Of a DNA stretch of 64,000 bases, positions 1-64,000 are shown piece after piece. The stretch is from contig JAESII010000007.1 in assembly GCA_016756725.1 (NCBI GenBank), positions 148,985 to 212,984 of the forward strand. The letters are read 5' to 3'. A program made the translations under genes and the position numbers. A model generated the notes under the pieces. It did no database searches. It was not told the origin of the DNA and worked only from the letters and a program-made list of their open reading frames with translations. Origin of the DNA: Synergistaceae bacterium (GTDB lineage Bacteria; Synergistota; Synergistia; Synergistales; Aminithiophilaceae). Within the stretch, counting starts at the first letter, position 1. The number at the start of each line of letters is the position of its first letter.

Positions 1-259
1 TCTCGACATCGCCGATGAATCCGGGGAAGACCTCTCCGGGCCCCTCCACCTTACAGCGCGGCTCGATCACGTCCTTGACGGGAATGATCCTCACGCTTTC
101 GCCGGGCCTGGCGATCTCCAGACGCATCTTCGTCAGGGGAATGCCCTCAAGACACCGCAGGGCCTCATCGGAATCGACGGTGAGCAGCCCTCCGGCAAGG
201 CCCGTGGCAGGGCCGAAAACGAGGTCTTCGACGACAGCCCGGCGCAGTTCCAGTTTCAT
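1..259 (-). CDS. grdE: Glycine/sarcosine/betaine reductase component B, GrdE-type (N-terminal part, runs off the left edge)
   Basis: Reading leftwards from ATG at 259, the first 86 codons begin MKLELRRAVVEDLVFG and contain IARPGESVRI, PVKDVIEPR and VEGPGEVFPG, the conserved start of GrdE-type proproteins of substrate-specific component B. In this family the proprotein is cleaved to give a pyruvoyl group and works with the selenoprotein subunit to feed glycine or a methylated glycine into Stickland reduction. The start is supported by a GGGGAGGTG ribosome binding site about 6 nt upstream. The cleavage site and the C-terminal part lie outside the window, so the amine substrate cannot be assigned. 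It is divergent from the CdaR-type regulator at 419, which may control it. The six-frame track lists only a plus-strand shadow here. Confidence 0.8.
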   Translation of the reverse strand, partial: MKLELRRAVVEDLVFGPATGLAGGLLTVDSDEALRCLEGIPLTKMRLEIARPGESVRIIPVKDVIEPRCKVEGPGEVFPGFIGDVE

Positions 260-418
260 GACGCCACCTCCCCGCCTCTCCTCCAGGAGCAGGCTTATGG
301 TTTTTCCTCCCTACTATGGTAGAACCGGAGTGAAAGGGGCGCATTAGTCGGAAGGCGCAAGAGATGCTACTCTGAAGGGGATTCTTTTGTCATCCTGCAC
401 AAATAAGGGGGGAGGTCC

Positions 419-1615
419 ATGCAGGCCGATCTCGCGCAGAACGTGGCCGAGGTGGCCCAGGCCACGATCAATCATCACGTCATCATCACCGACGAGAGGG
501 GACGGATCATCGGCGCCAGCCAAAAGGAGCGCGTCGGATGCCTCCACAGCCCCTCCCTTGAGGCCATCAACCGAAGAAAGGAAGTGGTGACTTCCGTCGA
601 CGAGGCCCGGCGCCTCGGTGACGTCCGCCCCGGCGTCACACTGCCCATCGAGCTCGCCGGGGAGATCGTCGGCTCCGTCGCCATCGCTGGCCCGCCGGAC
701 GAGGTGATCCGCTTCGGCCATCTCGTCCGGCGCGAGGCCGAAGTCTTTCTCAAGGAACGGATGCTCCTTGAGGCACAGCTTCTCCGCGAAGGGGCGCGTC
801 AACATCTCGTCCAGGAGATCTACGCCTTTTCCGGCGGCGACATGGACCGGGACTTTCTCCTCGCCCGGGGCCGGGAGATGGCCATCGATCTGGCCCTTCC
901 CCGGCTCTGCATCGTCATCGACCTGGCTCCTTTTCTGACGGGCGAGGCCAAGGCGGAAGAAGGCCCCGCAAGACGGAGGATCGCCGCCGAGATCGAGGGA
1001 GCCTTCCGGGGCCATCAGGACCTGACGGCCCTTTTGGGCAGCGACAAGCTCGTCGTCATTCCCGCCGTGCCGCGCAAGGGAGGCGCCTTCCTGGAGGAGC
1101 TGACCGGCCGCTGCCGCTCCCTGGCCGAAAGCCTGGACCGCCGGGGCCGGCCGATCTCCTTCGGCATCGGGCCCACGGCGGAAGGCCCCGAAGAGCTCTC
1201 CCAGTCGCTGCGCAGCGCCTGGCGGGCCCTCGTCCTGGGACGGCGGGCTACAGGCGGCCCCGGCATCTTCCTCTACGAAGACTACCTCCTCGACGATCTC
1301 CTGGCCGGCGCCGACCGCCGTCTGGCCCGCACCTTCGTTCGGCGGACCCTGGGCGATCTGGCCGATCAGCACGACTTCGACGAACTGAAGACCACCGTCC
1401 GGGCCTGGATGGCCTCTCCCTTCCATCCCGGCCGTGCGGCGAAGGAGCTGGCCATCCACCGAAACACCCTCAGTTACCGGCTCGACAAGATCGGCCGCCT
1501 CACGGGCCTGGACCTTCGCGACTTCCGCCAGCTCTTTTCGCTGGCCCTGGCCCTCCGCATCCGAGAACACCCGGCCCTGGCGGAACCGAAACGGAAGGAC
1601 GGCGAATGCAAATGA
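419..1615 (+). CDS. CdaR-family transcriptional regulator (sugar-diacid-type sensor domain with PucR-type C-terminal HTH)
   Basis: A 398-residue protein. The first ~135 residues match a CdaR-type ligand-recognition domain (NHHVIITDERGRIIGAS near residues 20-38). The middle is a degenerate GGDEF-like region. The C-terminal ~60 residues carry AAKELAIHRNTLSYRLDKI, the HTH_30 helix-turn-helix of CdaR and PucR proteins, which usually activate transcription. GGGGGGAGG lies just upstream of ATG 419. The gene diverges from grdE across about 160 bp, so regulation of the reductase genes by an amino acid or amine effector is a reasonable inference. Its stop overlaps the start of the ABC ATPase gene, which suggests coupling. 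Confidence 0.85.
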   Translation: MQADLAQNVAEVAQATINHHVIITDERGRIIGASQKERVGCLHSPSLEAINRRKEVVTSVDEARRLGDVRPGVTLPIELAGEIVGSVAIAGPPDEVIRFGHLVRREAEVFLKERMLLEAQLLREGARQHLVQEIYAFSGGDMDRDFLLARGREMAIDLALPRLCIVIDLAPFLTGEAKAEEGPARRRIAAEIEGAFRGHQDLTALLGSDKLVVIPAVPRKGGAFLEELTGRCRSLAESLDRRGRPISFGIGPTAEGPEELSQSLRSAWRALVLGRRATGGPGIFLYEDYLLDDLLAGADRRLARTFVRRTLGDLADQHDFDELKTTVRAWMASPFHPGRAAKELAIHRNTLSYRLDKIGRLTGLDLRDFRQLFSLALALRIREHPALAEPKRKDGECK

Positions 1616-2274
1616 GCCTGCTCGCATTTCAGAATCTCCGCTTCTCCCTCAACGACGGGCCCGGTCCCGCTCTGGCCGGGCAGGTGCAGCCCCGATCAGT
1701 TCTGGAGATCAAGGGCCCCTCGGGAGCCGGAAAATCGACGCTTCTCCGCGTCCTGGCCCGGCTTTCACCCTTCGAAGAAGGGAACATCACCTTCCGGGGC
1801 AAGCCGTCATCGACCGTGGCAGCCCCTCTCTGGCGGCGCCAGGTCCAGTACCTGCACCAGCAGCCCGTCCTCGTCGACGGCACCGTCGAGGACAATCTCC
1901 GCCTTCCCTGGAGCCTCAAGGGATACCAGGAGGTTCCGCGCCCGGAAGAGGACGATCTTTTCTCCGCCCTCGAAAGGTTGAGCCTCGACGGAAGTCTCCT
2001 CCACCGCGACAGCCGCCTTCTTTCAGGCGGGGAAAAGGCCCGCGTCGCCTTGGCCCGAAGCTTTCTCGCCGGGCCGACGGTGCTCCTCCTCGACGAGCCG
2101 ACGGCCTCCCTCGACGAGGAAAGCCGCAAGGCTCTGCTGAAGGCCCTTCGACAATGGCTTGAGATCGGGGCCGACGAGCGGGGCCTCGTTCTCGTCTCTC
2201 ACCGCGACGACAGGGCCTACTTCGATCGCGGCATGACCCTCGAACTGGAACCTCGCCGAGGCGGACAGTCATGA
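1606..2274 (+). CDS. fetA: ABC transporter ATPase, FetA (YbbL)-like
   Basis: A 222-residue ATPase with Walker A GPSGAGKS (residues 37-44), a Q-loop region (YLHQQPVL), signature LSGGEKARVALA, Walker B VLLLDEP and a switch His in LVSHRDD. With the UPF0014/FetB permease encoded next it forms an ABC exporter. The E. coli pair FetAB (YbbLM) has been linked to iron export and peroxide tolerance. ATG 1606 overlaps the end of the CdaR-type gene; ATG 1612, overlapping that stop as ATGA, is an alternative start. The substrate is inferred from the family only. Confidence 0.85.
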   Translation: MQMSLLAFQNLRFSLNDGPGPALAGQVQPRSVLEIKGPSGAGKSTLLRVLARLSPFEEGNITFRGKPSSTVAAPLWRRQVQYLHQQPVLVDGTVEDNLRLPWSLKGYQEVPRPEEDDLFSALERLSLDGSLLHRDSRLLSGGEKARVALARSFLAGPTVLLLDEPTASLDEESRKALLKALRQWLEIGADERGLVLVSHRDDRAYFDRGMTLELEPRRGGQS

Positions 2275-3077
2275 GCACCGTGACGCCGATCATCACCGAC
2301 CTGCAGCTTCTGACCTCCCTTTCGCTCCTTCTCGTTTCCGGAGCAGTATCGGCCCTTTTCGACCTGGGCCTTCTCCGGTCCCTCCTCTGGGGAGCCTTCC
2401 GGGCCTTTCTTCAGCTCACCCTCATCGGCTACGCCCTGGGCTTTCTCTTTTCCCAGGAGAGGCTTCTCGTCGTCGCCGCCGTCGTGACCGTCATGACAGG
2501 TATCGCCACCCAGGCAGCCACGTCCCGGGTCCCGTCGGTGCAGCGCTTCCCTCATCTGCTGGCCTTCGGCTCCCTCTGGGCCAGCACCTTTCTGGTTGGG
2601 ACCATCGTCCTGGCCCTCGTCATCAGGGCCGACCCCTGGTACACGCCGCGCGTCGCCATCCCCATCTTCGGCATGATCCTCGGCAACGCCATGACGGGCA
2701 TCTCCCTCTCTCTGGAGCGGCTCTTTTCCTCCGTCCGGGAGGGATCGGAAACGGTCGAGGCCCTTCTCGCCCTGGGAGCCACACCCTGGGAGGCCGTCCA
2801 GGGCCGCGTCCGCAGCGCCATCGGGGCCGGCATGACGCCGACGATCAACAACCTCATGGTCGTCGGCCTCGTCAGCCTGCCGGGAATGATGACGGGCCAG
2901 ATTCTGGGCGGTGCCGATCCTCTCCAGGCCGTCCGCTACCAGATCGTCGTCATGTACATGATCTCCGCCGCCGTCGCCGCAGGCTGTCTTCTTTTGACGG
3001 GCCTCGGCTACCGGCGGCTCTTCACCGCCGACGGAGCCCTCCGGCCGGACCTGAGAGAGAGCCTCAGAAACCGCTGA
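2271..3077 (+). CDS. fetB: ABC transporter permease, FetB (YbbM/UPF0014)-like
   Basis: A 268-residue polytopic membrane protein with about seven hydrophobic segments. It contains GMILGNAMTGISLSLER and LVSLPGMMTGQILGGADP, characteristic of the UPF0014/FetB family, whose members are usually ~260 residues. It starts by ATGA overlap with the fetA-like stop, so translation is probably coupled. A strong hairpin at 3089-3133 follows. A metal (iron) export role is inferred from E. coli FetAB. Confidence 0.87.
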   Translation: MSTVTPIITDLQLLTSLSLLLVSGAVSALFDLGLLRSLLWGAFRAFLQLTLIGYALGFLFSQERLLVVAAVVTVMTGIATQAATSRVPSVQRFPHLLAFGSLWASTFLVGTIVLALVIRADPWYTPRVAIPIFGMILGNAMTGISLSLERLFSSVREGSETVEALLALGATPWEAVQGRVRSAIGAGMTPTINNLMVVGLVSLPGMMTGQILGGADPLQAVRYQIVVMYMISAAVAAGCLLLTGLGYRRLFTADGALRPDLRESLRNR

Positions 3078-3088
3078 CAGCCCCTCGC

Positions 3089-3133
3089 GACAAGCGGGGA
3101 AGCCGCCCGGCCCGGGCGGCTTCCCCGCTTGTC
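3089..3133. terminator. Bidirectional hairpin terminator between fetB-like gene and saccharopine dehydrogenase gene
   Basis: A perfect 20-bp inverted repeat (arms 3089-3108 and 3114-3133) with a 5-nt loop lies between convergent genes. The arm begins GACAAGCGGGGAAGC. It probably serves both strands. No long T-run is present. Confidence 0.75.
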
Positions 3134-3155
3134 TCTGAAGAAGGAGCAGAAAAGC

Positions 3156-4481
3156 TCAGGCCAGAGGCCTTTCGCTCTCGATGAAGCGGACGCCTTCCTC
3201 CTCAAGGAGCTTCAGTGCCGGCTCGTAGACCTCGGGCAGGACCGGGGCATGAACGCCGGGGACGTTGAACCCGCCGCGGAGGATGAGGAGAGCGCCGATG
3301 GCCGGCGGAATGCCCGTCGTCCGCGCGATGGAGGTGTCGCCGTCGGGAATGCCGTAGTCGACGAGGGTCGAACGGCGCTCGACGACGGAGCCATCGGCCT
3401 TTTCGATGACATAGCGGTGCTCCATGACCACGAGATCCCTCTCGCCAGGTGCGAAGACGAGTTTTTCTCCGTAGAGGAAGGAGACGACGTCGCGGAGACT
3501 CCCCTTCTCCATGGGGATGGGCCTCTCGTCGAGCAGGCCCAGCCAACGGAGCTTCATGTAGACTGACGAGTAGGGCGCCAGGCCGAGGAACTTTCTCAGG
3601 GCCTCGTCCACATCGTCTCCCGCAGCGGCGCCGACGAGCTGTCCCGTGAGACCGGCGAAGGTGAGTCCCCTGAAGTCACGTTCGTCGAGATCGAAAAGGT
3701 GCAGATCCTGCATGGCGCAGATCATCTCGGACCAGCCGGGGAAGCGGAGCGTCCCCCGGTAGACGGTCTTCACTTCGGGCATGCCGTAGTGCTCGATGTA
3801 GGGCAGGGAATCGGCGTTGGCGTACTGCTCGAACCAGCCGCAGCCGGCGATCTCGATGAGCGATGCCTTGCGGAAGGTCTCCCCGTCGGGCCAGATCACG
3901 ACCTGGCCATCCTGGAGGATCCGAGCCTCCCGCTTGCTCGCCCCGATGAGTCCCGAAGGAGCCCAGGAGAGCTTGTAGCCCAGGGGATTGTCGTTGGCCT
4001 CCCGGGCCGGCAGAGCGCCGCACCAGGAGTGGAAGGAGCGGATTTTGCCTCCGCCCTGGTGGATCTCGTGGATCGTCTTGGCCGCCGACATGTGGTCGAT
4101 GCCGGGGTCGAGACCGAGCTCGCAGAGAAGGACGAGCCCCTTCTCCTTCGCCTTGCCGTCAAGGGCCCTCATGTCGTCCTTGATGTAGGAGGGGTTGACG
4201 TAGTGGATGCCCGCCTCGACACAGGCCGCCGCCGCCGGAGCCATGAGGGCCGCCGGAAGGAGGTTGATGACGATGTCGGGCTCGACCTCAACCAGGATGG
4301 CGGGCAGTTCGGTGGCGACGTCGCGGACCAGCCCCCTGCCGCGGGGATTGCCCTTGAGGACCCGGTCGAAGTTGTCCCCGTTGAGGTCGACGACGGTCAC
4401 CGAGACTTCGGGATCGCGCAAAAGGTATTGGACGCAGGGACCGGCCACTCTTCCGGCCCCGAGGACGAGAACATGCTTCAC
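3156..4481 (-). CDS. Saccharopine dehydrogenase family protein (Lys9/Lys1-like)
   Basis: A 441-residue protein beginning MKHVLVLGAGRVAGP, a Rossmann GxGxxG motif, followed by VTVVDLNGDNF, DIVINLLPA and ILCELGLDPGIDHMSA-like segments (LLCELGLDPGIDHMSAA), typical of C-terminal-type saccharopine dehydrogenases. Family members interconvert saccharopine with glutamate plus aminoadipate semialdehyde or lysine plus 2-oxoglutarate; bacterial paralogues may act on other opine-type amines. GTG 4481 is preferred over the track start (GTG 4490) because AAAGGTG lies 9 nt upstream of it. The gene follows the NhaC gene on the same strand, separated by a hairpin. Confidence 0.82.
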   Translation of the reverse strand: MKHVLVLGAGRVAGPCVQYLLRDPEVSVTVVDLNGDNFDRVLKGNPRGRGLVRDVATELPAILVEVEPDIVINLLPAALMAPAAAACVEAGIHYVNPSYIKDDMRALDGKAKEKGLVLLCELGLDPGIDHMSAAKTIHEIHQGGGKIRSFHSWCGALPAREANDNPLGYKLSWAPSGLIGASKREARILQDGQVVIWPDGETFRKASLIEIAGCGWFEQYANADSLPYIEHYGMPEVKTVYRGTLRFPGWSEMICAMQDLHLFDLDERDFRGLTFAGLTGQLVGAAAGDDVDEALRKFLGLAPYSSVYMKLRWLGLLDERPIPMEKGSLRDVVSFLYGEKLVFAPGERDLVVMEHRYVIEKADGSVVERRSTLVDYGIPDGDTSIARTTGIPPAIGALLILRGGFNVPGVHAPVLPEVYEPALKLLEEEGVRFIESERPLA

Positions 4482-4505
4482 GGCAAACACACCTTTCTTT
4501 CTGAA

Positions 4506-4539
4506 GGCCGGGGAGCCCCCTCTTCGGGGCTCCCCGGCC
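4506..4539 (-). terminator. Hairpin between nhaC-type gene and saccharopine dehydrogenase gene
   Basis: A 14-bp GC-rich inverted repeat (arms starting GGCCGGGGAGCCCC, 6-nt loop) lies just past the antiporter stop on the minus strand. There is no T-run, so it may only reduce read-through into the dehydrogenase gene or stabilise mRNA ends. Confidence 0.6.
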
Positions 4540-4561
4540 GGGAATAGCCTTCTGTCGACGA

Positions 4562-6103
4562 TCAGGCCTGGGGTTTGGAGGCGTACTTGCGGTCCGACAG
4601 CTGTTCGCCCCAGATCTTGCCGAAGGTGACGATGAAGAGGAACACGAGGCCTACGGCCAGGGCGAGGACGACGGGCGAATCGAAGAAGCCGGCCACGAGA
4701 TAGGAGATGATGCTTGCCAGGGCGACGGTTACGGCGTAGGGCAGCTGAGTCTTGACGTGATCGATGTGGTCACAGGCGGCCCCCATGGAGGATAGCACGG
4801 TCGTGTCCGAAATGGGAGAGCAGTGATCGCCGAAAAGACCTCCGCTGAGGACGGCTCCGATGGAGGCGTAAAGCGGGGCGCCCAGGGCCGCCGAAGCGGG
4901 AATGGCCAGAGGCACGAGGATGGCGAAAGTACCCCAGGAGGAGCCGGTGGCGAAGGAGATGGCCGCGCCGGTGATGAAGAGAAGGGCGGGGATGGCCCAG
5001 CCGGGGACGTTGCCCTGGGCGATGCCGACGATGTAGTTGGCCGTTCCCAGGGCCTTGCAGACCGAACCCAAAGACCAGGAGAGGACGAGGATCATGAGGA
5101 TGAAGACGATCTCCTTGGCCCCGTCCATGTACATCTTGAAGGCCTCGGCGCCGGTCTTGACCTTGTAGTAGAGCATAAACCCGATGCAGGTCACGGCACC
5201 CATGAAGTAGCCGAAACAGAGAGCCGACCGCAGGACGGGACCGGGGGCGGGCTTGAAGGGGAAACCATGGGGGATGAGCAGGCCGAAAATGCAGGCGAAG
5301 AGAACGACGAGGGGGACGATCATCATCGTCGCATTGGCCTTGTTCCCCCTGTCCTGACTGATGTCGACGGCGGGACGGGCCGGCTTGGCTTCCGGCCAGA
5401 GGGGCTGCCCCGTCTCGAGGGTACGCTTTTCGGCGCGGTACATGGCGCTGAACTCAAAGCCCAGGAAGGCCACGAGGGGAATCATGACGAGCGTCCCGAT
5501 GGCGTAGAACTGGAAGGGAATGACCTTGACGAAGGCGGCGAACTCCGATTCGACCATGCCGAGGGCATCGAACTCCTTCTTGATGAGACCCATGATGTAG
5601 ATGCCCCAGCCGATGAAGGGGACGAGAATACAGACCGGCGAAGCCGTGCTGTCCAGAAGCCAGGCCAGCTTCTCGCGGCTGATGCGGAGCTTGTCGGTGA
5701 TGGGCTGGAAGGTGGGACCCAGGATGAGGGGATTGCCCGAGTCGGAGAAGAAGATGGCCAGCCCGCCAAACCAGACGGCCATCTGGGCCTTGGCGCGGGT
5801 GTTGATCCAGGAGGCCACCTTGGCTGCGAAGGCGTTGGCCCCACCCGAATGGGTGATGACGCCGACGAATCCGCCGATGAAGACCATCATGACGAGCAGG
5901 CTCGAGTTGTAGCCGTCAGCAGCCTGCTTGAAGATGTAGTCCTTGATGAAGAGGGTCAGGGCCTCGATGGGGTTCCATCCGGCCAGAGCCAGGGCTCCCA
6001 GGAGACCGCCGAAAAAAAGGGCCGTGATGACGTTCTTGTACTTGATGGCGATGATGACGGCCACCAGAGGGGGAAGAATAGAAAAAATGCCGTAATGCTC
6101 CAC
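4562..6103 (-). CDS. nhaC: NhaC-family Na+/H+ antiporter-like transporter
   Basis: An integral membrane protein of about 513 residues with more than ten hydrophobic segments. It contains IFFSDSGNPLILGPTFQPITD, GSSWGTFAILVPLAIP and GDHCSPISDTTVLSSMGA, the last being highly characteristic of NhaC and related sodium-coupled antiporters. GTG 6103 is chosen because GAAAGGGAGG lies ~8 nt upstream and the protein then starts at VEHYGIFSILPPL. The track start (GTG 6178) adds a low-complexity 25-residue extension but has its own strong AAAGGAGGTGA just upstream. Some homologues exchange amino acids or organic acids, so the substrate is open. Confidence 0.82.
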   Translation of the reverse strand: MEHYGIFSILPPLVAVIIAIKYKNVITALFFGGLLGALALAGWNPIEALTLFIKDYIFKQAADGYNSSLLVMMVFIGGFVGVITHSGGANAFAAKVASWINTRAKAQMAVWFGGLAIFFSDSGNPLILGPTFQPITDKLRISREKLAWLLDSTASPVCILVPFIGWGIYIMGLIKKEFDALGMVESEFAAFVKVIPFQFYAIGTLVMIPLVAFLGFEFSAMYRAEKRTLETGQPLWPEAKPARPAVDISQDRGNKANATMMIVPLVVLFACIFGLLIPHGFPFKPAPGPVLRSALCFGYFMGAVTCIGFMLYYKVKTGAEAFKMYMDGAKEIVFILMILVLSWSLGSVCKALGTANYIVGIAQGNVPGWAIPALLFITGAAISFATGSSWGTFAILVPLAIPASAALGAPLYASIGAVLSGGLFGDHCSPISDTTVLSSMGAACDHIDHVKTQLPYAVTVALASIISYLVAGFFDSPVVLALAVGLVFLFIVTFGKIWGEQLSDRKYASKPQA

Positions 6104-6278
6104 CGATAACGCCTCCCTTTCGTCCTGCACGGGGCAGGGTTTCTCACCGTTCCCGCCGCCGGACCCTCCCTGAACCACTCACCTCCTTTGTCGGGACGGC
6201 CCCGTCGGGGCGGGTGGAACAGACCGCTTGACGGCACCGACGTCTTTCAGACGGCGGAAAAGCGACAGCGGAACAGCC

Positions 6279-6983
6279 CTAAACGTAGCGGGCGGGCTGG
6301 AGACCCGTCGTGGCAATGAGAGGCATGCGCCGGGTCATGAGGGAGTAGGTCGTAAAGATGTGGGCCTTCATCGTCGCCTCGGCCAGGGTCCCGTCACCGG
6401 AGGCGATGGCCTCGACGATGCGCTCGTGCTCCTGGCAGCTCCGTGACTGGGAGGGGTCACGGAGAGGGCGGTCCGGTTCCTCGGGAACGTAGAAACGATC
6501 GAAGAAGAAGATGTAGAGCTCGGAGCGCCAGAAGGTCTGACGGACGAACCTCTCGATGTAGGGGTTGTGGGCCATCGTCGCCAGGAGCAAGTGGAACTCC
6601 TTGTTGATGTCGGTATACTCCTGGAGCTGACCGGTGCGGTAATGGTCCTTTTCGCGTTCGAGAAGATCCCGGACGTAACGGAGATCCTCCTCGGTACGGG
6701 ACTGGGCCGCCTCGAGAGCGGCCTTTCCCTCGAGATAGATCCGGGCCTTGAAGGTATCGCGCATGTCCTCCGGCGTCAGCTTCGGGACATAGCATCCCTT
6801 GCCGTCGTGGGCCTCGAGAAGCCCTTCGGCAACGAGCTGCCTCATGGCATTCCGGATCGGCGTCCGGCTCAGGCCGAAGGCCTGGGCTAATTCAGACTCG
6901 ACCAGGCGATCGCCTGGCCCGTAGGCCCGGGAGAGAATGAGCTCGATGATTCTCTGATGGGCCCGTTCCTCAGCTGTAGGCAA
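6279..6983 (-). CDS. GntR-family transcriptional regulator, FCD (FadR-C) type
   Basis: A 234-residue protein with an N-terminal winged HTH (AYGPGDRLVESELAQAFGLSRTPIRNAMRQL, residues ~20-50) and an all-helical FCD ligand domain with metal-site-type residues (DINKEFHLLLA, HERIVEAIASGD, MKAH). FCD regulators sense small organic acids or amino acids. The start is TTG 6983 behind GAAGGGA. The promoter TTGACA-N17-TATGTT at 7035-7063 has its -35 box inside a perfect 16-bp palindrome, so autoregulation is likely. The MFS gene is divergent and nhaC lies downstream; either or both could be targets. Confidence 0.88.
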   Translation of the reverse strand: MPTAEERAHQRIIELILSRAYGPGDRLVESELAQAFGLSRTPIRNAMRQLVAEGLLEAHDGKGCYVPKLTPEDMRDTFKARIYLEGKAALEAAQSRTEEDLRYVRDLLEREKDHYRTGQLQEYTDINKEFHLLLATMAHNPYIERFVRQTFWRSELYIFFFDRFYVPEEPDRPLRDPSQSRSCQEHERIVEAIASGDGTLAEATMKAHIFTTYSLMTRRMPLIATTGLQPARYV

Positions 6984-7034
6984 CGTTTATTCCCTTCTTT
7001 CACTAAGTCGTATCCCGAAGGGGATCCCAACCAG

Positions 7035-7063
7035 AACATACCGGACTCCAGAAGGATTGTCAA
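7035..7063 (-). promoter_or_regulatory. Sigma70-type promoter of the gntR gene
   Basis: On the minus strand TTGACA (7063-7058) and TATGTT (7040-7035) are separated by exactly 17 nt, about 50 nt upstream of the TTG start. The -35 box is part of the operator palindrome. Confidence 0.75.
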
Positions 7064-7074
7064 GTATACTTGAC
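7059..7074. promoter_or_regulatory. Perfect 16-bp palindrome, probable GntR operator
   Basis: GTCAAGTATACTTGAC is its own reverse complement. It lies in the divergent gntR-MFS intergenic region, and its GTATAC centre resembles operators of FCD-type GntR regulators. It overlaps the gntR -35 box and lies about 100 bp upstream of the MFS start. Confidence 0.75.
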
Positions 7075-7175
7075 CTTCTTTTCTGTGTTTCCTCTTTCCT
7101 CCCTCTCCGAGGGGGTGTTTTTCGCTGCACCGCGGTGTATGCTCTTGCCGAGTCCCACAAAGGAGGTCTTGTGCC

Positions 7176-8339
7176 ATGGCCGGCTCCGGTCCCCTTATCC
7201 TTCGTCTGACAGCGGCCAACTTCGCCGTCAACGGCGTGAGCAACACCTATTACCTTCTCGCTGCCTACCTGACCTGCCTGGGCCTCGACGACCCCCGCGC
7301 CGCCGGCTGGGTTCTCGGCAGCTACTACGCCGCCTCGACTCTTTCGCGCCCCTTCGTGGGGTGGCTCGTCGAGCGACTCCCCTTCCGGGCAAGCTTCCTC
7401 GTCGGCGGAGCGGGCCTCCTGGCGGGAACGCTGGGGCTGGCCCTTTCTGGTCCCTCTCTGGCGATGCTCCTTTTCTGGCGCTCCCTGACGGGCATCGGGG
7501 CCAGCCTCTTTCTCGTGGCCCTCACCACCTACCAGACCCTATGCGTTCCCGAAGATCATCGGGGATCGTCTTTCGCCCTCACATCGGCAGGAAGCATCGC
7601 CCCCCTGGTGACTGTCGTCCCCCTCGCCGAGGCCTTTCTCACCGGCGGTCACCCTCGGGCCTATGTGCTGCTCCCTGTGGCGATCTCCCTGTTCTGTCTT
7701 CTCCTGGCCCTACCCTTCGACCCCGGCGAACGGTCCATCGAACCGGGAGAGAAGCCCGGCACCTACGTCGAACTCTTCAGGCGACGGCCCATCGTGATCC
7801 TCTTTCTCTCGGTGACGCTCTTTGCCCTCACCGACGCGGCCATGCTCTCCGTGACGGGACTGGCCCATTCCAAGGGGCTCGTCGCCTCGGGCTTCATCGC
7901 CGCTAACGCCGGTCTGTCGGTGCTGATCCGCGTCACGGCCTTCCGCCTTATGGACCGTCTTCCTCGGATGGCCCTCGTCGCCCCCTCCCTGGCTTTCACC
8001 TCATTGGGGCTACTTCTTGCCTCCTTTGCGGAGGGCAACGCCAGTTTCACGGCCTGCGGCCTCCTTTTCGGCATCGGCATGGGCTTCGGCTTCCCCATGC
8101 ACCTGGCCCTCATCGGCGACGTCGCTCCCCGCCACCTGAGGGCCAAGGCGTCGTCGATGGTCTGGTTCTTCATGGCCTGCTGTTTCTCCCTTTCGCCTCT
8201 CATCATGGGCTACCTGGCGGCCCTCTGGAATTACGAGGCGGCCTTCCGTCTCTTCGGCGGCGGCCTGATCGTCATCGCCCCTCTCCTTCACTGGGGACTC
8301 TGGCTCCCCCTGGCCCGGCACAGGATGACCACGGCATGA
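7176..8339 (+). CDS. MFS transporter
   Basis: A 387-residue protein with about twelve hydrophobic segments and an MFS-type loop (GSYYAASTLSRPFVGWLVERLPFR, residues ~47-70). It is the usual length for a major facilitator superfamily single-polypeptide transporter, many of which export drugs or metabolites. ATG 7176 has AAAGGAGG 9 nt upstream. The gene is divergent from the GntR gene across the palindromic operator, so its expression probably responds to that regulator's ligand. Its stop overlaps the tag start (ATGA). The substrate cannot be predicted. Confidence 0.85.
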   Translation: MAGSGPLILRLTAANFAVNGVSNTYYLLAAYLTCLGLDDPRAAGWVLGSYYAASTLSRPFVGWLVERLPFRASFLVGGAGLLAGTLGLALSGPSLAMLLFWRSLTGIGASLFLVALTTYQTLCVPEDHRGSSFALTSAGSIAPLVTVVPLAEAFLTGGHPRAYVLLPVAISLFCLLLALPFDPGERSIEPGEKPGTYVELFRRRPIVILFLSVTLFALTDAAMLSVTGLAHSKGLVASGFIAANAGLSVLIRVTAFRLMDRLPRMALVAPSLAFTSLGLLLASFAEGNASFTACGLLFGIGMGFGFPMHLALIGDVAPRHLRAKASSMVWFFMACCFSLSPLIMGYLAALWNYEAAFRLFGGGLIVIAPLLHWGLWLPLARHRMTTA

Positions 8340-8920
8340 CCGTCCGCTGTCCCTGGGCCGGCACGGACCCCCTCTACGTGGCCTATCACGACGAGGAGTG
8401 GGGCGTGCCCTTGAGGGAAGACCGCAAGCTCTTCGAGTTTCTCCTCCTCGAGGGAGCTCAGGCCGGGCTGAGCTGGATCACCATTCTCCGCAAGCGCGAA
8501 GCCTACCGGAAGGCCTTCTCGGGCTTCGACGCCGAGGCTGTGGCGGCCTTCGGCGAAGGGGATATCGCCAGGCTGCTGGAGGACAGGGCCATCGTAAGGA
8601 ACCGGCGGAAGATCGAGAGCGCCGTCACCAACGCCCGAGCCTTCCTCGCCGTCGTTGAAGAGAGGGGATCCTTCTCCTCCTTCCTCTGGGACTTCGTCGA
8701 CGGCAGGCCGATCCGCAACAGATGGCGCACCGTCGATGAGATTCCTCCATCAACGCCTCTCTCGGAGAAGCTCAGCAGAGAGCTGAAGTCCCGCGGTTTT
8801 GCTTTCGTCGGCCCCACCCTCTGTTACGCTTTCATGCAGGCCACGGGGATGGTCAACGATCACCTTCTGAGCTGCTTCCGCCGCTGCGAGATCCTCTGTC
8901 ACGAAGGAGGGGCGCCCTAG
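8336..8920 (+). CDS. tag: DNA-3-methyladenine glycosylase I
   Basis: A 194-residue protein of family length that removes 3-methyladenine from alkylated DNA. The zinc ligands of the E. coli enzyme are all in place: Cys5, His18, His176 and Cys180. The motifs CPWAG, AYHDEEWG, LLEGAQAGLSW and GPTLCYAFMQATGMVNDH are clear. It is coupled to the MFS gene by ATGA overlap. The last nine codons and the TAG stop form one arm of a perfect 54-bp palindrome. Confidence 0.95.
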   Translation: MTVRCPWAGTDPLYVAYHDEEWGVPLREDRKLFEFLLLEGAQAGLSWITILRKREAYRKAFSGFDAEAVAAFGEGDIARLLEDRAIVRNRRKIESAVTNARAFLAVVEERGSFSSFLWDFVDGRPIRNRWRTVDEIPPSTPLSEKLSRELKSRGFAFVGPTLCYAFMQATGMVNDHLLSCFRRCEILCHEGGAP

Positions 8921-8945
8921 GGCGCCCCTCCTTCGTGACAGAGGA
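8892..8945. terminator. Perfect 54-bp palindrome overlapping the tag 3' end
   Basis: Positions 8892-8918 are the exact reverse complement of 8919-8945, centred on CCTAGG. It lies between convergent tag and the usp gene and probably ends transcription in both directions. Its left arm encodes the tag C-terminus. Confidence 0.75.
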
Positions 8946-8957
8946 CAAACGCTGGCC

Positions 8958-9878
8958 CTATCCCTCCTTGGGAAGGCGGTAGACGAGGACGCTGGCGGGA
9001 CTGTAACGGACGACCTTGGCCGAGACACTGCCCAGGAGGAAACCCTCAAGGGCACTCGAGACGCCGCGGTCACCGACGATGACGAGGTCGGCCTTCTCCT
9101 TTTCGGCCAGGTCGATGATCATGGCGTGGGAGCGGCCCACCTCCACACGGGTGCGACAGAGAGGAAGCGTCCCCTCCCGGGAACGGGAGAGTTCTGCCAT
9201 TAACTGGCTCATCCCCTCTTCGGCCGTCTTCCGGGCCCGGGCGTAGTACTCGGGGCCGACGGTGAAGGATCCCCAGTAGGTGTAGGTGGCCTCCGTGACC
9301 TCTTCAACGACATGGAGGAAGAGGACCTCTTCGGCGCCGAGGAGTCGGGCCTGATCAAGGCCGAAGGAGGCGACGGCATGACTCTCGTCGGTCCCGTCGA
9401 GGGCCACCAGGACTTTGCCCAGCTTCTCCAGACCAGGCCTGACGACGAGGACGTGGCAGGGAGCGTAGGGTACGACTTTCGAAGCGACACTGCCCAAAAG
9501 AAGCCGCTCCCATCCCGAAAGACGGCGGTGGCCGAGGAGGATCAGATCGGCGCCGACCTCCCTGGCCCGGCGTATGATGACCTCGTAGGGGCGACCGGTG
9601 ATGATCTTGATCTTCCAGGCGACCTCTTCACCGTCGTCAAGGTTGGCCTTGACCATCTCCTCTACCTTGACGCCCACCTTGGCCTCCACCTCGCCACGAG
9701 GATCGGCGGCTTCGTCGAATTCGGAAGCCAGGACGGGGAACTCGACCTTCGAGTCGACGACGTGGAGGATCTCCAGGCTCTCTGCCCCCTGCTGGGTAGC
9801 CCATTTCAGGGCCTGGCGGATGACGAGAGGACTGGCTTCGCTTCCGTCGACACAGGCGAGAATCTTGTTCATCTTCAT
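8958..9878 (-). CDS. Universal stress protein with two tandem Usp domains
   Basis: A 306-residue protein made of two UspA domains (about 1-147 and 155-306). Both keep the nucleotide-binding motif G-x2-G-x9-G-S: GHRR..GWERLLLGSVASKVV and GDRGVSSALEGFLLGSVSAKVV, so both may bind ATP. Cytoplasmic and of unknown specific role. ATG 9878 is preceded by AAGGAGGAG; ATG 9872 is an alternative. It is last in a minus-strand group with the PfpI-like gene and the unknown gene at 10468. Confidence 0.92.
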   Translation of the reverse strand: MKMNKILACVDGSEASPLVIRQALKWATQQGAESLEILHVVDSKVEFPVLASEFDEAADPRGEVEAKVGVKVEEMVKANLDDGEEVAWKIKIITGRPYEVIIRRAREVGADLILLGHRRLSGWERLLLGSVASKVVPYAPCHVLVVRPGLEKLGKVLVALDGTDESHAVASFGLDQARLLGAEEVLFLHVVEEVTEATYTYWGSFTVGPEYYARARKTAEEGMSQLMAELSRSREGTLPLCRTRVEVGRSHAMIIDLAEKEKADLVIVGDRGVSSALEGFLLGSVSAKVVRYSPASVLVYRLPKEG

Positions 9879-9931
9879 CTTCGCTCCTCCTTTCAGCTCC
9901 TCTTGTTAACGGCCCTTCTTGCGCTCCCGCC

Positions 9932-10465
9932 CTACTCTCCCTGTCCCTCCAGGAAAGCGATCACGGCCCGGCAGAACCAGGGCAGATCATCGGGGCGGCG
10001 GCTGGAGATCATGTGGCGGTCGACGACGACGGGCTCGTCGACCCACTCCGCTCCGGCGTTGACCAGGTCGTCCCTGATGCCCGGCGTCGAGGTGCAGCGG
10101 AAGCCGCGGACAATTCCGGCCGAGATGGGGATCCAGCCGGCATGACAGATGTGGGCCACAAGCTTCCCCTTCTCGTGGAAGGCCCGGGTCAGATCGAGCA
10201 CTTCCGTCAGGCGGCGGAGCTTGTCGGGGGCAAAACCGCCGGCCAGGACGAGGCCGTCGAAATCGGCCTCCTTCAATCCAGCCAAGGCCACGTCGGAACG
10301 GGCGGGGTAGCCGTTTTTGCCCCGATAGACCCGACCCGCCTCGGGGGCGGCGACGACGACCTCCGCCCCCTCCTCGATGAGACGCAGCTTGGGGTACCAG
10401 AGTTCGAGGTCTTCGTAGACTTCTTCGACGAACATGAGGATCTTCTTTCCCTTCAGTCTGGCCAC
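9932..10465 (-). CDS. DJ-1/PfpI family protein (class I glutamine amidotransferase-like)
   Basis: A 177-residue protein with the PfpI/YhbO layout: acidic residues near 14-21 (EEVYEDLE), DGLVLAGGFAPDKLR, and the nucleophile elbow AHICHAGW with Cys107 followed by His108. Family members include proposed deglycases and chaperones. The start is GTG 10465 behind AAAGGAGGAG. The next gene upstream stops only 2 bp away, so the two are co-transcribed, with usp downstream; this suggests a stress-response group. Confidence 0.9.
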   Translation of the reverse strand: MARLKGKKILMFVEEVYEDLELWYPKLRLIEEGAEVVVAAPEAGRVYRGKNGYPARSDVALAGLKEADFDGLVLAGGFAPDKLRRLTEVLDLTRAFHEKGKLVAHICHAGWIPISAGIVRGFRCTSTPGIRDDLVNAGAEWVDEPVVVDRHMISSRRPDDLPWFCRAVIAFLEGQGE

Positions 10466-10467
10466 GC

Positions 10468-11640
10468 TTACTCCTCCTTTCCAGAGGACCCCGCCGCCGT
10501 CGGGGCCATCCCCCGAAAGAGAGGGACCTGCCCGAAAAGATCGTCGAGGCGCTTCTGTCCCCGATAGCGCCTCCAGCTCCTCCAGAGCTGAAGGGAGGCG
10601 AAATCGTTGTCCAAGATGCCGATCGTTTTATTCAGGGAACTGATCTCGTTGTACAGGGCTTGGGGAAAGAAGAGGATCCGGTCCTTTTCCCCCGGCCCCG
10701 GCCGCAGAGGTGAAAGGAGCAGCGCTCCCTCGTCGCCGGTAAGGCGGGTGACGACGAACTGCCGTCGCCCCGAGGCGTCGATTAGGGCATTGAAGCGCTC
10801 GCGACGGCTGAAGCCCCGTTCCTGGAGGTGAAGCAAGCCGTCAAAGGCCCGCTCGTAACGGACCGATCCCAGGTAGGGCCAGAGGCGAACGAGGCCCCTC
10901 ATCTCGCCGAGGAAGACATCGAGACCAAAGAAGTGGGCCTTCTCCGGGTCAAGACGGCCCATGCCGTAATAGGCCTGCCAGATCGAATCGGAGAAATCGC
11001 AGTCCAGCCCAGCCGAACCGTCCTGAAAGCCCAGAAGGACACCGGCCACAGCCAGCATGAGTGGGCGGAGCCATCGAACGGGATCGGCCTGAGCAAGATC
11101 TCGCACGAAAGGGAAAGCGGCCATGGACTTCCTTGCCTCTTGGGCCGTCAGCTCCAGGGCGGGCCAGGGCGTGTCGCCTGAGAGGAACCGCTCCACCAGA
11201 GGCCTTTCCGTCTCGCCGAGGGGAAAGGTGTGGCGCACCAGGCCGTGAGGGGACTGGTGGGGCACGTAGGCGAGCCAGAGATAGTCCCTCTTGCTCTCCG
11301 GAAGAAGGCTGCAGTCGGACCGGTCAACGATGACGGCCGTCTGGTGGAGTCCCTTCTGGAGGAAACGGAATGCCTGCCAAAAGAGGGCCTGGACCGAAAC
11401 GGAGCTGAAGAAGGCGGCCATCAGCTCGGCAAGGGCCTTGTCCACTTCGGCCTGATCGTATTCTTTCCCCCCGCCGAGGTGGATGGGACGGGCCGTCTCA
11501 AACCAGTTGAGGCGCACGTTGCGGCGCTTCCTGGCCTTGTCGTTGAGGAGGACGATCCAGGGCGTCTTCTCCCCCGCCAGGAGCTGAAGCTTCAACTCGT
11601 CGTCAACGGCGACTTCGTTGAGAATGGTTGACGTTTCCAA
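10468..11640 (-). CDS. Unrecognised protein of about 390 residues
   Basis: The TTG start at 11640 (METSTILNEVAVDDELKL) is chosen because GGAGGTG lies 6 nt upstream; the track start at 11703 would run into the divergent gene. The protein is mostly soluble, rich in aromatic residues and Arg, with a run of three Trp-containing motifs (IWQAYYGMGRLDP, LVRLWPYLGS, LQLWRSWRRYRGQKR). There is no signal peptide and no convincing membrane span beyond one weak hydrophobic stretch (LRPLMLAVAGVLLGF). I do not recognise a family. It sits 2 bp upstream of the PfpI-like gene and so probably belongs to the same stress-related operon. Confidence 0.7.
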   Translation of the reverse strand: METSTILNEVAVDDELKLQLLAGEKTPWIVLLNDKARKRRNVRLNWFETARPIHLGGGKEYDQAEVDKALAELMAAFFSSVSVQALFWQAFRFLQKGLHQTAVIVDRSDCSLLPESKRDYLWLAYVPHQSPHGLVRHTFPLGETERPLVERFLSGDTPWPALELTAQEARKSMAAFPFVRDLAQADPVRWLRPLMLAVAGVLLGFQDGSAGLDCDFSDSIWQAYYGMGRLDPEKAHFFGLDVFLGEMRGLVRLWPYLGSVRYERAFDGLLHLQERGFSRRERFNALIDASGRRQFVVTRLTGDEGALLLSPLRPGPGEKDRILFFPQALYNEISSLNKTIGILDNDFASLQLWRSWRRYRGQKRLDDLFGQVPLFRGMAPTAAGSSGKEE

Positions 11641-11667
11641 AAGGGCACCTCCGGACGCGATAGGTTC

Positions 11668-12087
11668 ATGGACACTTTCGAAGTAAAATGGGTGAGACTT
11701 CATCGGGAAAGGGCGTGTCCGCCGTTGAAAAAGCTGCCTTGGCCAACGATCGCCATCGCCGTCGTCGTTCTTGTCTGTCTCGTCTCAGGCTACCTCCTCT
11801 TTCAGAAGGCCATGGCCCGATCGGAAGCCATCGTCCTCGTCAAGGAACGGGCTGTCACACCGGAATATCTGCGGGAGTGGGTCAAGGAACAGGAGGCGAT
11901 AGGCCCCGTCGAGGTGAAAGGCTGGGATGTCACCGAAGGCGACCGTGAAGGGACCTTCATCGTCAGCTTCACCGTCGAAAGAAAAGCCGCTGCCGACTGC
12001 GAACCCGGTATCGACGGCTTCTGGTTCCGCGTGAACTGCGAGACGGAGACGATCGAACCCGTCCAGCCCAGGGGATCGGGCTACTGA
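11668..12087 (+). CDS. Small single-span membrane protein, unknown function
   Basis: A 139-residue ORF with a basic N-terminus, one membrane segment (IAIAVVVLVCLVSGYLLF, ~residues 28-46) and a ~90-residue C-terminal domain (SEAIVLVKERAVTPEYLREW...GTFIVSFTVERKAA..) probably outside the membrane, with two Cys (DCEPGIDGFWFRVNCE) that might form a disulfide. No good ribosome binding site precedes ATG 11668, so a start at GTG or TTG within the next 20 codons is possible. It is divergent from the unknown gene at 11640 and followed by a hairpin. Confidence 0.65.
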   Translation: MDTFEVKWVRLHRERACPPLKKLPWPTIAIAVVVLVCLVSGYLLFQKAMARSEAIVLVKERAVTPEYLREWVKEQEAIGPVEVKGWDVTEGDREGTFIVSFTVERKAAADCEPGIDGFWFRVNCETETIEPVQPRGSGY

Positions 12088-12088
12088 A

Positions 12089-12122
12089 GCGCCCCATAGG
12101 GGGCGGCGTCCCCTATGGGCGT
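12089..12122. terminator. Bidirectional hairpin
   Basis: An inverted repeat (CGCCC-C-ATAGGGG with CCCCTATGGGCG, one bulged base) lies between the small membrane protein gene and the convergent threonine dehydratase, followed by TTT on the plus strand. It overlaps the TAG stop of the dehydratase at 12113. Confidence 0.6.
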
Positions 12123-13123
12123 TTCCGATCTGCCGAGGCCAGAATCTCCGCAAGACGCCCCAAGGCGACGTTGCCGCCGCTCAAGACGGCGACGATCTTC
12201 TTGCCTTTCAGAGGGAACAGCCCGGAAAGAAGGGCCGCCACGGAAACGGCACCCGAAGGTTCGACGAGCACCTTGGCCCGCTCAAGGAGGAGCACCATCG
12301 CCTCGACGATGGCTTCCTCCTCCACGAGGAGCACGTCATCGACGAGGCGCCTCACCACGTCAAAGGTCTTCTCGCCGGGCATGGTGGTCCTCAGCCCGTC
12401 AGCCAGGGTCTCGATCCCCTCCAGGGCCGTCCTCTTGCCGGCCCGGAGGGAGAGGGCCATGGAGTTGCTCTGTTTCGGCTCGACGCCGTAGACGGCGATG
12501 GAGGGGCGGATCTCCTTGAGGGCCGTCGCCACGCCCGATATGAGTCCCCCTCCGCCGATGGGAACAAGGACGGCGTCGACGTCGGGAAGGATGTCGACGA
12601 TCTCCAGGCCGATCGTCCCCTGGCCGGCCATGACGCGCTCGTCGTCATAGGGGTGGACGAAGGTCATGCCATCCCGGCGGACCAGATCGGCGGCCTTGTC
12701 GAGGCGCTCCGTCGACGTGGTGCCGCAGGCGACCACCTCGGCTCCGTAACCCCTGATGGCGTCGACCTTGGCCTCGGAGGCGTCGACGGGAACGACGACG
12801 ACGGCCCTGTAGCCCAAAAGGCCGGCCGCACAGGCCACGGCCTGACCGTGATTGCCCGAAGAGGCCGTCACCACCCCGCGCTCCCCTTCCTCCGCCGCCA
12901 GAGAGAGGAGGGCATTGAGGGCGCCACGAAACTTGAAGGCCCCCGTCTTCTGAAGATTCTCGGCCTTGAGGTAGACCTCGTTGCCGCAGAGACGGCCGAT
13001 CGTAGATGACGATTCCAGCGGCGTTCTCAAGACGCGGGAAGCGATGCGGGCCCGGGCCTGGACGATCTGTGACAGCGTTAGCACCAACGACACCCCCTGA
13101 AATGAGACCGTTCTTTTTCCCAT
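12113..13123 (-). CDS. Threonine ammonia-lyase (catabolic serine/threonine dehydratase), PLP fold type II
   Basis: The enzyme deaminates L-threonine to 2-oxobutyrate, feeding amino-acid fermentation. PLP lysine is in KTGAFKFRGA (K64 in ORF numbering). SSGNHGQAVA and the phosphate loop PIGGGGL are present, plus a C-terminal SGGN. At ~336 residues it lacks the regulatory ACT domains of biosynthetic IlvA, so a degradative TdcB-like role is more likely. ATG 13123 follows GGGGGTGGG; GTG 13084 (MLTLSQIVQAR), behind GGGGGTG, is a credible alternative giving a family-typical N-terminus. Confidence 0.92.
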   Translation of the reverse strand: MGKRTVSFQGVSLVLTLSQIVQARARIASRVLRTPLESSSTIGRLCGNEVYLKAENLQKTGAFKFRGALNALLSLAAEEGERGVVTASSGNHGQAVACAAGLLGYRAVVVVPVDASEAKVDAIRGYGAEVVACGTTSTERLDKAADLVRRDGMTFVHPYDDERVMAGQGTIGLEIVDILPDVDAVLVPIGGGGLISGVATALKEIRPSIAVYGVEPKQSNSMALSLRAGKRTALEGIETLADGLRTTMPGEKTFDVVRRLVDDVLLVEEEAIVEAMVLLLERAKVLVEPSGAVSVAALLSGLFPLKGKKIVAVLSGGNVALGRLAEILASADRKRP

Positions 13124-13182
13124 TATAGCCCACCCCCTGCCCCGTCGCAGACGGGGCGAAAGTCTAAGGAGCCTGATCAGCC

Positions 13183-14436
13183 GTGGATTCTTTTGACATC
13201 GTCATCATCGGCGCCGGACCGGCAGGCCTTTTCGCCGCCTGCCAGGCAGCACGCCTCCAAGCAAGGACGGTCCTTCTCGAGTCAGGCGACGAGGCCGGAC
13301 GCAAGCTCCTCCTCACCGGCAAGGGCCGGTGCAACTTCACCCAGGAAGGCCTTTCGGCCCAGAACCTCCAGGAGGCCTTCGGCCCCAAGGGACGCTTCCT
13401 CCACAGCGGCCTCGCCGCCTTCGGCCCCGAGGCGATCCGACGTTTCTTCGACGAACGGGGGCTTCCGTCCGTCGTGGAACGAGGTAAACGGGTCTTTCCC
13501 GCCCGGGGAGATGCCCGGTCCGTCCGGGACCTCCTCCTCTCGGAAGCCAGCAAAAGGGGCGTCCGCCTCCTCACCCGCTGCCCGGTGAGGGCTCTGGCAG
13601 CGGAAGGAGGCGCCATCGTCGCCGCCGAGACGGACAGCGGCCCCGTCAGGGGAAAGGCCTTCATCGTCGCCACCGGCGGCTGCAGCTACCCTCGGACGGG
13701 CTCCACCGGCGACGGCTTCCGTTGGGCAAGGGATCTTGCCATTGACGTCGTCCCGCCTCGCCCTTCCATCGTCCCCATCAGGACGGCCGAACCGTGGAGC
13801 CATGGCCTGAACGGCCAGATCCTGAAAAACGTGGGCCTGACCCTTGTCCGAAACGGCCGCCGCCTGGAGGACCGTTTCGGCGAAATGCAGTTCACCCCCT
13901 TCGGGGTCAGCGGTCCCATCGCCATGGACCTCTCCCGGGCCGTCGGCACGGCCCTGGAAAAAGGCGGCACCGTCAGGCTCGCCATCGACCTCAAGCCCGC
14001 CCTGAACGCCGAAAAACTGGAGGCCCGGATTCAGAGAGACCTGGACAAGCTCCGGAGGCGGCCTGTCGGGGCCCTTCTGGCAGGCCTTCTCCCCCGGGCC
14101 CTCATCTCTCCCGTGGCCCAGGAGGCGGGACTGGAAAAGGAAAAACCTCTCCAGGGCTTCACCCGAGAGGAACGGAAAAACCTCGTCGCCACCCTCAAGG
14201 AACTCCCGCTGACGCCGACAGGACTCCTCGGCTTCGACTGGGCTCTCGTCACGGCAGGAGGCGTCTCCCTCAAGGCCCTCGATCCCAGGACCCTGAGAGC
14301 CAAAGCCTGGCGCAACCTCCACTTCGCCGGAGAGGTGATCGACCTCGACGGGCCCACCGGGGGCTACAACCTTCAGATCTGCTGGAGCACGGCCTACCTG
14401 GCCGGCCTGGCTGCAGCCCGTTCCGCCAGAGGCTGA
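13183..14436 (+). CDS. NAD(P)/FAD-dependent oxidoreductase, HI0933/BaiN family
   Basis: A 417-residue flavoprotein with dinucleotide-binding GAGPAG (residues 10-15), GRKLLLTGKGRCNFT, a second FAD motif ATGGCSYPRTGSTGDG, and the C-terminal TAGGVSLKALDPRTLRAK...HFAGEVIDLDGPTGGYNLQICW that defines the HI0933/YhiN/BaiN family. The physiological substrate of this widespread family is mostly unsettled. The GTG start at 13183 has AAGGAG about 11 nt upstream. Confidence 0.9.
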   Translation: MDSFDIVIIGAGPAGLFAACQAARLQARTVLLESGDEAGRKLLLTGKGRCNFTQEGLSAQNLQEAFGPKGRFLHSGLAAFGPEAIRRFFDERGLPSVVERGKRVFPARGDARSVRDLLLSEASKRGVRLLTRCPVRALAAEGGAIVAAETDSGPVRGKAFIVATGGCSYPRTGSTGDGFRWARDLAIDVVPPRPSIVPIRTAEPWSHGLNGQILKNVGLTLVRNGRRLEDRFGEMQFTPFGVSGPIAMDLSRAVGTALEKGGTVRLAIDLKPALNAEKLEARIQRDLDKLRRRPVGALLAGLLPRALISPVAQEAGLEKEKPLQGFTREERKNLVATLKELPLTPTGLLGFDWALVTAGGVSLKALDPRTLRAKAWRNLHFAGEVIDLDGPTGGYNLQICWSTAYLAGLAAARSARG

Positions 14437-14479
14437 AAAGGCACATCAGATTATCGTCGGAAAATTCTCCGCCAGCCTC

Positions 14480-14508
14480 TTGATCACGACGGGACTAGCT
14501 CCTACACT
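14480..14508 (+). promoter_or_regulatory. Sigma70-type promoter of the decarboxylase gene
   Basis: TTGATC (14480-14485) and TACACT (14503-14508) are separated by 17 nt, about 35 nt upstream of GTG 14544 and within the 107-bp gap after the flavoprotein gene. Confidence 0.55.
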
Positions 14509-14543
14509 GAGGGCCGAATTCACCATGATCGGGAGGGAATGGC

Positions 14544-15725
14544 GTGGAAGAGGAAAGCTGCTACACCTTTGACTTCGACCGCCACATGGATCCGGAGAGA
14601 TTTGAGAGGATCAAGGCCTTTGCTGCCGACAAGGAGACCCCCTTCGTCGTCATCGACCTGGAAAGGATCGGCGATAAGTACGACGAGCTACGCCGTCTCC
14701 TCCCCTACGCCAAAGTCTATTACGCCGTCAAGGCGAACCCCGACGACGAGATCCTCAAGATGCTCATCGCCCGGGGCTGCCACTTCGACATCGCCTCCGT
14801 CTTCGAGCTGGACCAGATGCTCCGCCTCGGAGCCAGGCCGGACGACCTGAGCTACGGCAACACGATCAAGAAGGCCCGCCACATCGCCTACGCCTACGAA
14901 AAGGGAGTCCGCCTCTTTTCGACGGACTCCGAAGAGGACGTGCGCAAACTCGCCGCCAACGCCCCGGGTTCGAAGGTCTTCTTCCGTCTCCTCACCGACG
15001 GCAGCGGCGCTGACTGGCCCCTGTCGCGCAAATTCGGGGCCCATCCCGACACGATCTACCGTCTCATCCTCCTCGCCGCCGAGCTGGGCCTCGACCCTTA
15101 CGGCGTCTCCTTCCACGTCGGCTCCCAGCAGCGCGACATCGGCCAGTGGGACAACGCCATCGCCACCTGCCGCTATCTCTTCGACTCCGTCGCCCAGGAA
15201 GGCGTCCATCTGCGCATGATCAACCTCGGTGGCGGTTTCCCCGCCAACTACGTCTCTCCCACCCACGACATCGAACTCTACAGCCAGGAGATCACCCGCT
15301 TCCTCGAAGAGGACTTCGGCGACCAGGCCCCGGAGATCCTCATCGAGCCAGGCCGCTCCCTCGTCGGCGACGCCGGCGTCCTCGTCAGTGAAGTCGTTCT
15401 GGTCTCGAAGAAGTCGGAGTTCAACCAGTACAGCTGGGTCTACCTCGACGTGGGCAAGTTCGGCGGCCTCATCGAGACCATCGACGAGGCCATCAAGTAT
15501 CCCATCTTCGTCGACGCCGGAGGAGCGCCGAAGGAGGCCATTCTGGCCGGCCCCACCTGTGACAGCATGGACATCCTCTATGAGGACACCAAATACGAGG
15601 TCCCCGGCGACATCACCGAAGGCGATCGGGTCTACATCTTCACCACCGGCGCCTACACGACGAGCTACAGCTCCGTCAACTTCAACGGCTTCCCGCCCCT
15701 GAAGGCCTACATCTTCCGGGGCTAG
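14544..15725 (+). CDS. PLP-dependent ornithine/lysine/diaminopimelate decarboxylase family (fold type III)
   Basis: A 393-residue protein of the eukaryotic-type ODC fold. PLP lysine is K63 in YYAVKANP. HVGSQQRD, the phosphate-binding GGGFPA, EPGRSLVG and GPTCDSMD (catalytic Cys of the partner subunit's active site) are present. This length and the CDS motif fit ornithine or lysine decarboxylases rather than DAP decarboxylase (LysA), but no residue here settles the substrate. The GTG start at 14544 follows GGGAGG. It is a single gene with its own promoter and a strong terminator, suggesting a role in polyamine synthesis or amino-acid decarboxylation. Confidence 0.88.
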   Translation: MEEESCYTFDFDRHMDPERFERIKAFAADKETPFVVIDLERIGDKYDELRRLLPYAKVYYAVKANPDDEILKMLIARGCHFDIASVFELDQMLRLGARPDDLSYGNTIKKARHIAYAYEKGVRLFSTDSEEDVRKLAANAPGSKVFFRLLTDGSGADWPLSRKFGAHPDTIYRLILLAAELGLDPYGVSFHVGSQQRDIGQWDNAIATCRYLFDSVAQEGVHLRMINLGGGFPANYVSPTHDIELYSQEITRFLEEDFGDQAPEILIEPGRSLVGDAGVLVSEVVLVSKKSEFNQYSWVYLDVGKFGGLIETIDEAIKYPIFVDAGGAPKEAILAGPTCDSMDILYEDTKYEVPGDITEGDRVYIFTTGAYTTSYSSVNFNGFPPLKAYIFRG

Positions 15726-15740
15726 CGGCAGACGGACAAG

Positions 15741-15775
15741 ACAGGAGGGGCCTCCCGCAAGGAGGCCCCTCCTGT
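15741..15775. terminator. Bidirectional hairpin terminator
   Basis: A perfect 15-bp stem (ACAGGAGGGGCCTCC and its complement) with a 5-nt loop lies between the convergent decarboxylase gene and the end of the Mrp operon at 15783. Confidence 0.8.
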
Positions 15776-15782
15776 TCTGGCG

Positions 15783-16427
15783 TCAGAAGACCCAATGGTG
15801 GTGGAGGAAACGTAACGCGACGATCCACGCCCCCAGGGCCACCTTGACGGAGACGGAAAGATTCAACGGCAGCAAAAGGCCTCCGGAAAAAAGCCGCCCC
15901 CTCTCGCCCGGGGGGAGGGAAAAACCGAGCAGCGAGGTCCAGGCCAGACAGAGGAAGAGGATCAGAAGCCCCTTCTCCAGGGAAAGAAGATATTCTTCGT
16001 CAAGCCCCTTGAGGGCGGGCAAAGGTCCCATCTGAAGCAGAACGGCCCCCGTCGCCAGAGAGACGCCGGCGGCAAAGCCCCCTCCCGGGGCCAGATGTCC
16101 CGTCAGGGCCTGGGCGGCGCCGATGAGGAGAGCCACGAAAGCCCCGCCTCGGACCATGAAAAGCAACGCCGGATCGTCAGGCAGGTTGCCCATTCCCTCG
16201 TCCCGGGCCAGGTGGACGGTGACGCCCAGAACGGCCACGGAGAAGACGAGGACTTCAAATAGGGTGTCGTAGAGGCGGACGCCGAGGTAGACGACGGTGA
16301 CGGCATTGGCCACGTTCCCCCGCTCGGCCAGCAGCGTCACCGTATCGTCGGCGAGACGGAAGGCTCCCCCCTCAAGGCCGACGAGGAGAAAGAGCCCCAC
16401 CGCCGCGGCCAGATAGAGGCGCCTCAT
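15783..16427 (-). CDS. Mrp/Mnh antiporter subunit: MbhE-like N-terminus fused to MnhB domain
   Basis: A 214-residue membrane protein. Residues ~40-75 (NAVTVVYLGVRLYDTLFEVLVFSVAVLGV) resemble the MbhE/MrpA C-terminal helix pair, and residues ~90-210 (LTGHLAPGGGFAAGVSLATGAVLL) carry the PGGGF signature of MnhB/MrpB. It is thus two subunits of the Pyrococcus MBH membrane arm in one chain. It is the last gene of a seven-gene minus-strand operon and overlaps the preceding gene by 4 bp. Expected role: part of a sodium/proton antiporter membrane module. Confidence 0.82.
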   Translation of the reverse strand: MRRLYLAAAVGLFLLVGLEGGAFRLADDTVTLLAERGNVANAVTVVYLGVRLYDTLFEVLVFSVAVLGVTVHLARDEGMGNLPDDPALLFMVRGGAFVALLIGAAQALTGHLAPGGGFAAGVSLATGAVLLQMGPLPALKGLDEEYLLSLEKGLLILFLCLAWTSLLGFSLPPGERGRLFSGGLLLPLNLSVSVKVALGAWIVALRFLHHHWVF

Positions 16428-16957
16428 GACGGACTCCTTTCAAGATGGGCCTCGAGAAGGGCCAGCAGGTCCTCGGCCTCCTCGGGCAGAACGAGGCGGA
16501 CCGGCGGAGCCCCTTCCCTGGTGGGGAAATGACGGCTCCCGGGAAAGACGCCGTCGGCGAGGGCCATATCGATGAGGGACTCGGCAAGGGCCTCCTCAAG
16601 GTCTTCTCGGCGCTCGAAAGAGACCCCCCGGAAGCGGAGCCTCTCGCGGCGGAAAAAGTCTTCCACCAGTCGTCCCGCCTCGCCGTGAAGGGATTCTTCG
16701 CTGAGGTAGCCCACCCGCACCTCGCGGGAGCGGTTGAAAACGACGATATAAAGGAGCGTCACCAGGAGCGCTCCCATAAGGACCTCGACAAGGGCCACGT
16801 CAGGAGCCCCCATGAGGGCATAGATCAGGGCTGCGGCAAGACCGAAGAGCCCTCTGGCGACGACGGCGTGAAGGAAGTTCTCCTCGCGAACGACGAAAAG
16901 GGCCGTCAGGGGCAGGAGAAGGGTCAGGGCCGGCAGAAGCAGATCCTCGATGTTCAT
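16424..16957 (-). CDS. MbhD-like (MrpA C-terminal, DUF4040-type) antiporter subunit
   Basis: ATG 16957 (MNIEDLLLPALTLLLPLTA) with GGGAGGCGGAG upstream gives 177 residues; the longer track ORF starts too early. Three membrane helices carry FGLAAALIYALMGAPDVALVEVLMGALLVTLLYIV, a clear MbhD/MrpA-C motif. A soluble ~90-residue tail (LERREDLEEAL...FPTREGAPPVRLVLPEEAEDLLALLEAHL) is unusual for the family and of unknown role. It overlaps its neighbours on both sides by 4 bp. Confidence 0.82.
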   Translation of the reverse strand: MNIEDLLLPALTLLLPLTALFVVREENFLHAVVARGLFGLAAALIYALMGAPDVALVEVLMGALLVTLLYIVVFNRSREVRVGYLSEESLHGEAGRLVEDFFRRERLRFRGVSFERREDLEEALAESLIDMALADGVFPGSRHFPTREGAPPVRLVLPEEAEDLLALLEAHLERSPS

Positions 16958-17229
16958 CGCTCCGCCTCCCCTCCCGTGGCGCCCCAGCCGACAAGATAGG
17001 TCGTCAGAGGCCCCCAGGCCAAAAGGGCCAGGGCTCCGAGCAGAAGCTGAAGCCACCTCTCGGGATGACGGAAGGCCAGCCCCGCCAGAAGGAGCAGCCC
17101 CCCCAGCGTGTCGGCGATGCCCAGGTAGTGAAGCCGGGCCAGAGGCTCCTTTCGTGCGAGGCCCCGCCAGGTGCCGCCGACGAGGAAGAACCAGGCCAGC
17201 AGGGTCAGGACCGTCCCGACGGCACCCAT
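16954..17229 (-). CDS. mnhG: Na+/H+ antiporter subunit G (MnhG/MrpG)
   Basis: 91 residues from ATG 17229, which overlaps the mnhF stop (ATGA). Three predicted helices with MGAVGTVLTLLAWFFLVGGTWRGLARKEPLARLHYLGIADTLG; the YLG.ADTLG pattern is typical of MnhG. The track ORF (start 17508) includes out-of-frame sequence from the E/F genes and should be trimmed. Confidence 0.85.
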   Translation of the reverse strand: MGAVGTVLTLLAWFFLVGGTWRGLARKEPLARLHYLGIADTLGGLLLLAGLAFRHPERWLQLLLGALALLAWGPLTTYLVGWGATGGEAER

Positions 17230-17489
17230 CAGCTGTGCCCCCGGGCGAGAAAGAGGCCGAGAATGAGGACCGAGACGGAACCGATGAGCAGCGTCAGAAC
17301 CGCCACGGAAGCCATCGTCGGCGCCTGGAGCCAGCAGGACCAGACGAGAAGGAGCAAGGCCCCTTTCTGGGAGAAGGACGAAAAGAGGGCCAGCCGCGAC
17401 CAGATCCCCCCGGAGCGGGCGAAAGCCAGCCCCGTCGCCGCCAGAAGGCACCAGAGGAGAAGAGCCGTCAGGGGATTGAGGAGAGTCAT
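17229..17489 (-). CDS. mnhF: Na+/H+ antiporter subunit F (MnhF/MrpF)
   Basis: 86 residues, three hydrophobic segments and the usual MnhF size and position between E and G. ATG 17489 overlaps the mnhE stop (ATGA). Sequence conservation is low (LTALLLWCLLAATGLAFARSGGIWSRLALF), so the call leans on gene order and topology. Confidence 0.78.
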   Translation of the reverse strand: MTLLNPLTALLLWCLLAATGLAFARSGGIWSRLALFSSFSQKGALLLLVWSCWLQAPTMASVAVLTLLIGSVSVLILGLFLARGHS

Positions 17490-17866
17490 CGTTCCACCTC
17501 CAGGCCATGAATGAGGAGCCGCCCCTCTCCGTCTCGCCCGAGGGCCACGGCGTCGGGCGTGAGGGTGATCAGGTAGATCCGCTCCAGAACGAACGGTGCC
17601 GGCTCGTCCCAGAGATCCTCGGCGGAAAGAGTCTCGACCGTCCTGCCATTAAGGATGAGCGACCATCCCTGGCCATAGGCCCTGGGAAGAAGCGCCGCCA
17701 GGCGCCAGAGGAAGCGGCCGAAGGCTCGGTGAGAGGACTGCCGCCCCAGAAGAAGAGCCAGCCCCCAGGCGAGAAAGAAACCGGCCGTCAGGGTCAGAGG
17801 GTTAGTCCCGGCAAAGACCCACCAGCAGAGGAGGGCCGCGAGAAGCCAGAAGGTCAGGGCAACCAC
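17486..17866 (-). CDS. mnhE: Na+/H+ antiporter subunit E (MnhE/MrpE)
   Basis: About 126 residues. Two N-terminal helices (FWLLAALLCWWVFAG; LTAGFFLAWGLALLLG) are followed by a soluble part with LITLTPDAVALGRDGEGRLLIHGLE, which matches the LTPGT..V..D...L.VH.L pattern of MnhE. GTG 17866 is the only canonical start near the mnhD stop; a GGAGGTG overlapping it would better suit a CTG at 17857, so the exact start is uncertain. The track ORF starting at 18202 runs far into mnhD out of frame. Confidence 0.82.
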   Translation of the reverse strand: MVALTFWLLAALLCWWVFAGTNPLTLTAGFFLAWGLALLLGRQSSHRAFGRFLWRLAALLPRAYGQGWSLILNGRTVETLSAEDLWDEPAPFVLERIYLITLTPDAVALGRDGEGRLLIHGLEVER

Positions 17867-19278
17867 CTCCAGACGAGGAGAAGCACCTGGGCGAAAAGGA
17901 CGGAAAGTCCCAGCAGATTCTCCAGGTTCTCCAGAGCCCAAGGCCCTCCCTTGCCCTCTCCGGGCAAAGGCAGGAGGAAGGCCACGGTGAGGCCCAGAAG
18001 AAGCGTCACGACGGCCGGAATGACGCTGTGCGACGGCGTCCACCCCAGGAAGTGCCCCATCATGACCAGGGAGAGGGAAAGAAGAAGGGGAAAAAGCCAC
18101 TTCTGCCATCCGCCCTGACGGATCAGCCGCGGCCGGCCCAGGAGAGGACGGAGAAGGTAGATCGGCGTCAACAGGGCGAGGATCTTGAAAAGCCCCCCCC
18201 AAGGGGGGCTCATGGCCTCGCCCAGAGATTCCTTCAGCCCCGGAGCGCCCAGGAAAGGGGCGCCCGAAAGGGCCAGCGACGCTCCGAGAAGGGAGAGGAG
18301 GAGAGGCCAGGGAAGACCCTTGCGGGCCATGAAAGTGACCGAACGATGAGGCATGCGGCCCGCCGTGAGAAAGAGCCAGCCCTTGCAGAGACCGTGATAG
18401 AGGGCATACTGAGCCCCCAGGGCCGGCACGACGAGGATGAGGCCGACCTGGGCCAGCGTGCTGCTGGCCAGGAGTCTCTTGTAGTCGTCCTCTTTCAGCG
18501 CCAGCAGGGAACCGGCGACGAAGGAGAGAAGGGCCAGGGCCGTCAAAGGCCCGAGCAGCCGGGGTTCAACGGAGGCGAAACGAAGCAGAGGCGCCAGGCC
18601 TGTGGTGACGACGACGGCCGAAAGAAGGGCCGAAACGGGCGCCGCCGCCCCGCCGTGAGCTTCGGGCAGCCAGAGGCCCAGGACAAAGAGCCCCCCCTTG
18701 ACGGCCAGACCGGAGGCCATGAGAAGCAGGGCCAGAGGCGGGAGATCGGCCAAGCCGGCCATGGAGAAACTCCCCGTCGCGCCGAAGGCCTCGAGACAGC
18801 CCAGGAGGTAGAGGATCATCCCCACATGGCCCGTCATGAGATACTTGACGGCCGCCCAGGTCCGCCTCAGGCCGCCTCCCCACCGGATGAGGAGAAAGCC
18901 CAGAAGGGTCACCAGCTCGATGGCGACATAGACGTTGAAGAAATCATAGCTCACGAAGGCCGCGTTGCAGGCACCCAGAAGGAGCAGGACCAGCCCCTGG
19001 AAGGGGGGGCGCTCCCGTTCTTCCGGGGCCACGGCCGTGACGACCAGTCCTGCCAGGAGAACGAAGAGGGCACTCTGATCGTCGATGAAAAGATGGACTC
19101 CGAAAGGCCCAGAGAGGACGAGGTCCGAGGGAGGAAAGGAAAAGGCGAGGCGATGCAGGGCACCGACCGTAACGGCAACTCCCGTGCCGCCCTCGGCGAG
19201 GCGGCCGCCGCGGCCGAGGGCGAGGACAGCAAGTCCGGCCAGGAAAGGAAGAAAAACGGCCAGGGACAGAAAGGTCAC
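17854..19278 (-). CDS. mnhD: Na+/H+ antiporter subunit D (MnhD/MrpD; NuoN/NuoM-like ion channel subunit)
   Basis: 474 residues from GTG 19278 (MTFLSLAVFLPFLAG), with AAAGGAGAAG 7 nt upstream and a GTGA overlap with mnhC. It has about 13-14 helices. YVAIELVTLLGFLLI carries the conserved helix-5 Glu. VKYLMTGHVGMILYLLG, GLAVKGGLFVLGLWLPEAHGGAAAPVSALLSAVVV, with the conserved Lys, and KRLLASSTLAQVGLILV are complex I antiporter-like motifs. It is the only NuoL/M/N-like subunit in the cluster. The track start (19614) adds out-of-frame sequence. Confidence 0.92.
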   Translation of the reverse strand: MTFLSLAVFLPFLAGLAVLALGRGGRLAEGGTGVAVTVGALHRLAFSFPPSDLVLSGPFGVHLFIDDQSALFVLLAGLVVTAVAPEERERPPFQGLVLLLLGACNAAFVSYDFFNVYVAIELVTLLGFLLIRWGGGLRRTWAAVKYLMTGHVGMILYLLGCLEAFGATGSFSMAGLADLPPLALLLMASGLAVKGGLFVLGLWLPEAHGGAAAPVSALLSAVVVTTGLAPLLRFASVEPRLLGPLTALALLSFVAGSLLALKEDDYKRLLASSTLAQVGLILVVPALGAQYALYHGLCKGWLFLTAGRMPHRSVTFMARKGLPWPLLLSLLGASLALSGAPFLGAPGLKESLGEAMSPPWGGLFKILALLTPIYLLRPLLGRPRLIRQGGWQKWLFPLLLSLSLVMMGHFLGWTPSHSVIPAVVTLLLGLTVAFLLPLPGEGKGGPWALENLENLLGLSVLFAQVLLLVWRWLP

Positions 19279-19610
19279 CGGCGGCTTCTCCTTTCGATGC
19301 AGGAGGCGTCCAGGGTGGTGCAGCTCCTGGAGATATCCATGACGTAGACGATGAGCAGGGCCAGGGTGGCGAAGCCGATGACGATGGCCGTCAGGATCGC
19401 CGCCTGGGGGATGGGATCGGCGTAGGCTCCGGCCCCGTCGCCCAGAAGGGGAGCCCTCGGTCCGGCCCGGTAGCCGGCATGGACGAAGAGGGAGATGACG
19501 CCCGTGTTCATCACGTCCATGGCCAGCACCTTGGAGAGCACGTTCCGTCGCCCCACGAGGCCGACGAGTCCGATGAGAACGACGGAAAGCAGGATCCAGC
19601 GCAAAACCAT
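19275..19610 (-). CDS. mnhC: Na+/H+ antiporter subunit C (MnhC/MrpC; NuoK-like)
   Basis: 111 residues, three helices, with VLAMDVMNTGVISLFVHAGY and DPIPQAAILTAIVIGFATLALLIVYV; the DPIPQALVLTAIVIG-type motif is diagnostic for MnhC. ATG 19610 has an excellent AAGGAGGTG ribosome binding site. It is the first gene of the Mrp operon, just downstream of the decayed fadL, with only ~35 bp between them. Confidence 0.9.
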   Translation of the reverse strand: MVLRWILLSVVLIGLVGLVGRRNVLSKVLAMDVMNTGVISLFVHAGYRAGPRAPLLGDGAGAYADPIPQAAILTAIVIGFATLALLIVYVMDISRSCTTLDASCIERRSRR

Positions 19611-19645
19611 GCAATCACCTCCTTAGAAACCTTTCCGCCAACAGT

Positions 19646-20232
19646 TCAGAAGCGGTAGGACAGGGTGAAGGCAACGAGATCGGAGTCGCCGCTGCGGAAG
19701 CCGACGTCGCCCAGGATGCCCTCGTCGGGCCGGGCCACTGCGGAGGGGAACGCCGCCGGCGGAGAGCTCCGAATGGCCCTCGACAGTCACGGGGAGAGAC
19801 TCTGGATATTGGCGTAGGTGCTGTTGAGACGGCCAAACCAGTCTTCGTTGAAATCGGAACCGAGGCCGAAGCGGGTGAAAAGACCGACACCGTACCAGAA
19901 ACGGTCGTTCACCTGACGGGTGTCGTAAAGGTGGGAGGAATCCAGAGGTGCTCCTCGGCCCACTGGAAAAAGCCGTCGCCAAAGCGAAGAATCTCCGTCT
20001 GGGGCATGATGAAGGTCATGCCTGTGGCGAGGTGGATTCCCTCGAGCTGGGTGATTCCCGCCGGGTTGTAGGCCAGGGCGGAAGGATCGTCAGCCCGCGC
20101 CAGAGGGGCTCCGGCCAGGGCGTTGCTCCTGGCGCTGTACTCGGAAAGAGCGAAACCGGCCGCAAAAAGGGGGCCGGCAAAGACGAAAAGGAGAGCTCCA
20201 CCGGCGAGCAGAGCGTTGCGGAAGGACTTCAA
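19646..20232 (-). pseudogene. Decayed FadL/OmpP1/TodX-type outer-membrane transporter
   Basis: From TTG 20232 (behind GAGGAGG) the frame encodes a signal peptide and the FadL hatch start GFALSEYSARSNALAGAPLARADDPSALAYNPAG. About 100 codons in, near 19925-19940, the frame shifts: the original frame ends at 19909, while the next frame continues DTRQVNDRFWYGVGLFTRFGLG and stops at 19787. A last piece ends in DVGFRSGDSDLVAFTLSYRF, a typical beta-barrel C-terminus. Only ~180 of the usual 400 or more residues remain, so there is also a large internal deletion. It lies between an amidohydrolase gene and mnhC. Confidence 0.85.
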
Positions 20233-20272
20233 GGGAAAACCTCCTCAGCCGTCGTCAGATGGGGGGCGTTGA

Positions 20273-21457
20273 TCAAAGGGCCACCCCTTTATCCTTGTGG
20301 ACCATCTCACCGTCGATGAAGGTAGCCACAGCGACGGTCCGGTAGTGGAAGGGATCGCCCGTCCAGAGGACCAGATCGGCCCGTTTGCCCCCCTCAAGGC
20401 TACCCAGTTCCTCGTCCAGCCCCAGATGTTCGGCAGCATTCATCGTCAGAGCCTCCAGGGCCGCATCGGCGTCAAGACCTGATCGGACTGCCTCAGCAGC
20501 CTGAGCCAGGGCAAAGCGGATGGGAATGACGGGGTGATCGGTCGTCAGGGAAAGGTGAACGCCGGCCTGGTGGAGTCTGGCGGCATCGCCGATCTCAAGC
20601 CGGGCCAGCTCCAGCTTGGGCCGTGACGAAAGGGCCGGGCCATAGGCCACGGGAATGGCCTTCTCCTTCAGGACCGAGGCGATGGACAGGCCTTCCGTGC
20701 CATGTTCCAGAGTCAGCTTCAGGCCGAACTCATCGGCGATGCGCAGAGCCGTCATCATGTCATCGGCCCTGTGGGCATGAACGCGAAGGGGCAGCTTGCC
20801 CTCAAGGACCGGCAGCAGCGCCTCGGCCTTCACGTCACGGTCCAGACCCTTATCCTCGTCCTGACGATGAAGCTTTTCTCCGTAGTGACGGGCCTTGAGG
20901 AGAGCCTCCCGCAAGGTCGCCGCGACGGCCATGCGCGTCGACGGGGACGCCTTCTGAGCCTTGTAGACATTTTTGGGATTCTCGCCGAAGGCCGCCTTCA
21001 TCGCCGACGGAGCCAGACGGACCATAGCATCGACGACCGTTCCGGCCGTCTTCAGCACCGCGCCCTGGCCGCCGATGACATTGGCGCTGCCCGGAAGGAC
21101 CTGGACCGTCGTCACCCCGGCCTGTCGGGCCTCGGCGAAGGCCCGATCGACGGGATTGATGGCGTCGATGACACGCAGATGAGGCGTCACGGGATGGGTC
21201 ATCTCGTTGCCGCTGCCCTCGTCCTCGGGGATTCCCTCCTCCCAGAGGCCCAGGTGAGTGTGAACGTCGATGAGCCCCGCCGTGATCCAGAAGGGTTCGG
21301 CATCGATGACCCGGTAGGCCCCTTCATCATCGATGAGGGAATCGAGATCGGTCGCAAGGCCAGCGATGCGCCCCTTCTCGACGAGCAGATGCACGCGCTC
21401 CCTCGTCTTCTTTCTGCCGTCCCAGAGGAGGCCGTTGCGGAGCAGAAAACGGGTCAC
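20273..21457 (-). CDS. Amidohydrolase family protein (imidazolonepropionase-like)
   Basis: A 394-residue metal-dependent TIM-barrel hydrolase: HxH in AGLIDVHTHLGLWEEG (~residues 60-75), VHAHRADD, LEHGTEG and Asp in TTDHPVIP, ending with the composite beta-sandwich (GSLEGGKRADLVLWTGDPF). Uncharacterised bacterial members of this subgroup probably act on cyclic amides or dipeptides; the substrate is not predictable here. The GTG start at 21457 directly follows the ybjN-type stop, with AAGGAGG 8 nt upstream, so the two genes are coupled. Confidence 0.9.
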   Translation of the reverse strand: MTRFLLRNGLLWDGRKKTRERVHLLVEKGRIAGLATDLDSLIDDEGAYRVIDAEPFWITAGLIDVHTHLGLWEEGIPEDEGSGNEMTHPVTPHLRVIDAINPVDRAFAEARQAGVTTVQVLPGSANVIGGQGAVLKTAGTVVDAMVRLAPSAMKAAFGENPKNVYKAQKASPSTRMAVAATLREALLKARHYGEKLHRQDEDKGLDRDVKAEALLPVLEGKLPLRVHAHRADDMMTALRIADEFGLKLTLEHGTEGLSIASVLKEKAIPVAYGPALSSRPKLELARLEIGDAARLHQAGVHLSLTTDHPVIPIRFALAQAAEAVRSGLDADAALEALTMNAAEHLGLDEELGSLEGGKRADLVLWTGDPFHYRTVAVATFIDGEMVHKDKGVAL

Positions 21458-21922
21458 TTAAAGGACCTCCTTGACAAAGCGCTCGAGGGAGATCCGACAG
21501 GTCGTCAGAAAATCGATCACCCGCGCCCGCGTCACCCCGCCGGCCAGATCGAGATCGAGCTCCAGATGGGGATCGCCGTCACTGTCGATGTAGGCCCGGG
21601 AGAAACGCATCCCTTCGTTCCAGGCGTTGACGCTGCGCAAGGTAGCATCCGTATCGGCCCACCCGCAGTGGAACTGAATGCTCTCACCTCCGTCGGCGAC
21701 GAACATCTGCACCGAGTAGCCCATCATCTTGAAGTGACAGACGTCATTGCCGGCATCAAGATCCGTCTGGTAACCCTCGGTCCGCAGAAGATCACGGACC
21801 TCGAACAGGGAAAGGCGTCGGTGAATGATATCGGACGCCTCCAAAGGCAGAGCCGAAATGAGGCAGCTGAGCAGACCAAGGCAAAGGGCAAAAAGGACAA
21901 CAGGCGAACCGCGACGCTTCAT
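21458..21922 (-). CDS. YbjN-domain protein with signal peptide
   Basis: ATG 21922 behind GAGGAGG gives 154 residues: a signal peptide (VVLFALCLGLLSCLISALPLEA; the LLSC could alternatively be a weak lipobox) and a YbjN-type domain (YQTDLDAGNDVCHFKMMGYSVQMFV...LRSVNAWNEGMRFSRAYIDSDGDPHLELDLDL). YbjN domains resemble type III secretion chaperone folds and have no settled enzymatic role. Probably periplasmic. The track start at 22117 is too early and would run into the tRNA-Asn gene. Confidence 0.85.
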   Translation of the reverse strand: MKRRGSPVVLFALCLGLLSCLISALPLEASDIIHRRLSLFEVRDLLRTEGYQTDLDAGNDVCHFKMMGYSVQMFVADGGESIQFHCGWADTDATLRSVNAWNEGMRFSRAYIDSDGDPHLELDLDLAGGVTRARVIDFLTTCRISLERFVKEVL

Positions 21923-22087
21923 GAGGAGCCTCCTCTCGAATTCCCCCTCTCCGGGAGGGGATGCTTTTTTATCATACCCCAGAGGCCCGGCCTGGGCGAG
22001 ATGGCCCCGTTCGCTGTCAGATCCTCTGTGGCTGGCACAAAAAACGACCGCCCAGGCCGGTAAGGACCTGGGCGGTCGAACGAATTC

Positions 22088-22163
22088 TGGCTCCTCGGGC
22101 AGGACTCGAACCTGCAACCTAGTGGTTAACAGCCACCCGCTCTGCCTATTGAGCTACCGAGGA
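22088..22163 (-). tRNA. tRNA-Asn(GTT), CCA encoded
   Basis: On the minus strand, TCCTCGG acceptor, D-loop TAGCTCAATAGG, anticodon GTT in CTGTTAA, T-loop GGTTCGAGTCC and CCGAGGA-G-CCA fold into a complete cloverleaf. It follows tRNA-Cys in the same transcript. Confidence 0.95.
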
Positions 22164-22206
22164 ATGCGATAAAAGTGACTTCGAGAAGGACGGTGCCGAA
22201 AAAATT

Positions 22207-22280
22207 GGAGGCGGCACCCGGATTCGAACCGGGGATAAAGGATTTGCAGTCCTCTGCCTTACCACTTGGCTATGCCGCCC
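22207..22280 (-). tRNA. tRNA-Cys(GCA), CCA encoded
   Basis: GGCGGCA acceptor, anticodon loop CTGCAAA (GCA), T-arm GGTTCGAATCC, TGCCGCC-T-CCA. It is the first gene of the Cys-Asn pair, transcribed from the promoter at 22344-22372. Confidence 0.95.
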
Positions 22281-22343
22281 CGTTTCGTTATCGGTAAGGC
22301 TACATTCTCAAGGAATCTCGGCCTTTTCTGCACCGCAGAGCCC

Positions 22344-22372
22344 ATTCTACAGGGGCTCTGCGCCTGGGTCAA
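22344..22372 (-). promoter_or_regulatory. Promoter of the tRNA-Cys/tRNA-Asn unit
   Basis: On the minus strand TTGACC (22372-22367), 17 nt, TAGAAT (22349-22344), 64 nt before the tRNA-Cys 5' end. The -10 box sits between the arms of a 10-bp inverted repeat (CGCAGAGCCC ... GGGCTCTGCG). Confidence 0.7.
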
Positions 22373-22736
22373 GCCCCATTAGGCCTCATTCTCCCCTGAT
22401 TCCGCAATCAATACCCGTCACGTTACCCTGAAACGGAGTCGGTCTTCAATCCTCTATTGTTTTGCTCTCCACCTGTCTTTGAAAGAGGCGAGCTTCTTCC
22501 CATCATCCTCAAAGGTGACCCGGGAGTGCAATTTCTCCGAAAAAGCATCACAAAAGCAACGCAGCCTAAGCATGTCCTCTTTCGCAAGGAGGGGACCCCA
22601 CGCTGTGCCCGATCTGTCCGGTCAACAACAGCCCTTCGTCATAGAAGGTTAAACCAACCCCATCCTCGTCTCTGCAATCCAAGGGGAAAGACCCTGCTCT
22701 TCATCGGTCGCGGAGACAGGAGGACAGCCTTGAAAG
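22373..22736. other. Intergenic stretch without a convincing gene
   Basis: About 360 bp of lower GC and less codon-structured sequence between the tRNA-Cys promoter and the activase promoter. The 104-codon plus ORF at 22457 has no ribosome binding site, unusual composition and no recognisable motif, so I do not call it. The stretch could be a remnant or a foreign insertion scar next to tRNA genes. Confidence 0.5.
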
Positions 22737-22765
22737 TTGACATCGTTTTCGAGAAAAGCTATCCT
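22737..22765 (+). promoter_or_regulatory. Sigma70-type promoter of the activase/double-cubane operon
   Basis: TTGACA (22737-22742), exactly 17 nt, TATCCT (22760-22765). The expected transcription start, near 22772, is immediately before the inverted repeat at 22774. Confidence 0.75.
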
Positions 22766-22773
22766 TCCTGATA

Positions 22774-22797
22774 ATAATCGATAGCTATTTCGATTAT
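22774..22797. promoter_or_regulatory. 24-bp inverted repeat, probable operator
   Basis: ATAATCGA and TCGATTAT are perfect 8-bp arms around TAGCTATT, itself nearly symmetric. The repeat covers about +2 to +25 of the predicted transcript and ends just before the AAGGGGAG ribosome binding site. The position suits a repressor that blocks initiation. No candidate regulator is adjacent. Confidence 0.65.
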
Positions 22798-22808
22798 AAG
22801 GGGAGTGA

Positions 22809-23576
22809 ATGGCGATCGTTTCTCAAGTCATCGGCATTGATATCGGCTCCGTCGGGGCCAAGGGCGTTCTTTTCGACGGCTCCATTGCGGCCAGCGCCAT
22901 CGTTCCTACGGGGTGGGACATGAAAGAGACGTCCCGGTCCCTTCTGTCTTCCCTTGCGGGGGGTAAAGATGTGACGGCTCTTCCCCTCGTCGCCACAGGA
23001 TACGGCCGTAACGCCGTCGAAGGGGCAAGGAGGACGATGACGGAGATCACCTGCCATGCCAGAGGCGTTCGCTTCCTTCACGGAGAGGCCAGGACGGTTC
23101 TTGACATCGGCGGACAGGACAGCAAGGTCATCGGACTGGACCGGTCGGGGAAAGTGGTTGATTTCGCCATGAATGACCGCTGTGCCGCCGGGACGGGGCG
23201 TTTTCTTCAAATGATGGCTCATCGTCTTGATTACAGCCTTGACGACGTGAAGGCCCTGAGCTGTGACGGTGAGGTGCAGCCTCTGACGAGCATGTGCGCC
23301 GTCTTCGCCGAGACGGAAGTGGTGGCCCATATTGCCCGCGGCGTGCCCCGGGAAGCGCTGCTTCGTGGAATCCTGCGAGCCATCGCAGCCCGCGCAGCGG
23401 CGATGGTGACAAAAACGGGCCTGACAGAGCCTCTCTTCTTCTCGGGGGGACTCTCGCGCATCGGCAGCCTGGCAACGCTGATCGGCCGCGAGCTGAAAAC
23501 GGAGGTCGCCGTCCACGGCCGGTCGCCCCTGGCGGGAGCTATCGGTGCAGCCCTGATCGCCTGGGAGGAGCGCTGA
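22809..23576 (+). CDS. ATP-dependent activase of the BadF/BadG/HgdC family (double-cubane protein reductase type)
   Basis: A 255-residue ASKHA-fold ATPase with phosphate loop GIDIGSVGAKG (residues 9-19), VLDIGGQDSK and FSGGLSR. Cys125 (NDRCAAGTGRF) and Cys163 (SMCAVFAETEV) match the two Cys that each subunit gives to the dimer-bridging [4Fe-4S] cluster in HgdC. In the family, ATP hydrolysis drives one electron at very low potential onto a partner dehydratase or double-cubane protein. ATG 22809 follows AAGGGGAG. The partner starts 1 nt past its stop. An electron donor (ferredoxin or flavodoxin) is not encoded nearby. Confidence 0.93.
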   Translation: MAIVSQVIGIDIGSVGAKGVLFDGSIAASAIVPTGWDMKETSRSLLSSLAGGKDVTALPLVATGYGRNAVEGARRTMTEITCHARGVRFLHGEARTVLDIGGQDSKVIGLDRSGKVVDFAMNDRCAAGTGRFLQMMAHRLDYSLDDVKALSCDGEVQPLTSMCAVFAETEVVAHIARGVPREALLRGILRAIAARAAAMVTKTGLTEPLFFSGGLSRIGSLATLIGRELKTEVAVHGRSPLAGAIGAALIAWEER

Positions 23577-23577
23577 G

Positions 23578-24711
23578 ATGGGTCCCATAGCGGCGATCGT
23601 CGATGAGGTGCGGCGCCATCGCGACGACGGAATCCTGCAGATCAAGGAGGCTCATGAGAAGGGCATTCCCATCGTCGGCACCTACTGCGGCTACATGCCC
23701 TGGGAGATCATCGACGCCGCCGGGGCCATCGCCGTGAGCCTCTGTGCCAAAAGCGACGAGGCCATTCCCGCCGCAGAGGAACATCTCCCCCGCAACCTCT
23801 GCCCCCTCGTGAAGTCCAGCTACGGCCACGCCTTGAGAGGAAGCTGTCCCTATTTTCATTTTTGCGACCTCATCGTGGCCGAGACCACCTGCGACGGCAA
23901 GAAGAAGATGTACGAGCTCCTGGACCGGATCAAGCCCGTCCACCTCGTCCAAATTCCCCAGAGACAGGACAGGCCGGAAGATCTTGCACTGATGAAGTCC
24001 GAATTCAACCGCGTCTGCCGCCGCCTTGAGACTCTGACGGGCAGGCCCGTCACGGACGAGGCTTTGGCCGCCTCGGTGGCCCTCCGCAACCGTGAGCGCC
24101 GCGGCCTCAGGGCCCTCTGGGATCTATCGCGCCGGGATAATCCCCCCCTCACAGGATGGGAGGTCCAGGAGATCACCGACTACATCCAGTATCACTTTGA
24201 CAAGAAACAGGCCCTCGTCTGGCTCGAAGGGGTGACGGAGACCCTGAGGCAGACCGAACCGGAAAGGGATCTTTCCGCGAAGCCCCGCGTTCTCGTCACG
24301 GGATGCCCCATCGGCGGCGTCATGAAGACCCTCAAGACCCTCGAAGAATCCGGTGCCCTCGTGGTATGCTTCGAGAACTGCGGCGGCCAGAAGGAACCGC
24401 TGAAAGCCGTCGACGAAGCAAAGGACGTCATGGGGGCCCTGGCGGAGAAATACCTGACCATCGGCTGTTCCGTGATGAGTCCCAATCCCCACCGGATGGA
24501 AGCCCTGGAGAGACTGATCGACGAATACGATGTGGACGGCGTCGTCGAGATCGTCCTGACGGCCTGTCATACCTACGCCATCGAAAGCCACTCCATCCGC
24601 GAACGGGTCCAATCTCTGGGCAAGCGCTATCTCGCCGTCGGGACGGACTACTCTCCCGGCGACAGAGAACAGCTGGCAACACGAATGGGCGCTTTTGTCG
24701 AAATGCTCTGA
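23578..24711 (+). CDS. Double-cubane-cluster-type protein (2-hydroxyacyl-CoA dehydratase D / HgdB family, single subunit)
   Basis: A 377-residue protein of the HgdB/BcrB fold. Twelve Cys are visible, including Cys37 (GTYCGYMPWE), 56, 75 (NLCPLVKSSYG), 90 and 96 (GSCPYFHFCD), 105 (ETTCDGKKK), 243 (TGCPIGG), 264 and 268 (CFENCGG), 297 (GCSVMSPN) and 330 (TACHTY). True dehydratases have two such subunits encoded in tandem. Here there is one, paired with an activase, as in E. coli YjiM/YjiL and the Carboxydothermus double-cubane cluster protein that carries an [Fe8S9] cluster and reduces small molecules. That assignment is by analogy. The natural substrate is unknown, and the transporter downstream may give a hint. 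Confidence 0.85.
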   Translation: MGPIAAIVDEVRRHRDDGILQIKEAHEKGIPIVGTYCGYMPWEIIDAAGAIAVSLCAKSDEAIPAAEEHLPRNLCPLVKSSYGHALRGSCPYFHFCDLIVAETTCDGKKKMYELLDRIKPVHLVQIPQRQDRPEDLALMKSEFNRVCRRLETLTGRPVTDEALAASVALRNRERRGLRALWDLSRRDNPPLTGWEVQEITDYIQYHFDKKQALVWLEGVTETLRQTEPERDLSAKPRVLVTGCPIGGVMKTLKTLEESGALVVCFENCGGQKEPLKAVDEAKDVMGALAEKYLTIGCSVMSPNPHRMEALERLIDEYDVDGVVEIVLTACHTYAIESHSIRERVQSLGKRYLAVGTDYSPGDREQLATRMGAFVEML

Positions 24712-24760
24712 TCGGGGCATGGAATGCCTCACTCAATTGAACGAGAAAGGAAGAGAGAAC

Positions 24761-25744
24761 ATGATGAAGAGACTGGCGGCAACAGCAGCTTTTCTGGTTT
24801 TGGCGGCGACGATGGCCTTCGCTGAGACCCAACCGAGCGGCAAGGGCATGAAGGTCTGGTTCGACGGAGGCGGTTCCGTCGGTGAACCTTACACGACGAT
24901 CGTCGTGAACGGTGCCAGGCAGGCGGCCACGGACCTCGGCGTCGAACTGACCATCGTCTACTCCGATTGGAACGCCGAGAAAATGCTGGAAAACTTCAAG
25001 AACGGCCTGGCCGCGGAGCCTACCGGTTTCGTCGTCATGGGACACCCAGGCGACGATGCCTTCGAACCCCTCATCGACGAGGCTTTTTCGAAGGGCATGA
25101 TCGTCACTGCTGTCGACACGGAACTGCCACGGCTTCAGGCGAAATATCAGTCCCGCGGTTTCGGCTACATCGGCCCCGACGGATGGAAACAGGGCGAGGA
25201 TATGGCCAAAGAGATCCTGCGGCGCCGTGATTTCAAGAAAGGAGACAAGGCCTTCGTCTGGGGCCTCAAGCGCCTCGAGAGCCGCGGCCGTCGGGCCCGG
25301 GCCATCCTCCAGGTCTTCGAGGAGGCGGGACTCAAGGTGGATTACCTGGAGATCTCCGACGAGATCAACCGCGACGTCTCTCTCGGTGCACCGGTTCTCA
25401 CGGGCTATCTGGCCGCCAATCCCGACTGCAAGGTCATCGTCGTCGATCATGGCGCCCTGACGGGTCAGATGGAGAACTTCCTCCGCGCCGCCGGACTGAA
25501 GCCGGGCGAGATCTACGCCACAGGCTTCAGCCTCAATCCCGCCACGGCGGCTTCCATCGAGAGCGGCTACCTGAACCTCGTCTCCGAGGCACAGCCCTAC
25601 CTGATGGGCTACCTCAGCGTCGTCCAGATCGTCCAGACGGCCAAATACGGCTTCGGCGGCCTCGTCGTCGACACCGGCGGCGGCTACGTCTCGCAAGAGA
25701 ACATCGCTGCCGTGGCCCCTCTGGCGAAAGAAGGCATCCGCTGA
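24761..25744 (+). CDS. Periplasmic sugar-type substrate-binding protein of an ABC transporter
   Basis: ATG 24761 (MMKRLAATAAFLVLAATMAFAETQ), behind GAAAGGAAGAGAG, gives a clear cleavable signal peptide and ~327 residues. The track start (24695) overlaps the previous gene. The mature part is a LacI/RbsB-type periplasmic binding fold: TTIVVNGARQAATDLGVELTIVYSDWNAEKMLENFKNGLA, VVMGHPGDDAFEPLIDEA, then IYATGFSLNPATAASIESGYLNLVSEAQPYLMGY. It lies 49 bp after the double-cubane gene and before a terminator and the matching ATPase and permease. Ligand unknown; family ligands include pentoses, hexoses, inositol and autoinducers. Confidence 0.88.
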   Translation: MMKRLAATAAFLVLAATMAFAETQPSGKGMKVWFDGGGSVGEPYTTIVVNGARQAATDLGVELTIVYSDWNAEKMLENFKNGLAAEPTGFVVMGHPGDDAFEPLIDEAFSKGMIVTAVDTELPRLQAKYQSRGFGYIGPDGWKQGEDMAKEILRRRDFKKGDKAFVWGLKRLESRGRRARAILQVFEEAGLKVDYLEISDEINRDVSLGAPVLTGYLAANPDCKVIVVDHGALTGQMENFLRAAGLKPGEIYATGFSLNPATAASIESGYLNLVSEAQPYLMGYLSVVQIVQTAKYGFGGLVVDTGGGYVSQENIAAVAPLAKEGIR

Positions 25745-25776
25745 AGCTCCCCTATCACTGAAAATGCAATATACTC

Positions 25777-25807
25777 GGTGCGGGGGAACCTACCCCGCAC
25801 CTTTTTT
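25777..25807 (+). terminator. Intrinsic terminator inside the transporter operon
   Basis: Stem GGTGCGGGG/CCCCGCACC with a 7-nt loop followed directly by TTTTTT (25802-25807), between the binding-protein gene and the ATPase gene. It probably lowers ATPase and permease levels relative to the binding protein. Confidence 0.85.
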
Positions 25808-25830
25808 GTGATCATCACAGGAGGATGAGG

Positions 25831-26586
25831 ATGGAACCAGCGGTGACGATGAGAGGCATCACAAAATCCTTCGGCCCCATCCACGCCCTGAGAGGCGTCG
25901 ATCTCGACCTGCAGGCGGGCGAGGTGCTGGCGCTGCTCGGTGATAACGGGGCCGGTAAATCGACGCTGGTCAAGATCCTTTCGGGCCTTCACGTCCCCGA
26001 TTCGGGGACGATGACTCTGGACGGCAAACCCGTCGACTGGAGACGGTACGATGTGGCCCGGGCCCGCGATATGGGCGTCGAGACGGTCTATCAGGAGCGC
26101 TCCCTCGGCGAGAAGCAACCCCTCTGGCGTAACGTCTTCGTCGGCCGCCACCTGAGAAACCGCCTGGGTCTGATCGACGTCAGGCGGGAGAAAGTGGAGA
26201 CGATGAAGCTTCTTGCCGACGTGATCGGCTTCCGCGGCGTCGGCCTCCACCCCGAGGCCCGCGTCGCGAGCCTTTCCGGAGGAGAGCGGCAGGGACTGGC
26301 CATCGCCCGGGCCATGTACTTCGACGCGGCCATCATCGTCCTCGACGAGCCGACGACGGCCCTGGGCGTGACGGAGGCCGAGAAGGTCCTCTCCTTCGTC
26401 GAGAGGCTCCGAACCGAGGGGCACAGCTGCCTCTTCGTCAGTCACGAAATGCACCACGTCCACCGCATCGCCGACCGCTTCGCCCTCATGGAACGGGGCC
26501 GCATCGCGACAATCCTCAAAAAAAGCGAGATCAGCCTCAAGGACCTGGCAGAAAAACTTCTGCTCGGCGAGGAGGACAGACCATGA
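25831..26586 (+). CDS. Sugar-type ABC transporter ATPase (single nucleotide-binding domain)
   Basis: 251 residues from ATG 25831, which lies 6 nt after AGGAGG; ATG 25825 in the track abuts that ribosome binding site and is less likely. Walker A GDNGAGKS, signature LSGGERQGLAIARAM, Walker B IIVLDEP, switch VSHEMHH. Unlike RbsA, which has two fused ATPase domains, this is a single domain as in the FrcA type, and would dimerise with the permease. Translation of the permease is coupled by ATGA overlap. Confidence 0.92.
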   Translation: MEPAVTMRGITKSFGPIHALRGVDLDLQAGEVLALLGDNGAGKSTLVKILSGLHVPDSGTMTLDGKPVDWRRYDVARARDMGVETVYQERSLGEKQPLWRNVFVGRHLRNRLGLIDVRREKVETMKLLADVIGFRGVGLHPEARVASLSGGERQGLAIARAMYFDAAIIVLDEPTTALGVTEAEKVLSFVERLRTEGHSCLFVSHEMHHVHRIADRFALMERGRIATILKKSEISLKDLAEKLLLGEEDRP

Positions 26587-27551
26587 TCGGCTTTTTCAAC
26601 TGCTACCGGAGGCAGGTACTGGTGACTCTTGCCCTGACGGCGCTCTGGGCCGTCTTCACCCTGGCCTCGCCGGCAGCCTTCACGGGCATCCGCATCTACC
26701 GCTCCTTCATGTCGACCATCCCGGTGACGCTCATCCTCACCTTGGGGATGACCCTTCTCGTCATCCTGGGCGAGATGGATCTGAGCTTCCCCTCCGTCTC
26801 GGCTGCGGCGGCCTTCGTCTTCGCCTCCCTCTACGCCAAGGCCGGCTGGCCGCCGGCGGCGGCCATGGCCCTGGCTCTCGCCTCGGGCGCAGCCATGGGG
26901 CTTTTCAACGGCTTTCTCGTCGTCAAGGTGGGCGTGCCCTCCATCATCGCCACCATCGGCACCCAGTTCTTCTGGCGGGGACTGATCCTCCTCGCCGCCG
27001 ACGGACTGGCCATCGCCCTCTCGGCCATCCGCGGCCACTGGATTCACAGCCTCTTCGTGGGCCGCCTCGGTCTCTGGGAGCTCCCGGCTCAGGCCCTCTG
27101 GGGGCTGTCCGTGGCCGTTGTGCTGGGCCTTCTTCTGAACCGGCACCCCTTCGGCGATGCCATCCTCTTCATCGGCGACAACCGCAAGACGGCCGAGATG
27201 ATGGGAATCTCCGTCGACCGGGTCCGCCTGGCCACCTTCACTCTCATGGGGTTTCTCGCCGCCTTCGCCGGCCTTCTGGCCACGCTGGAGCTGAACAACT
27301 GGTGGCCCACCCAGGGAGAGGGCTACATGCTCCTCGTCTTCGCCGCCGTCTTCGTCGGAGGCACCTCGGCCTACGGAGGCCAGGGAACGATTTACGGCTC
27401 CTTCGTCGGCGCCATCCTGATCGGCATCATCGAGGCGGGCATCGTCAGCGCCGGACTCGTCGGCTTCTGGACCCGCTTCATCCACGGCCTGGTGATCATC
27501 CTATCCGTCTCGGCCTATGCCGGAATGGCCCGGTGGCGGCCCCACGGATGA
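26583..27551 (+). CDS. Sugar-type ABC transporter permease (RbsC/FrcC family)
   Basis: A 322-residue polytopic protein with VTLILTLGMTLLVILGEMDLSFPSVSAAAAFV (the GxxDLS motif of RbsC-type permeases), GLFNGFLVVKVGVPSIIATIGTQFFWRGL, GDNRKTAEMMGISVDRVRLATFTLMGFLAAFAGLLA and FVGGTSAYGGQGTIYGSFVGA. It overlaps the ATPase stop and is the last gene of the operon. No terminator is obvious after it; degraded sequence follows. Confidence 0.93.
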   Translation: MIGFFNCYRRQVLVTLALTALWAVFTLASPAAFTGIRIYRSFMSTIPVTLILTLGMTLLVILGEMDLSFPSVSAAAAFVFASLYAKAGWPPAAAMALALASGAAMGLFNGFLVVKVGVPSIIATIGTQFFWRGLILLAADGLAIALSAIRGHWIHSLFVGRLGLWELPAQALWGLSVAVVLGLLLNRHPFGDAILFIGDNRKTAEMMGISVDRVRLATFTLMGFLAAFAGLLATLELNNWWPTQGEGYMLLVFAAVFVGGTSAYGGQGTIYGSFVGAILIGIIEAGIVSAGLVGFWTRFIHGLVIILSVSAYAGMARWRPHG

Positions 27552-27589
27552 GGTCTCGGGCGAAATCAGGGCCGTGACGGAGGAGGGGT

Positions 27590-27877
27590 TCCGCAAGCTC
27601 CAGCGTCCTCTTGAGGGATGAATCCTTAAGGCCTACGTCGAGCGCATGGTTCGGTTTCAAAAAAAGCTACGGCGGCACCTACACCGTCTAGGTCACACTG
27701 ATGAAGGGGGGCAACGACGATCCCCAATCGATCGGCAAGATCGGCCAGCTTCTCAAGAGGCCGGTTCCAAACGGCGTCGTTTTCGAGTCCCTGAGGGACG
27801 AACGATGTGGGCCCGTCTGGGGGATCGACGACGACCGGATGGAAGAGCTCAAGAGGGCGATCGGAAAAGACCGCTGA
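27590..27877 (+). pseudogene. Remnant of an unrecognised gene
   Basis: After the permease, one frame reads KAYVERM, then a shifted frame reads SAWFGFKKSYGGTYTV, a TAG at 27689-27691, then VTLMKGGNDDPQSIGKIGQLLKRPVPNGVVFESLRDERCGPVWGIDDDRMEELKRAIGKDR to a TGA at 27877. The pieces read like one protein broken by a frameshift and a stop. Alternatively ATG 27701 starts an intact 58-residue protein. I do not recognise the family. About 470 bp lie between the permease and the tRNAs; the rest shows nothing. Confidence 0.45.
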
Positions 27878-27985
27878 GGGCTGACGCTTATCCACGGCCA
27901 AAAGGGCAGGAGCGAAAGGGGGAAATCCGTCGGTTGCCCCTGTTTTGCTCCGGCCCTTTAGGCCTTTTTGCACCGGCACAAGCAC

Positions 27986-28013
27986 AAGGCCCAGAGGTTT
28001 CCCTCTGGGCCTT
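27986..28013 (-). terminator. Terminator-like hairpin of the Val-Asp-Phe-Gly tRNA operon
   Basis: A perfect 12-bp stem (AAGGCCCAGAGG and its complement) with a 4-nt loop starts 9 bp beyond the tRNA-Gly CCA on the minus strand. Confidence 0.7.
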
Positions 28014-28021
28014 GGTCAATC

Positions 28022-28096
28022 TGGAGCGGAAAACGGGATTCGAACCCGCGACCCCAACCTTGGCAAGGTTGTGCTCTACCACTGAGCTATTTCCGC
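28022..28096 (-). tRNA. tRNA-Gly(GCC), CCA encoded
   Basis: GCGGAAA acceptor, D-arm TAGCTCAGTGG, anticodon loop TTGCCAA (GCC), T-arm GGGTTCGAATCCC, TTTCCGC-T-CCA. Last of four tRNA genes in one minus-strand unit. Confidence 0.96.
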
Positions 28097-28112
28097 TTGT
28101 CGAGAGGTAAGA

Positions 28113-28188
28113 TGGTGGCGAGACCCAGAATTGAACTGGGGACACGGGGATTTTCAGTCCCCTGCTCTACCAACTGAGCTATCTCGCC
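28113..28188 (-). tRNA. tRNA-Phe(GAA), CCA encoded
   Basis: GGCGAGA acceptor, anticodon loop CTGAAAA (GAA), T-arm with CAGTTCAATTCTG, TCTCGCC-A-CCA. Confidence 0.96.
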
Positions 28189-28208
28189 ATGCACTTTCTC
28201 TCAATGTA

Positions 28209-28285
<77 letters not shown>

Positions 28286-28306
28286 GTATTTTGCTTGCAA
28301 GGAACT

Positions 28307-28381
28307 TGGTGGGCGGAGCAGGGATCGAACCTACGACCACCTGCTTGTAAGGCAGGCGCTCTACCGCTGAGCTATCCGCCC
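28307..28381 (-). tRNA. tRNA-Val(TAC), CCA encoded
   Basis: GGGCGGA acceptor, anticodon loop CTTACAA (TAC), T-arm GGTTCGATCCC, TCCGCCC-A-CCA. First gene of the four-tRNA unit. Confidence 0.96.
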
Positions 28382-28415
28382 GTCACACCCAGCGCTCGTG
28401 GCGAGCGCAGGGTGT

Positions 28416-28444
28416 AGTATATCGAGGCACCGAAGCCTTGTCAA
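28416..28444 (-). promoter_or_regulatory. Promoter of the four-tRNA operon
   Basis: On the minus strand TTGACA (28444-28439), 17 nt, TATACT (28421-28416), 35 nt before the tRNA-Val 5' end: a near-consensus sigma70 promoter as expected for stable RNA. Confidence 0.88.
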
Positions 28445-28572
28445 CACCTCCGGCAGCCCCGAAGACGAGGAAAGATTTTTCCGTCGATTCTCCTTTCCTG
28501 AAAGGAACCTGGAGGCTATCCTTGGAGGAGCCCCACAGGTCCACAGGACCGCTGAGAAAAGGAGGAAGGCTG

Positions 28573-30744
<2,172 letters not shown>

Positions 30745-31555
30745 CCTTGCGCCGTTTCCACCCTCCAGGGCCTCCCGGGCCTCACCGTCGACGCCGGCAG
30801 CGTCAAGCATCGCGTCGTAGCGGTGACGGCCGAGGATGGGGAAATCCGTTCCCAGGAGAATCTTGTTCCTCACTCCGGCAGCCAGGGCTGAGGAAAAGAC
30901 GGGAGCCCCATAGAGGAAGGGCGTCGCCGCCGTATCGTACCAGGCGTTGCGCAGAATCCGGGCCATTTCGGGCATGAGCTCGTAGAGCCAGAGCCCCCCG
31001 CCCCAGTGGGCGAAGATGACGACGGCTTCAGGGTGGTTGGCGCAGAACTGGGCCGCCTCCCTGGGACCGACGTCGCCTTTGCCGGGATAATCGTGGCCCA
31101 CGGGCTCGGCCGTGTGGATCAGCAGGAAGAGCCCCGCCTCATGGCAGGCGCCGACGAGGCGCCAAGTCTGGCGGAGGTCGGTCAGGTCCACCCCCTGGCC
31201 CTGGGGAAAGATTTCACCGACGCCGATGAGGCCGGCCTCGCGGCAGCGGACGATCTCCGCTTCAGCGCCGGGCGCCAGAGGGGGGACGACGGCGAGCCCC
31301 TGCAGACGGCCCTCCGACCGGGCGACGGCGTCGATGACGTAGTCGTTCTGAGCACGACAGAGACCGATGTCGGAAAAGGCGAAGCCGCAGATCCAGGACT
31401 GATCGACGCCGTCGGCCTCCATGGCCGCGAGGACGTCGTCGGCCTCGGCCCAGCGGTGGACCTTTCCCGAGGCGAGCCTGCCGAAATAGGGTTCGACGCG
31501 GGCCACCTCCCTCCAGGTCGCGATCAGCTCAGGGGAGTAGACGTGAACATGGGTA

Positions 31556-32245
31556 TCAAGGCGCCGTGCCATGGTGCTCCTCCTTCCAGATGGCCCTGCG
31601 GGCCGTCACAAGGCCATGGGCCTGACGGGTAGGCTCGGGCAGACGGTAGCGGCTGCAGCAGTCCAGAACGATCCGGGGAGCGCTCTCGAGGCTCACCTTG
31701 TGACCGGGACTGACAAAAAGCGGTTTGATGGCCTCGCGGCTTCTCAGGACTGTGCCGACCTGCTCTCCCCGGAAGAAGAGCGGGCTTGTGTCCCCGCGGT
31801 GGAGCCCCGGCTCGTCGAAGTCGCCGCAGAGGCGGCTTTTGGCAACGCCGATCGTCGCCAGTCCGGTGACGACACCCAGATGGGCAGCCAGTCCGAGACG
31901 GCGGGGGTGAGCGATACCGGCGCCGTCGACGAGGACGATATCGGGGCTTTTTCTCAGCCCCCTGATCGCCTCCAGCAGGAGAGGCAGCTCCCTGAAGGAG
32001 AGCAATCCCGGGACGTAGGGGAAGGGCACCGGGCCCTCCGCGACGGATTCCTCCACTTTTTCCCAGAAGCCGAAACGGAGGACCACGGCGGCGGCAATCA
32101 TCCGCCCGCCCTTGCGCCGTCCTGAATAGGAGCAGTCCATCCCGCAGACTCGTTCCAGTCCTTCCGGAAAGGAATCGACGAGGAGAACCTGCCGGGCGAG
32201 GTCACGCTGAAGGGCTCTTGCCTCGACTGTGGTGATCACGCTCAT
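31556..32245 (-). CDS. nfi: Endonuclease V
   Basis: 229 residues from ATG 32245, with GGGGGAAAGACG upstream (the track start at 32275 is too early). It nicks DNA near deaminated bases such as inosine. VCGMDCSYSG carries the catalytic Asp, VPGLLSFRELPLLLEAI and VLVDGAGIAHPRRLGLAAHLGV (DG.G..HPR) are diagnostic, and IGVAKSRL and SPGHKVSLESA follow. The size suits the family. Transcribed with the amidohydrolase gene. Confidence 0.94.
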   Translation of the reverse strand: MSVITTVEARALQRDLARQVLLVDSFPEGLERVCGMDCSYSGRRKGGRMIAAAVVLRFGFWEKVEESVAEGPVPFPYVPGLLSFRELPLLLEAIRGLRKSPDIVLVDGAGIAHPRRLGLAAHLGVVTGLATIGVAKSRLCGDFDEPGLHRGDTSPLFFRGEQVGTVLRSREAIKPLFVSPGHKVSLESAPRIVLDCCSRYRLPEPTRQAHGLVTARRAIWKEEHHGTAP

Positions 32246-32280
32246 CGTCTTTCCCCCTTTACCCTGACTATACAAGAATA

Positions 32281-32318
32281 AAAGAGGAGCGGCACCCCTT
32301 AGGGTGCCGCTCCTCTTT
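32281..32318 (-). terminator. Terminator of the rplKAJL operon
   Basis: A stem of about 17 bp (GAGGAGCGGCACCC and its complement) starts about 13 bp past the rplL stop. On the minus strand it runs into a U-rich stretch (TTTTATTC). The operon therefore ends here, with no rpoB following. Confidence 0.85.
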
Positions 32319-32331
32319 TATTCATTTGGAG

Positions 32332-32709
32332 CTACTTCATCTCGACTTCGGCGCCAGCCTCTTCGAGCTTTTTCTTGATGTCCTCGGCCTCGGCCTTCTC
32401 GACGCCTTCCTTGATGGCCTTGGGGGCATTGTCGACAAGGTCCTTGGCATCCTTGAGGCCCAGTCCAGTGAGCTCGCGGACGACCTTGATGACGCCGATC
32501 TTGTTGGCGCCGGGACCCTTGAGGATGACGTCGAACTCGGTCTGCTCCTCCACCTCGGCGGCGGGGGCGGCGCCGCCCATCATCATGGGCATGGCAGCCA
32601 TGGGAGCAGCGGCGGAGACGCCAAAACGCTCCTCAAGCTCTTTGACGAGCTCGGAGAGCTCGAGAACGGACATTTCTTCGATAGCCTTGATGAGATCTTC
32701 ACGGGTCAT
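32332..32709 (-). CDS. rplL: Ribosomal protein L7/L12
   Basis: 125 residues: N-terminal dimerisation helices ([30 protein letters not shown]), an Ala/Met/Pro-rich hinge, and the C-terminal factor-binding domain ([46 protein letters not shown]). It makes the multimeric ribosomal stalk with L10. Last gene of the operon. Confidence 0.98.
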
Positions 32710-32786
32710 GATGTTTCCTCCTTAAAAGTGATCCTTTTGGGTTTCAGGAGGCCTTCAGGCACTCCAGGGGAACAATGGCGCGCCTC

Positions 32787-33314
32787 TTAGGCGGCCTCCT
32801 TCTTTTCCTTGATCTGGTTGAGACAGGTGACGAGGCCGCGGGAAGGACCGGAAAGAACGGTGACGAGACCGCGGAGAGGAGCGGCGATGGTCCCGACGAC
32901 CTGAGCGAGAAGGACTTCGCGGGGCGGCAGGTCGGCCAGGGCCGTGACGCTTGCCTTGTCGAGGATGCTCTGTCCCAGGACGCCGCCCTTGATGACGAGC
33001 TTCTCGTTGCCCTTTTCCTTGGTAAAATCGTTGAGAGCCTTCGCGACGGCGGGAGCATTCTCGTAGGCGAAGCTGAAGATGTTAGGTCCCGTCATGAGCG
33101 ACTCCGGAACGGGAAGACCCGCCTCAGTGAGGGCGATGGTCATCAGGGTGTTTCTGGAGACCTTCATCTCACCACCGGCCTCACGGACCTTGGCGCGGAT
33201 CTGGGTCATCTGGGCCACGGTGAGACCGCGGTACTCACAGACGAAGACGGCCTCGGAGCGCTGCAGTTTCTCCAGATGGTCGGCTACCTGCTGTTTTCTG
33301 AACTCTGTCGGCAT
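32787..33314 (-). CDS. rplJ: Ribosomal protein L10
   Basis: 175 residues, with FVCEYRGLTVAQMTQIRAKVREAGGEMKVSRNTLM and LTGPNIFSFAYENAPAVAKALNDF, typical of L10; the C-terminal helix that binds L7/L12 dimers follows. Upstream is a structured leader (33315-33508), the usual site of autoregulation by the L10-L12 complex. Confidence 0.97.
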   Translation of the reverse strand: MPTEFRKQQVADHLEKLQRSEAVFVCEYRGLTVAQMTQIRAKVREAGGEMKVSRNTLMTIALTEAGLPVPESLMTGPNIFSFAYENAPAVAKALNDFTKEKGNEKLVIKGGVLGQSILDKASVTALADLPPREVLLAQVVGTIAAPLRGLVTVLSGPSRGLVTCLNQIKEKKEAA

Positions 33315-33508
33315 GAATTCACCCCCTTAAAGAAAATGTCTCCCGGGCTCGCGCCCAGGAGACATCGTGCCTTAAGCCCCGACAGGGGCGAATGATCCGG
33401 CGAGGACGTTCCTGGACCTCGGCGGGATGATTAAGCGCACGGACGCGCCCCCGCTGTCTTAAGCCCTGGAAGTGAAACGCTATGGGATTGTATCAGCAAG
33501 GATGTCGC
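33315..33508 (-). promoter_or_regulatory. Probable L10 leader (autoregulatory mRNA element)
   Basis: The 194-bp rplA-rplJ gap holds several hairpins, including AATGTCTCC..GGAGACAT just before the rplJ ribosome binding site. It is in the place and size range of the ribosomal protein L10 leader. The call rests on position and fold, not on a covariance search. Confidence 0.6.
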
Positions 33509-34213
33509 TTAGGCGATGTCCTTCTGAGCCTGGCCAGCGTCGATGCGGATTCCGACGCCCATGGATGTGGAGACGGTAAGACTCTTGACGTAGGTCCCCT
33601 TGACGGCAGCGGGCCGGGCCTTCACGATGGCTCCGAGGAGGGCCTTGACGTTCTCGAAGAGCTGACTCGACTCGAAGGAGGCCTTGCCGACGGAGTTATG
33701 GACGATGCCGAACTTGTCGACGCGGAATTCGACGCGACCGGCCTTGATCTCCTTGACGGCTCCGGCCACATCGTCGGTGACGGTGTTCGCCTTGGCGCTG
33801 GGCATCATGCCCCGGGGGCCGAGGATCTTGCCGAGACGACCGACGACGCGCATCATGTCCGGCGTGGCGATGACGGCATCAAAATCGAGCCAGCCGCCCT
33901 GAATCTTCTGGACCATGTCCTCGCCGCCGACGAAATCAGCACCGGCCTCTTCGGCTTCCTTGATCTTCTCACCGTCGGTGATGACGAGAACGCGCTTGAC
34001 GACGCCCGTGCCGTGGGGAAGAGCGACGGTACTGCGGACCTGCTGGTCGGCATGGCGCGGGTCGACGCCGAGACGGATATGGAGCTCGACGCTCTCGTCG
34101 AACTTGGCCGTCGCCGTCTCCTTGGCAAGGTCAAGGGCCTCCTGGAGGCCGTAGAGCTTGTCGCGGTCGATTTTCTTCGTCAGTTCCTGGTAACGCTTGC
34201 TCTTCTTGGGCAT
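33509..34213 (-). CDS. rplA: Ribosomal protein L1
   Basis: 234 residues, beginning [21 protein letters not shown], with [19 protein letters not shown]-type ([27 protein letters not shown]) and [18 protein letters not shown], typical of L1. Stalk protein binding 23S rRNA; in many bacteria it represses its own operon. Confidence 0.98.
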
Positions 34214-34281
34214 TTTCCTTACCTCCTGTGGTCCGAGCGGGACCCGAAAGAGCCCCTTCCACGGTCTGTGCTCCGCCGGAG

Positions 34282-34707
34282 CTAGCCTTCGACGGTGATC
34301 CCCATCGAACGGGCCGTGCCTTTGATCATCATCATGGCCGCGTCGATATCGTTGGCGTTGAGGTCGGCCATCTTGAGCTGGGCGATCTCGCGCACCTGAG
34401 CCTCACTGACCTTGGCGACCTTCACCTTGTTCGGTTCTGCCGAAGCCCTCTCGACGCCGGCGGCCTTCTTGAGGAGGACGCTGGCCGGGGGAGTCTTCAT
34501 GATGAAGGTGAAGCTTCGATCGGCGTAGACGGTGATGACGACGGGGATGATCATCCCCGGCTGATCCGACGTCTTGGCATTGAACTGCTTACAGAACTCC
34601 ATGATATTGACGCCGTGCTGACCGAGAGCCGGTCCCACGGGGGGAGCCGGCGTCGCCTTGCCTGCCGGCAGTTGCAGCTTGATCTGACCGATGACCTTTT
34701 TTGCCAT
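34282..34707 (-). CDS. rplK: Ribosomal protein L11
   Basis: 141 residues: [44 protein letters not shown] is the near-invariant L11 N-terminus, and a C-terminal rRNA-binding domain follows. It binds the GTPase-associated centre of 23S rRNA. Order secE-nusG-rplK-rplA-rplJ-rplL is the standard bacterial one. Confidence 0.98.
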
Positions 34708-34773
34708 TCGCTGTGGTCCCTCCTAAAGCACACAGAGCGCGGATAAAGGATCCGCGCGAAGCGATGTATGGGA

Positions 34774-35334
34774 TTAGAGCTTTTCCAGCTCCGTATAGTC
34801 CGTTTCGACGATAGTCTCACGGCCGAAGACGGTGACGGAGAACTTGACCTTCCCCTTGTCGGAGAGGACCTCCACCACGGGACCGACCTGGCCCTCGAAG
34901 GGACCGGACTTGACCCGGACCGTATCGCCGGGTTTGACGTCGATTTCGACCTTGGGCTTGACCTGATCCTGCTGGACCTTGCCCAGAATCTCGTTCACCT
35001 CACGCTCCGTCAGGGGGATGGGGTGGTTGCCGGCTCCGACGAAGCCGGTCACGCCCGGAGTGTGGCGAACGACATACCAGGACTGGTCGTCGAGGATCAT
35101 CTCCACAAGGACATAGCTCGGAAAGACCTTGCGCTTGGTCCGCTTGGTCTTTCCCTCCTTGACGGAGACCTTTTCCTCCACGGGTACCAGGACGTTGAAG
35201 ATGCGGTCCTCCATGCCCATCGTGGCGATGCGCTGCTCCAGATTAGCCATGACCTTGTTCTCATAACCGGAATAGGTCTGGATGATGTACCAGTGCCGAT
35301 CGGGCGAATGGGCGCCCATCTTCTGAAGGACCAT
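34774..35334 (-). CDS. nusG: Transcription termination/antitermination factor NusG
   Basis: 186 residues with NGN domain (HWYIIQTYSGYENKVMANLEQRI, residues 14-36; FPSYVLVEMILDDQSWYVVRHTPGVTGFVG) and a C-terminal KOW domain (KPGDTVRVKSGPFEGQVGPVVEV). It links RNA polymerase to Rho or to ribosomal S10. The start is ATG 35334 behind GGGAGGTGAGGGG. Confidence 0.97.
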   Translation of the reverse strand: MVLQKMGAHSPDRHWYIIQTYSGYENKVMANLEQRIATMGMEDRIFNVLVPVEEKVSVKEGKTKRTKRKVFPSYVLVEMILDDQSWYVVRHTPGVTGFVGAGNHPIPLTEREVNEILGKVQQDQVKPKVEIDVKPGDTVRVKSGPFEGQVGPVVEVLSDKGKVKFSVTVFGRETIVETDYTELEKL

Positions 35335-35406
35335 GGGGTCCCCTCACCTCCCCCGCCGACCCTGTAAGGTCTAACGCAAAAAAAAGCGGCCTTGCCGGCC
35401 GCTTGA

Positions 35407-35589
35407 TTACCGAACCAGGCTGGAGAATACCGCGGTGAGCAGGACGTCTACAACCCCAAGGTAGGCGGCCACCATGAAGGTGACGGCGATTACGACGAGC
35501 GTAGAGTACCATACCTGCTGCCGGCCGGGCCATGTGACTTTTTTAAGTTCAGCCTTCGCCTCGCGGACGAAGTCGAGGATCTTTTTCAC
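35407..35589 (-). CDS. secE: Preprotein translocase subunit SecE
   Basis: 60 residues, the short single-helix SecE: MKKILDFVREAKAELKKVTWPGRQQVWYSTLVVIAVTFMVAAYLG. The K(K)VTWP motif and position between tRNA-Trp and nusG are diagnostic. Essential partner of SecY. Confidence 0.96.
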   Translation of the reverse strand: MKKILDFVREAKAELKKVTWPGRQQVWYSTLVVIAVTFMVAAYLGVVDVLLTAVFSSLVR

Positions 35590-35635
35590 AACCTCGGCCC
35601 CCCGTCTTTTCTTGATGCGTCTGAGCCAAATAAAA

Positions 35636-35713
35636 TGGCAGGCCCGGCAGGATTCGAACCTGCAACCCTCGCATTTGGAGTGCGATGCTCTAGCCAGTTA
35701 GAGCTACGGACCT
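35636..35713 (-). tRNA. tRNA-Trp(CCA anticodon), 3' CCA encoded
   Basis: Acceptor AGGTCCG pairs with CGGGCCT, anticodon loop CTCCAAA (CCA), T-arm GGTTCGAATCC, discriminator G. It sits between rpmG and secE in the same transcription direction, the common bacterial arrangement. Confidence 0.95.
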
Positions 35714-35734
35714 GCGCGCAGAGGATATTCTACC

Positions 35735-35884
35735 CTATTTCGTTTCCTTGTGCAAGGTGTGTTTGCCGCACCACTTGCAGAACTTGTTCTTCTCGAGCTT
35801 CTTCTGCTGCTTCCGCTTGTTGACGGTGGTGACATAGTTGCGGCGCTTGCACTCCGTGCACTGGAGTCCGACCGTATCTGCCAT
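35735..35884 (-). CDS. rpmG: Ribosomal protein L33
   Basis: A 49-residue gene absent from the ORF track: [20 protein letters not shown], then [17 protein letters not shown]. The four-Cys zinc ribbon (CxxC ... CxxC) is intact, so this is the zinc-binding form. GGAG precedes ATG 35884. It lies 21 bp past tuf. Confidence 0.96.
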
Positions 35885-35905
35885 TGAGTTCGCTCCGATC
35901 CTGTC

Positions 35906-37105
<1,200 letters not shown>

Positions 37106-37301
37106 CTTCTAGGAGACCTCCTCGAAATGATATTTCCAGCTATAAAAGTGCACCCAAAATGGAGCCTTTCGGCTCCGATCGTCCGAGGGAAATTGTACCA
37201 CGAAGAAGCCGAACCATGTATCACCCCAACGGAACGGGTCGGACCAGCGGAAAGGGTCACGACAGAAAGGGCCGCGGGATCGTGCATCGGCCTGGAAGTA
37301 G

Positions 37302-37331
37302 AAGATACGCCATGAAGGCGAGAAGCGTCAA
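37302..37331 (-). promoter_or_regulatory. Probable tuf promoter
   Basis: On the minus strand TTGACG (37331-37326), 18 nt, TATCTT (37307-37302), about 200 nt upstream of tuf. The long leader contains a small GGAGCC/GGCTCC hairpin. No gene was seen in 37106-37374. Confidence 0.55.
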
Positions 37332-37374
37332 GGGGCGGGGCAAAAGCCGGACCCCGGACAGCCCCACTCGCCCC

Positions 37375-37839
37375 CTAGTCCAGGTGACGCTTTATTTCAT
37401 CCCTCGCCCGCCTTCGGGAAATCTCGTCAGCCACGACCTGCGGAACGCAGCGCTTGCCGACGGGGTTGAAGTAGGTCCCCAGCGATTTGAGGACCACAAG
37501 CCCCACGGGGATACCCACTACAGACAGGATCAGCCCAAGGGCCTGAAAGAGAGCGATCAGGCTCAGCAGAAGGCCCAGGGGAAGGTAGAGAATCCGGATC
37601 ACCGTCGCATAGGCCTGCCAGAGCCGGTTCTGCGGCGGAGGAAGGTCAGAGCGTCTCACCATGGCGCGGCTGTAGGGGACGAAAAGAAACTTGCCGTATT
37701 CCATGAGCCCCAGACCGATGGGCGAGGCGACAACGGTCAGGGTCAAAAGAAGGCCGCAGAGATAGACGACAAAGGCGTTGACGAAACCGAGGAAGGGAAA
37801 GTGCCAAAGGATGTTCCCCAAAAACCGTAGGATGTCCAT
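37375..37839 (-). CDS. YccF-domain inner membrane protein
   Basis: 154 residues with three to four hydrophobic segments and two repeated motifs: SPIGLGLMEYGKFLFVPYSRAMV and VVGIPVGLVVLKSLGTYFNPVGKR, matching the YccF (DUF307) repeat IPxGxxxxKlaxxxxxPxG. Function in bacteria is not settled. It ends close to the tuf promoter and follows the decayed LUD gene. Confidence 0.8.
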   Translation of the reverse strand: MDILRFLGNILWHFPFLGFVNAFVVYLCGLLLTLTVVASPIGLGLMEYGKFLFVPYSRAMVRRSDLPPPQNRLWQAYATVIRILYLPLGLLLSLIALFQALGLILSVVGIPVGLVVLKSLGTYFNPVGKRCVPQVVADEISRRRARDEIKRHLD

Positions 37840-37852
37840 GATCGATCCACCT

Positions 37853-38409
37853 TTAGATTATCTCCAATCTCTTCCCTGCCGAAGGGGCCTTGAGGCCCAG
37901 ATCCTCTCCGATGATCACCACTCCCATCTCGAGGAAACGCATCCTGCGGTGATGGATGATCGCGGCGCAGCAGATCCGGTCCGGACGGTTGCCGTCATGG
38001 CAGCGATCCTGCCTGACGGCACAGGGCGGCGTCCTGTAGCTGTTGCGCGCTGCATTCCTCGGCGCCGCCACATGCCGCGCCCTCCGTCGGGCCTCTGCGA
38101 GGCTGGCCTTGATGCTGTTCCGGCCCACGACAAGATAGACTTTATCGTGACCGAAAAGGGAACCGGCGACGGCGTTGCCCGAAAAGCCTGACCGGCGGCG
38201 GGATGCATGGGATCGACGACGGCGTTGTGTGTCGTCAGCAGATCCTAGGGCCTCATGGACTTGAGCGTCTCCGAGTCGCCGAAACCCACGGTCTTGCCGT
38301 CGACTTGGCGATTCCGGTAGGCTTCGGCCTCCTGGGCCGTCTGAAAAGAGGAGACCCCGTACCCTTTAGAGACCGAGGCACGGGCCATCTTGTGCAGGTG
38401 CAGGTCCAT
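37853..38409 (-). pseudogene. Decayed LUD-domain (LutC/DUF162-type) gene
   Basis: From ATG 38409 (behind AAGGAGAAGG) the frame reads MDLHLHKMARASVSKGYGVSSFQTAQEAEAY and KTVGFGDSETLKSM, then stops at a TAG at 38245-38247, and continues DLLTTHNAVVDP. After a frame change it reads HDKVYLVVGRNSIKASLAEARRRARHVAAPRNA and DRCHDGNRPDRICCAAIIHHRRMRFLEMGVVIIGEDLGL, the conserved C-terminal part of the LUD domain (normally CHDCNSPDRIC; one Cys is Gly here). A central segment is missing. Stop, frameshift and deletion make it a clear pseudogene. Confidence 0.85.
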
Positions 38410-38558
38410 GTTCCTTCTCCTTCCTCATGTCAGGACATCACCGAAGGGTCCTCCGAAACGGGAGTGCCCCTTCAACGCCTGCACGATCCCGGGAGAGCGT
38501 TTCGGGCCTTCGCCGGGAAGGTCGGGAGCGACCGCAAGAACCTGGACCCGCGAAAAGC

Positions 38559-38592
38559 GCGAGGCCCCAGACGGAATTGTCCGGGGCCTCGC
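38559..38592 (-). terminator. Terminator-like hairpin after the Thr-Tyr-Thr tRNA unit
   Basis: A 10-bp stem GCGAGGCCCC/GGGGCCTCGC with a 14-nt loop lies 7 bp beyond the tRNA-Thr(GGT) CCA on the minus strand. Confidence 0.65.
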
Positions 38593-38598
38593 TATTAC

Positions 38599-38674
38599 TG
38601 GAGCCGACTTCCGGACTCGAACCGGAGACCCCATCCTTACCATGGATGTGCTCTACCTACTGAGCTAAGTCGGC
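38599..38674 (-). tRNA. tRNA-Thr(GGT), CCA encoded
   Basis: Acceptor GCCGACT, anticodon stem CATCC/GGATG with loop ATGGTAA (GGT), T-arm GGTTCGAGTCC, AGTCGGC-T-CCA. Confidence 0.95.
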
Positions 38675-38687
38675 CTGTGTTCAAAAA

Positions 38688-38773
38688 TGGTGGTGGGAGT
38701 AGGATTTGAACCTACGTAGGCGCTAGCCGGCAGATTTACAGTCTGCTGCCTTTGACCACTCGGCCATCCCACC
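38688..38773 (-). tRNA. tRNA-Tyr(GTA), CCA encoded
   Basis: Class II tRNA with a long variable arm. Acceptor GGTGGGA/TCCCACC, anticodon loop CTGTAAA (GTA), T-arm GGTTCAAATCC, discriminator A then CCA. Confidence 0.95.
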
Positions 38774-38890
38774 ACGTTTGGCGCTGCCTTGTCCCCTAGG
38801 GCGTGAAACGTTGCCGTTACTGGACTCGTGGTATGTTACCCCAGAATGCTCCCACTGTCAACAGCTTCGACGGAAAAGCCCGGAAGACGA

Positions 38891-38966
38891 TGGAGCCGGC
38901 GGCCGGACTCGAACCGGCGACCTGCTGATTACAAGTCAGCTGCTCTACCAGCTGAGCTACACCGGC
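38891..38966 (-). tRNA. tRNA-Thr(TGT), CCA encoded
   Basis: Acceptor GCCGGTG, anticodon stem GCTGA/TCAGC with loop CTTGTAA (TGT), T-arm GGTTCGAGTCC, discriminator T then CCA. First gene of the Thr-Tyr-Thr series, with a 117-bp gap to tRNA-Tyr. Confidence 0.95.
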
Positions 38967-38979
38967 TTGGCGCTCCCGT

Positions 38980-39007
38980 ATTATAGCGTAACGTCCGGGG
39001 CCGTCAA
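38980..39007 (-). promoter_or_regulatory. Promoter of the Thr-Tyr-Thr tRNA unit
   Basis: On the minus strand TTGACG (39007-39002), 16 nt, TATAAT (38985-38980), 14 nt before the tRNA-Thr(TGT) 5' end. Confidence 0.85.
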
Positions 39008-39025
39008 CGAAGCTTCTTCGCTCTT

Positions 39026-39328
39026 TCAGAGGATTTCCTCCAAGGGCTGGACAAAGGCCTTGATCCCGGCGTGGCGGATTTCCTCGCGCTCCTTGAAGGC
39101 CTCAAGAAGGCCCAGGAGGGAGGCGATAAGCTCCCCGCCTCCGGCGACGAAGAAGGCCCAGTTTTTGCCAGGAAAGACAGCATCGTTCCAGTGGGTCTTA
39201 CACCCCCGGTGACAGCCGAGGACATCGGGCCAGGCCGTGTAGCCTTCGGCTCCTCCCTCTTCGAGAAGATCGATGACCTCTTCGACGATGCTTTCGTTAC
39301 AGAAGATCCACAGTGCCTTCAGAGCCAT
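39026..39328 (-). CDS. PII-like, PG0541-type transporter-associated protein
   Basis: A 100-residue protein, MALKALWIFCNESIVEEVIDLLEEGGAEGYTAWPDVLGCHRGCKTHWNDAVFPGKNWAFFV, with a ferredoxin-like PII fold pattern. Similar small proteins (PG0541 type) are encoded next to RND efflux pumps; a signalling or regulatory role is suspected but unproved. ATG 39328 has AAGGAGATG 8 nt upstream and overlaps the RND gene by 32 bp, so it is the last gene of the efflux operon. Confidence 0.75.
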   Translation of the reverse strand: MALKALWIFCNESIVEEVIDLLEEGGAEGYTAWPDVLGCHRGCKTHWNDAVFPGKNWAFFVAGGGELIASLLGLLEAFKEREEIRHAGIKAFVQPLEEIL

Positions 39329-42300
39329 GGCGCTTCATCTCCTTCAGTTCCTCGAAGCGGGGCCTGCTGCGGATCCGCTCTTCGACGATTCCATAGAGGA
39401 CCGGCACGAGGACGAGGCTGACCAGGGTGGACAGCAGCAGCCCTCCCATGACGGAAATCGCCAGGGGACGCCAGATCTCCGCTCCTTCACCGCGGCTGAC
39501 GGCCATGGGAAGCATGCCGAAGAAGGTGGTCAGCGTCGTCATGAGAACGGGCCTCAAGCGCCGCTCTCCCGCCTCAAGAAGGGCCTCCATCAGACGGGAG
39601 CCGCGGGCCCGGACGAGGTTGACGTAGTCGACAAGGACAATGGCGTTGTTGACGACGATGCCGACGAGCATGATGATCCCCAGAAACCCCTGGATGGAGA
39701 GATTGACTCCCGTCAGGAGATAGGCGAAGACGACACCGGTCAGGGCAAAAGGAACGCTCCCGAGGATGATCAGGGGATCCAGGTAGGCCTCATACTGGCC
39801 GGCCATGACCATGTAGACGAGGAGAATTCCCAAAAGGGCCATGAGGGCCAGTTGACGGAAGGCCTCGGTCTGCTCCTTGACCTCGCCTCCGAACTGGACT
39901 GTCATGTCGTCGTCGATCTCCATCCCCTCCAGGAGGGCCGTGACGTCGGCCGTGACCTGGCCGAGGGCGCGGCCGTGGACGTTGGCCTCGACGGAGACGA
40001 CGCGCCGCCGGTTTTTGCGGTCCACTTCGGGAGGGCCTTCGGTGAGGCGGATTCCGGCCAAGGAGGAGAGACGGTGGGGCTGGCCCGTTTCGGAAAGGAC
40101 CATGAGCCGGTCGAGGACATCCATGCTGCGTCGATCCTCCTCACCGAGGCGGAGACGGATGGGATAGTCGTCTTCGCCTTCCCAGTAGCGCTCGTTCGGC
40201 TCGTAGCCGTAGAAGTAACCCCGCAGGGTCTGGGCCACCGAGGCGGTTCGGACACCGGCCAGAGCCGCCCGATCCCGGTCGACGTCGACATGTATTTCGG
40301 GCCGTCTCGGCTTCTGGCTCAACGTCACGTCGACGGCGCCGGGGACGGAACGGACCTTTTCGGCGACGTCGCCGGCAAGAGCGAGGACGCGGTCGAGGTC
40401 ATCGCCGTAGACTTCGATCTTCAGGGGCTTCGTCCCCAGGAACATGGCCTTCACGGGCGACGAGACGTAGACGGTCATCCGCTCCACTCCGGGACGGGCC
40501 TCAAGCCAGGTCCGGATCTGCTGGCCCACGTCGAAAGCGGAGCGGTTCCGATCCTTTTTGTCGACGAGCTTGAGACCGACGGTGCCGACATTAGGGCCCT
40601 CGTCCTGTCCCGTGGCGATGCCGTAGCCCTCCTCGGTCTGGCCGTCCCAGCCGAAGACCCACCGGGCCTCGGGAACGTTTTTCAGGCAGAAGTCGACGAT
40701 CTCGCGGACGAGCTCGTCCGTGACCTCGTTCCGCGTTCCTTCGGCAAGGCGGAAGGTGATGGCGATCTCTCCCGTGTCGGGATCGCCCATGAGTTCGGTG
40801 CCGATGAAGCGGAAGCCGAAAAAGGTGAGCCCCAACAGAAGAACGGCGAAAAGGAGGATCTTCTTGCGGTTTGCCAGGGCCCACTGAAGGAAGCCGCGGT
40901 AGCGCCTCTCCAGGCCCGAAAGAAACCGCTCGGCGCCTCGCTGAAAACGGGACAGACGGGTATCCCGGTGGAAAACCTTGGAGGCCAGGACGGGAACGAA
41001 GGTGAGAGCGACGACGAGAGAGGCCGCCACGGCGAGGACCAGGACGATGGAGAGAGCCGAAAAGACGACGCCCACCAGGCCGGTGGTCAGGGCGAGAGGC
41101 AAGAGAACGACGACCGTCGTCAGCGTCGAGGCAACGAGGGCAGAGCCCACCTCTTCGGCTCCGAGGACGGCGGCGACGTGGCGTCGCTCTCCCTTTTCGA
41201 GATGGTGGATGATCTGGTCCGTGGCGACGATGGCGTTGTCGACGACCATGCCGCTGGCAACGGCCAGAGCCGAAAGGGTCATGATGTTCAGGGTGAATCC
41301 GAGCTGCCTCATGGCCATGAAGGTGATGATGAGGGAGAAAGGGATGGCGGAGCAGACGACGAGAGAGGCCGAAAGACGTTGCAGGAAGAGCCAGGTGACG
41401 ATGAAGACGAGAAGAATGCCGGCCAGAAGGGACGTCGTCAGGTTGCCCAGGGACATCATGATGTAGTCGGCCGTGTTGAAGACGATGTCGTAGCGCACGT
41501 CCGAGGGCAGGCGGCTTTCGAGTTCCTTCAGCTTGTCCGTGACGGCCCGGGTGACCTCGACGGTGTTGGCGTCGCTGTTTTTGAGGACGATGAGAACCAC
41601 CGACGGGTTACGTCCCATCCACCCCTGGACCTGGCTGTCCTTGTAGCCGTCGATGACGTCGGCCACGTTGGCAAGCCGCACGGGGCGCCCTTCCCGGGTC
41701 CCGACGATGATCTGTCCCATCTCCGCGACGGAGCCGATGCGGCCAGGAACGCGGAGGTAGTATTCGATGGAGCCTTCCTTGAGGCTCCCCGCCGGAACGT
41801 TTAGGTTTTCCCTTTCCAGAGCAGCCGCCAAGGTCTCGAGGGGAATACGGTAAGCCTCAAGCCGCTCAAGGTCGACGTTGACGGTGATTTGCCGTTCCAT
41901 GCCGCCATAGACGAGGACCTGGCCGACGCCCTGGACCTGCTTGAGGTTTTCGACGATGATCTTGTCGGCCAGGTGATAGAGGCCGGGGTAGGACCGTTCG
42001 GCGGTGAGGGCCATCTCGATGACGGGAACGGTCCCCGAAGAGATGCGGAGGATGATGGGCTCTTCGGCATCGGAGGGAAGGCGCCTTTTGGCGAAGGTAA
42101 CGGCGTCCCGGATGTCGCCGACCTTGACATCCAGATCCGCGTCCCAGCCGAACTTGACGGAGACGGCCGAGAGGTTGTCAACCGACTTGGAGTTGATCTC
42201 GTCGACCCCTTCGAGAAGGGCCACCTGGTCCTCCATCTCCCTGGTGATGCGCTGCTCCACGTCTTCAGCGGAGGCACCGGGCCAGGTCGTGAGGATCGTG

Positions 42301-42434
42301 ATGACGGGGGGCTCGATCTCGGGCAGCATGTCGAGCTTCATGCCCCAGAGCGAGACGAGGCCGAGGAGGAGAACGGCACAAAAGACCATCGTCGTCGCCA
42401 CGGAGCGGTGGACAGCCAGTCCCGGCAGTTTCAA
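39297..42434 (-). CDS. RND-type efflux pump inner-membrane transporter (AcrB/HAE1-like)
   Basis: A 1045-residue protein with the RND layout: 12 helices and two large periplasmic loops. TTWPGASAEDVEQRITREMEDQVALLEGVDEINSKS is the classic first-loop start, and the motif-A-type segment VASGMVVDNAIVATD carries the helix-4 Asp of the proton relay. Substrates probably include hydrophobic or amphipathic compounds. TTG 42434 overlaps the adaptor stop and follows GGAGGTG. Pump function would depend on the adaptor, whose frame is broken here. Confidence 0.93.
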   Translation of the reverse strand: MKLPGLAVHRSVATTMVFCAVLLLGLVSLWGMKLDMLPEIEPPVITILTTWPGASAEDVEQRITREMEDQVALLEGVDEINSKSVDNLSAVSVKFGWDADLDVKVGDIRDAVTFAKRRLPSDAEEPIILRISSGTVPVIEMALTAERSYPGLYHLADKIIVENLKQVQGVGQVLVYGGMERQITVNVDLERLEAYRIPLETLAAALERENLNVPAGSLKEGSIEYYLRVPGRIGSVAEMGQIIVGTREGRPVRLANVADVIDGYKDSQVQGWMGRNPSVVLIVLKNSDANTVEVTRAVTDKLKELESRLPSDVRYDIVFNTADYIMMSLGNLTTSLLAGILLVFIVTWLFLQRLSASLVVCSAIPFSLIITFMAMRQLGFTLNIMTLSALAVASGMVVDNAIVATDQIIHHLEKGERRHVAAVLGAEEVGSALVASTLTTVVVLLPLALTTGLVGVVFSALSIVLVLAVAASLVVALTFVPVLASKVFHRDTRLSRFQRGAERFLSGLERRYRGFLQWALANRKKILLFAVLLLGLTFFGFRFIGTELMGDPDTGEIAITFRLAEGTRNEVTDELVREIVDFCLKNVPEARWVFGWDGQTEEGYGIATGQDEGPNVGTVGLKLVDKKDRNRSAFDVGQQIRTWLEARPGVERMTVYVSSPVKAMFLGTKPLKIEVYGDDLDRVLALAGDVAEKVRSVPGAVDVTLSQKPRRPEIHVDVDRDRAALAGVRTASVAQTLRGYFYGYEPNERYWEGEDDYPIRLRLGEEDRRSMDVLDRLMVLSETGQPHRLSSLAGIRLTEGPPEVDRKNRRRVVSVEANVHGRALGQVTADVTALLEGMEIDDDMTVQFGGEVKEQTEAFRQLALMALLGILLVYMVMAGQYEAYLDPLIILGSVPFALTGVVFAYLLTGVNLSIQGFLGIIMLVGIVVNNAIVLVDYVNLVRARGSRLMEALLEAGERRLRPVLMTTLTTFFGMLPMAVSRGEGAEIWRPLAISVMGGLLLSTLVSLVLVPVLYGIVEERIRSRPRFEELKEMKRHGSEGTVDLL

Positions 42435-43491
42435 CGGCCCAACACCTCCAGGAGACGGCCATCCTCGAGAGCTCCTGAGCGGGTGACGACAACGGTCTCC
42501 TCGTCACCGAGGCCATCGACGATTTCGACCCAGTTGCCCTCCTCAAGACCGGTTCTGACGATCCGGATTCGGGCCCTCCCGTCGGCGTCGACGACGTAGC
42601 AGGCCCGCTCCCCCGTCCCCTCGACGGGGAAGAGGGCCTCCCGCGGCAGGGCCAGGCCCTGACGTTACCGGTCCGCGTCATTTCGTCCAAGGCTGGGGCA
42701 AGACGGCTGACCCGGCCCTGGAAAGCCCTGCCAGGCAGGGCGTCGACGGCGATATCGGCCTTCTGGCCGATTGAGACCCTGAGGAAGGCCGCTTCTGGGA
42801 GAGAGCCGCGAACCCTGACCCGGCTCTGGCTGTGAATGATGAAGGCCGGTTCATTGACGCTGGAACTGTCACCGGCGTCGATGAACCGCCCGGCAACGAC
42901 GCCGCCGACGGGCGCCGTCAGACGATGGTAGCTCATCTGGGTGAGGAGCTCAGTCTTGGCCTCCCGGGCCTGGACAAGTCCCTTCTCGGCTGCTTCTCGG
43001 CCGGCCCGGGCCGTCTCGTAGCGTCCCTTGGCATGGTCATAGGCCTGGCGGCTGATGACCTCCTCGTCATGAAGGCTGCGGTAACGCTCGTAATCGAGGG
43101 CCGCCGTCTCCTCCTCAACCCTAGCCTGGCGCAAGAAAGCCGCCGCTGCCGCCTCGGCGGCCTCGACCTGGGCAAGACCGCTCCGGAGCAGGCTGTCATC
43201 GAGCTGAGCCAGGACCTGACCGGCCTCGACGGCATCACCGAGATCAGCAGATACGGAAAGAACAGTCCGTCCCGGCAGTTTGGCGACGACGGCCGCCGAC
43301 TCCTCAGGCTCCAGGGTGGCGACGAAAGAGACCCTCTCGAGAAAGGTGCGTGACTCGAGGCGACTTGCCACAACAGGCAGCCCCTTCTCCTCCGGCCTAT
43401 CCCCACCGATATGTCGGCCCTGGAAGCCTCGGAAGACAATCAGACCCAGAAGAAGGAGAACGCAGACAAGGAGGATCAGGAGGCGCTTCAT
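42431..43491 (-). pseudogene. RND efflux periplasmic adaptor (membrane fusion protein), frame-disrupted
   Basis: From ATG 43491: a membrane anchor or signal segment, a lipoyl half (KLPGRTVLSVSADLGDAVEAGQVLAQLDD), a coiled-coil hairpin, the second lipoyl half (YHRLTAPVGGVVAGRFIDAGD) and a beta-barrel start, RLAPALDEMTRTGNVR. The frame then becomes nonsense. In the neighbouring frame the adaptor resumes at once as LALPREALFPVEGTGERACYVVDADGRARIRIVRTGLEEGNWVEIVDGLGDEETVVV and ends at 42431. The usual ~20 residues between these points are missing, so a small out-of-frame deletion near 42655-42665 is likely. The gene is inactivated or the sequence has an error there. Confidence 0.85.
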
Positions 43492-44858
43492 GGCCGAGAA
43501 GCCTCTCCTGTGCCGTCAGGGCCGTCATTCCGGCCGATGGAGAAAGTCAGATCGGCGTCGGCCTTGAAGGCATCGTAGACGGCCTGGACCAGCTGTGTTC
43601 TGGCGTTGGTCAGAGCCACCTGAGCATCGAGAACATCCAGGTTGGTCCCGACTTGAGCCTTGTAGCGACGCAGAGCCATGCGGTGATCTTCCTCGGCCAG
43701 GGCCACCTGATCGACGGCGACACGATAACGCTGCAGGGCCGAGTCTAAATCAAGCCGTGCCGTGGCCACCTCGAGGAGAACCTGACGTTCCATGTCCTCC
43801 GTTCGGGCCAGGACCTCCTTGGCGACCCCCCGGGCCCGGTCCACGTCGGCCTTGATTTCTCCGGAGTCGTAGAGGCGCCACTGGGCCGCCAGCGTGACCT
43901 GCCAGCTGTCGTGCTGATTCGGGTAGAAGCTGTCTCCGACGTCGCTGGCCTGAGCCTCGAGAACGAGCTGAGGCCGGGCTTGACCGGCGGCGGCTCGCGC
44001 CGTCATCTCCGCCGCGGCCCGGGCCGCGGCGAGAGCCTTGAGTTCGGCCCGTTCGACCAGGGCCTCGCTCTCCGCTTCGGCGACGGCGGGCAGGGTAAAG
44101 GAAGGAAGTTCCATCTGAGGAGCAGGCAGGCTCCACTCGGCTCCGAGCGCAAGGCCAATGGCACGCTCCAGGGCCTTGCGGGCAACCTCAACGGCATTGG
44201 CGGCCCGGATCCGGTTCAGCTCGGCGTCAGAAAGGGAGACCTGGGCCCGGAGCAGTTCGTTCTTGGCGACCAGTCCGTTCCGGTAGAGAGAATCGGCGTC
44301 CTTGCGGTGCTCCTCGGCGAGATTGACGGCCTCTTCGGCGACCTCAAGGGCCGCCCGGGCCTGCTGAAGGCTGAAATAGGCCCGGCTGACTCCGTTGAAG
44401 ACGGTCTGGACGGTGCGGCGCTCTTCGGCCCGATAGGCGTCGACTTCAAGGCGGGCCGCGCTGAGGCCGGACTGAAGGGTGCCGCCGCTGTAGAGGATCT
44501 GGCTGAGCTTCAGCGCCGCCTGCCAGGTCTCCTTGAACCCGCTGACGACGTAGTCTCCCGTGGGCAAGCCGTTGCGGAAGACGGCGCTTACGGGAGCCTC
44601 GTCATAGCGGACGACGCCGACAGTGGCGTCAAGGCGTGGCCCCAGCCGCGAGGCAGCGCCTCGTGCAGCGGCCTCGGCCTGAGCAACCCGCTCCCCGGCC
44701 GCCGTGATCTGGCCGTTGTTGCTGGCAGCCAGTTCGATGGCCCGCTCCAGCGTCAGCTCCTCTGAGGCCCAGACGCGACGGCCCACGGCAAGGGTAACGA
44801 GACAGAGAGCGAAGAGCAGTGCCAGGCGTACCAGGCGGGACCTCAGATGATCAGATAT
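43488..44858 (-). CDS. TolC-family outer-membrane efflux channel; start codon non-canonical
   Basis: The track ORF (GTG 44786) begins within the signal peptide. In frame upstream, LRSRLVRLALLFALCLVTLAVGRRVWA completes a good signal sequence, but no ATG, GTG or TTG precedes it. An ATA at 44858 lies 8 nt after GGAGG and is the best-placed initiation codon. The mature protein has two OEP repeats (LTLERAIELAASNNGQI; LQQARAALEVAEEAVNLAEEHRKDADSLYRNGLVAKNELLRAQVSLSDAELN; second repeat MALRRYKAQVGTNLDVLDAQVALTNARTQLVQAVYDA). It forms the exit duct of the RND pump. The ribosome binding site lies inside the tetR 3' end; the adaptor start overlaps its stop. Confidence 0.82.
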   Translation of the reverse strand: MSDHLRSRLVRLALLFALCLVTLAVGRRVWASEELTLERAIELAASNNGQITAAGERVAQAEAAARGAASRLGPRLDATVGVVRYDEAPVSAVFRNGLPTGDYVVSGFKETWQAALKLSQILYSGGTLQSGLSAARLEVDAYRAEERRTVQTVFNGVSRAYFSLQQARAALEVAEEAVNLAEEHRKDADSLYRNGLVAKNELLRAQVSLSDAELNRIRAANAVEVARKALERAIGLALGAEWSLPAPQMELPSFTLPAVAEAESEALVERAELKALAAARAAAEMTARAAAGQARPQLVLEAQASDVGDSFYPNQHDSWQVTLAAQWRLYDSGEIKADVDRARGVAKEVLARTEDMERQVLLEVATARLDLDSALQRYRVAVDQVALAEEDHRMALRRYKAQVGTNLDVLDAQVALTNARTQLVQAVYDAFKADADLTFSIGRNDGPDGTGEASRP

Positions 44859-45456
44859 AGCTATCTCCTCCTTCTATGATCCGCTTGACGGCGTAGCGCC
44901 AGAGTCTTTTCGCCTTGACGACGTCCAAGTTGACGCCGAGTTGGAGGACGAGCCCGTCGAAGGCGGCTCCCAGGAGTTCCAGAATCTCCTCAGCCGCATG
45001 TTCCTTCCCCTTGAAACGAGGAAAGACCTGAAGGAAGAGAGATTGGAGCCGATGAAAGATGGCTTCCGTCATCTCCCGATAGAGCCGGCCGATCTCCTCC
45101 TGCCCCCGCTTCGTTTCGATCCAGATGTTGGCCCAAAGGAGCAGGGCCTCTCTGTCTTCGGCAAGACCCTGCAGACGACGCTCGCCTTGCTCTATGATGA
45201 AGGCGACGGGATCATCCGGCAGAGGCGCTCGGCCGGGGTCGAAGACAGCCCGGAGAGCCTCGGCCTCCTCCTCCTCCTCGAGAATGGCCCCGTAGATCTC
45301 CTGCTTGCTCTTGAAATGCCAGTAAAGGGCGCCCTTGCTCACTCCGGCCTCCCGTGCGATCTGCTCAACGCCGGTGGCATGGAAACCACCGAGGGCAAAC
45401 CGACGCCTGGCTCCTGCAAGGATCCTTTCCCGCGTCTCCAGCGCCTGATCCGTCAT
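44851..45456 (-). CDS. TetR/AcrR-family repressor of the efflux operon
   Basis: 201 residues from ATG 45456 (MTDQALETRERILAGA), behind GGGGAGGG; the track start at 45546 lies upstream of the promoter. The N-terminal HTH RRRFALGGFHATGVEQIAREAGVSKGALYWHFKSKQEIYGAI is a textbook TetR motif. The C-terminal ligand domain is helical (GERRLQGLAEDREALLLWANIWIETK). It is first in the tetR-tolC-adaptor-RND-PII-like operon and probably represses its own promoter. Confidence 0.92.
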   Translation of the reverse strand: MTDQALETRERILAGARRRFALGGFHATGVEQIAREAGVSKGALYWHFKSKQEIYGAILEEEEEAEALRAVFDPGRAPLPDDPVAFIIEQGERRLQGLAEDREALLLWANIWIETKRGQEEIGRLYREMTEAIFHRLQSLFLQVFPRFKGKEHAAEEILELLGAAFDGLVLQLGVNLDVVKAKRLWRYAVKRIIEGGDSYI

Positions 45457-45505
45457 GGCACCCTCCCCTTGCCGAAGTCGTTTCTCATAGATTTTCCGTC
45501 TTAGG

Positions 45506-45534
45506 AAGGTACAACATACCAACCGGTCTGTCAA
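45506..45534 (-). promoter_or_regulatory. Promoter/operator of the tetR-efflux operon
   Basis: On the minus strand TTGACA (45534-45529), 17 nt, TACCTT (45511-45506). The spacer includes an imperfect dyad around ACCGGT (CAGACCGGTTGG), a likely TetR-type binding site. Confidence 0.72.
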
Positions 45535-45539
45535 CATAA

Positions 45540-45585
45540 AATCCAAAGGACGAGGAGGGCTTCGGCCCTCCTCGTCCTTTGGATT
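45540..45585 (-). terminator. Terminator of the tctCBA operon
   Basis: A perfect 21-bp stem with a 4-nt loop (TTCG on the plus strand, CGAA in the minus-strand transcript) lies 11 bp past the tctA stop and is followed by TTTTATG on the minus strand. The efflux promoter -35 box starts 5 bp further on. Confidence 0.88.
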
Positions 45586-45596
45586 GGGAAAGGCGG

Positions 45597-47099
45597 CTAA
45601 GAGCGATTCCAGGGCAGTTTGATGCGCGACGACAGGAAGGGCCAGGCGATGGAACCGATGGCCAGAAAGAAGAGCGTCCAGCAGATGCCGTTGCGGAAAA
45701 AGACGCCGAAATCGCCGTCGGCGAGCATGAGAGCCATGCGGAAGTTCTGCTCCATCGACGAGCCGACGACGACGGCCAAAATAAGCGGAGCCGTGGGGAC
45801 CTTGTATTTTTTCATGCCATAACCGACAAGCCCGAAGAGGATTAGGAGAACGAATTCGACGACGCTGAAGTTGATGGTGTAAACGCCGACGAAGGCGAGG
45901 GCTACGATGACGGGATAAAGGACTTTGGGCGGAACGGCCAGGACACGCACCAGCAGGCCTGCCAGAGGGATGTTGATGAAGGCGCAGGCCACGTTACCGA
46001 GGAACATGCTGGCGATGACGGCCCAGGCGACATCGGCATGCTGCTGAAAGAGGAGAGGCCCCGGCTGGAGACCGAGGATCATGAGGGCTCCGAGCATGAC
46101 CGCCGTCGTCCCCGAACCGGGAACACCGAGGGTCATCATGGGAATAAGGGCTCCGACGGAGCAGGCATTGTTGGCCGCCTCCGGCGCGGCAAGGCCCTCA
46201 ATGGTTCCCGTCCCGAAACGCTCCGGCTCCTTGGAAAGCTGCTTTTCGTTGTTGTAGGCCATGAGGGCCGCGATCGTCGCCCCTGCTCCGGGCAGGACAC
46301 CGACGAGAAAGCCGACGGGCGTCTCCCTCAGGATGGGAATAATGCTCCGCCTCCAGTCATCGAGGGTGATCCAGATGCGGCCGAATTTCTTCTGGATGGC
46401 CTGAAGACCTCCTCCAGAGGCGATGTTCTCGAGGTTCTTGAAGACCTCCCCCAGGCCGTAGACTCCGATGATGACGACGACGAAATCGATGCCCGTCTGG
46501 AGTTCCATCAGACCGAAGGTGAAACGGAGAACGCCGGTCTGATAATCGATGCCAACGGTGGAGATCATGAGGCCCACCAGGAGGGAGATGAAGCCCTTGA
46601 AGAGGGCCTCCTTGGAGATGGCCGCCGTCGCCGAGAGGGCAAAGATCATGAGCATGAAGTATTCGGGGGGCCCGAAACGAAGGGCAAAGCGGGCGACGGG
46701 GATGGCGACGATGACGAAGGCAACGGTGGCGATGAGGCCACCGATGAAGGAGGCGATGGCCGAAATGGCCAAAGCCGCCTCGGCGCGCCCGTTCTGGGCC
46801 ATGGGGTAGCCGTCGAAGCAGGCGGCGACGGCTGCCCCGTCGCCGGGAACGTTGAGCAGGATCGAGCTGCGCGATCCGCCGAACATGGCACCGTAATAGA
46901 CGGCACACATGGTGATCAGGGCCGTGGCCGGCTCCATGGTGAAGGTCAGGGGAAGGAGAAGGGCGATGCCCGTCGTCGGCCCCAGGCCGGGCAACATGCC
47001 GAGAATCGTCCCCAGGATCGATCCGGCAACCATCCAGATCAGGTTAAGAGGCGTCAGGACGACGGAGAAGCCGAGAAGTAGATTTTGAATCAGTTCCAT
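45597..47099 (-). CDS. tctA: Tripartite tricarboxylate transporter, large permease TctA
   Basis: A 500-residue protein with about 11-12 helices. GTILGMLPGLGPTTGIALLLPLTF (conserved TctA motif near residue 30), YGAMFGGSRSSILLNVPGDGAA, PTPGFLVGVLPGAGATIAAL-like (TPVGFLVGVLPGAGATIAALMAYNNEKQLSK) and IEGLAAPEAANNACSVGALIPMMTLGVPGSGTTAVMLGALMI are hallmark segments. It takes up citrate-like or other carboxylates with TctB and TctC, driven by ion gradients. Last gene of tctCBA. Confidence 0.96.
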   Translation of the reverse strand: MELIQNLLLGFSVVLTPLNLIWMVAGSILGTILGMLPGLGPTTGIALLLPLTFTMEPATALITMCAVYYGAMFGGSRSSILLNVPGDGAAVAACFDGYPMAQNGRAEAALAISAIASFIGGLIATVAFVIVAIPVARFALRFGPPEYFMLMIFALSATAAISKEALFKGFISLLVGLMISTVGIDYQTGVLRFTFGLMELQTGIDFVVVIIGVYGLGEVFKNLENIASGGGLQAIQKKFGRIWITLDDWRRSIIPILRETPVGFLVGVLPGAGATIAALMAYNNEKQLSKEPERFGTGTIEGLAAPEAANNACSVGALIPMMTLGVPGSGTTAVMLGALMILGLQPGPLLFQQHADVAWAVIASMFLGNVACAFINIPLAGLLVRVLAVPPKVLYPVIVALAFVGVYTINFSVVEFVLLILFGLVGYGMKKYKVPTAPLILAVVVGSSMEQNFRMALMLADGDFGVFFRNGICWTLFFLAIGSIAWPFLSSRIKLPWNRS

Positions 47100-47118
47100 T
47101 GAGAGTCACCTCCGCCCG

Positions 47119-47547
47119 TCAGGGAAGGTTCATGTAGAAGATCTTTTCGAAGACATACCAGACGCCGAAGGAGAAGGTGACAGCGATGAGGCTGTTGACG
47201 ATCCAGGCTTTGGCGCCGTTGACGGCGAAGAGGAGGCCGCCGAGGAAAAGGATCGTCGACGGAATGAAGCCGATCCGTTCGAAAAGGGCCGTATAGGCCA
47301 GACAGATCAGGATGGTCACGACGATGAGGCGCTTCGATCCTCCCTTTTTCGCCGACGACGGGTGATGACGGAGCCCCTTGAGAAGAACGACGATCCCCAT
47401 GGCAACGAGAAGGACGCCCAGAGCGAGGGGAAAGAAGAGGGGGGCCCAGGGATTGCCCACCATGGCCTTGGGCAGGTGCAGGGTCTGAACGGTGTAGGCC
47501 ATCCCGAAAAGGATCGAAACGGCACCGACGAGGACATCGGAACGCAT
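47119..47547 (-). CDS. tctB: Tripartite tricarboxylate transporter, small permease TctB
   Basis: 142 residues, four helices, with GNPWAPLFFPLALGVLLVAMGIVVLLKG and a hydrophilic loop (HHPSSAKKGGSKR); size, topology and position between tctC and tctA identify it as TctB. Sequence conservation in this family is low. Confidence 0.88.
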   Translation of the reverse strand: MRSDVLVGAVSILFGMAYTVQTLHLPKAMVGNPWAPLFFPLALGVLLVAMGIVVLLKGLRHHPSSAKKGGSKRLIVVTILICLAYTALFERIGFIPSTILFLGGLLFAVNGAKAWIVNSLIAVTFSFGVWYVFEKIFYMNLP

Positions 47548-47611
47548 GAACTCACCTCCTCGACGAAAAGGCCGGAGGGGCTGTCCCCTCCGGCCGCTTC
47601 TTTGGGGGACG

Positions 47612-48604
47612 CTACTGAGCCTTGAAAAGACCGATTTCCGTCAGGAGGTCCTTGTACTCCTCGTTGGTCTTCTCGAGGAAGGCGGCGAAGGCCTCTGATT
47701 CCATGAAGGCCTTGGTCCAGCCGTTCTTCAAGCAGACCTCGTCCCATTCGGGCGTCTCTGACATCTTCCGGAGGGCCTCGGTCAGGTAGACCTTTTCGTC
47801 GGCGCCGACCCCGGGGGCGGCAAAGATGCCCCGCCAGTTGATGAAGGTCGTGTCAATGCCCGCCTCTTTCAGTGTCGGCACCTGGCCCAGGACGCCGGCG
47901 TCGACCCGCTGCGGAGCCGTGAGAGCCAGCACGCGGATCTCGCCGGCCTCAAGGGGCCCCACCGTCTCGGCCATGCCCGTCGAGAGAAGATCGATGTGAC
48001 CGCCCATGAGAGCCGCCATGGGGCCTTCCTGGAAGGCGATGTAGGGAATCTCCCGGATGTCCTTGACGCCGGCGGCCTTGGCGGCCTGAAGGAACTGGAT
48101 GTGGTCCATGCTGCCGAAGGAGGAATTGCCGCCCGTCTTCACGGCCTTGGGATCCTTTTTGAGAGCCTCCATGACGTCACCGATGGTCTGATAGGGCGAA
48201 TCCTTGGGAACGGCGAAGGCGCCGAAGTCGTTGATCAGCATGGCCAGCGGGGTGAGATCCCGATAGCTCAGTTTGGTCTGACCCGTGAGGTTGATGAGAA
48301 GGAGAGGGGGGGAATAGACGATGAGGCTGTAGGGGTCGGCCTTTTTCTTCTGCATGTAGGCCAGGCCGACGCCGCCGCCGCCACCGGGCTTGTTGATGAC
48401 GGGCATGGGCTGGGTGATGATGCCCGTGTCGCCCAGGACCTTGGCCGAGAGGCGGGCCGTCGTGTCCCAGCCGCCGCCGGCACCGCCGGGGGCGATGAAC
48501 TCGAAGGGGCGGGCCGGGAAGTCAGCCGCCATGGCCGAGGAGACGAGGAAAAAGACGGCGAGAAGCGCGAAAAGGCCGGCAGAGAGGGTGCTCTTTCGTT
48601 TCAT
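47612..48604 (-). CDS. tctC: Tripartite tricarboxylate transporter, periplasmic binding protein TctC
   Basis: 330 residues from ATG 48604 behind AAGGAGGG (the track start at 48631 is too early). Signal peptide MKRKSTLSAGLFALLAVFFLVSSAMA, then FPARPFEFIAPGGAGGGWDTTAR, the classic TctC/BugT N-terminus, and VINKPGGGGGVGLAYMQKK, MLINDFGAFAVPKDSPYQTIGDV. It binds a carboxylate and hands it to TctAB. The preceding gap has phased repeats that may bind the CitB-type regulator. Confidence 0.95.
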   Translation of the reverse strand: MKRKSTLSAGLFALLAVFFLVSSAMAADFPARPFEFIAPGGAGGGWDTTARLSAKVLGDTGIITQPMPVINKPGGGGGVGLAYMQKKKADPYSLIVYSPPLLLINLTGQTKLSYRDLTPLAMLINDFGAFAVPKDSPYQTIGDVMEALKKDPKAVKTGGNSSFGSMDHIQFLQAAKAAGVKDIREIPYIAFQEGPMAALMGGHIDLLSTGMAETVGPLEAGEIRVLALTAPQRVDAGVLGQVPTLKEAGIDTTFINWRGIFAAPGVGADEKVYLTEALRKMSETPEWDEVCLKNGWTKAFMESEAFAAFLEKTNEEYKDLLTEIGLFKAQ

Positions 48605-48667
48605 GGACAATTCCCTCCTTATTCCGGTCACAGCCGGAAAGATTTAAGGTCATTGTCCCTTTCCAGT

Positions 48668-48715
48668 AAGGTCCCTTCAAGTTTATGAAGCTAAAGAAAG
48701 GTTTTGTAAGGTTTT
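48668..48715. promoter_or_regulatory. Helically phased AAG repeats upstream of tctC
   Basis: AAGGTTTT occurs at 48698 and 48708 (10-bp period), with AAGGTCCC at 48668 and AAG triplets at 48679 and 48688. They lie between the response regulator stop and tctC. This is a reasonable binding array for that regulator. Confidence 0.5.
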
Positions 48716-48717
48716 GG

Positions 48718-49401
48718 TCATTCAGTGAGGCGGTAAAGATGGAGCGGGCGGCCCACCTCACGATAACGTCTCTCCACCTGGGCCTGGCCGGAGGCGACGA
48801 GATGTTCCAGATAGCGTCGGGCCGTGACGCGTGAGACATTCAGGGCCTCGGCCGTCTCGTCAGCGGAAAGGGGCTCTCCCTTCCGTCGCAGGTGAGCGGC
48901 AACGCGCTCCAAGGTGCCTTGGTTGAGACCCTTGGGAAGGACCGAGAGGTTTTTCCTGTTCCTCAAACGCAGCAGGCCGTCGACGTCTTCCTGAGTGAGA
49001 GATTCCTCGGGTCGCGACAGGCGGCCATGGAGTTGCCGGTAGGCGTCCAGGGCAGCACCGAGACGTTCGAAGTTGAAGGGCTTGACGATGTAGTCGAAGA
49101 CGCCGCCCTGGATGGCCTCGGCCAGGGTGGCGGCGTCATGGGCCGCCGAGATCATGATGACGTCAAGGCGCCGCCCACTGCCTCGGAGACTTCGGAGCGT
49201 CTCAAGGCCATCCATGTCGGGCATGAAGACGTCAAGGATGAGGAGGTCGGCCCTGACCTTTTCGAGGAGCTCCAGAGCCCGCCGTCCCCCGGCCGCCGTG
49301 GCGACGACGCGGAAACCCTCGATGGAGTCGACATATCGCCGGTAGATTTCGGTGACCATCGGGTCGTCCTCGACGACGATGACATCAACAGGTCGCGTCA
49401 T
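48718..49401 (-). CDS. CitB/DcuR-family response regulator
   Basis: 227 residues from ATG 49401 (MTRPVDVIVVEDDPMVTEIYRRYVD). Receiver domain with phospho-acceptor Asp in LILDVFMPDMDGLETL and Lys in IVKPFNFERL; the C-terminal HTH resembles CitB types (LNQGTLERVAAHLRRKGEPLSADETAEALNVSRVTARRYLEHLVASGQ). It pairs with the sensor kinase gene it overlaps by 17 bp and probably activates tctCBA, immediately downstream. Confidence 0.92.
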   Translation of the reverse strand: MTRPVDVIVVEDDPMVTEIYRRYVDSIEGFRVVATAAGGRRALELLEKVRADLLILDVFMPDMDGLETLRSLRGSGRRLDVIMISAAHDAATLAEAIQGGVFDYIVKPFNFERLGAALDAYRQLHGRLSRPEESLTQEDVDGLLRLRNRKNLSVLPKGLNQGTLERVAAHLRRKGEPLSADETAEALNVSRVTARRYLEHLVASGQAQVERRYREVGRPLHLYRLTE

Positions 49402-51013
49402 GAGACTGGTCCCTCCCCTTGGGCATGTTGACGATCCATTCCGTTCCCTCCGGCGACGTGTGGAGAACGATCTCGCCTTCACAGGCCTCGACGAGGGTCC
49501 TCACGTTGTGAAGGCCATAGCCTCGGGCCATGGGCCCCTCCTTGGTGGTAAAACCCTTTTCGAAAATCCGCTCGACCCAATCGGCGGCGATTCCGGGCCC
49601 CCTGTCAGAGACGGAGATGAGGATCCGGTTCGATTCGTCAAAGACAGCGAAGCGCACCTTCCTCCTCTCGACCGGGAGAGAGGCGACGGCTTCGATGGCA
49701 TTTTCGAGGAGATTGCCGATGATCACGACCAGAGCCTGACTGTCGACGCTTCGCCCGTCATAGCAGTAGCTCTCCTCGTCGATTTCCAGGGTCACGGCCA
49801 GCTCACGGCAGCGCCCCATCTTCCCCAGAAGGATTCCCCCGACAGCGGGATTGCGGATCTGCCCGGTGACGATCCTATCCTGGGAGGCGCGGAGCTCGAA
49901 GGTCTCGGCGATGAAATCCAGAGCTCTCCGGGGCTCTCCGAGTTGGATCAGGCCCGAGATGGCCTGGAGCTTGTTGCGGAATTCGTGGTTCTGGACCCGG
50001 AGAGCCTCGAGATAGAGGCGGACACCGGTAATCTCCTCGGCCAGGCTGCGCAGTTCCGTCATGTCCCGAAAGCTGGCGATGGCTCCCACGACGCGGCCCC
50101 GATGGACCAGGGGGATCCGGTTCGTCATGAGTCTCGTCCCGAGGAGATTCTGCTCCTGATCGATTTCGGAACGACCGCTGGCGAGCACCGCCGGCAGGCG
50201 GGTGTTGGGGATGAGATCCTCAACGGAGCGGCCGAGAACCTCTCCCTCGAGGGAGAGGAGGCGCCGCGCCGCGCCGTTGATGAGGGTGATCGCCCCCTCG
50301 CCGTCGACGGCGACGATCCCCTCCTTGATGGAATCGATCATGCTTTCTCTTTCCCTGAGGAGTCTGGCGATCTCATGGGGCTCAAGTCCCCAGGTGCTGC
50401 GCTTGATGTTCCAGGCCAGGAAGACGGCTCCGGCGAGGGAGATGATCAGCCCGGGGAGGAGGGCCAGGAGGAGAGGGAGCACCATCCGGTCCAGGGCCTC
50501 GCTGATGTCGTCGATGAGGATGCCCACGGAGACCCCGCCGACCTGACGCCCCTCATGGTAGATGGGCACGAGGGCCCTCATGGAAGGTCCGAGAGATCCA
50601 ACGGCCCGGGAGATGTAGGACTCGCCCCGCTCAAGGACGGGACCGTGATCGCCCCCGACGGCCTGCTTGCCAATGCGCTCCGGCAAGGGGTGAGAGTAAC
50701 GCCGGTCCGTTAGATCGAAGACGACGATGAATTCGACGCCCGTTTCGCGCCGTATCTTGTCGGCAATGGGTTGGATCACCTCGCTGCCGCCGGGCCGTCC
50801 CACGTTGGCCTGGATGTCGGGAATCTCTGCCACGGAGCGGGCGATGGCCATGGCCGTCCGGGCCATTCGCGATTCAAGCTGGTCTTCGACGAGCTCCCAC
50901 GAGGCCAAAGCGACGGCCAGGACCCCGCCGACGGAGACGACGACAGCAAGGAGGAAGAACTGGGTCCTCAGCTTGAGCGGTTTTTTGCGGAAAGAGAAAA
51001 GGCCAGCCATCAT
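49385..51013 (-). CDS. CitA/DcuS-family sensor histidine kinase
   Basis: 542 residues: TM1 (~16-38), a periplasmic sCache-type sensor (RSVAEIPDIQANVGRPGGSEVIQPIADKIRRETGVEFIVVFDLTDRRYSHPLPERIGK), TM2 (~178-200), a PAS domain (SMIDSIKEGIVAVDGEGAITLIN), a phospho-His box VQNHEFRNKLQAISG and a HATPase domain (NLLENAIEA, DRGPGI, GYGLHNVRTLVE). The layout and H-box match citrate/C4-dicarboxylate sensors. Its ATG overlaps the mgtE stop as ATGA, an unexpected coupling. Confidence 0.94.
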   Translation of the reverse strand: MMAGLFSFRKKPLKLRTQFFLLAVVVSVGGVLAVALASWELVEDQLESRMARTAMAIARSVAEIPDIQANVGRPGGSEVIQPIADKIRRETGVEFIVVFDLTDRRYSHPLPERIGKQAVGGDHGPVLERGESYISRAVGSLGPSMRALVPIYHEGRQVGGVSVGILIDDISEALDRMVLPLLLALLPGLIISLAGAVFLAWNIKRSTWGLEPHEIARLLRERESMIDSIKEGIVAVDGEGAITLINGAARRLLSLEGEVLGRSVEDLIPNTRLPAVLASGRSEIDQEQNLLGTRLMTNRIPLVHRGRVVGAIASFRDMTELRSLAEEITGVRLYLEALRVQNHEFRNKLQAISGLIQLGEPRRALDFIAETFELRASQDRIVTGQIRNPAVGGILLGKMGRCRELAVTLEIDEESYCYDGRSVDSQALVVIIGNLLENAIEAVASLPVERRKVRFAVFDESNRILISVSDRGPGIAADWVERIFEKGFTTKEGPMARGYGLHNVRTLVEACEGEIVLHTSPEGTEWIVNMPKGRDQSHDATC

Positions 51014-52368
51014 CAGGCGGGGACGAGAAGCCGTCGAGCCACCTCGAAGTAGACGATCAATCCGGCCACATCGACGACGGTGGTGATGAAGGGGCCCGAC
51101 ATGATGGCCGGGTCGACCTTGAGCGCGCGGGCCGTGAGGGGCAGGAGTATGCCGGCCAGATTGCCCAGGAGGACGACGGCGACGAGGGCGATGGCCACCG
51201 TGAGGGCCACGGCCGCTCCTGTTCCCAAAAGAAGGACGCGCCCCACGGCCAGGAGGGCCATGGCCCCGCCCAAAAGAAGGCCCGTGGCCGTCTCGCGCAA
51301 AAAGACGCGGGGCAGATCTTTGGCTTCGATGTCGCCAAGGGTCATGCTGCGGATGAAGAGTGTCGCCGATTGAGTTCCGGCGTTGCCGCCGGTGTCGATG
51401 ATGAGGGGGATGAAGAAGGCCAGGGCAATGGCGCTCTCCAGGGCCTCCGAATAGTTTTCCAGAATGGATGACGTTAGGATCTGAGTGACGATACAGACCA
51501 GAAGCCAGGTGAAGCGCTTCCGGGCCAGAGTGAAAAGCCCCGTGTCGAGATACCCTTCGTCAGTCGGCTCGATGCCGGCCATGCGCTGAAAGTCCTCGGT
51601 GGCCTCCTCTTCGACGATGTCGAGGACGTCGTCAAAGGTGACGATACCGACCAACCGCCTTTCCTTGTCGACGACAGGGAGAGCCTGAAGGTCATAGCGG
51701 GAGATGACCTGGGCCGCCTCTTCCTGGTCCGTCGTGGTGACGACGCTGACGGGGTCGTCATCCATGAGTTTTTTGATCGACACCTCGGGGTCGCTCAGGA
51801 TGAGATCCTCCAGGCTGACGGCGCCGAGGAGACGGCGGGATCCGTCGACGACGAAGGAGGTGTAGATCGTCTCCTTGCTCCGGGCCTGACGGCGGATGAC
51901 CTGAAGGGCCTGAGCCGCGGTCAGGTCGGCCTTGAGGTCGATGAATTCGGGCGTCATGACGCGTCCCGTAGAACCCTCGGGATAGTTGAGAAGACTGTTG
52001 GCGAGAGTCCTCTCCTCGGCCGGCAGATGAAGAAGGAGCTTCTTCACCGTCTTCGCCGGCAGTTCGTCGAAAAGCTCCGTCCGGTCGTCATCGGACATGT
52101 CCAGGATAATCTCGGCCACCTCGCCATCGGTGAAGTGGGCCAGCAGATCCTCCCTTTCGTCGCCCTCCATGAACTCGAAGACCTCGATGGCCTGGTCCTT
52201 GGGCAGAAGGCGGAAGAGCAGAACCCTCACCGCCGGTGGGATCTGGTTCAGAAGATCGGCGACGTCGATCGACTCCTGAGCGGAGAGAAGGGCCTTGATG
52301 GCAAGAAAGTCTTTTGCCTCCAGAAGATCGATGAGATGATCGTGAATCTGTTCGAGGCGCTGGTCCAC
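51013..52368 (-). CDS. mgtE: Magnesium transporter MgtE
   Basis: 451 residues from GTG 52368, which lies 6 nt after TTTGGAGGTG; the track TTG at 52383 sits before that site. N domain (DVADLLNQIPPAVRVLLFRLLPKDQAIEVFEFM), two CBS domains (VMTPEFIDLKADLTAAQAL; LMDDDPVSVVTTTDQEEAAQVISRYDLQALPVVD) and a five-helix pore region with PLIIDTGGNAGTQSATLFIRSM and the Asp-bearing helix near DPAIMSGPFITTVVDVAGL. The family is Mg2+-gated. The gene is translationally linked to the downstream sensor kinase. Confidence 0.96.
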   Translation of the reverse strand: MDQRLEQIHDHLIDLLEAKDFLAIKALLSAQESIDVADLLNQIPPAVRVLLFRLLPKDQAIEVFEFMEGDEREDLLAHFTDGEVAEIILDMSDDDRTELFDELPAKTVKKLLLHLPAEERTLANSLLNYPEGSTGRVMTPEFIDLKADLTAAQALQVIRRQARSKETIYTSFVVDGSRRLLGAVSLEDLILSDPEVSIKKLMDDDPVSVVTTTDQEEAAQVISRYDLQALPVVDKERRLVGIVTFDDVLDIVEEEATEDFQRMAGIEPTDEGYLDTGLFTLARKRFTWLLVCIVTQILTSSILENYSEALESAIALAFFIPLIIDTGGNAGTQSATLFIRSMTLGDIEAKDLPRVFLRETATGLLLGGAMALLAVGRVLLLGTGAAVALTVAIALVAVVLLGNLAGILLPLTARALKVDPAIMSGPFITTVVDVAGLIVYFEVARRLLVPA

Positions 52369-52466
52369 GGGGATCACCTCCAAAGGGGAGAAACCGGACA
52401 GGGTACCCAGACAGAGCCCGGTCCCATTTCATGGTAGAGGCGAAAGGGCGAAAGGGAAAGGGCAAC

Positions 52467-52502
52467 GAAAAAAAGACGAGGGGTCGCAAAGCGCCCCTCG
52501 TC
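52467..52502 (-). terminator. Intrinsic terminator of rplM-rpsI
   Basis: Stem GACGAGGGG/CCCCTCGTC, followed on the minus strand by eight T residues, 23 bp beyond the rpsI stop. Confidence 0.9.
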
Positions 52503-52524
52503 GATCTTCCCGGTGAAATGGCAA

Positions 52525-52920
52525 TTAACGCTTGGAGAACTGCCTCCGTCCGCGGGCACCCTTGAGCCCGTACTTCTTGCGCTCCACCATGCGGGAGTCG
52601 CGAGAGAGGAAACCGCCGCGTTTCAACACGGGGCGAAGCTCAGGGTTCATCTTGATCAGGGCGCGGGCGATGCCCAGGCGCACAGCACCGGCCTGGCCGG
52701 TGAGGCCGCCGCCTTCGGCCTTGACGAAGACGTCAAGCTTGCTCTCCATGCCGCTGGCGCGGAGAGGTTCGAGGGCGCTATTGGCCCAGATAAGTCTGGG
52801 GAAGTAGTTCTCCACGGACCGACCGTTGACGAGGACCTTGCCCTCGCCGGAACGGACCCGCACCCGGGCAACGGCAGTCTTCCGCCGACCGGTGCCCCAG
52901 AAGAAGTCAATCGGTTGCAT
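52525..52920 (-). CDS. rpsI: Ribosomal protein S9
   Basis: 131 residues, with [26 protein letters not shown] and the invariant C-terminal [24 protein letters not shown], whose last Arg reaches the ribosomal P site. Co-transcribed with rplM, 34 bp upstream. Confidence 0.98.
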
Positions 52921-52954
52921 TCACAGGACCTCCTTCCGTGCTCTGTCGACGGAC

Positions 52955-53386
52955 CTAAAAATCCAGGGGCTCAGGCTTCTGAGCCGCATGGGGGTGATTG
53001 GGACCGGCATAGACCTTCAGTTTGCGGTCATGGGAGAGCTTGCCCTTGGGCAGCATACCCCGGATGACCTTCTCGACGAGGCGATCGGGCCGCTTGGCCA
53101 TCATTTCGCCGTAGGTGCGGCTGCGGAACCCGCCGGGATGGCCGGAATGACGGTAGACCCGCTTCCGCTCCAGCTTGTTGCCGCTGATGTGGACCTTGTC
53201 AGCGTTGACGACGATGACGAAATCGCCCGTATCCACGTGAGGGGTGTAGATGGGCTTATGCTTGCCCATCAGAACTCTGGCGACCTGTGAGGCCATGCGT
53301 CCCAGGGTCTTGTCGGCGGCATCGACGACATACCATTTCCGCTCGACCGTCTCCTTTTTGGCCATGAAGGTACGGCTTTCCTTCAT
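52955..53386 (-). CDS. rplM: Ribosomal protein L13
   Basis: 143 residues, with [59 protein letters not shown], the highly conserved L13 core. ATG 53386 follows a GGAGTGAAGG site. Driven by the promoter at 53473-53501. Confidence 0.98.
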
Positions 53387-53472
53387 AAAACCTTCACTCC
53401 TTCATCTAAACCTGTATTGACTTTGAAGGCACGAGTATCTATCTCGCCGCCCTGGTTGCAGAGGCGACGTCA

Positions 53473-53501
53473 ATTCTATAAGAGGCCCCGACGGGTGTCA
53501 A
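53473..53501 (-). promoter_or_regulatory. Promoter of rplM-rpsI
   Basis: On the minus strand TTGACA (53501-53496), 17 nt, TAGAAT (53478-53473), about 85 nt upstream of rplM. Confidence 0.8.
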
Positions 53502-53514
53502 GAAAAGACACTGC

Positions 53515-53540
53515 GGGTCGGTGTGTGGGGGGGCCGACCC
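53515..53540 (-). terminator. Terminator after the NAPRTase gene
   Basis: Stem GGGTCGG/CCGACCC with a 12-nt loop, followed on the minus strand by GCAGTGTCTTTTCTTG. It separates the secG-NAPRTase unit from the rplM promoter. Confidence 0.6.
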
Positions 53541-53585
53541 TGGCGAGACGCCTTACAGAAAATGGCAGCTTCTTTCTCCGGGAAA

Positions 53586-54620
53586 TCAGAAGGCTCCCAA
53601 CCGGGGACTGCCGGTCTTTCCCGGAATCCGCCCCCTCTTGGCGACAGGACGGCCGTCAATCATCTTGAGATCCATCGTCATGTCCCGGGACGAGCCGTGG
53701 GCGATGTAGCTTCCCACGCCGAAGCCGTCGGCACCGGCTTCGGCGAGAAGGGCGATCCGTTCCGGAGTGAGTCCGCCGGAAACGAAGATCCCCACCTCGG
53801 CGAAACCTTCCAGGTCGAGGCGGGCCCGTATCTCCCGGACGAGATCGGCCGTGACGCCGCCCCGTTCACCGGGGGTGTCGAGACGGATGCCCGCCAGTCG
53901 CCCCTGGAGAGCCCGGGCGACGCGGAGGGCCTCTTCGGCCTCGTCCTTGAAGGTGTCGACGAGGATGGTCCGCGCCTCCCCTTGAGGAAGGTAGTCGTCG
54001 TAGAGGTGGGCCAGCTCGACGGTATCGCCGACGATGAGGATGGCGGCGTGGGGAATGGTTCCCTGGGGCTGATGACCGGCGAGGCGCGCACCGAGGATGC
54101 AGCTCGCTCCGCTGCAGCCGGCCACGAGGGCAGCCCGCTCCATCGCCGGCGCGATGGCGGGATGAACGTGACGGGCTCCGAAACAGAGGACAGGTTTCCC
54201 TCCGGCGGCCTCGACGCAGAGAGACGCTGCCGTCGCCCAGGCCGTCGACGAGGCGAGCATGCCAAGCAGAACCGTCTCGTACATGCCGAAGGCCTCATAG
54301 GGACCTTCGATACGGACGAGGACTTCCTTGCCCTCGAAGCGGCTGCCCTCAGGGAGAGCCTCGATCTTCAAAGGAGCACCCTCCAGAAGGCGCAAAACCT
54401 CCGGGAGTCCCGCGAAGAGGCCTTCCCTGCGACAGAAGATCTCTGCCACGACCGACGTGGCCGCCCGCCCCGAAGCCCGAAGAAGCTCCAGAGTTTTGAC
54501 GAAGTAGATATCCGTCGTGTGACCGGCGAGGATTTCCTCGTGAGTCGCCGAAAGGAGTCTCCCCGGAGCGACGTCGAGGCCGCGGGCCTCGGCGAGAGTC
54601 TCAAGCCGTTTCTGGGCCAT
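53586..54620 (-). CDS. pncB: Nicotinate phosphoribosyltransferase
   Basis: A 344-residue type II phosphoribosyltransferase-fold enzyme: ATHEEILAGHTTDIYF, GPYEAFGMYETVLLGMLASSTAWATAA, FGARHVHPAIAPAMERAALVAG, GTIPHAAIL, VDTFKDE, GIRLDTPGERG and FVSGGLTPERI. The GARHxHP and GT.PHA motifs separate it from quinolinate phosphoribosyltransferase. It salvages nicotinate to NAD. It starts 13 bp after the secG stop and is probably co-transcribed. Confidence 0.9.
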   Translation of the reverse strand: MAQKRLETLAEARGLDVAPGRLLSATHEEILAGHTTDIYFVKTLELLRASGRAATSVVAEIFCRREGLFAGLPEVLRLLEGAPLKIEALPEGSRFEGKEVLVRIEGPYEAFGMYETVLLGMLASSTAWATAASLCVEAAGGKPVLCFGARHVHPAIAPAMERAALVAGCSGASCILGARLAGHQPQGTIPHAAILIVGDTVELAHLYDDYLPQGEARTILVDTFKDEAEEALRVARALQGRLAGIRLDTPGERGGVTADLVREIRARLDLEGFAEVGIFVSGGLTPERIALLAEAGADGFGVGSYIAHGSSRDMTMDLKMIDGRPVAKRGRIPGKTGSPRLGAF

Positions 54621-54633
54621 GTCAGGGCACCGG

Positions 54634-54855
54634 CTAGAGAATGACCAAAACGAGCGACGAAACCATAAAGAGTGTCGTCAGGACGACGGTGATCTTGGTG
54701 AGGATGGTGAAACGCTGCCACTGCCCACCCGTATCGGCCTGAGTTCCGCCTCCGAAGATGCCGGAGAACCCCCCCGTCTTGCGCTGCTGGAGCAGGACGA
54801 CAGCCATCAGGCCGACGGCTAGTGCGATGTGGATGAGGCTAAGGAATACTTTCAT
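54634..54855 (-). CDS. secG: Preprotein translocase subunit SecG
   Basis: 73 residues, two helices joined by a Gly-rich loop: LIHIALAVGLMAVVLLQQRKTGGFSGIFGGGTQ, then FTILTKITVVLTTLFMVSSLVLVI, typical SecG. It overlaps the rdgB-type gene by 17 bp. Confidence 0.95.
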   Translation of the reverse strand: MKVFLSLIHIALAVGLMAVVLLQQRKTGGFSGIFGGGTQADTGGQWQRFTILTKITVVLTTLFMVSSLVLVIL

Positions 54856-55483
54856 GGTCTAAACCCCCTAGCGGTGTTCGATTGCAATCAAGAAGATATT
54901 GTAACACGAAAGGATCATCAAGCCTACAGGCCAAAAGGCGCGTGGCCTTTGCCCTGTGAGAATAGCGGGCCTTCTCGGCGCCGGCCATCTCGGCGAAGGT
55001 CCGCGTCTCGCCGTCGGGAATGAAAAGGGGATCATAGCCGAAACCTCCTTCTCCCCGGGGCTCTTCGGTGAGCATGCCCCAGCAGACTCCGGTGGCTTCC
55101 CACTCCCGATCGCCGGCGACGAGCACAAGAGAAGCGACAAAACAGGCACGGCGGTTCCTCTGACCTCTCATGGCCTCCAGCAGCCAGGCGATCCGCCCGG
55201 CGTCATCATCGCCCATTCTGGCGGAAAGAACGCCGGGAGCCCCTCCCAGCGCCTGGACCTCAAGGCCGCTGTCGTCGGCTAGGGCCGGCAGACCGGTGAA
55301 GCCGTTCCAGGCCCTGGCCTTGAGGCGGGCATTGCCGACGTAGGTTCTTTCCGTCTCGTCCACTTCCAGAGAGCCGAGACTGGGACCGGCAAGGACCTCA
55401 AGGCCCAGGGGGGAGAAGAGGGAGTCAAGCTCCCGTAGCTTATCCCTGTTGGAGCTCGCCAGCACGACGACGGCTTTCGGCAA
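54839..55483 (-). CDS. rdgB: Non-canonical purine NTP pyrophosphatase (RdgB/HAM1)
   Basis: A 214-residue enzyme that hydrolyses ITP, dITP and XTP. VVVLASSNRDKLRELDSLF (family ATxNxxKxxE start), ETERTYVGNARLKARA, ALADDSGLEVQALGGAPGVLSARM, GGFGYDPLFIPDGETRTFAEM. The usual SHRGRA end is SHRAKATR here, and the C-terminus is slightly long. TTG 55483 lies inside the rph 3' end behind GAGGAGGAAG. Confidence 0.93.
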   Translation of the reverse strand: MPKAVVVLASSNRDKLRELDSLFSPLGLEVLAGPSLGSLEVDETERTYVGNARLKARAWNGFTGLPALADDSGLEVQALGGAPGVLSARMGDDDAGRIAWLLEAMRGQRNRRACFVASLVLVAGDREWEATGVCWGMLTEEPRGEGGFGYDPLFIPDGETRTFAEMAGAEKARYSHRAKATRLLACRLDDPFVLQYLLDCNRTPLGGLDHESIP

Positions 55484-56231
55484 GAGCTTCCTCCTCCTTG
55501 TCCGTCAGATTGAGACTTTCCTTCTGAAGCTTTCGGATCCGGTCGAGGCCCGTCCCGGCGAGGTCCAGAAAGAGGTCAAGCTCCGCACGACTCAACGTGC
55601 CCTTTTCTCCCGTAGCCTGGACCTCAATGAAGGCTCCTTCTTCGTCGCCGACGATGTTGGCATCCACCTCGGCGACGCTGTCCTCCTCGTAGCAGAGGTC
55701 CAGAAGAGCCCGCCCCGCGACTTTGCCAACACTCACGGCTGAGATGAGGGACCGCAGGGGCAAGAGGTCGAGCCGTTCTTCCCTCAGAAGAAAGCGCAGC
55801 GCATCGACAAGGGCCACTGAGGCACCGGAGATGGCCGCCGTCCGGGTCCCTCCGTCAGCCTGGAGCACGTCGCAATCGATCCAGATCGTCCGTTCGCCCA
55901 GAAGGGAAAGATGAACGGCCGACCGCAGCGAACGGCCAATAAGCCGCTGGATCTCCTGAGCCCGCCCCCCGATGTGGCCGCGGACACCGTCGCGGATGGT
56001 GCGCGTCGCCGTGGCCCGCGGCACCATGGCGTATTCGGCCGTGACCCACCCCTGCCCGGTCCCCCGTAGGAACGGGGGGACCTTCTCCTCCACCGAGGCC
56101 GTGCAGAGGATTTTCGTCTGCCCCCAAGAGACGAGGACGGACCCTTCGGCGTAACGGTTGACGGCCCGCTCGAAGGTGATCAGCCGCAGTTCGTCGCCGA
56201 GACGGCCATCAAGGCGTCCGTTCTCCCCCAT
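55440..56231 (-). CDS. rph: Ribonuclease PH
   Basis: A 263-residue phosphorolytic 3'-5' exonuclease trimming tRNA ends: GSVLVSWGQTKILCTASVEEKVPPFLRGTGQGWVTAEYAMVPRAT, RAQEIQRLIGRSLR, DCDVLQADGGTRTAAISGA, DLCYEEDSVAEVDANIV. All RNase PH core motifs are present. It has a short extra C-terminal helix. rph-rdgB is a common bacterial pair; it overlaps the GerMN gene stop. Confidence 0.96.
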   Translation of the reverse strand: MGENGRLDGRLGDELRLITFERAVNRYAEGSVLVSWGQTKILCTASVEEKVPPFLRGTGQGWVTAEYAMVPRATATRTIRDGVRGHIGGRAQEIQRLIGRSLRSAVHLSLLGERTIWIDCDVLQADGGTRTAAISGASVALVDALRFLLREERLDLLPLRSLISAVSVGKVAGRALLDLCYEEDSVAEVDANIVGDEEGAFIEVQATGEKGTLSRAELDLFLDLAGTGLDRIRKLQKESLNLTDKEEEALAESRRRAGELQQG

Positions 56232-56908
56232 CAGGAGCCCGCCCCCAGGGTCCAGGCGACGGTGAGATCGATGGGCTCCTTCTCGACCGGCTCCCGGCCG
56301 TTGACGAGGAAACGGACCCGCGAGAGGGGAGCGAAATTTTCCGTCAGGGTGCGGACAATGCCGGTGACAAGAAGCAGACCCTCTTCGGCCGTGATGGCCT
56401 GAAGGGAGGCTACAAAGGGTGCGTTGACGTCAACGTAGGCCGTCTCGCCGCTCCGGAAGAGGTGGAGCACCTGGACCTCGTCCTTGAGGACGTTCTGGCT
56501 CTTGAGACGGGCGAAGAGCTCCGAGAGGGAGCGACGGGCATCGTCCTCGAAGACGCCGGGAATCATCTCGAGAGTCTGGATCTTGAAGGCATCGCCCTCG
56601 GGAACGTAGAGTCTGACGGCGACCCGCTGGACCGAGCCGGAGGCGCTTCCGGCTCCGCTTTCGACGAGAAGGCGAGCGGCATCGCTTCCGGAGGAGACGA
56701 CATCCTTCTCGCTGGTCACGCCTCGCTTATCGAGGTAACGGAGCACCAGCGACGTCGATCCGTACCCGACGGCGAAACAGAGGGCGATCACCGAGACCCA
56801 GGCGATGATCCTGTAGGGAAGTTTGGCCTTCTGAGCCTCCTCATCGCGTGTTCTGCGAGGGATGATGGCCTCCATCTCCTGTTGATCAATCGGTTCTTTC
56901 ATCGTCAT
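56231..56908 (-). CDS. GerMN-domain membrane-anchored protein
   Basis: 225 residues: a cytoplasmic basic segment, one membrane helix (IIAWVSVIALCFAVGYGSTSLVL, ~33-55), and a GerMN domain (VRLYVPEGDAFKIQTLEMIPG, GETAYVDVNAPFVASLQAITAEEGLLLVTGIVRTLTENFAPLSRVRFLVNG). GerMN domains occur in spore-germination and cell-envelope proteins; with the amidase encoded just upstream, a cell-wall role is likely. Translational coupling to rph through a TGATG junction. Confidence 0.87.
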   Translation of the reverse strand: MTMKEPIDQQEMEAIIPRRTRDEEAQKAKLPYRIIAWVSVIALCFAVGYGSTSLVLRYLDKRGVTSEKDVVSSGSDAARLLVESGAGSASGSVQRVAVRLYVPEGDAFKIQTLEMIPGVFEDDARRSLSELFARLKSQNVLKDEVQVLHLFRSGETAYVDVNAPFVASLQAITAEEGLLLVTGIVRTLTENFAPLSRVRFLVNGREPVEKEPIDLTVAWTLGAGS

Positions 56909-56931
56909 CAGCCCTTTCGAAAAAGAAGGCC

Positions 56932-58623
56932 TCAGGGAGCCTTCTTGATGTAATCCAGAATGCCCGGCGCCAGGGCGGCGGCCAGGCGCTGCTGATAGGA
57001 GGAGTCGGCCAAAAGACGGGCCTCGGACCGTTCCGTGATGAAGCCGAGCTCAAGGAGTACAGCCGGCATGGCCGCCCCGCGGAGGACGTAGAAGGGAGCC
57101 TGGGCGACGCGTCGCATCGAAAGCTTGGCCGCCTTGCCCCTCTGGAACATGGCCTCGGCCAGGCCGGTGCTCTCGCTGATCTTGGCGTTCTGCTGCATGT
57201 CACCGAGAATCTTAAGCAGCAGGTTAGTCCTCTTGTCGGCCCCGCCTCCCCCGCCGTTGCCATCCAGCTCGGCGTTTTCGATGAGGGCCAGCTGCATGGC
57301 GTCCTTGTCAGTCGGCAGGGCCATCAGGTAGATCTCGATGCCCGTGGCATGACGGCCTGCAGGAAGGGCGTTGATGTGGACGCTGACGAAGATATCGGCC
57401 CCCCAGTTGTTGGCCAGCTCCGTCCGCTCGGCAAGCTTGAGGTATCGATCGTCGCGGCGGGTGAGCCGCACGTCGGCGCCGAGACGCTGCAGTTCCTTTT
57501 CCATTTTCAGGGCGATCTGCAAATTCAGGTCCTTTTCTCTGAGCCCGAAGGCGACGGCGCCGGGATCCTTGCCTCCGTGGCCGGGATCAAGGACGACAAG
57601 AGGCTTGGCTCCCTTGGCCGGAGCGGGACGGGGCGATGAAGGGGGGGGAGCCGGCATCGGATCCGGCGATGGCACAGGCTCCGATGCCTCTGTTCCGACA
57701 AGGAAGTCTACTACGTAGCGCGGTGGCGAGGGGAGGAAAAAGTGCTTCACCTCCCAGGAAGGGTGGTCGAAGGCGAAAGAGACACTCCCGCCGTGGTCGG
57801 TGACAGAAAGGGCCATGGCCCCGTCGGGGCAGTGCCTGTCGAGATCTCCGGGCGAGGCTCCCCTGAAGACGAGCGTCGTCTTGCCCGGCTTGAGGAAGAC
57901 CTTCGGGTCCTGGGCTCCGTCGAGGTCGAAAACGGCACGGATCGCTCCGCCCTGATCACCCCAGCGAAGGGCTCTGACCCCATGGCCCGTGAACGTCTCG
58001 CCCGATGGGGATTGAGTCCTCCCCGGTTCCAGAGCGGCCACCATCTCCTTTAGCCTTCGATCGAGCTCCGTCTTCGGCTCGCCTTCGTCCGGTTCGGGCT
58101 GGTCGGACACATCCGTGGCCTTTTCCGCTACGGGAGGCTCCGGCAGCGGAGCCACACCGGGCACGGAAGGCGTTGTCAACCTTGTTCGAGGCTCAGCCTT
58201 GCCTTCGCCGGCCCACCGGAACCCCCTTGCCGGCGGCAGGCCTTCGAGGAGGTTCAGCAGTCGGATCATCGTCGATGCCTCGATCCACCAGAGATCCTCC
58301 GCAGCGGTGATCGATGAGGCCAGGGGAATGATCTGGGCGTTGAAACGGGCCACGGAGGCGTTTTTGACGCACTCCAGTTCCCCCTTGGAGCCGGAAAGGT
58401 AAACACTTTCCTTCTCCTCTCTGAAGGGCAGGGCAGCCAATTTCGCCACGTCGCTCAGAGCGACGAGGCGCAAGCCTCCAGCGTCGCGGATTTCCACGGC
58501 GCCGAGAAGATCGTTGCCCTTCCAGAGATTCCAGGCCGCCCCCTCGGCGGAGGGAACCAGGCAGAAAAGGAGCAGAAGGGCAAGAAACCTAGAGACCGGC
58601 GATCGCCATGTCGTCAACGGCAA
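56932..58623 (-). CDS. N-acetylmuramoyl-L-alanine amidase (AMIN-type region plus Amidase_3)
   Basis: 563 residues from TTG 58623, which has CAGGAGG 8 nt upstream inside the 3' end of the TldD-type gene; the track start is too early. Signal peptide (FLALLLLFCLVPSAEGA), a copper-amine-oxidase-like or AMIN N-terminal region, a Pro-rich linker (PVPSPDPMPAPPPSSPRPAPAKG) and a zinc Amidase_3 domain: VLDPGHGGKDPGA (first His), EKDLNLQIALKMEKELQ (Glu), SVHINALP (His), PAVLLELGFITE (catalytic Glu). It cleaves peptide stems from glycan strands in the periplasm, e.g. at division. Confidence 0.93.
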   Translation of the reverse strand: MPLTTWRSPVSRFLALLLLFCLVPSAEGAAWNLWKGNDLLGAVEIRDAGGLRLVALSDVAKLAALPFREEKESVYLSGSKGELECVKNASVARFNAQIIPLASSITAAEDLWWIEASTMIRLLNLLEGLPPARGFRWAGEGKAEPRTRLTTPSVPGVAPLPEPPVAEKATDVSDQPEPDEGEPKTELDRRLKEMVAALEPGRTQSPSGETFTGHGVRALRWGDQGGAIRAVFDLDGAQDPKVFLKPGKTTLVFRGASPGDLDRHCPDGAMALSVTDHGGSVSFAFDHPSWEVKHFFLPSPPRYVVDFLVGTEASEPVPSPDPMPAPPPSSPRPAPAKGAKPLVVLDPGHGGKDPGAVAFGLREKDLNLQIALKMEKELQRLGADVRLTRRDDRYLKLAERTELANNWGADIFVSVHINALPAGRHATGIEIYLMALPTDKDAMQLALIENAELDGNGGGGGADKRTNLLLKILGDMQQNAKISESTGLAEAMFQRGKAAKLSMRRVAQAPFYVLRGAAMPAVLLELGFITERSEARLLADSSYQQRLAAALAPGILDYIKKAP

Positions 58624-59950
58624 GAGCGGAACCTCCTGTTGTTCCGAAAAAGCGGAGTTCTTTTCCCAAGGCCTTGACTCCGGCGAGAAGATCGAGGATC
58701 GATCCGGCCATGGTGACGCCGGCAACGGGTTCGGCGGGATGGCCGCTTCGGATGAGGGCACCCTTGATACCCAGGGAGAACTCGCCGCTCACCGTGTCGA
58801 CGGTGTGAAGCCCCATGATCTCGGTGACGAAAATTCCCCCTTCCGCAGCCTTGAGGAGATCCTCCGTCGAGGCCGTCCCGGGCAAGAAGAAGAGGTTGTT
58901 GGTTCCCACATCGGGCAGGGTGCCCACACCGCGGGCACCGTTGCCCGTCGAGGCACGACCTTCCAGTCTGGCATGGCGGAGGTCGTAAAGGAAAGACAAG
59001 ACGCGCCCCCCCTCGAGAAGGGTCGTGCGACCGGTGGGGACGCCTTCACCGTCGACGAGGGAACTGCCCATCCCTCCGGGGATGCGTCCGTCGTCGACGA
59101 GGGTCAGACAGGAGGCTGCAACCGCGTCTCCCATACGTCCGGCAAGGAGGGAACTCTTCCGACGGACATTGGAGGCGAGAAAGAGCTCTCCCAGGAGATC
59201 GACAAAATCAGCCGTCACTTCAGCATCGAGGACGAGAGGATACCGCCCCGTCGGCAGGGACTTCCCTCCCAGGACGAGAGCCGTCTTCTCGACGGCCTCG
59301 CGGGCATGGAAGAGAGGATCAAGACCCTTGAGGCTGCGGGACTCGCCGCCACTGCCTCCCATTTCGACAGTCTCTCCCTCTTCGAGGACGACGGAGACGC
59401 CGCAGGCGGCAAAAGTCGCCCGATGCCAGAAGGAAAGGCCTTCGGTGGAGGCATAGAAACCTTCGCCCCAGCCGTCATCCCAGGAGGCACTGCGCACGGC
59501 CACGATCCGGGGGTCGCAGTCACGGGCCCTGCCGTCCATAGAACGGCACAGCTCGTGGCGCTCTGAGGCCGTCAGGGCCATGATACGGGGATCTTCGAGC
59601 TCAAGATCCACCTCATCGGCAGCAGGCCCGCCATAAAGTCCGAGCCCTTCAAGAACCTCGGCCTGGCGACAGTTGTGCAGGCTCCACTGGAGCAGATGTT
59701 CCAGGCGATGGCGGTCCAGACTGTTGACGAAGGCGACGCCCTGGCGGCCCGCGCCGTCAAGAAGGCGCAGCCCCAACCCCTGGCCCGACCCCATCCGATC
59801 CTCTTCGGGTTCGCCGTCACAGAGGGAAAAGGAGTTGCGCACCCCCCAGGTCCAGAGAAGATCCGCCTGGGCCGCTCCCCGTCTGAGTGCGGCGTCGAGG
59901 AGCCAGGTCGCGGCCCCTTCGACGTCTTCGCGCCGCACCCTTTCGATCAA
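58589..59950 (-). CDS. TldD/PmbA family metallopeptidase-related protein (PmbA/TldE-like)
   Basis: 453 residues, with GLGLRLLDGAGRQGVAFVNSLD, VTADFVDLLGELFLASNVRRKSSLLAGRMGDAVA, GEGVPTGRTTLLEGGRVLSFLYDLRHA, GTLPDVGTNNLFFLPG and VDTVSGEFSLGIKGALIRSG. The pattern fits PmbA/TldE, which lacks the TldD zinc motif. Normally both partners form a heterodimeric protease; no tldD is in this window. It overlaps the amidase start by 35 bp and the aldolase gene by 4 bp. Confidence 0.9.
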   Translation of the reverse strand: MIERVRREDVEGAATWLLDAALRRGAAQADLLWTWGVRNSFSLCDGEPEEDRMGSGQGLGLRLLDGAGRQGVAFVNSLDRHRLEHLLQWSLHNCRQAEVLEGLGLYGGPAADEVDLELEDPRIMALTASERHELCRSMDGRARDCDPRIVAVRSASWDDGWGEGFYASTEGLSFWHRATFAACGVSVVLEEGETVEMGGSGGESRSLKGLDPLFHAREAVEKTALVLGGKSLPTGRYPLVLDAEVTADFVDLLGELFLASNVRRKSSLLAGRMGDAVAASCLTLVDDGRIPGGMGSSLVDGEGVPTGRTTLLEGGRVLSFLYDLRHARLEGRASTGNGARGVGTLPDVGTNNLFFLPGTASTEDLLKAAEGGIFVTEIMGLHTVDTVSGEFSLGIKGALIRSGHPAEPVAGVTMAGSILDLLAGVKALGKELRFFGTTGGSALAVDDMAIAGL

Positions 59951-60981
59951 AGCGACTGCACCGCCTCGACGAGGGACTTCCCGATCTCCTCAACGGCCAC
60001 GGAAGGCACGTCAAGGTGCGTCACGATACGAATCAAGGCGGGACCTGCCTTGCCGACAAGGACACCCCGGCTACGACAGGCCTCGATGAAGGCCGTTTCC
60101 AGGCCTTCCCGGGGAAGGCGGAAATAGATCATGTTCGTGCCGTTGGGGACGTCCATCAGGTCGACGGCACTGTCACGGAGAATCGAGGCGAGCCGCCGCG
60201 CCTTCTCATGATCCTCGGCGAGACGGTCGATACGGGATCGAAGGGCGACAAGGCCGGCAGCGGCCAAGATCCCCGCCTGTCGCATGCCGCCGCCGAGGGC
60301 CTTACGCCACTTGCGAGCTTTCATGATCAGCTCCTGGGGACCACAGAGGAGGGAGCCGACGGGGGCTCCCAAACCCTTGGAGAGACAGATCTGGACGGAA
60401 TCGACGAGACTGCCGTATCGCGCGGGGGCGACGCCCCAGGCTACGGAGGCGTTGAAGAGACGGGCCCCGTCAAGGTGAAGGAGAACGCCCTTCTCCCTGG
60501 CTGCCTGACAGAGGGGTTCCATCTCCTCCGGAGAGAGGGCACGGCCGCCACAGGCGTTATGGGTGTTTTCCAGACAGAGAAGCCTCGTTCTCACCTGGTG
60601 GACATCCCTGCCGTCATAACAGAGCGAAAGGAAGGACTCCAGGGGAGGAAGCCCCTCGGCGTCGTCGACGGGAAGGGGCATGATGCCCCCCAGGGCGGCC
60701 ATCCCACCAGCCTCATACTTGAAGATGTGAGACCGCATGCCGATCACGGCCCCCTCTCCACGCTGGCAGTGAGAAAGGAGGGCCAGCAGATTACCCATCG
60801 TCCCCGACGCCGCAAAAAGGGAGGCCTCCATGCCGAGCAGGCGGGCTCCTTCCCTTTCCAGTTCGATGACCGTCGGGTCCTCGACATAGACGTCGTCGCC
60901 GACAGGAGCCTCGGCCATAGCCTTTCTCATGACGGCGCAGGGGCGCGTAACGGTGTCACTTCGAAGATCCCACAAAGACAT
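59947..60981 (-). CDS. ltaE: Low-specificity L-threonine aldolase
   Basis: 344 residues, PLP fold type I: DLRSDTVTRPCAVMRKAMAEAPVGDDVYVEDPTV, ASGTMGNLLALL, ENTHNACGGRALS, LHLDGARLFNASVA and the PLP Lys in SVQICLSKGLGAPVGSLLCG. It splits threonine or allo-threonine into glycine and acetaldehyde, which can feed the glycine reductase pathway. ATG 60981 behind GGGAGGG. 4-bp overlap with the TldD/PmbA-type gene. Confidence 0.95.
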   Translation of the reverse strand: MSLWDLRSDTVTRPCAVMRKAMAEAPVGDDVYVEDPTVIELEREGARLLGMEASLFAASGTMGNLLALLSHCQRGEGAVIGMRSHIFKYEAGGMAALGGIMPLPVDDAEGLPPLESFLSLCYDGRDVHQVRTRLLCLENTHNACGGRALSPEEMEPLCQAAREKGVLLHLDGARLFNASVAWGVAPARYGSLVDSVQICLSKGLGAPVGSLLCGPQELIMKARKWRKALGGGMRQAGILAAAGLVALRSRIDRLAEDHEKARRLASILRDSAVDLMDVPNGTNMIYFRLPREGLETAFIEACRSRGVLVGKAGPALIRIVTHLDVPSVAVEEIGKSLVEAVQSL

Positions 60982-61009
60982 GGTTATCCCTCCCGGGAAC
61001 AGTCAATTC

Positions 61010-61924
61010 TCAGAAACCATCCTGGAGAGAGCTTTTGGGAAAACCCTCCCTCGAAGAGGCGAGATTCATGAGGAACAGATAGGGGAAATGACTTTCTTCT
61101 ATTTCCACGCCCAGAGCGACGTCCGGGCGATTGGCACCATGATAATCGGAGCCTGCCGTTGGCTCCAGTCCCATTTCGGCGGCGAGGCGGAGGAAACGGA
61201 GCCGCTCCGCGGCGGCATGATGGCCGGAGTAGCACTCTAGCCCCCACAATCCGGCATCCTTGAGTCGGAAGAGTAGCCGTTTCAGCTCGTCGTCGTCAAG
61301 ACCGGTCTGGATCGGATGGGCCAACGAGGCGACGCCTCCCGCAGCCCCGATGGTCTCGATGCAGCTTTCGGCGTCAAGGCGCCGGCGGGGAACATAAGCG
61401 GCGCCATCACGTCCGAGGAATCGCTGGAAGGCCGTCGTCATGTCCGGTACGTAGCCTCTGCGGACAAGGGCACGGGCGATATGGGGCCTGGCGACGACAT
61501 CGCCGCAAGCTTCCCGTTCGATCTCTTCCGCCTCGAGGGGACAACCGAGGTCGGCTAGACGGAGGCGCACGGCCTCGTTTCTCTCCCGTCGCCTTTCCCG
61601 CAGACGGCAGAGGTGGCGCTCCAAGACGGAGGAACCGAGAACGATGCCGTAGCCCAGAATGTGAAGCGTGTAGGGTGCTTCTGCCGAAAGCTCGATTCCC
61701 GTCAGCCCCGTCAGGGAAGAACGGACACAGGCCTCGAGAAATTCGGGCAGCCCCGCCGTCGTGTCATGGTCGGTGAGGGCGACGAGATCCAGTCTCCCCT
61801 TCCCGGCCATGAGGGCAACTTCCTCCGGTGTCGCCGTGCCGTCGGAGGCCGTGCTGTGGACATGAAGATCGACGCGTCGCAAGTGGCGACGTGTCCTGTG
61901 GAAAAACTTACTTTTCCTCTTCAC
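61010..61924 (-). CDS. PHP-domain phosphoesterase (YciV/RNase AM-type)
   Basis: A PHP-fold protein with metal motifs VDLHVHSTASDGT (HxH), ALTDHDTTAG, ELSAE, ARPHIARAL, ASLAHPIQ, LECYSGHH and GSDYHG. Relatives hydrolyse 3',5'-bisphosphonucleotides or trim rRNA 5' ends. GTG 61924 overlaps the cheW end by 17 bp; TTG 61882 (LRRVDLHVHS), closer to the domain, is a possible alternative start. Confidence 0.9.
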   Translation of the reverse strand: MKRKSKFFHRTRRHLRRVDLHVHSTASDGTATPEEVALMAGKGRLDLVALTDHDTTAGLPEFLEACVRSSLTGLTGIELSAEAPYTLHILGYGIVLGSSVLERHLCRLRERRRERNEAVRLRLADLGCPLEAEEIEREACGDVVARPHIARALVRRGYVPDMTTAFQRFLGRDGAAYVPRRRLDAESCIETIGAAGGVASLAHPIQTGLDDDELKRLLFRLKDAGLWGLECYSGHHAAAERLRFLRLAAEMGLEPTAGSDYHGANRPDVALGVEIEESHFPYLFLMNLASSREGFPKSSLQDGF

Positions 61925-62423
61925 CCTCGATGATTTCTCTGATATCCAGAAGACGGGGAAGGTCGAGGAGACAGATCAGGCGACCGTCGTCTATCTTGGC
62001 CACTCCTTCGAGATACTCGGCGTCAGCGCTCGTCTCCACCCGATCGGCACTCTCGATCTCGGCCTCATAAATCGTCCGCACTTCACGGACGGCGTCGACC
62101 ATCACGCCCAGGTTGAGATCCTCGAATTCGGCGACGACGATCCGCGAATCGCTGTCCGCCTCGGAAGACTCCCGTCCCATCTTGATCGACATGTCCAGAA
62201 CGGGAATCACCGTTCCTCTCAGGTTGATGACACCCCGGATATAACCTGGGGCCTTGGGAACGCGGGTGATCCTTCCGGGGACACGGACGATCTCCCGGAC
62301 CAGATTGACGTCAAGGCCGTAAAACTCTTCGTTCAGATCGAAAACGAGAATGATTCTTTCTTTACCTCTCGTCTCGGCGTCAAGGGTCATCTGCTCCTTC
62401 TCCGATGTCTCGAGAATTGACAT
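61908..62423 (-). CDS. cheW: Chemotaxis coupling protein CheW
   Basis: 171 residues: LVFDLNEEFYGLDVNLVREIVRVPGRITRVPKAPGYIRGVINLRGTVIPVLDMSIKMG, then IVVAEFEDLNLGVMVDAVREVRTI and LICLLDLPRLL, the full CheW fold (NLRG.viPV motif). It bridges chemoreceptors and CheA, so the organism is probably motile. ATG 62423 follows an AGGAGGTG site. No other che gene is nearby. Confidence 0.95.
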   Translation of the reverse strand: MSILETSEKEQMTLDAETRGKERIILVFDLNEEFYGLDVNLVREIVRVPGRITRVPKAPGYIRGVINLRGTVIPVLDMSIKMGRESSEADSDSRIVVAEFEDLNLGVMVDAVREVRTIYEAEIESADRVETSADAEYLEGVAKIDDGRLICLLDLPRLLDIREIIEGEEEK

Positions 62424-62636
62424 GGGGGCACCTCCTGTGGACGTATGAATCCCTTCCTATTGTAGCGGCCAAAAAAGCCCGGAGCCATCCTATTCAGAAG
62501 ACAGCCGCGACAGAATCTTATCACGTCCGCCGAGGCAATCAGAAAAAAGCGAACCGGTTCACCTATCCCTAACTGGAATGAAATCTTGCTCGATCCATGC
62601 TATGCTATGGGGGTAGAAAGATAGGAGGTCATCGAC

Positions 62637-62990
62637 GTGTCCGAAAATGATACCCTTCAGTCCTACCTCGAGTCGTGCCGCCTCGTTACGGCACGACTCG
62701 TTGAAAGCGTTATCCGCAACAGCCAGATGGCCTCATCGACGACACCGGAAATGGAAGAACTCTTCAGCCAATGGAGAGACCTCATGGCTCACGAGCTCCT
62801 GTCCCAGTGCGACGCGGGCGGACTCGACGTGGATCGCGTCGCCGCCAGAATCGGCATCTCCTCTTCAAGCGCCCTGTCGCTCCTTCTCGCCCTCCACCGC
62901 AGCGGCGAAATAACGATCGGCAATGTCCAATTCGAGCGCAAGGCCAGCCCGAACCGCGAAATCTGCGATTGCCTGAGAGAAGACTCTTAG
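62637..62990 (+). CDS. Small protein of unknown function
   Basis: 117 residues from GTG 62637 behind AGGAGGTC. Largely helical and acidic (LQSYLESCRLVTARLVESVIRNSQM; MEELFSQWRDLMAHELLSQC), then a segment that looks like a short winged helix (LDVDRVAARIGISSSSALSLLLALHRSGEITIGNVQFE), so it may bind DNA or a partner protein. No family recognised. It lies 25 bp upstream of deoC in the same direction. Confidence 0.7.
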   Translation: MSENDTLQSYLESCRLVTARLVESVIRNSQMASSTTPEMEELFSQWRDLMAHELLSQCDAGGLDVDRVAARIGISSSSALSLLLALHRSGEITIGNVQFERKASPNREICDCLREDS

Positions 62991-63015
62991 CCAGAAGACT
63001 GGGAGGGACCCGGCT

Positions 63016-63762
63016 ATGACCGATATCGAACTGTTGGCACAGAGGGCAAGAAGAAAGGCCGCCTTGGCCGAGGCAGGTCTTCTGACGCGCCCCAAGGCGG
63101 AGGCCATTCGCGCCATCATCGACCACACCCTTCTCCGCACTTCCGCCCGAGAGGAGGACATCGTCAGACTCTGCAACGAGGCAGCTCAAGAGGGTTTTGC
63201 CTCCGTCTGCGTCCCCCTCGCCTGGGTTCCCCTCGCCGCACAGGTCCTGACGGGAGAAAGCGTCAACGTCGGGACCGTCGCCGCCTTCCCTCTTGGTGCT
63301 TACCCCCTGGAGCTGAAACTGGCCGAGATCGAATGGGCCGTCGCCAACGGAGCTCATGAAATCGACGTCGTTCTTCATGTCGGCAAGCTCCTGGACGGCA
63401 AAAAAGAAGAGACTCTGGCGGAAATGGAGGGCTTCCGGGCGGCCTCACAGGGGCGATGCCTCAAGGTCATCGTCGAGACACCTTGCCTCAACGATGTCCA
63501 GAAGGTCACCGTAGCCCGCCTGGCCAGCCAAGCCAAGGTCGATTTTATCAAAACCTGCACGGGTTTCGGCGGCCCGGCCAGCCTCTATGACGTGGCTCTC
63601 CTCAAGTCGGCCGCCGGCGACGACGTGAAAATCAAGGCCTCAGGCGGCATTCGCAATGAGGCCCAGGCTCTGGCGATGATGGCCGTCGGCGCCGACCGCA
63701 TCGGCACCTCCCAGGGCCTTGCCATCCTGGGAAAGCAGGAGACATCTCTCCGGAGCTCATAG
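63016..63762 (+). CDS. deoC: Deoxyribose-phosphate aldolase
   Basis: A 248-residue class I aldolase: IIDHTLLRTSAREEDIVRLCNEA, FASVCVPLAWVPLA, GTVAAFPLGAYPLELKLAEIEWAVANGAHEIDVVLHVGKL, DFIKTCTGFGGPAS (proton-relay Lys) and VKIKASGGIRN (Schiff-base Lys). It cleaves deoxyribose-5-phosphate to glyceraldehyde-3-phosphate and acetaldehyde. GGGAGGGACC lies upstream of ATG 63016. Confidence 0.96.
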   Translation: MTDIELLAQRARRKAALAEAGLLTRPKAEAIRAIIDHTLLRTSAREEDIVRLCNEAAQEGFASVCVPLAWVPLAAQVLTGESVNVGTVAAFPLGAYPLELKLAEIEWAVANGAHEIDVVLHVGKLLDGKKEETLAEMEGFRAASQGRCLKVIVETPCLNDVQKVTVARLASQAKVDFIKTCTGFGGPASLYDVALLKSAAGDDVKIKASGGIRNEAQALAMMAVGADRIGTSQGLAILGKQETSLRSS

Positions 63763-63784
63763 ACAAAAACCCGTGCTCTCGTGG

Positions 63785-63837
63785 AAAAGGCGGGCTCTAT
63801 CCGACGCGGCCCCGCATCGGATAGAGCCCGCCTTTTT
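63785..63837 (+). terminator. Intrinsic terminator after deoC
   Basis: A perfect 20-bp stem (AAAAGGCGGGCTCTATCCGA and its complement) with a 12-nt loop and a TTTTT tail. Confidence 0.88.
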
Positions 63838-63873
63838 GCGTTTTGTCCTCCTCCTTCAAGCCTCAGTAACAGT

Positions 63874-63908
63874 CGAAGGGGGAGATCCAGACAGGATCTC
63901 CCCCTTCG
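63874..63908 (-). terminator. Terminator of the rRNA operon
   Basis: A 15-bp stem (CGAAGGGGGAGATCC and its complement) with a 5-nt loop lies ~12 bp beyond the 5S rRNA 3' end on the minus strand. Confidence 0.75.
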
Positions 63909-63919
63909 GCGTTATCTAG

Positions 63920-64000
63920 GTTTTCGGCAGTGACCTACTCTCCCGCGGGTTCCCCCCGGAGTACCATCGGCGCTGGAGGGCTTAACTGCCGGGTTCGGCA
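63920..64000 (-). rRNA. 5S ribosomal RNA, 3' part (continues past the right edge)
   Basis: The reverse complement reads TGCCGAACCCGGCAGTTAAG ... GGAGAGTAGGTCACTGCCG, the conserved loop B to 3' region of bacterial 5S rRNA. The 3' end is estimated from the acceptor-like stem and may be off by a few bases. The 5' part, and presumably the 23S and 16S genes, lie to the right. Confidence 0.9.

What the first reader, a model, noticed from the sequence alone, without database searches (positions are those of the whole stretch)
22737..27551. Double-cubane-type Fe-S protein and activase in one operon with a sugar-type ABC importer
Seen: promoter, 24-bp inverted repeat, HgdC-type activase (Cys125, Cys163), a single HgdB-type protein with twelve Cys, then a complete RbsB/ATPase/RbsC-type transporter on the same strand. 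Known: single HgdB-like proteins with an activase (E. coli YjiM/YjiL; Carboxydothermus DCCP) carry an [Fe8S9] double-cubane cluster and can reduce small molecules at very low potential, but their natural substrate is unknown. Inference: the transporter imports the substrate or a precursor, making this a candidate pathway for ATP-driven reduction of an imported compound.
Basis: partly seen in the sequence, partly recalled or inferred. Interest (0 to 1): 0.85.

Follow-up and report, generated by a model that had tools for sequence, protein, structure and literature searches.

The report
Double-cubane reductase with dedicated sugar-type importer
An anaerobic bacterium carries, in one gene row, an ATP-driven iron-sulfur reductase of unknown natural substrate together with a sugar-type importer, and because unrelated lineages paired the same importer with different versions of this reductase several times, the importer is a good handle for finding what these widespread enzymes really reduce.

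Summary
Window 22809-27551 encodes an HgdC-type activase (Cys125/Cys163), a double-cubane cluster protein (DCCP; NF040772, 467 bits against a cut-off of 350; all six cluster cysteines kept; model matches 6ENO), and a sugar-type importer (binding protein, single-domain ATPase, permease), same strand, with promoter-like sites of that strand only before the activase. The pairing is not chance. Orthologues of the binding protein occur in 20 of 188 Synergistota genomes, next to a DCCP in 14, and in 3 of 3 Aeromonas that have it. The linked DCCPs are not one clade (AU p = 5e-5; at least four places in the tree) and gene order differs, so the link arose or was reshuffled repeatedly. Relatives of the importer sit with GalK, GalE, L-arabinose isomerase, GalM or a GH4 alpha-galactosidase: a galactose/arabinose-type transporter. 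DCCP linkage goes with an Asp-to-Ser change in its binding site. In Aeromonas a Se/S-carrier gene (PF11823) lies between activase and importer, as ytiA follows yjiML in E. coli. Best reading: the importer brings in the DCCP's substrate or its precursor, perhaps a galactose-type glycoside. Substrate and reaction remain unknown; the importer is separate in 6 of 20 genomes.

The parts
22737..22765 (+). sigma-70-like promoter TTGACA-N17-TATCCT
   Evidence: 10 of 12 matches. TTGAC-type sites with TATTCT, TATCCT or TATACT lie at the corresponding place in L032, L112, L113 and in L133, L134, L136 (sequences printed)
22774..22797 (.). 24-bp palindrome ATAATCGA-N8-TCGATTAT, possible operator between promoter and start codon
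   Evidence: only exact copy in the genome; not conserved in congeners
22809..23576 (+). HgdC/YjiL-type activase (DCCP reductase), ASKHA ATPase with bridging-cluster Cys125 and Cys163
   Evidence: TIGR00241 225 bits against cut-off 125; PF01869; PDB 4EHT and 7YYL_E; Cys positions
23578..24711 (+). double-cubane cluster protein (DCCP); predicted ligands Cys37, 75, 105, 268, 297, 330
   Evidence: NF040772 467 bits against 350; 6ENO/7YYL E=2e-59; six Cys in at least 99% of 145 homologues and in BzdN; AlphaFold pLDDT 91.6, Foldseek top hits 7YZM, 6ENO, TM 0.91
24761..25744 (+). CUT2-type periplasmic sugar/polyol binding protein, Ser257 subclade (GFS instead of GFD)
   Evidence: PF13407; nearest NCBIfam model is the rhizopine SBP, far below cut-off; fold hits 4RU1, 2H3H; pocket columns
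25777..25801 (+). terminator-like hairpin GGTGCGGGG-N7-CCCCGCACC-T6 between binding protein and ATPase
   Evidence: hairpins of different sequence at the same place in most relatives
25825..26586 (+). single-domain ABC ATPase of CUT2 type
   Evidence: PF00005; AlsA/YtfR/AraG-like N-terminal half
26583..27551 (+). RbsC-type permease
   Evidence: PF02653; GguB/YjfF/RbsC-like

Best explanation
The five genes form one unit for import and ATP-driven low-potential reduction of a small molecule. The importer brings in a galactose/arabinose-type sugar derivative or galactoside. The activase hydrolyses ATP to push single electrons onto the [8Fe-9S] cluster of the DCCP. The DCCP then reduces the imported compound, or a part released from it, inside the cell. 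Shown here: gene identities, intact cluster ligands, fold, recurrent linkage, sugar-type binding protein. Inferred: co-transcription, ligand class, and that the imported compound feeds the DCCP. Unknown: the exact compound and the bond reduced.
For: Curated family, fold and ligand tests for the DCCP. Linkage in 14 of the 20 Synergistota genomes with the orthologous binding protein, which are cleanly separated from other binding proteins (at least 53% identity, then a gap to 28%). Three main gene orders: ACT-DCCP-SBP-ATP-PERM; SBP-ATP-PERM-DCCP-ACT (L150, L171); DCCP-ACT-PF11823-SBP-ATP-PERM-GH4 in three Aeromonas. Linked DCCPs are not one clade: AU p=4.8e-5 overall, 1.7e-4 within Synergistota; at least 5 label changes forced by well-supported branches. 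Ser257 goes with DCCP linkage: DCCP is adjacent in 17 of 24 members of the Ser257 group and in none of 9 Asp257 relatives. Sugar ligand class: AraA, GalE, GalK, GalM, GH4 neighbours of relatives and sugar-binding fold hits. More generally, non-redundant DCCPs have a same-strand ABC ATPase within 2.5 kb in 29% of cases, against 11% at control places and 3% on the opposite strand, and these importers are of unrelated classes.
Against: The importer stands apart from DCCP in 6 of 20 Synergistota genomes, and one of these (G109, listed 100% complete) has no DCCP match. Two genomes with a window-clade DCCP (G114, G116) have no such binding protein. A galactose-type sugar has no obvious group that needs an [8Fe-9S] reductase. 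No sugar-processing enzyme lies in the window row, and GH4 is absent from the binding-protein-positive Synergistota. The comparison with Bacillota rests partly on short contigs.
Confidence: 0.5

Rival explanations
1. Fuel model: the importer brings in an ordinary fermentable sugar (galactose, L-arabinose or a galactoside) whose breakdown supplies ATP and electrons; the DCCP reduces something else, such as a toxic or nitrogen- or sulfur-containing small molecule, under the same anaerobic control.
For: Relatives of the importer sit in plain galactose/arabinose catabolic clusters with no DCCP (L250, L246). In Photobacterium the importer is with GH4 and no DCCP was found within about 12 kb. The importer occurs without any DCCP in G109.
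Against: The DCCP-linked importers have a changed ligand site (Ser257) compared with the catabolic ones. The same subclade was paired with different DCCP lineages repeatedly, more than expected if any sugar importer would do.
Confidence: 0.25
2. Sulfur/selenium model: DCCPs act on S- or Se-containing compounds, releasing reduced sulfur or selenium to a carrier protein; here the importer brings in an S- or Se-containing galactose-type sugar.
For: PF11823 (Se/S carrier) lies between activase and binding protein in Aeromonas, follows yjiM-yjiL as ytiA in E. coli and is within 3 kb on the same strand in 12 of 64 DCCP clusters. A TusA/DsrE protein lies beside a DCCP in L163. DCCP genes are named among neighbours of methyl-selenide gene clusters (PMC10418091).
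Against: No Se/S carrier at the window locus; the one in the window genome lies on another contig. PF11823 function is itself only putative. No direct evidence for an S or Se sugar.
Confidence: 0.12
3. Neighbourhood without shared pathway: anaerobic genes drifting into one transcription unit, conserved by descent and lateral transfer.
For: Linkage is lost in several genomes and most members of one family share one ancestral arrangement.
Against: At least four separate placements on the DCCP tree with different gene orders, in two phyla.
Confidence: 0.13

Closest known systems
Carboxydothermus hydrogenoformans DCCP/DCCP-R (PDB 6ENO, 7YYL)
   Same: Single HgdB-type protein with six cluster Cys plus a separate activase; fold TM-score 0.91
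   Different: About 30% identity; falls in another branch of the DCCP tree. Natural substrate unknown.
E. coli YjiM/YjiL(/YtiA)
   Same: Same NCBIfam equivalog and activase partner; the Aeromonas loci with this importer have a YjiM-type DCCP and a YtiA-type Se/S carrier
   Different: E. coli locus has no ABC importer; YjiK/YjiJ neighbours instead
Class I benzoyl-CoA reductase BzdN and 2-hydroxyacyl-CoA dehydratases
   Same: Same fold and cluster-binding Cys framework; activase-driven (PMC11971306)
   Different: They are heterodimers acting on CoA esters; the window protein is a lone subunit and scores far below their curated cut-offs
CUT2 sugar/polyol ABC importers (glucose binder 2H3H, 4RU1, RbsABC; rhizopine SBP model)
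   Same: Fold, domain set and overall sequence family
   Different: Single-domain ATPase; the Asp of the GFD motif is Ser; below every curated model of known ligand
Bacillota galactose/arabinose-type clusters (L250, L246)
   Same: 44-48% identical binding proteins with cognate ATPase and permease
   Different: GFD rather than GFS site, no DCCP nearby, MtaA-like UroD proteins instead

Membership tests
Double-cubane cluster protein (DCCP) | Scores above the curated cut-off of NF040772 | tested here: met
   467 bits against 350
Double-cubane cluster protein (DCCP) | Six cysteine ligands of the [8Fe-9S] cluster | tested here: met
   Cys37, 75, 105, 268, 297, 330 align with 6ENO and BzdN cysteines and are in at least 99% of homologues. 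Ligand identity is inferred from that shared set; the DCCP papers themselves were not held.
Double-cubane cluster protein (DCCP) | DCCP fold | tested here: met
   AlphaFold model, Foldseek rank 1-5 all DCCP entries, TM 0.91
Double-cubane cluster protein (DCCP) | Partner activase with two cluster Cys | tested here: met
   TIGR00241; Cys125, Cys163
Double-cubane cluster protein (DCCP) | Homodimer with assembled [8Fe-9S] cluster and ATP-dependent reduction of small molecules | not testable with these tools
   needs purified protein
2-hydroxyacyl-CoA dehydratase / class I benzoyl-CoA reductase | Two different D-component subunits acting on CoA esters | tested here: not met
   single PF06050 gene in the whole (83% complete) genome; far below family cut-offs
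CUT2 sugar ABC importer | PF13407 binding protein, ABC ATPase and PF02653 permease | tested here: met
CUT2 sugar ABC importer | ATPase with two fused nucleotide-binding domains (RbsA type) | tested here: not met
   253 aa, one ABC_tran domain; single-domain versions of this class are known (own knowledge)
Galactose/arabinose importer | Binds galactose or L-arabinose | not testable with these tools
   only neighbour genes of relatives point there
Operon | Co-transcription of all five genes | tested here: inconclusive
   Same strand, gaps of at most 80 nt or overlap, no internal promoter-like site on that strand, but a hairpin with T6 between genes 3 and 4

The most novel reading that the evidence does not exclude
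DCCPs form a family of substrate-specific anaerobic reductases, each supplied by its own importer. This version takes up a sulfur- or selenium-bearing galactose-type sugar (for example a thio- or selenosugar) and reductively releases sulfide or selenide to a Se/S carrier, giving the first natural role for a stand-alone double-cubane protein.
Probability: 0.08. Interest if true: 0.92.

Novelty: new variant of a known kind. Interest (0 to 1): 0.64.

Why it matters
DCCPs reduce acetylene, hydrazine or azide in vitro, but their biological role is called unknown in a 2025 paper (PMC11971306), although YjiM is in 5,350 of 5,426 complete E. coli genomes. A binding protein that evolution has repeatedly tied to DCCPs can be purified easily and screened for ligands, which makes the natural-substrate question directly testable.

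Tried and rejected
Operator regulon: the palindrome has no other exact copy in the genome and is not conserved in congeners; dropped. GH4 as a general part of the pathway: absent from all binding-protein-positive Synergistota. Filing the binding protein as a rhizopine transporter: best NCBIfam hit but 68 bits against a cut-off of 420. Single-origin explanation for the linkage: rejected by AU tests. Literature searches for a known DCCP-transporter link found none in the held open-access set; the primary DCCP papers were not held. My first gene caller failed on high-GC loci and was replaced.

Full report
WHAT IS THERE. The window lies on contig C11 of an 83% complete, 2.3-Mb genome. The nearest named relative of the locus is a Synergistales MAG (L032, 82% identical DCCP). 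Five intact genes follow each other on the + strand: activase 22809-23576, DCCP 23578-24711, binding protein 24761-25744, single-domain ABC ATPase 25825-26586, permease 26583-27551. The only promoter-like sites on this strand are upstream of the activase. A palindrome (22774-22797) sits between promoter and start codon. A hairpin followed by T6 separates the binding-protein and ATPase genes. Hairpins of quite different sequence are present at that place in most relatives, which suggests differential expression of the binding protein within a longer transcript rather than the end of the unit. That is inference.

IT IS A DCCP. NF040772 (double_cubane, equivalog) scores 467 against a cut-off of 350, while the CoA-ester enzymes of the superfamily score far below theirs. 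phmmer gives 6ENO/7YYL at E=2e-59. Of twelve cysteines, six (37, 75, 105, 268, 297, 330) align with cysteines of both the Carboxydothermus DCCP and BzdN and are kept in at least 99% of 145 homologues. PMC11971306 states that six irons of the BzdN double cubane are held by cysteines and that the DCCP surrounding is related. The AlphaFold model (pLDDT 91.6) matches DCCP entries first, TM 0.91. The activase has the two cluster cysteines at 125 and 163.

THE LINK WITH THE IMPORTER IS REAL AND RECURRENT. In 188 Synergistota genomes, NF040772 matches in 93. The binding protein has 20 clear orthologues (53-100% identity; the next best hit is 28%). Reading their neighbourhoods: 14 lie next to a DCCP, 6 do not. 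Gene order differs: ACT-DCCP-SBP-ATP-PERM in the window's genus and in two other families (L122; L133, L134, L136, L139, L199, L200), DCCP-SBP-ATP-PERM-DCCP-ACT in L137, and SBP-ATP-PERM-DCCP-ACT in L150 and L171. Outside the phylum, 3 of 75 genomes of the family of Aeromonas finlandensis have the binding protein, and all three show DCCP-ACT-85aa-SBP-ATP-PERM-GH4. On trees of 144 and 47 DCCPs the linked ones fall in at least four places (window clade; the second DCCP of L137 with L036; L150/L171; Aeromonas inside the enterobacterial YjiM clade). Five label changes are forced by well-supported branches, and a single clade is rejected (AU p=4.8e-5; within Synergistota 1.7e-4). The trees are FastTree and quick IQ-TREE searches, not exhaustive.

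A WIDER PATTERN. Collapsing DCCP loci at 80% identity, a same-strand ABC ATPase lies within 2.5 kb in 16.4 of 56 groups, against 6.9 of 60 at control places and 1.8 of 56 on the opposite strand (Fisher p=0.016, approximate since fractions were used). Pfam shows these importers are of unrelated classes: PBP_like_2, NMT1-like, ABC_sub_bind, DUF3798, SBP_bac_3. The sample was fetched by similarity to the window protein, so it is not an unbiased census. It fits the view that DCCPs work on diverse imported compounds, each with its own importer.

WHAT MIGHT BE IMPORTED. The binding protein is a CUT2 sugar/polyol fold but passes no curated ligand model. Its Bacillota relatives (44-48% identity) sit with L-arabinose isomerase, GalE and GalK (L250) or GalM (L246), above curated cut-offs. 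The Aeromonas and Photobacterium versions sit with a GH4 alpha-galactosidase (541 bits against 486 for the Aeromonas one). One Synergistota version (L195) is near a GalT-like gene that scores below the cut-offs and lies on the other strand. So a galactose/arabinose-type ligand or galactoside is likely. The canonical Asp of the GFD motif is Ser257 in every Synergistota, Aeromonas and Photobacterium member read, while it is Asp in all nine Bacillota/Microvirga relatives and in the solved structures compared. DCCP is adjacent in 17 of 24 of the first group and none of the second, though several Bacillota contigs are short. This suggests that the DCCP-linked importers carry a derivative rather than the plain sugar.

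A HINT TO CHEMISTRY. The 85-residue gene between activase and binding protein in Aeromonas is PF11823, Putative Se/S carrier (39.9 bits, cut-off 25). It is annotated as ytiA after yjiM-yjiL in E. coli, and lies on the same strand within 3 kb of DCCP in 12 of 64 DCCP groups, including Brachyspira and one Synergistota branch. A TusA/DsrE-like protein is beside a DCCP in L163. UroD/MtaA-like methyltransferase relatives appear both with DCCPs (L033, beside a RACo-like activator) and with the Bacillota importers. DCCPs are listed among neighbours of methyl-selenide gene clusters (PMC10418091). Together these point to sulfur or selenium chemistry for part of the family. The window locus itself has no carrier gene, and the genome's single PF11823 copy is on contig C10. 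I therefore keep this as a low-probability, high-interest reading.

VERDICT. Observation confirmed. The interpretation that the importer feeds the DCCP is the best explanation (0.5), strengthened by recurrence but not proven. The fuel model and simple neighbourhood remain possible. The kind of enzyme and the kind of importer are each known; their repeated pairing, with a pocket change, is to my knowledge and within the literature held here not described.

Noticed in passing
L032:7232 / L114:6213 (genome G023) and L112:11402: The activase gene of congeners has no ATG/GTG/TTG at the aligned start: in G023 an in-frame TGA directly precedes ATA, and the first usual start codon is the fifteenth codon, inside the nucleotide-binding motif. 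A non-canonical (ATA) start is possible.
   Followed up: partly
L137:1453-7412 (genome G042): Two different DCCPs (60% and 48% identical to the window's) flank one importer, with a single activase at the end: DCCP-SBP-ATP-PERM-DCCP-ACT. The second DCCP belongs to another clade.
   Followed up: partly
L080:9923-10177; L251:6407-6664 (ytiA); L144, L163, L170 and others: PF11823 Se/S-carrier genes adjoin DCCP/activase genes in the enterobacterial loci, Aeromonas, Brachyspira and one Synergistota branch.
   Followed up: partly
L163:6049-12423 (genome G061): A row with NMT1-type binding protein, ABC-type gene, DCCP, TusA/DsrE protein, activase, and a second DCCP.
   Followed up: no
L044:7959-14103 (Tissierella praeacuta): DCCP followed by a DUF3798 protein (possible binding protein), an ABC ATPase and a PF02653 permease: another importer class beside a DCCP.
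   Followed up: no
L148:5940-11265 and L037: DCCP-activase preceded by an ABC importer with a PBP_like_2 binding protein in Synergistota.
   Followed up: no
window 25777-25801 and same place in L032, L112, L122, L133, L136, L137, L192: Strong GC hairpin between binding-protein and ATPase genes kept despite sequence change; likely partial terminator or mRNA stabiliser.
   Followed up: partly
L250:5682-7879, L220:110-1207, L221:12607-13857: UroD/MtaA-like proteins of unknown role sit inside arabinose/galactose-type transporter clusters of Bacillota.
   Followed up: no
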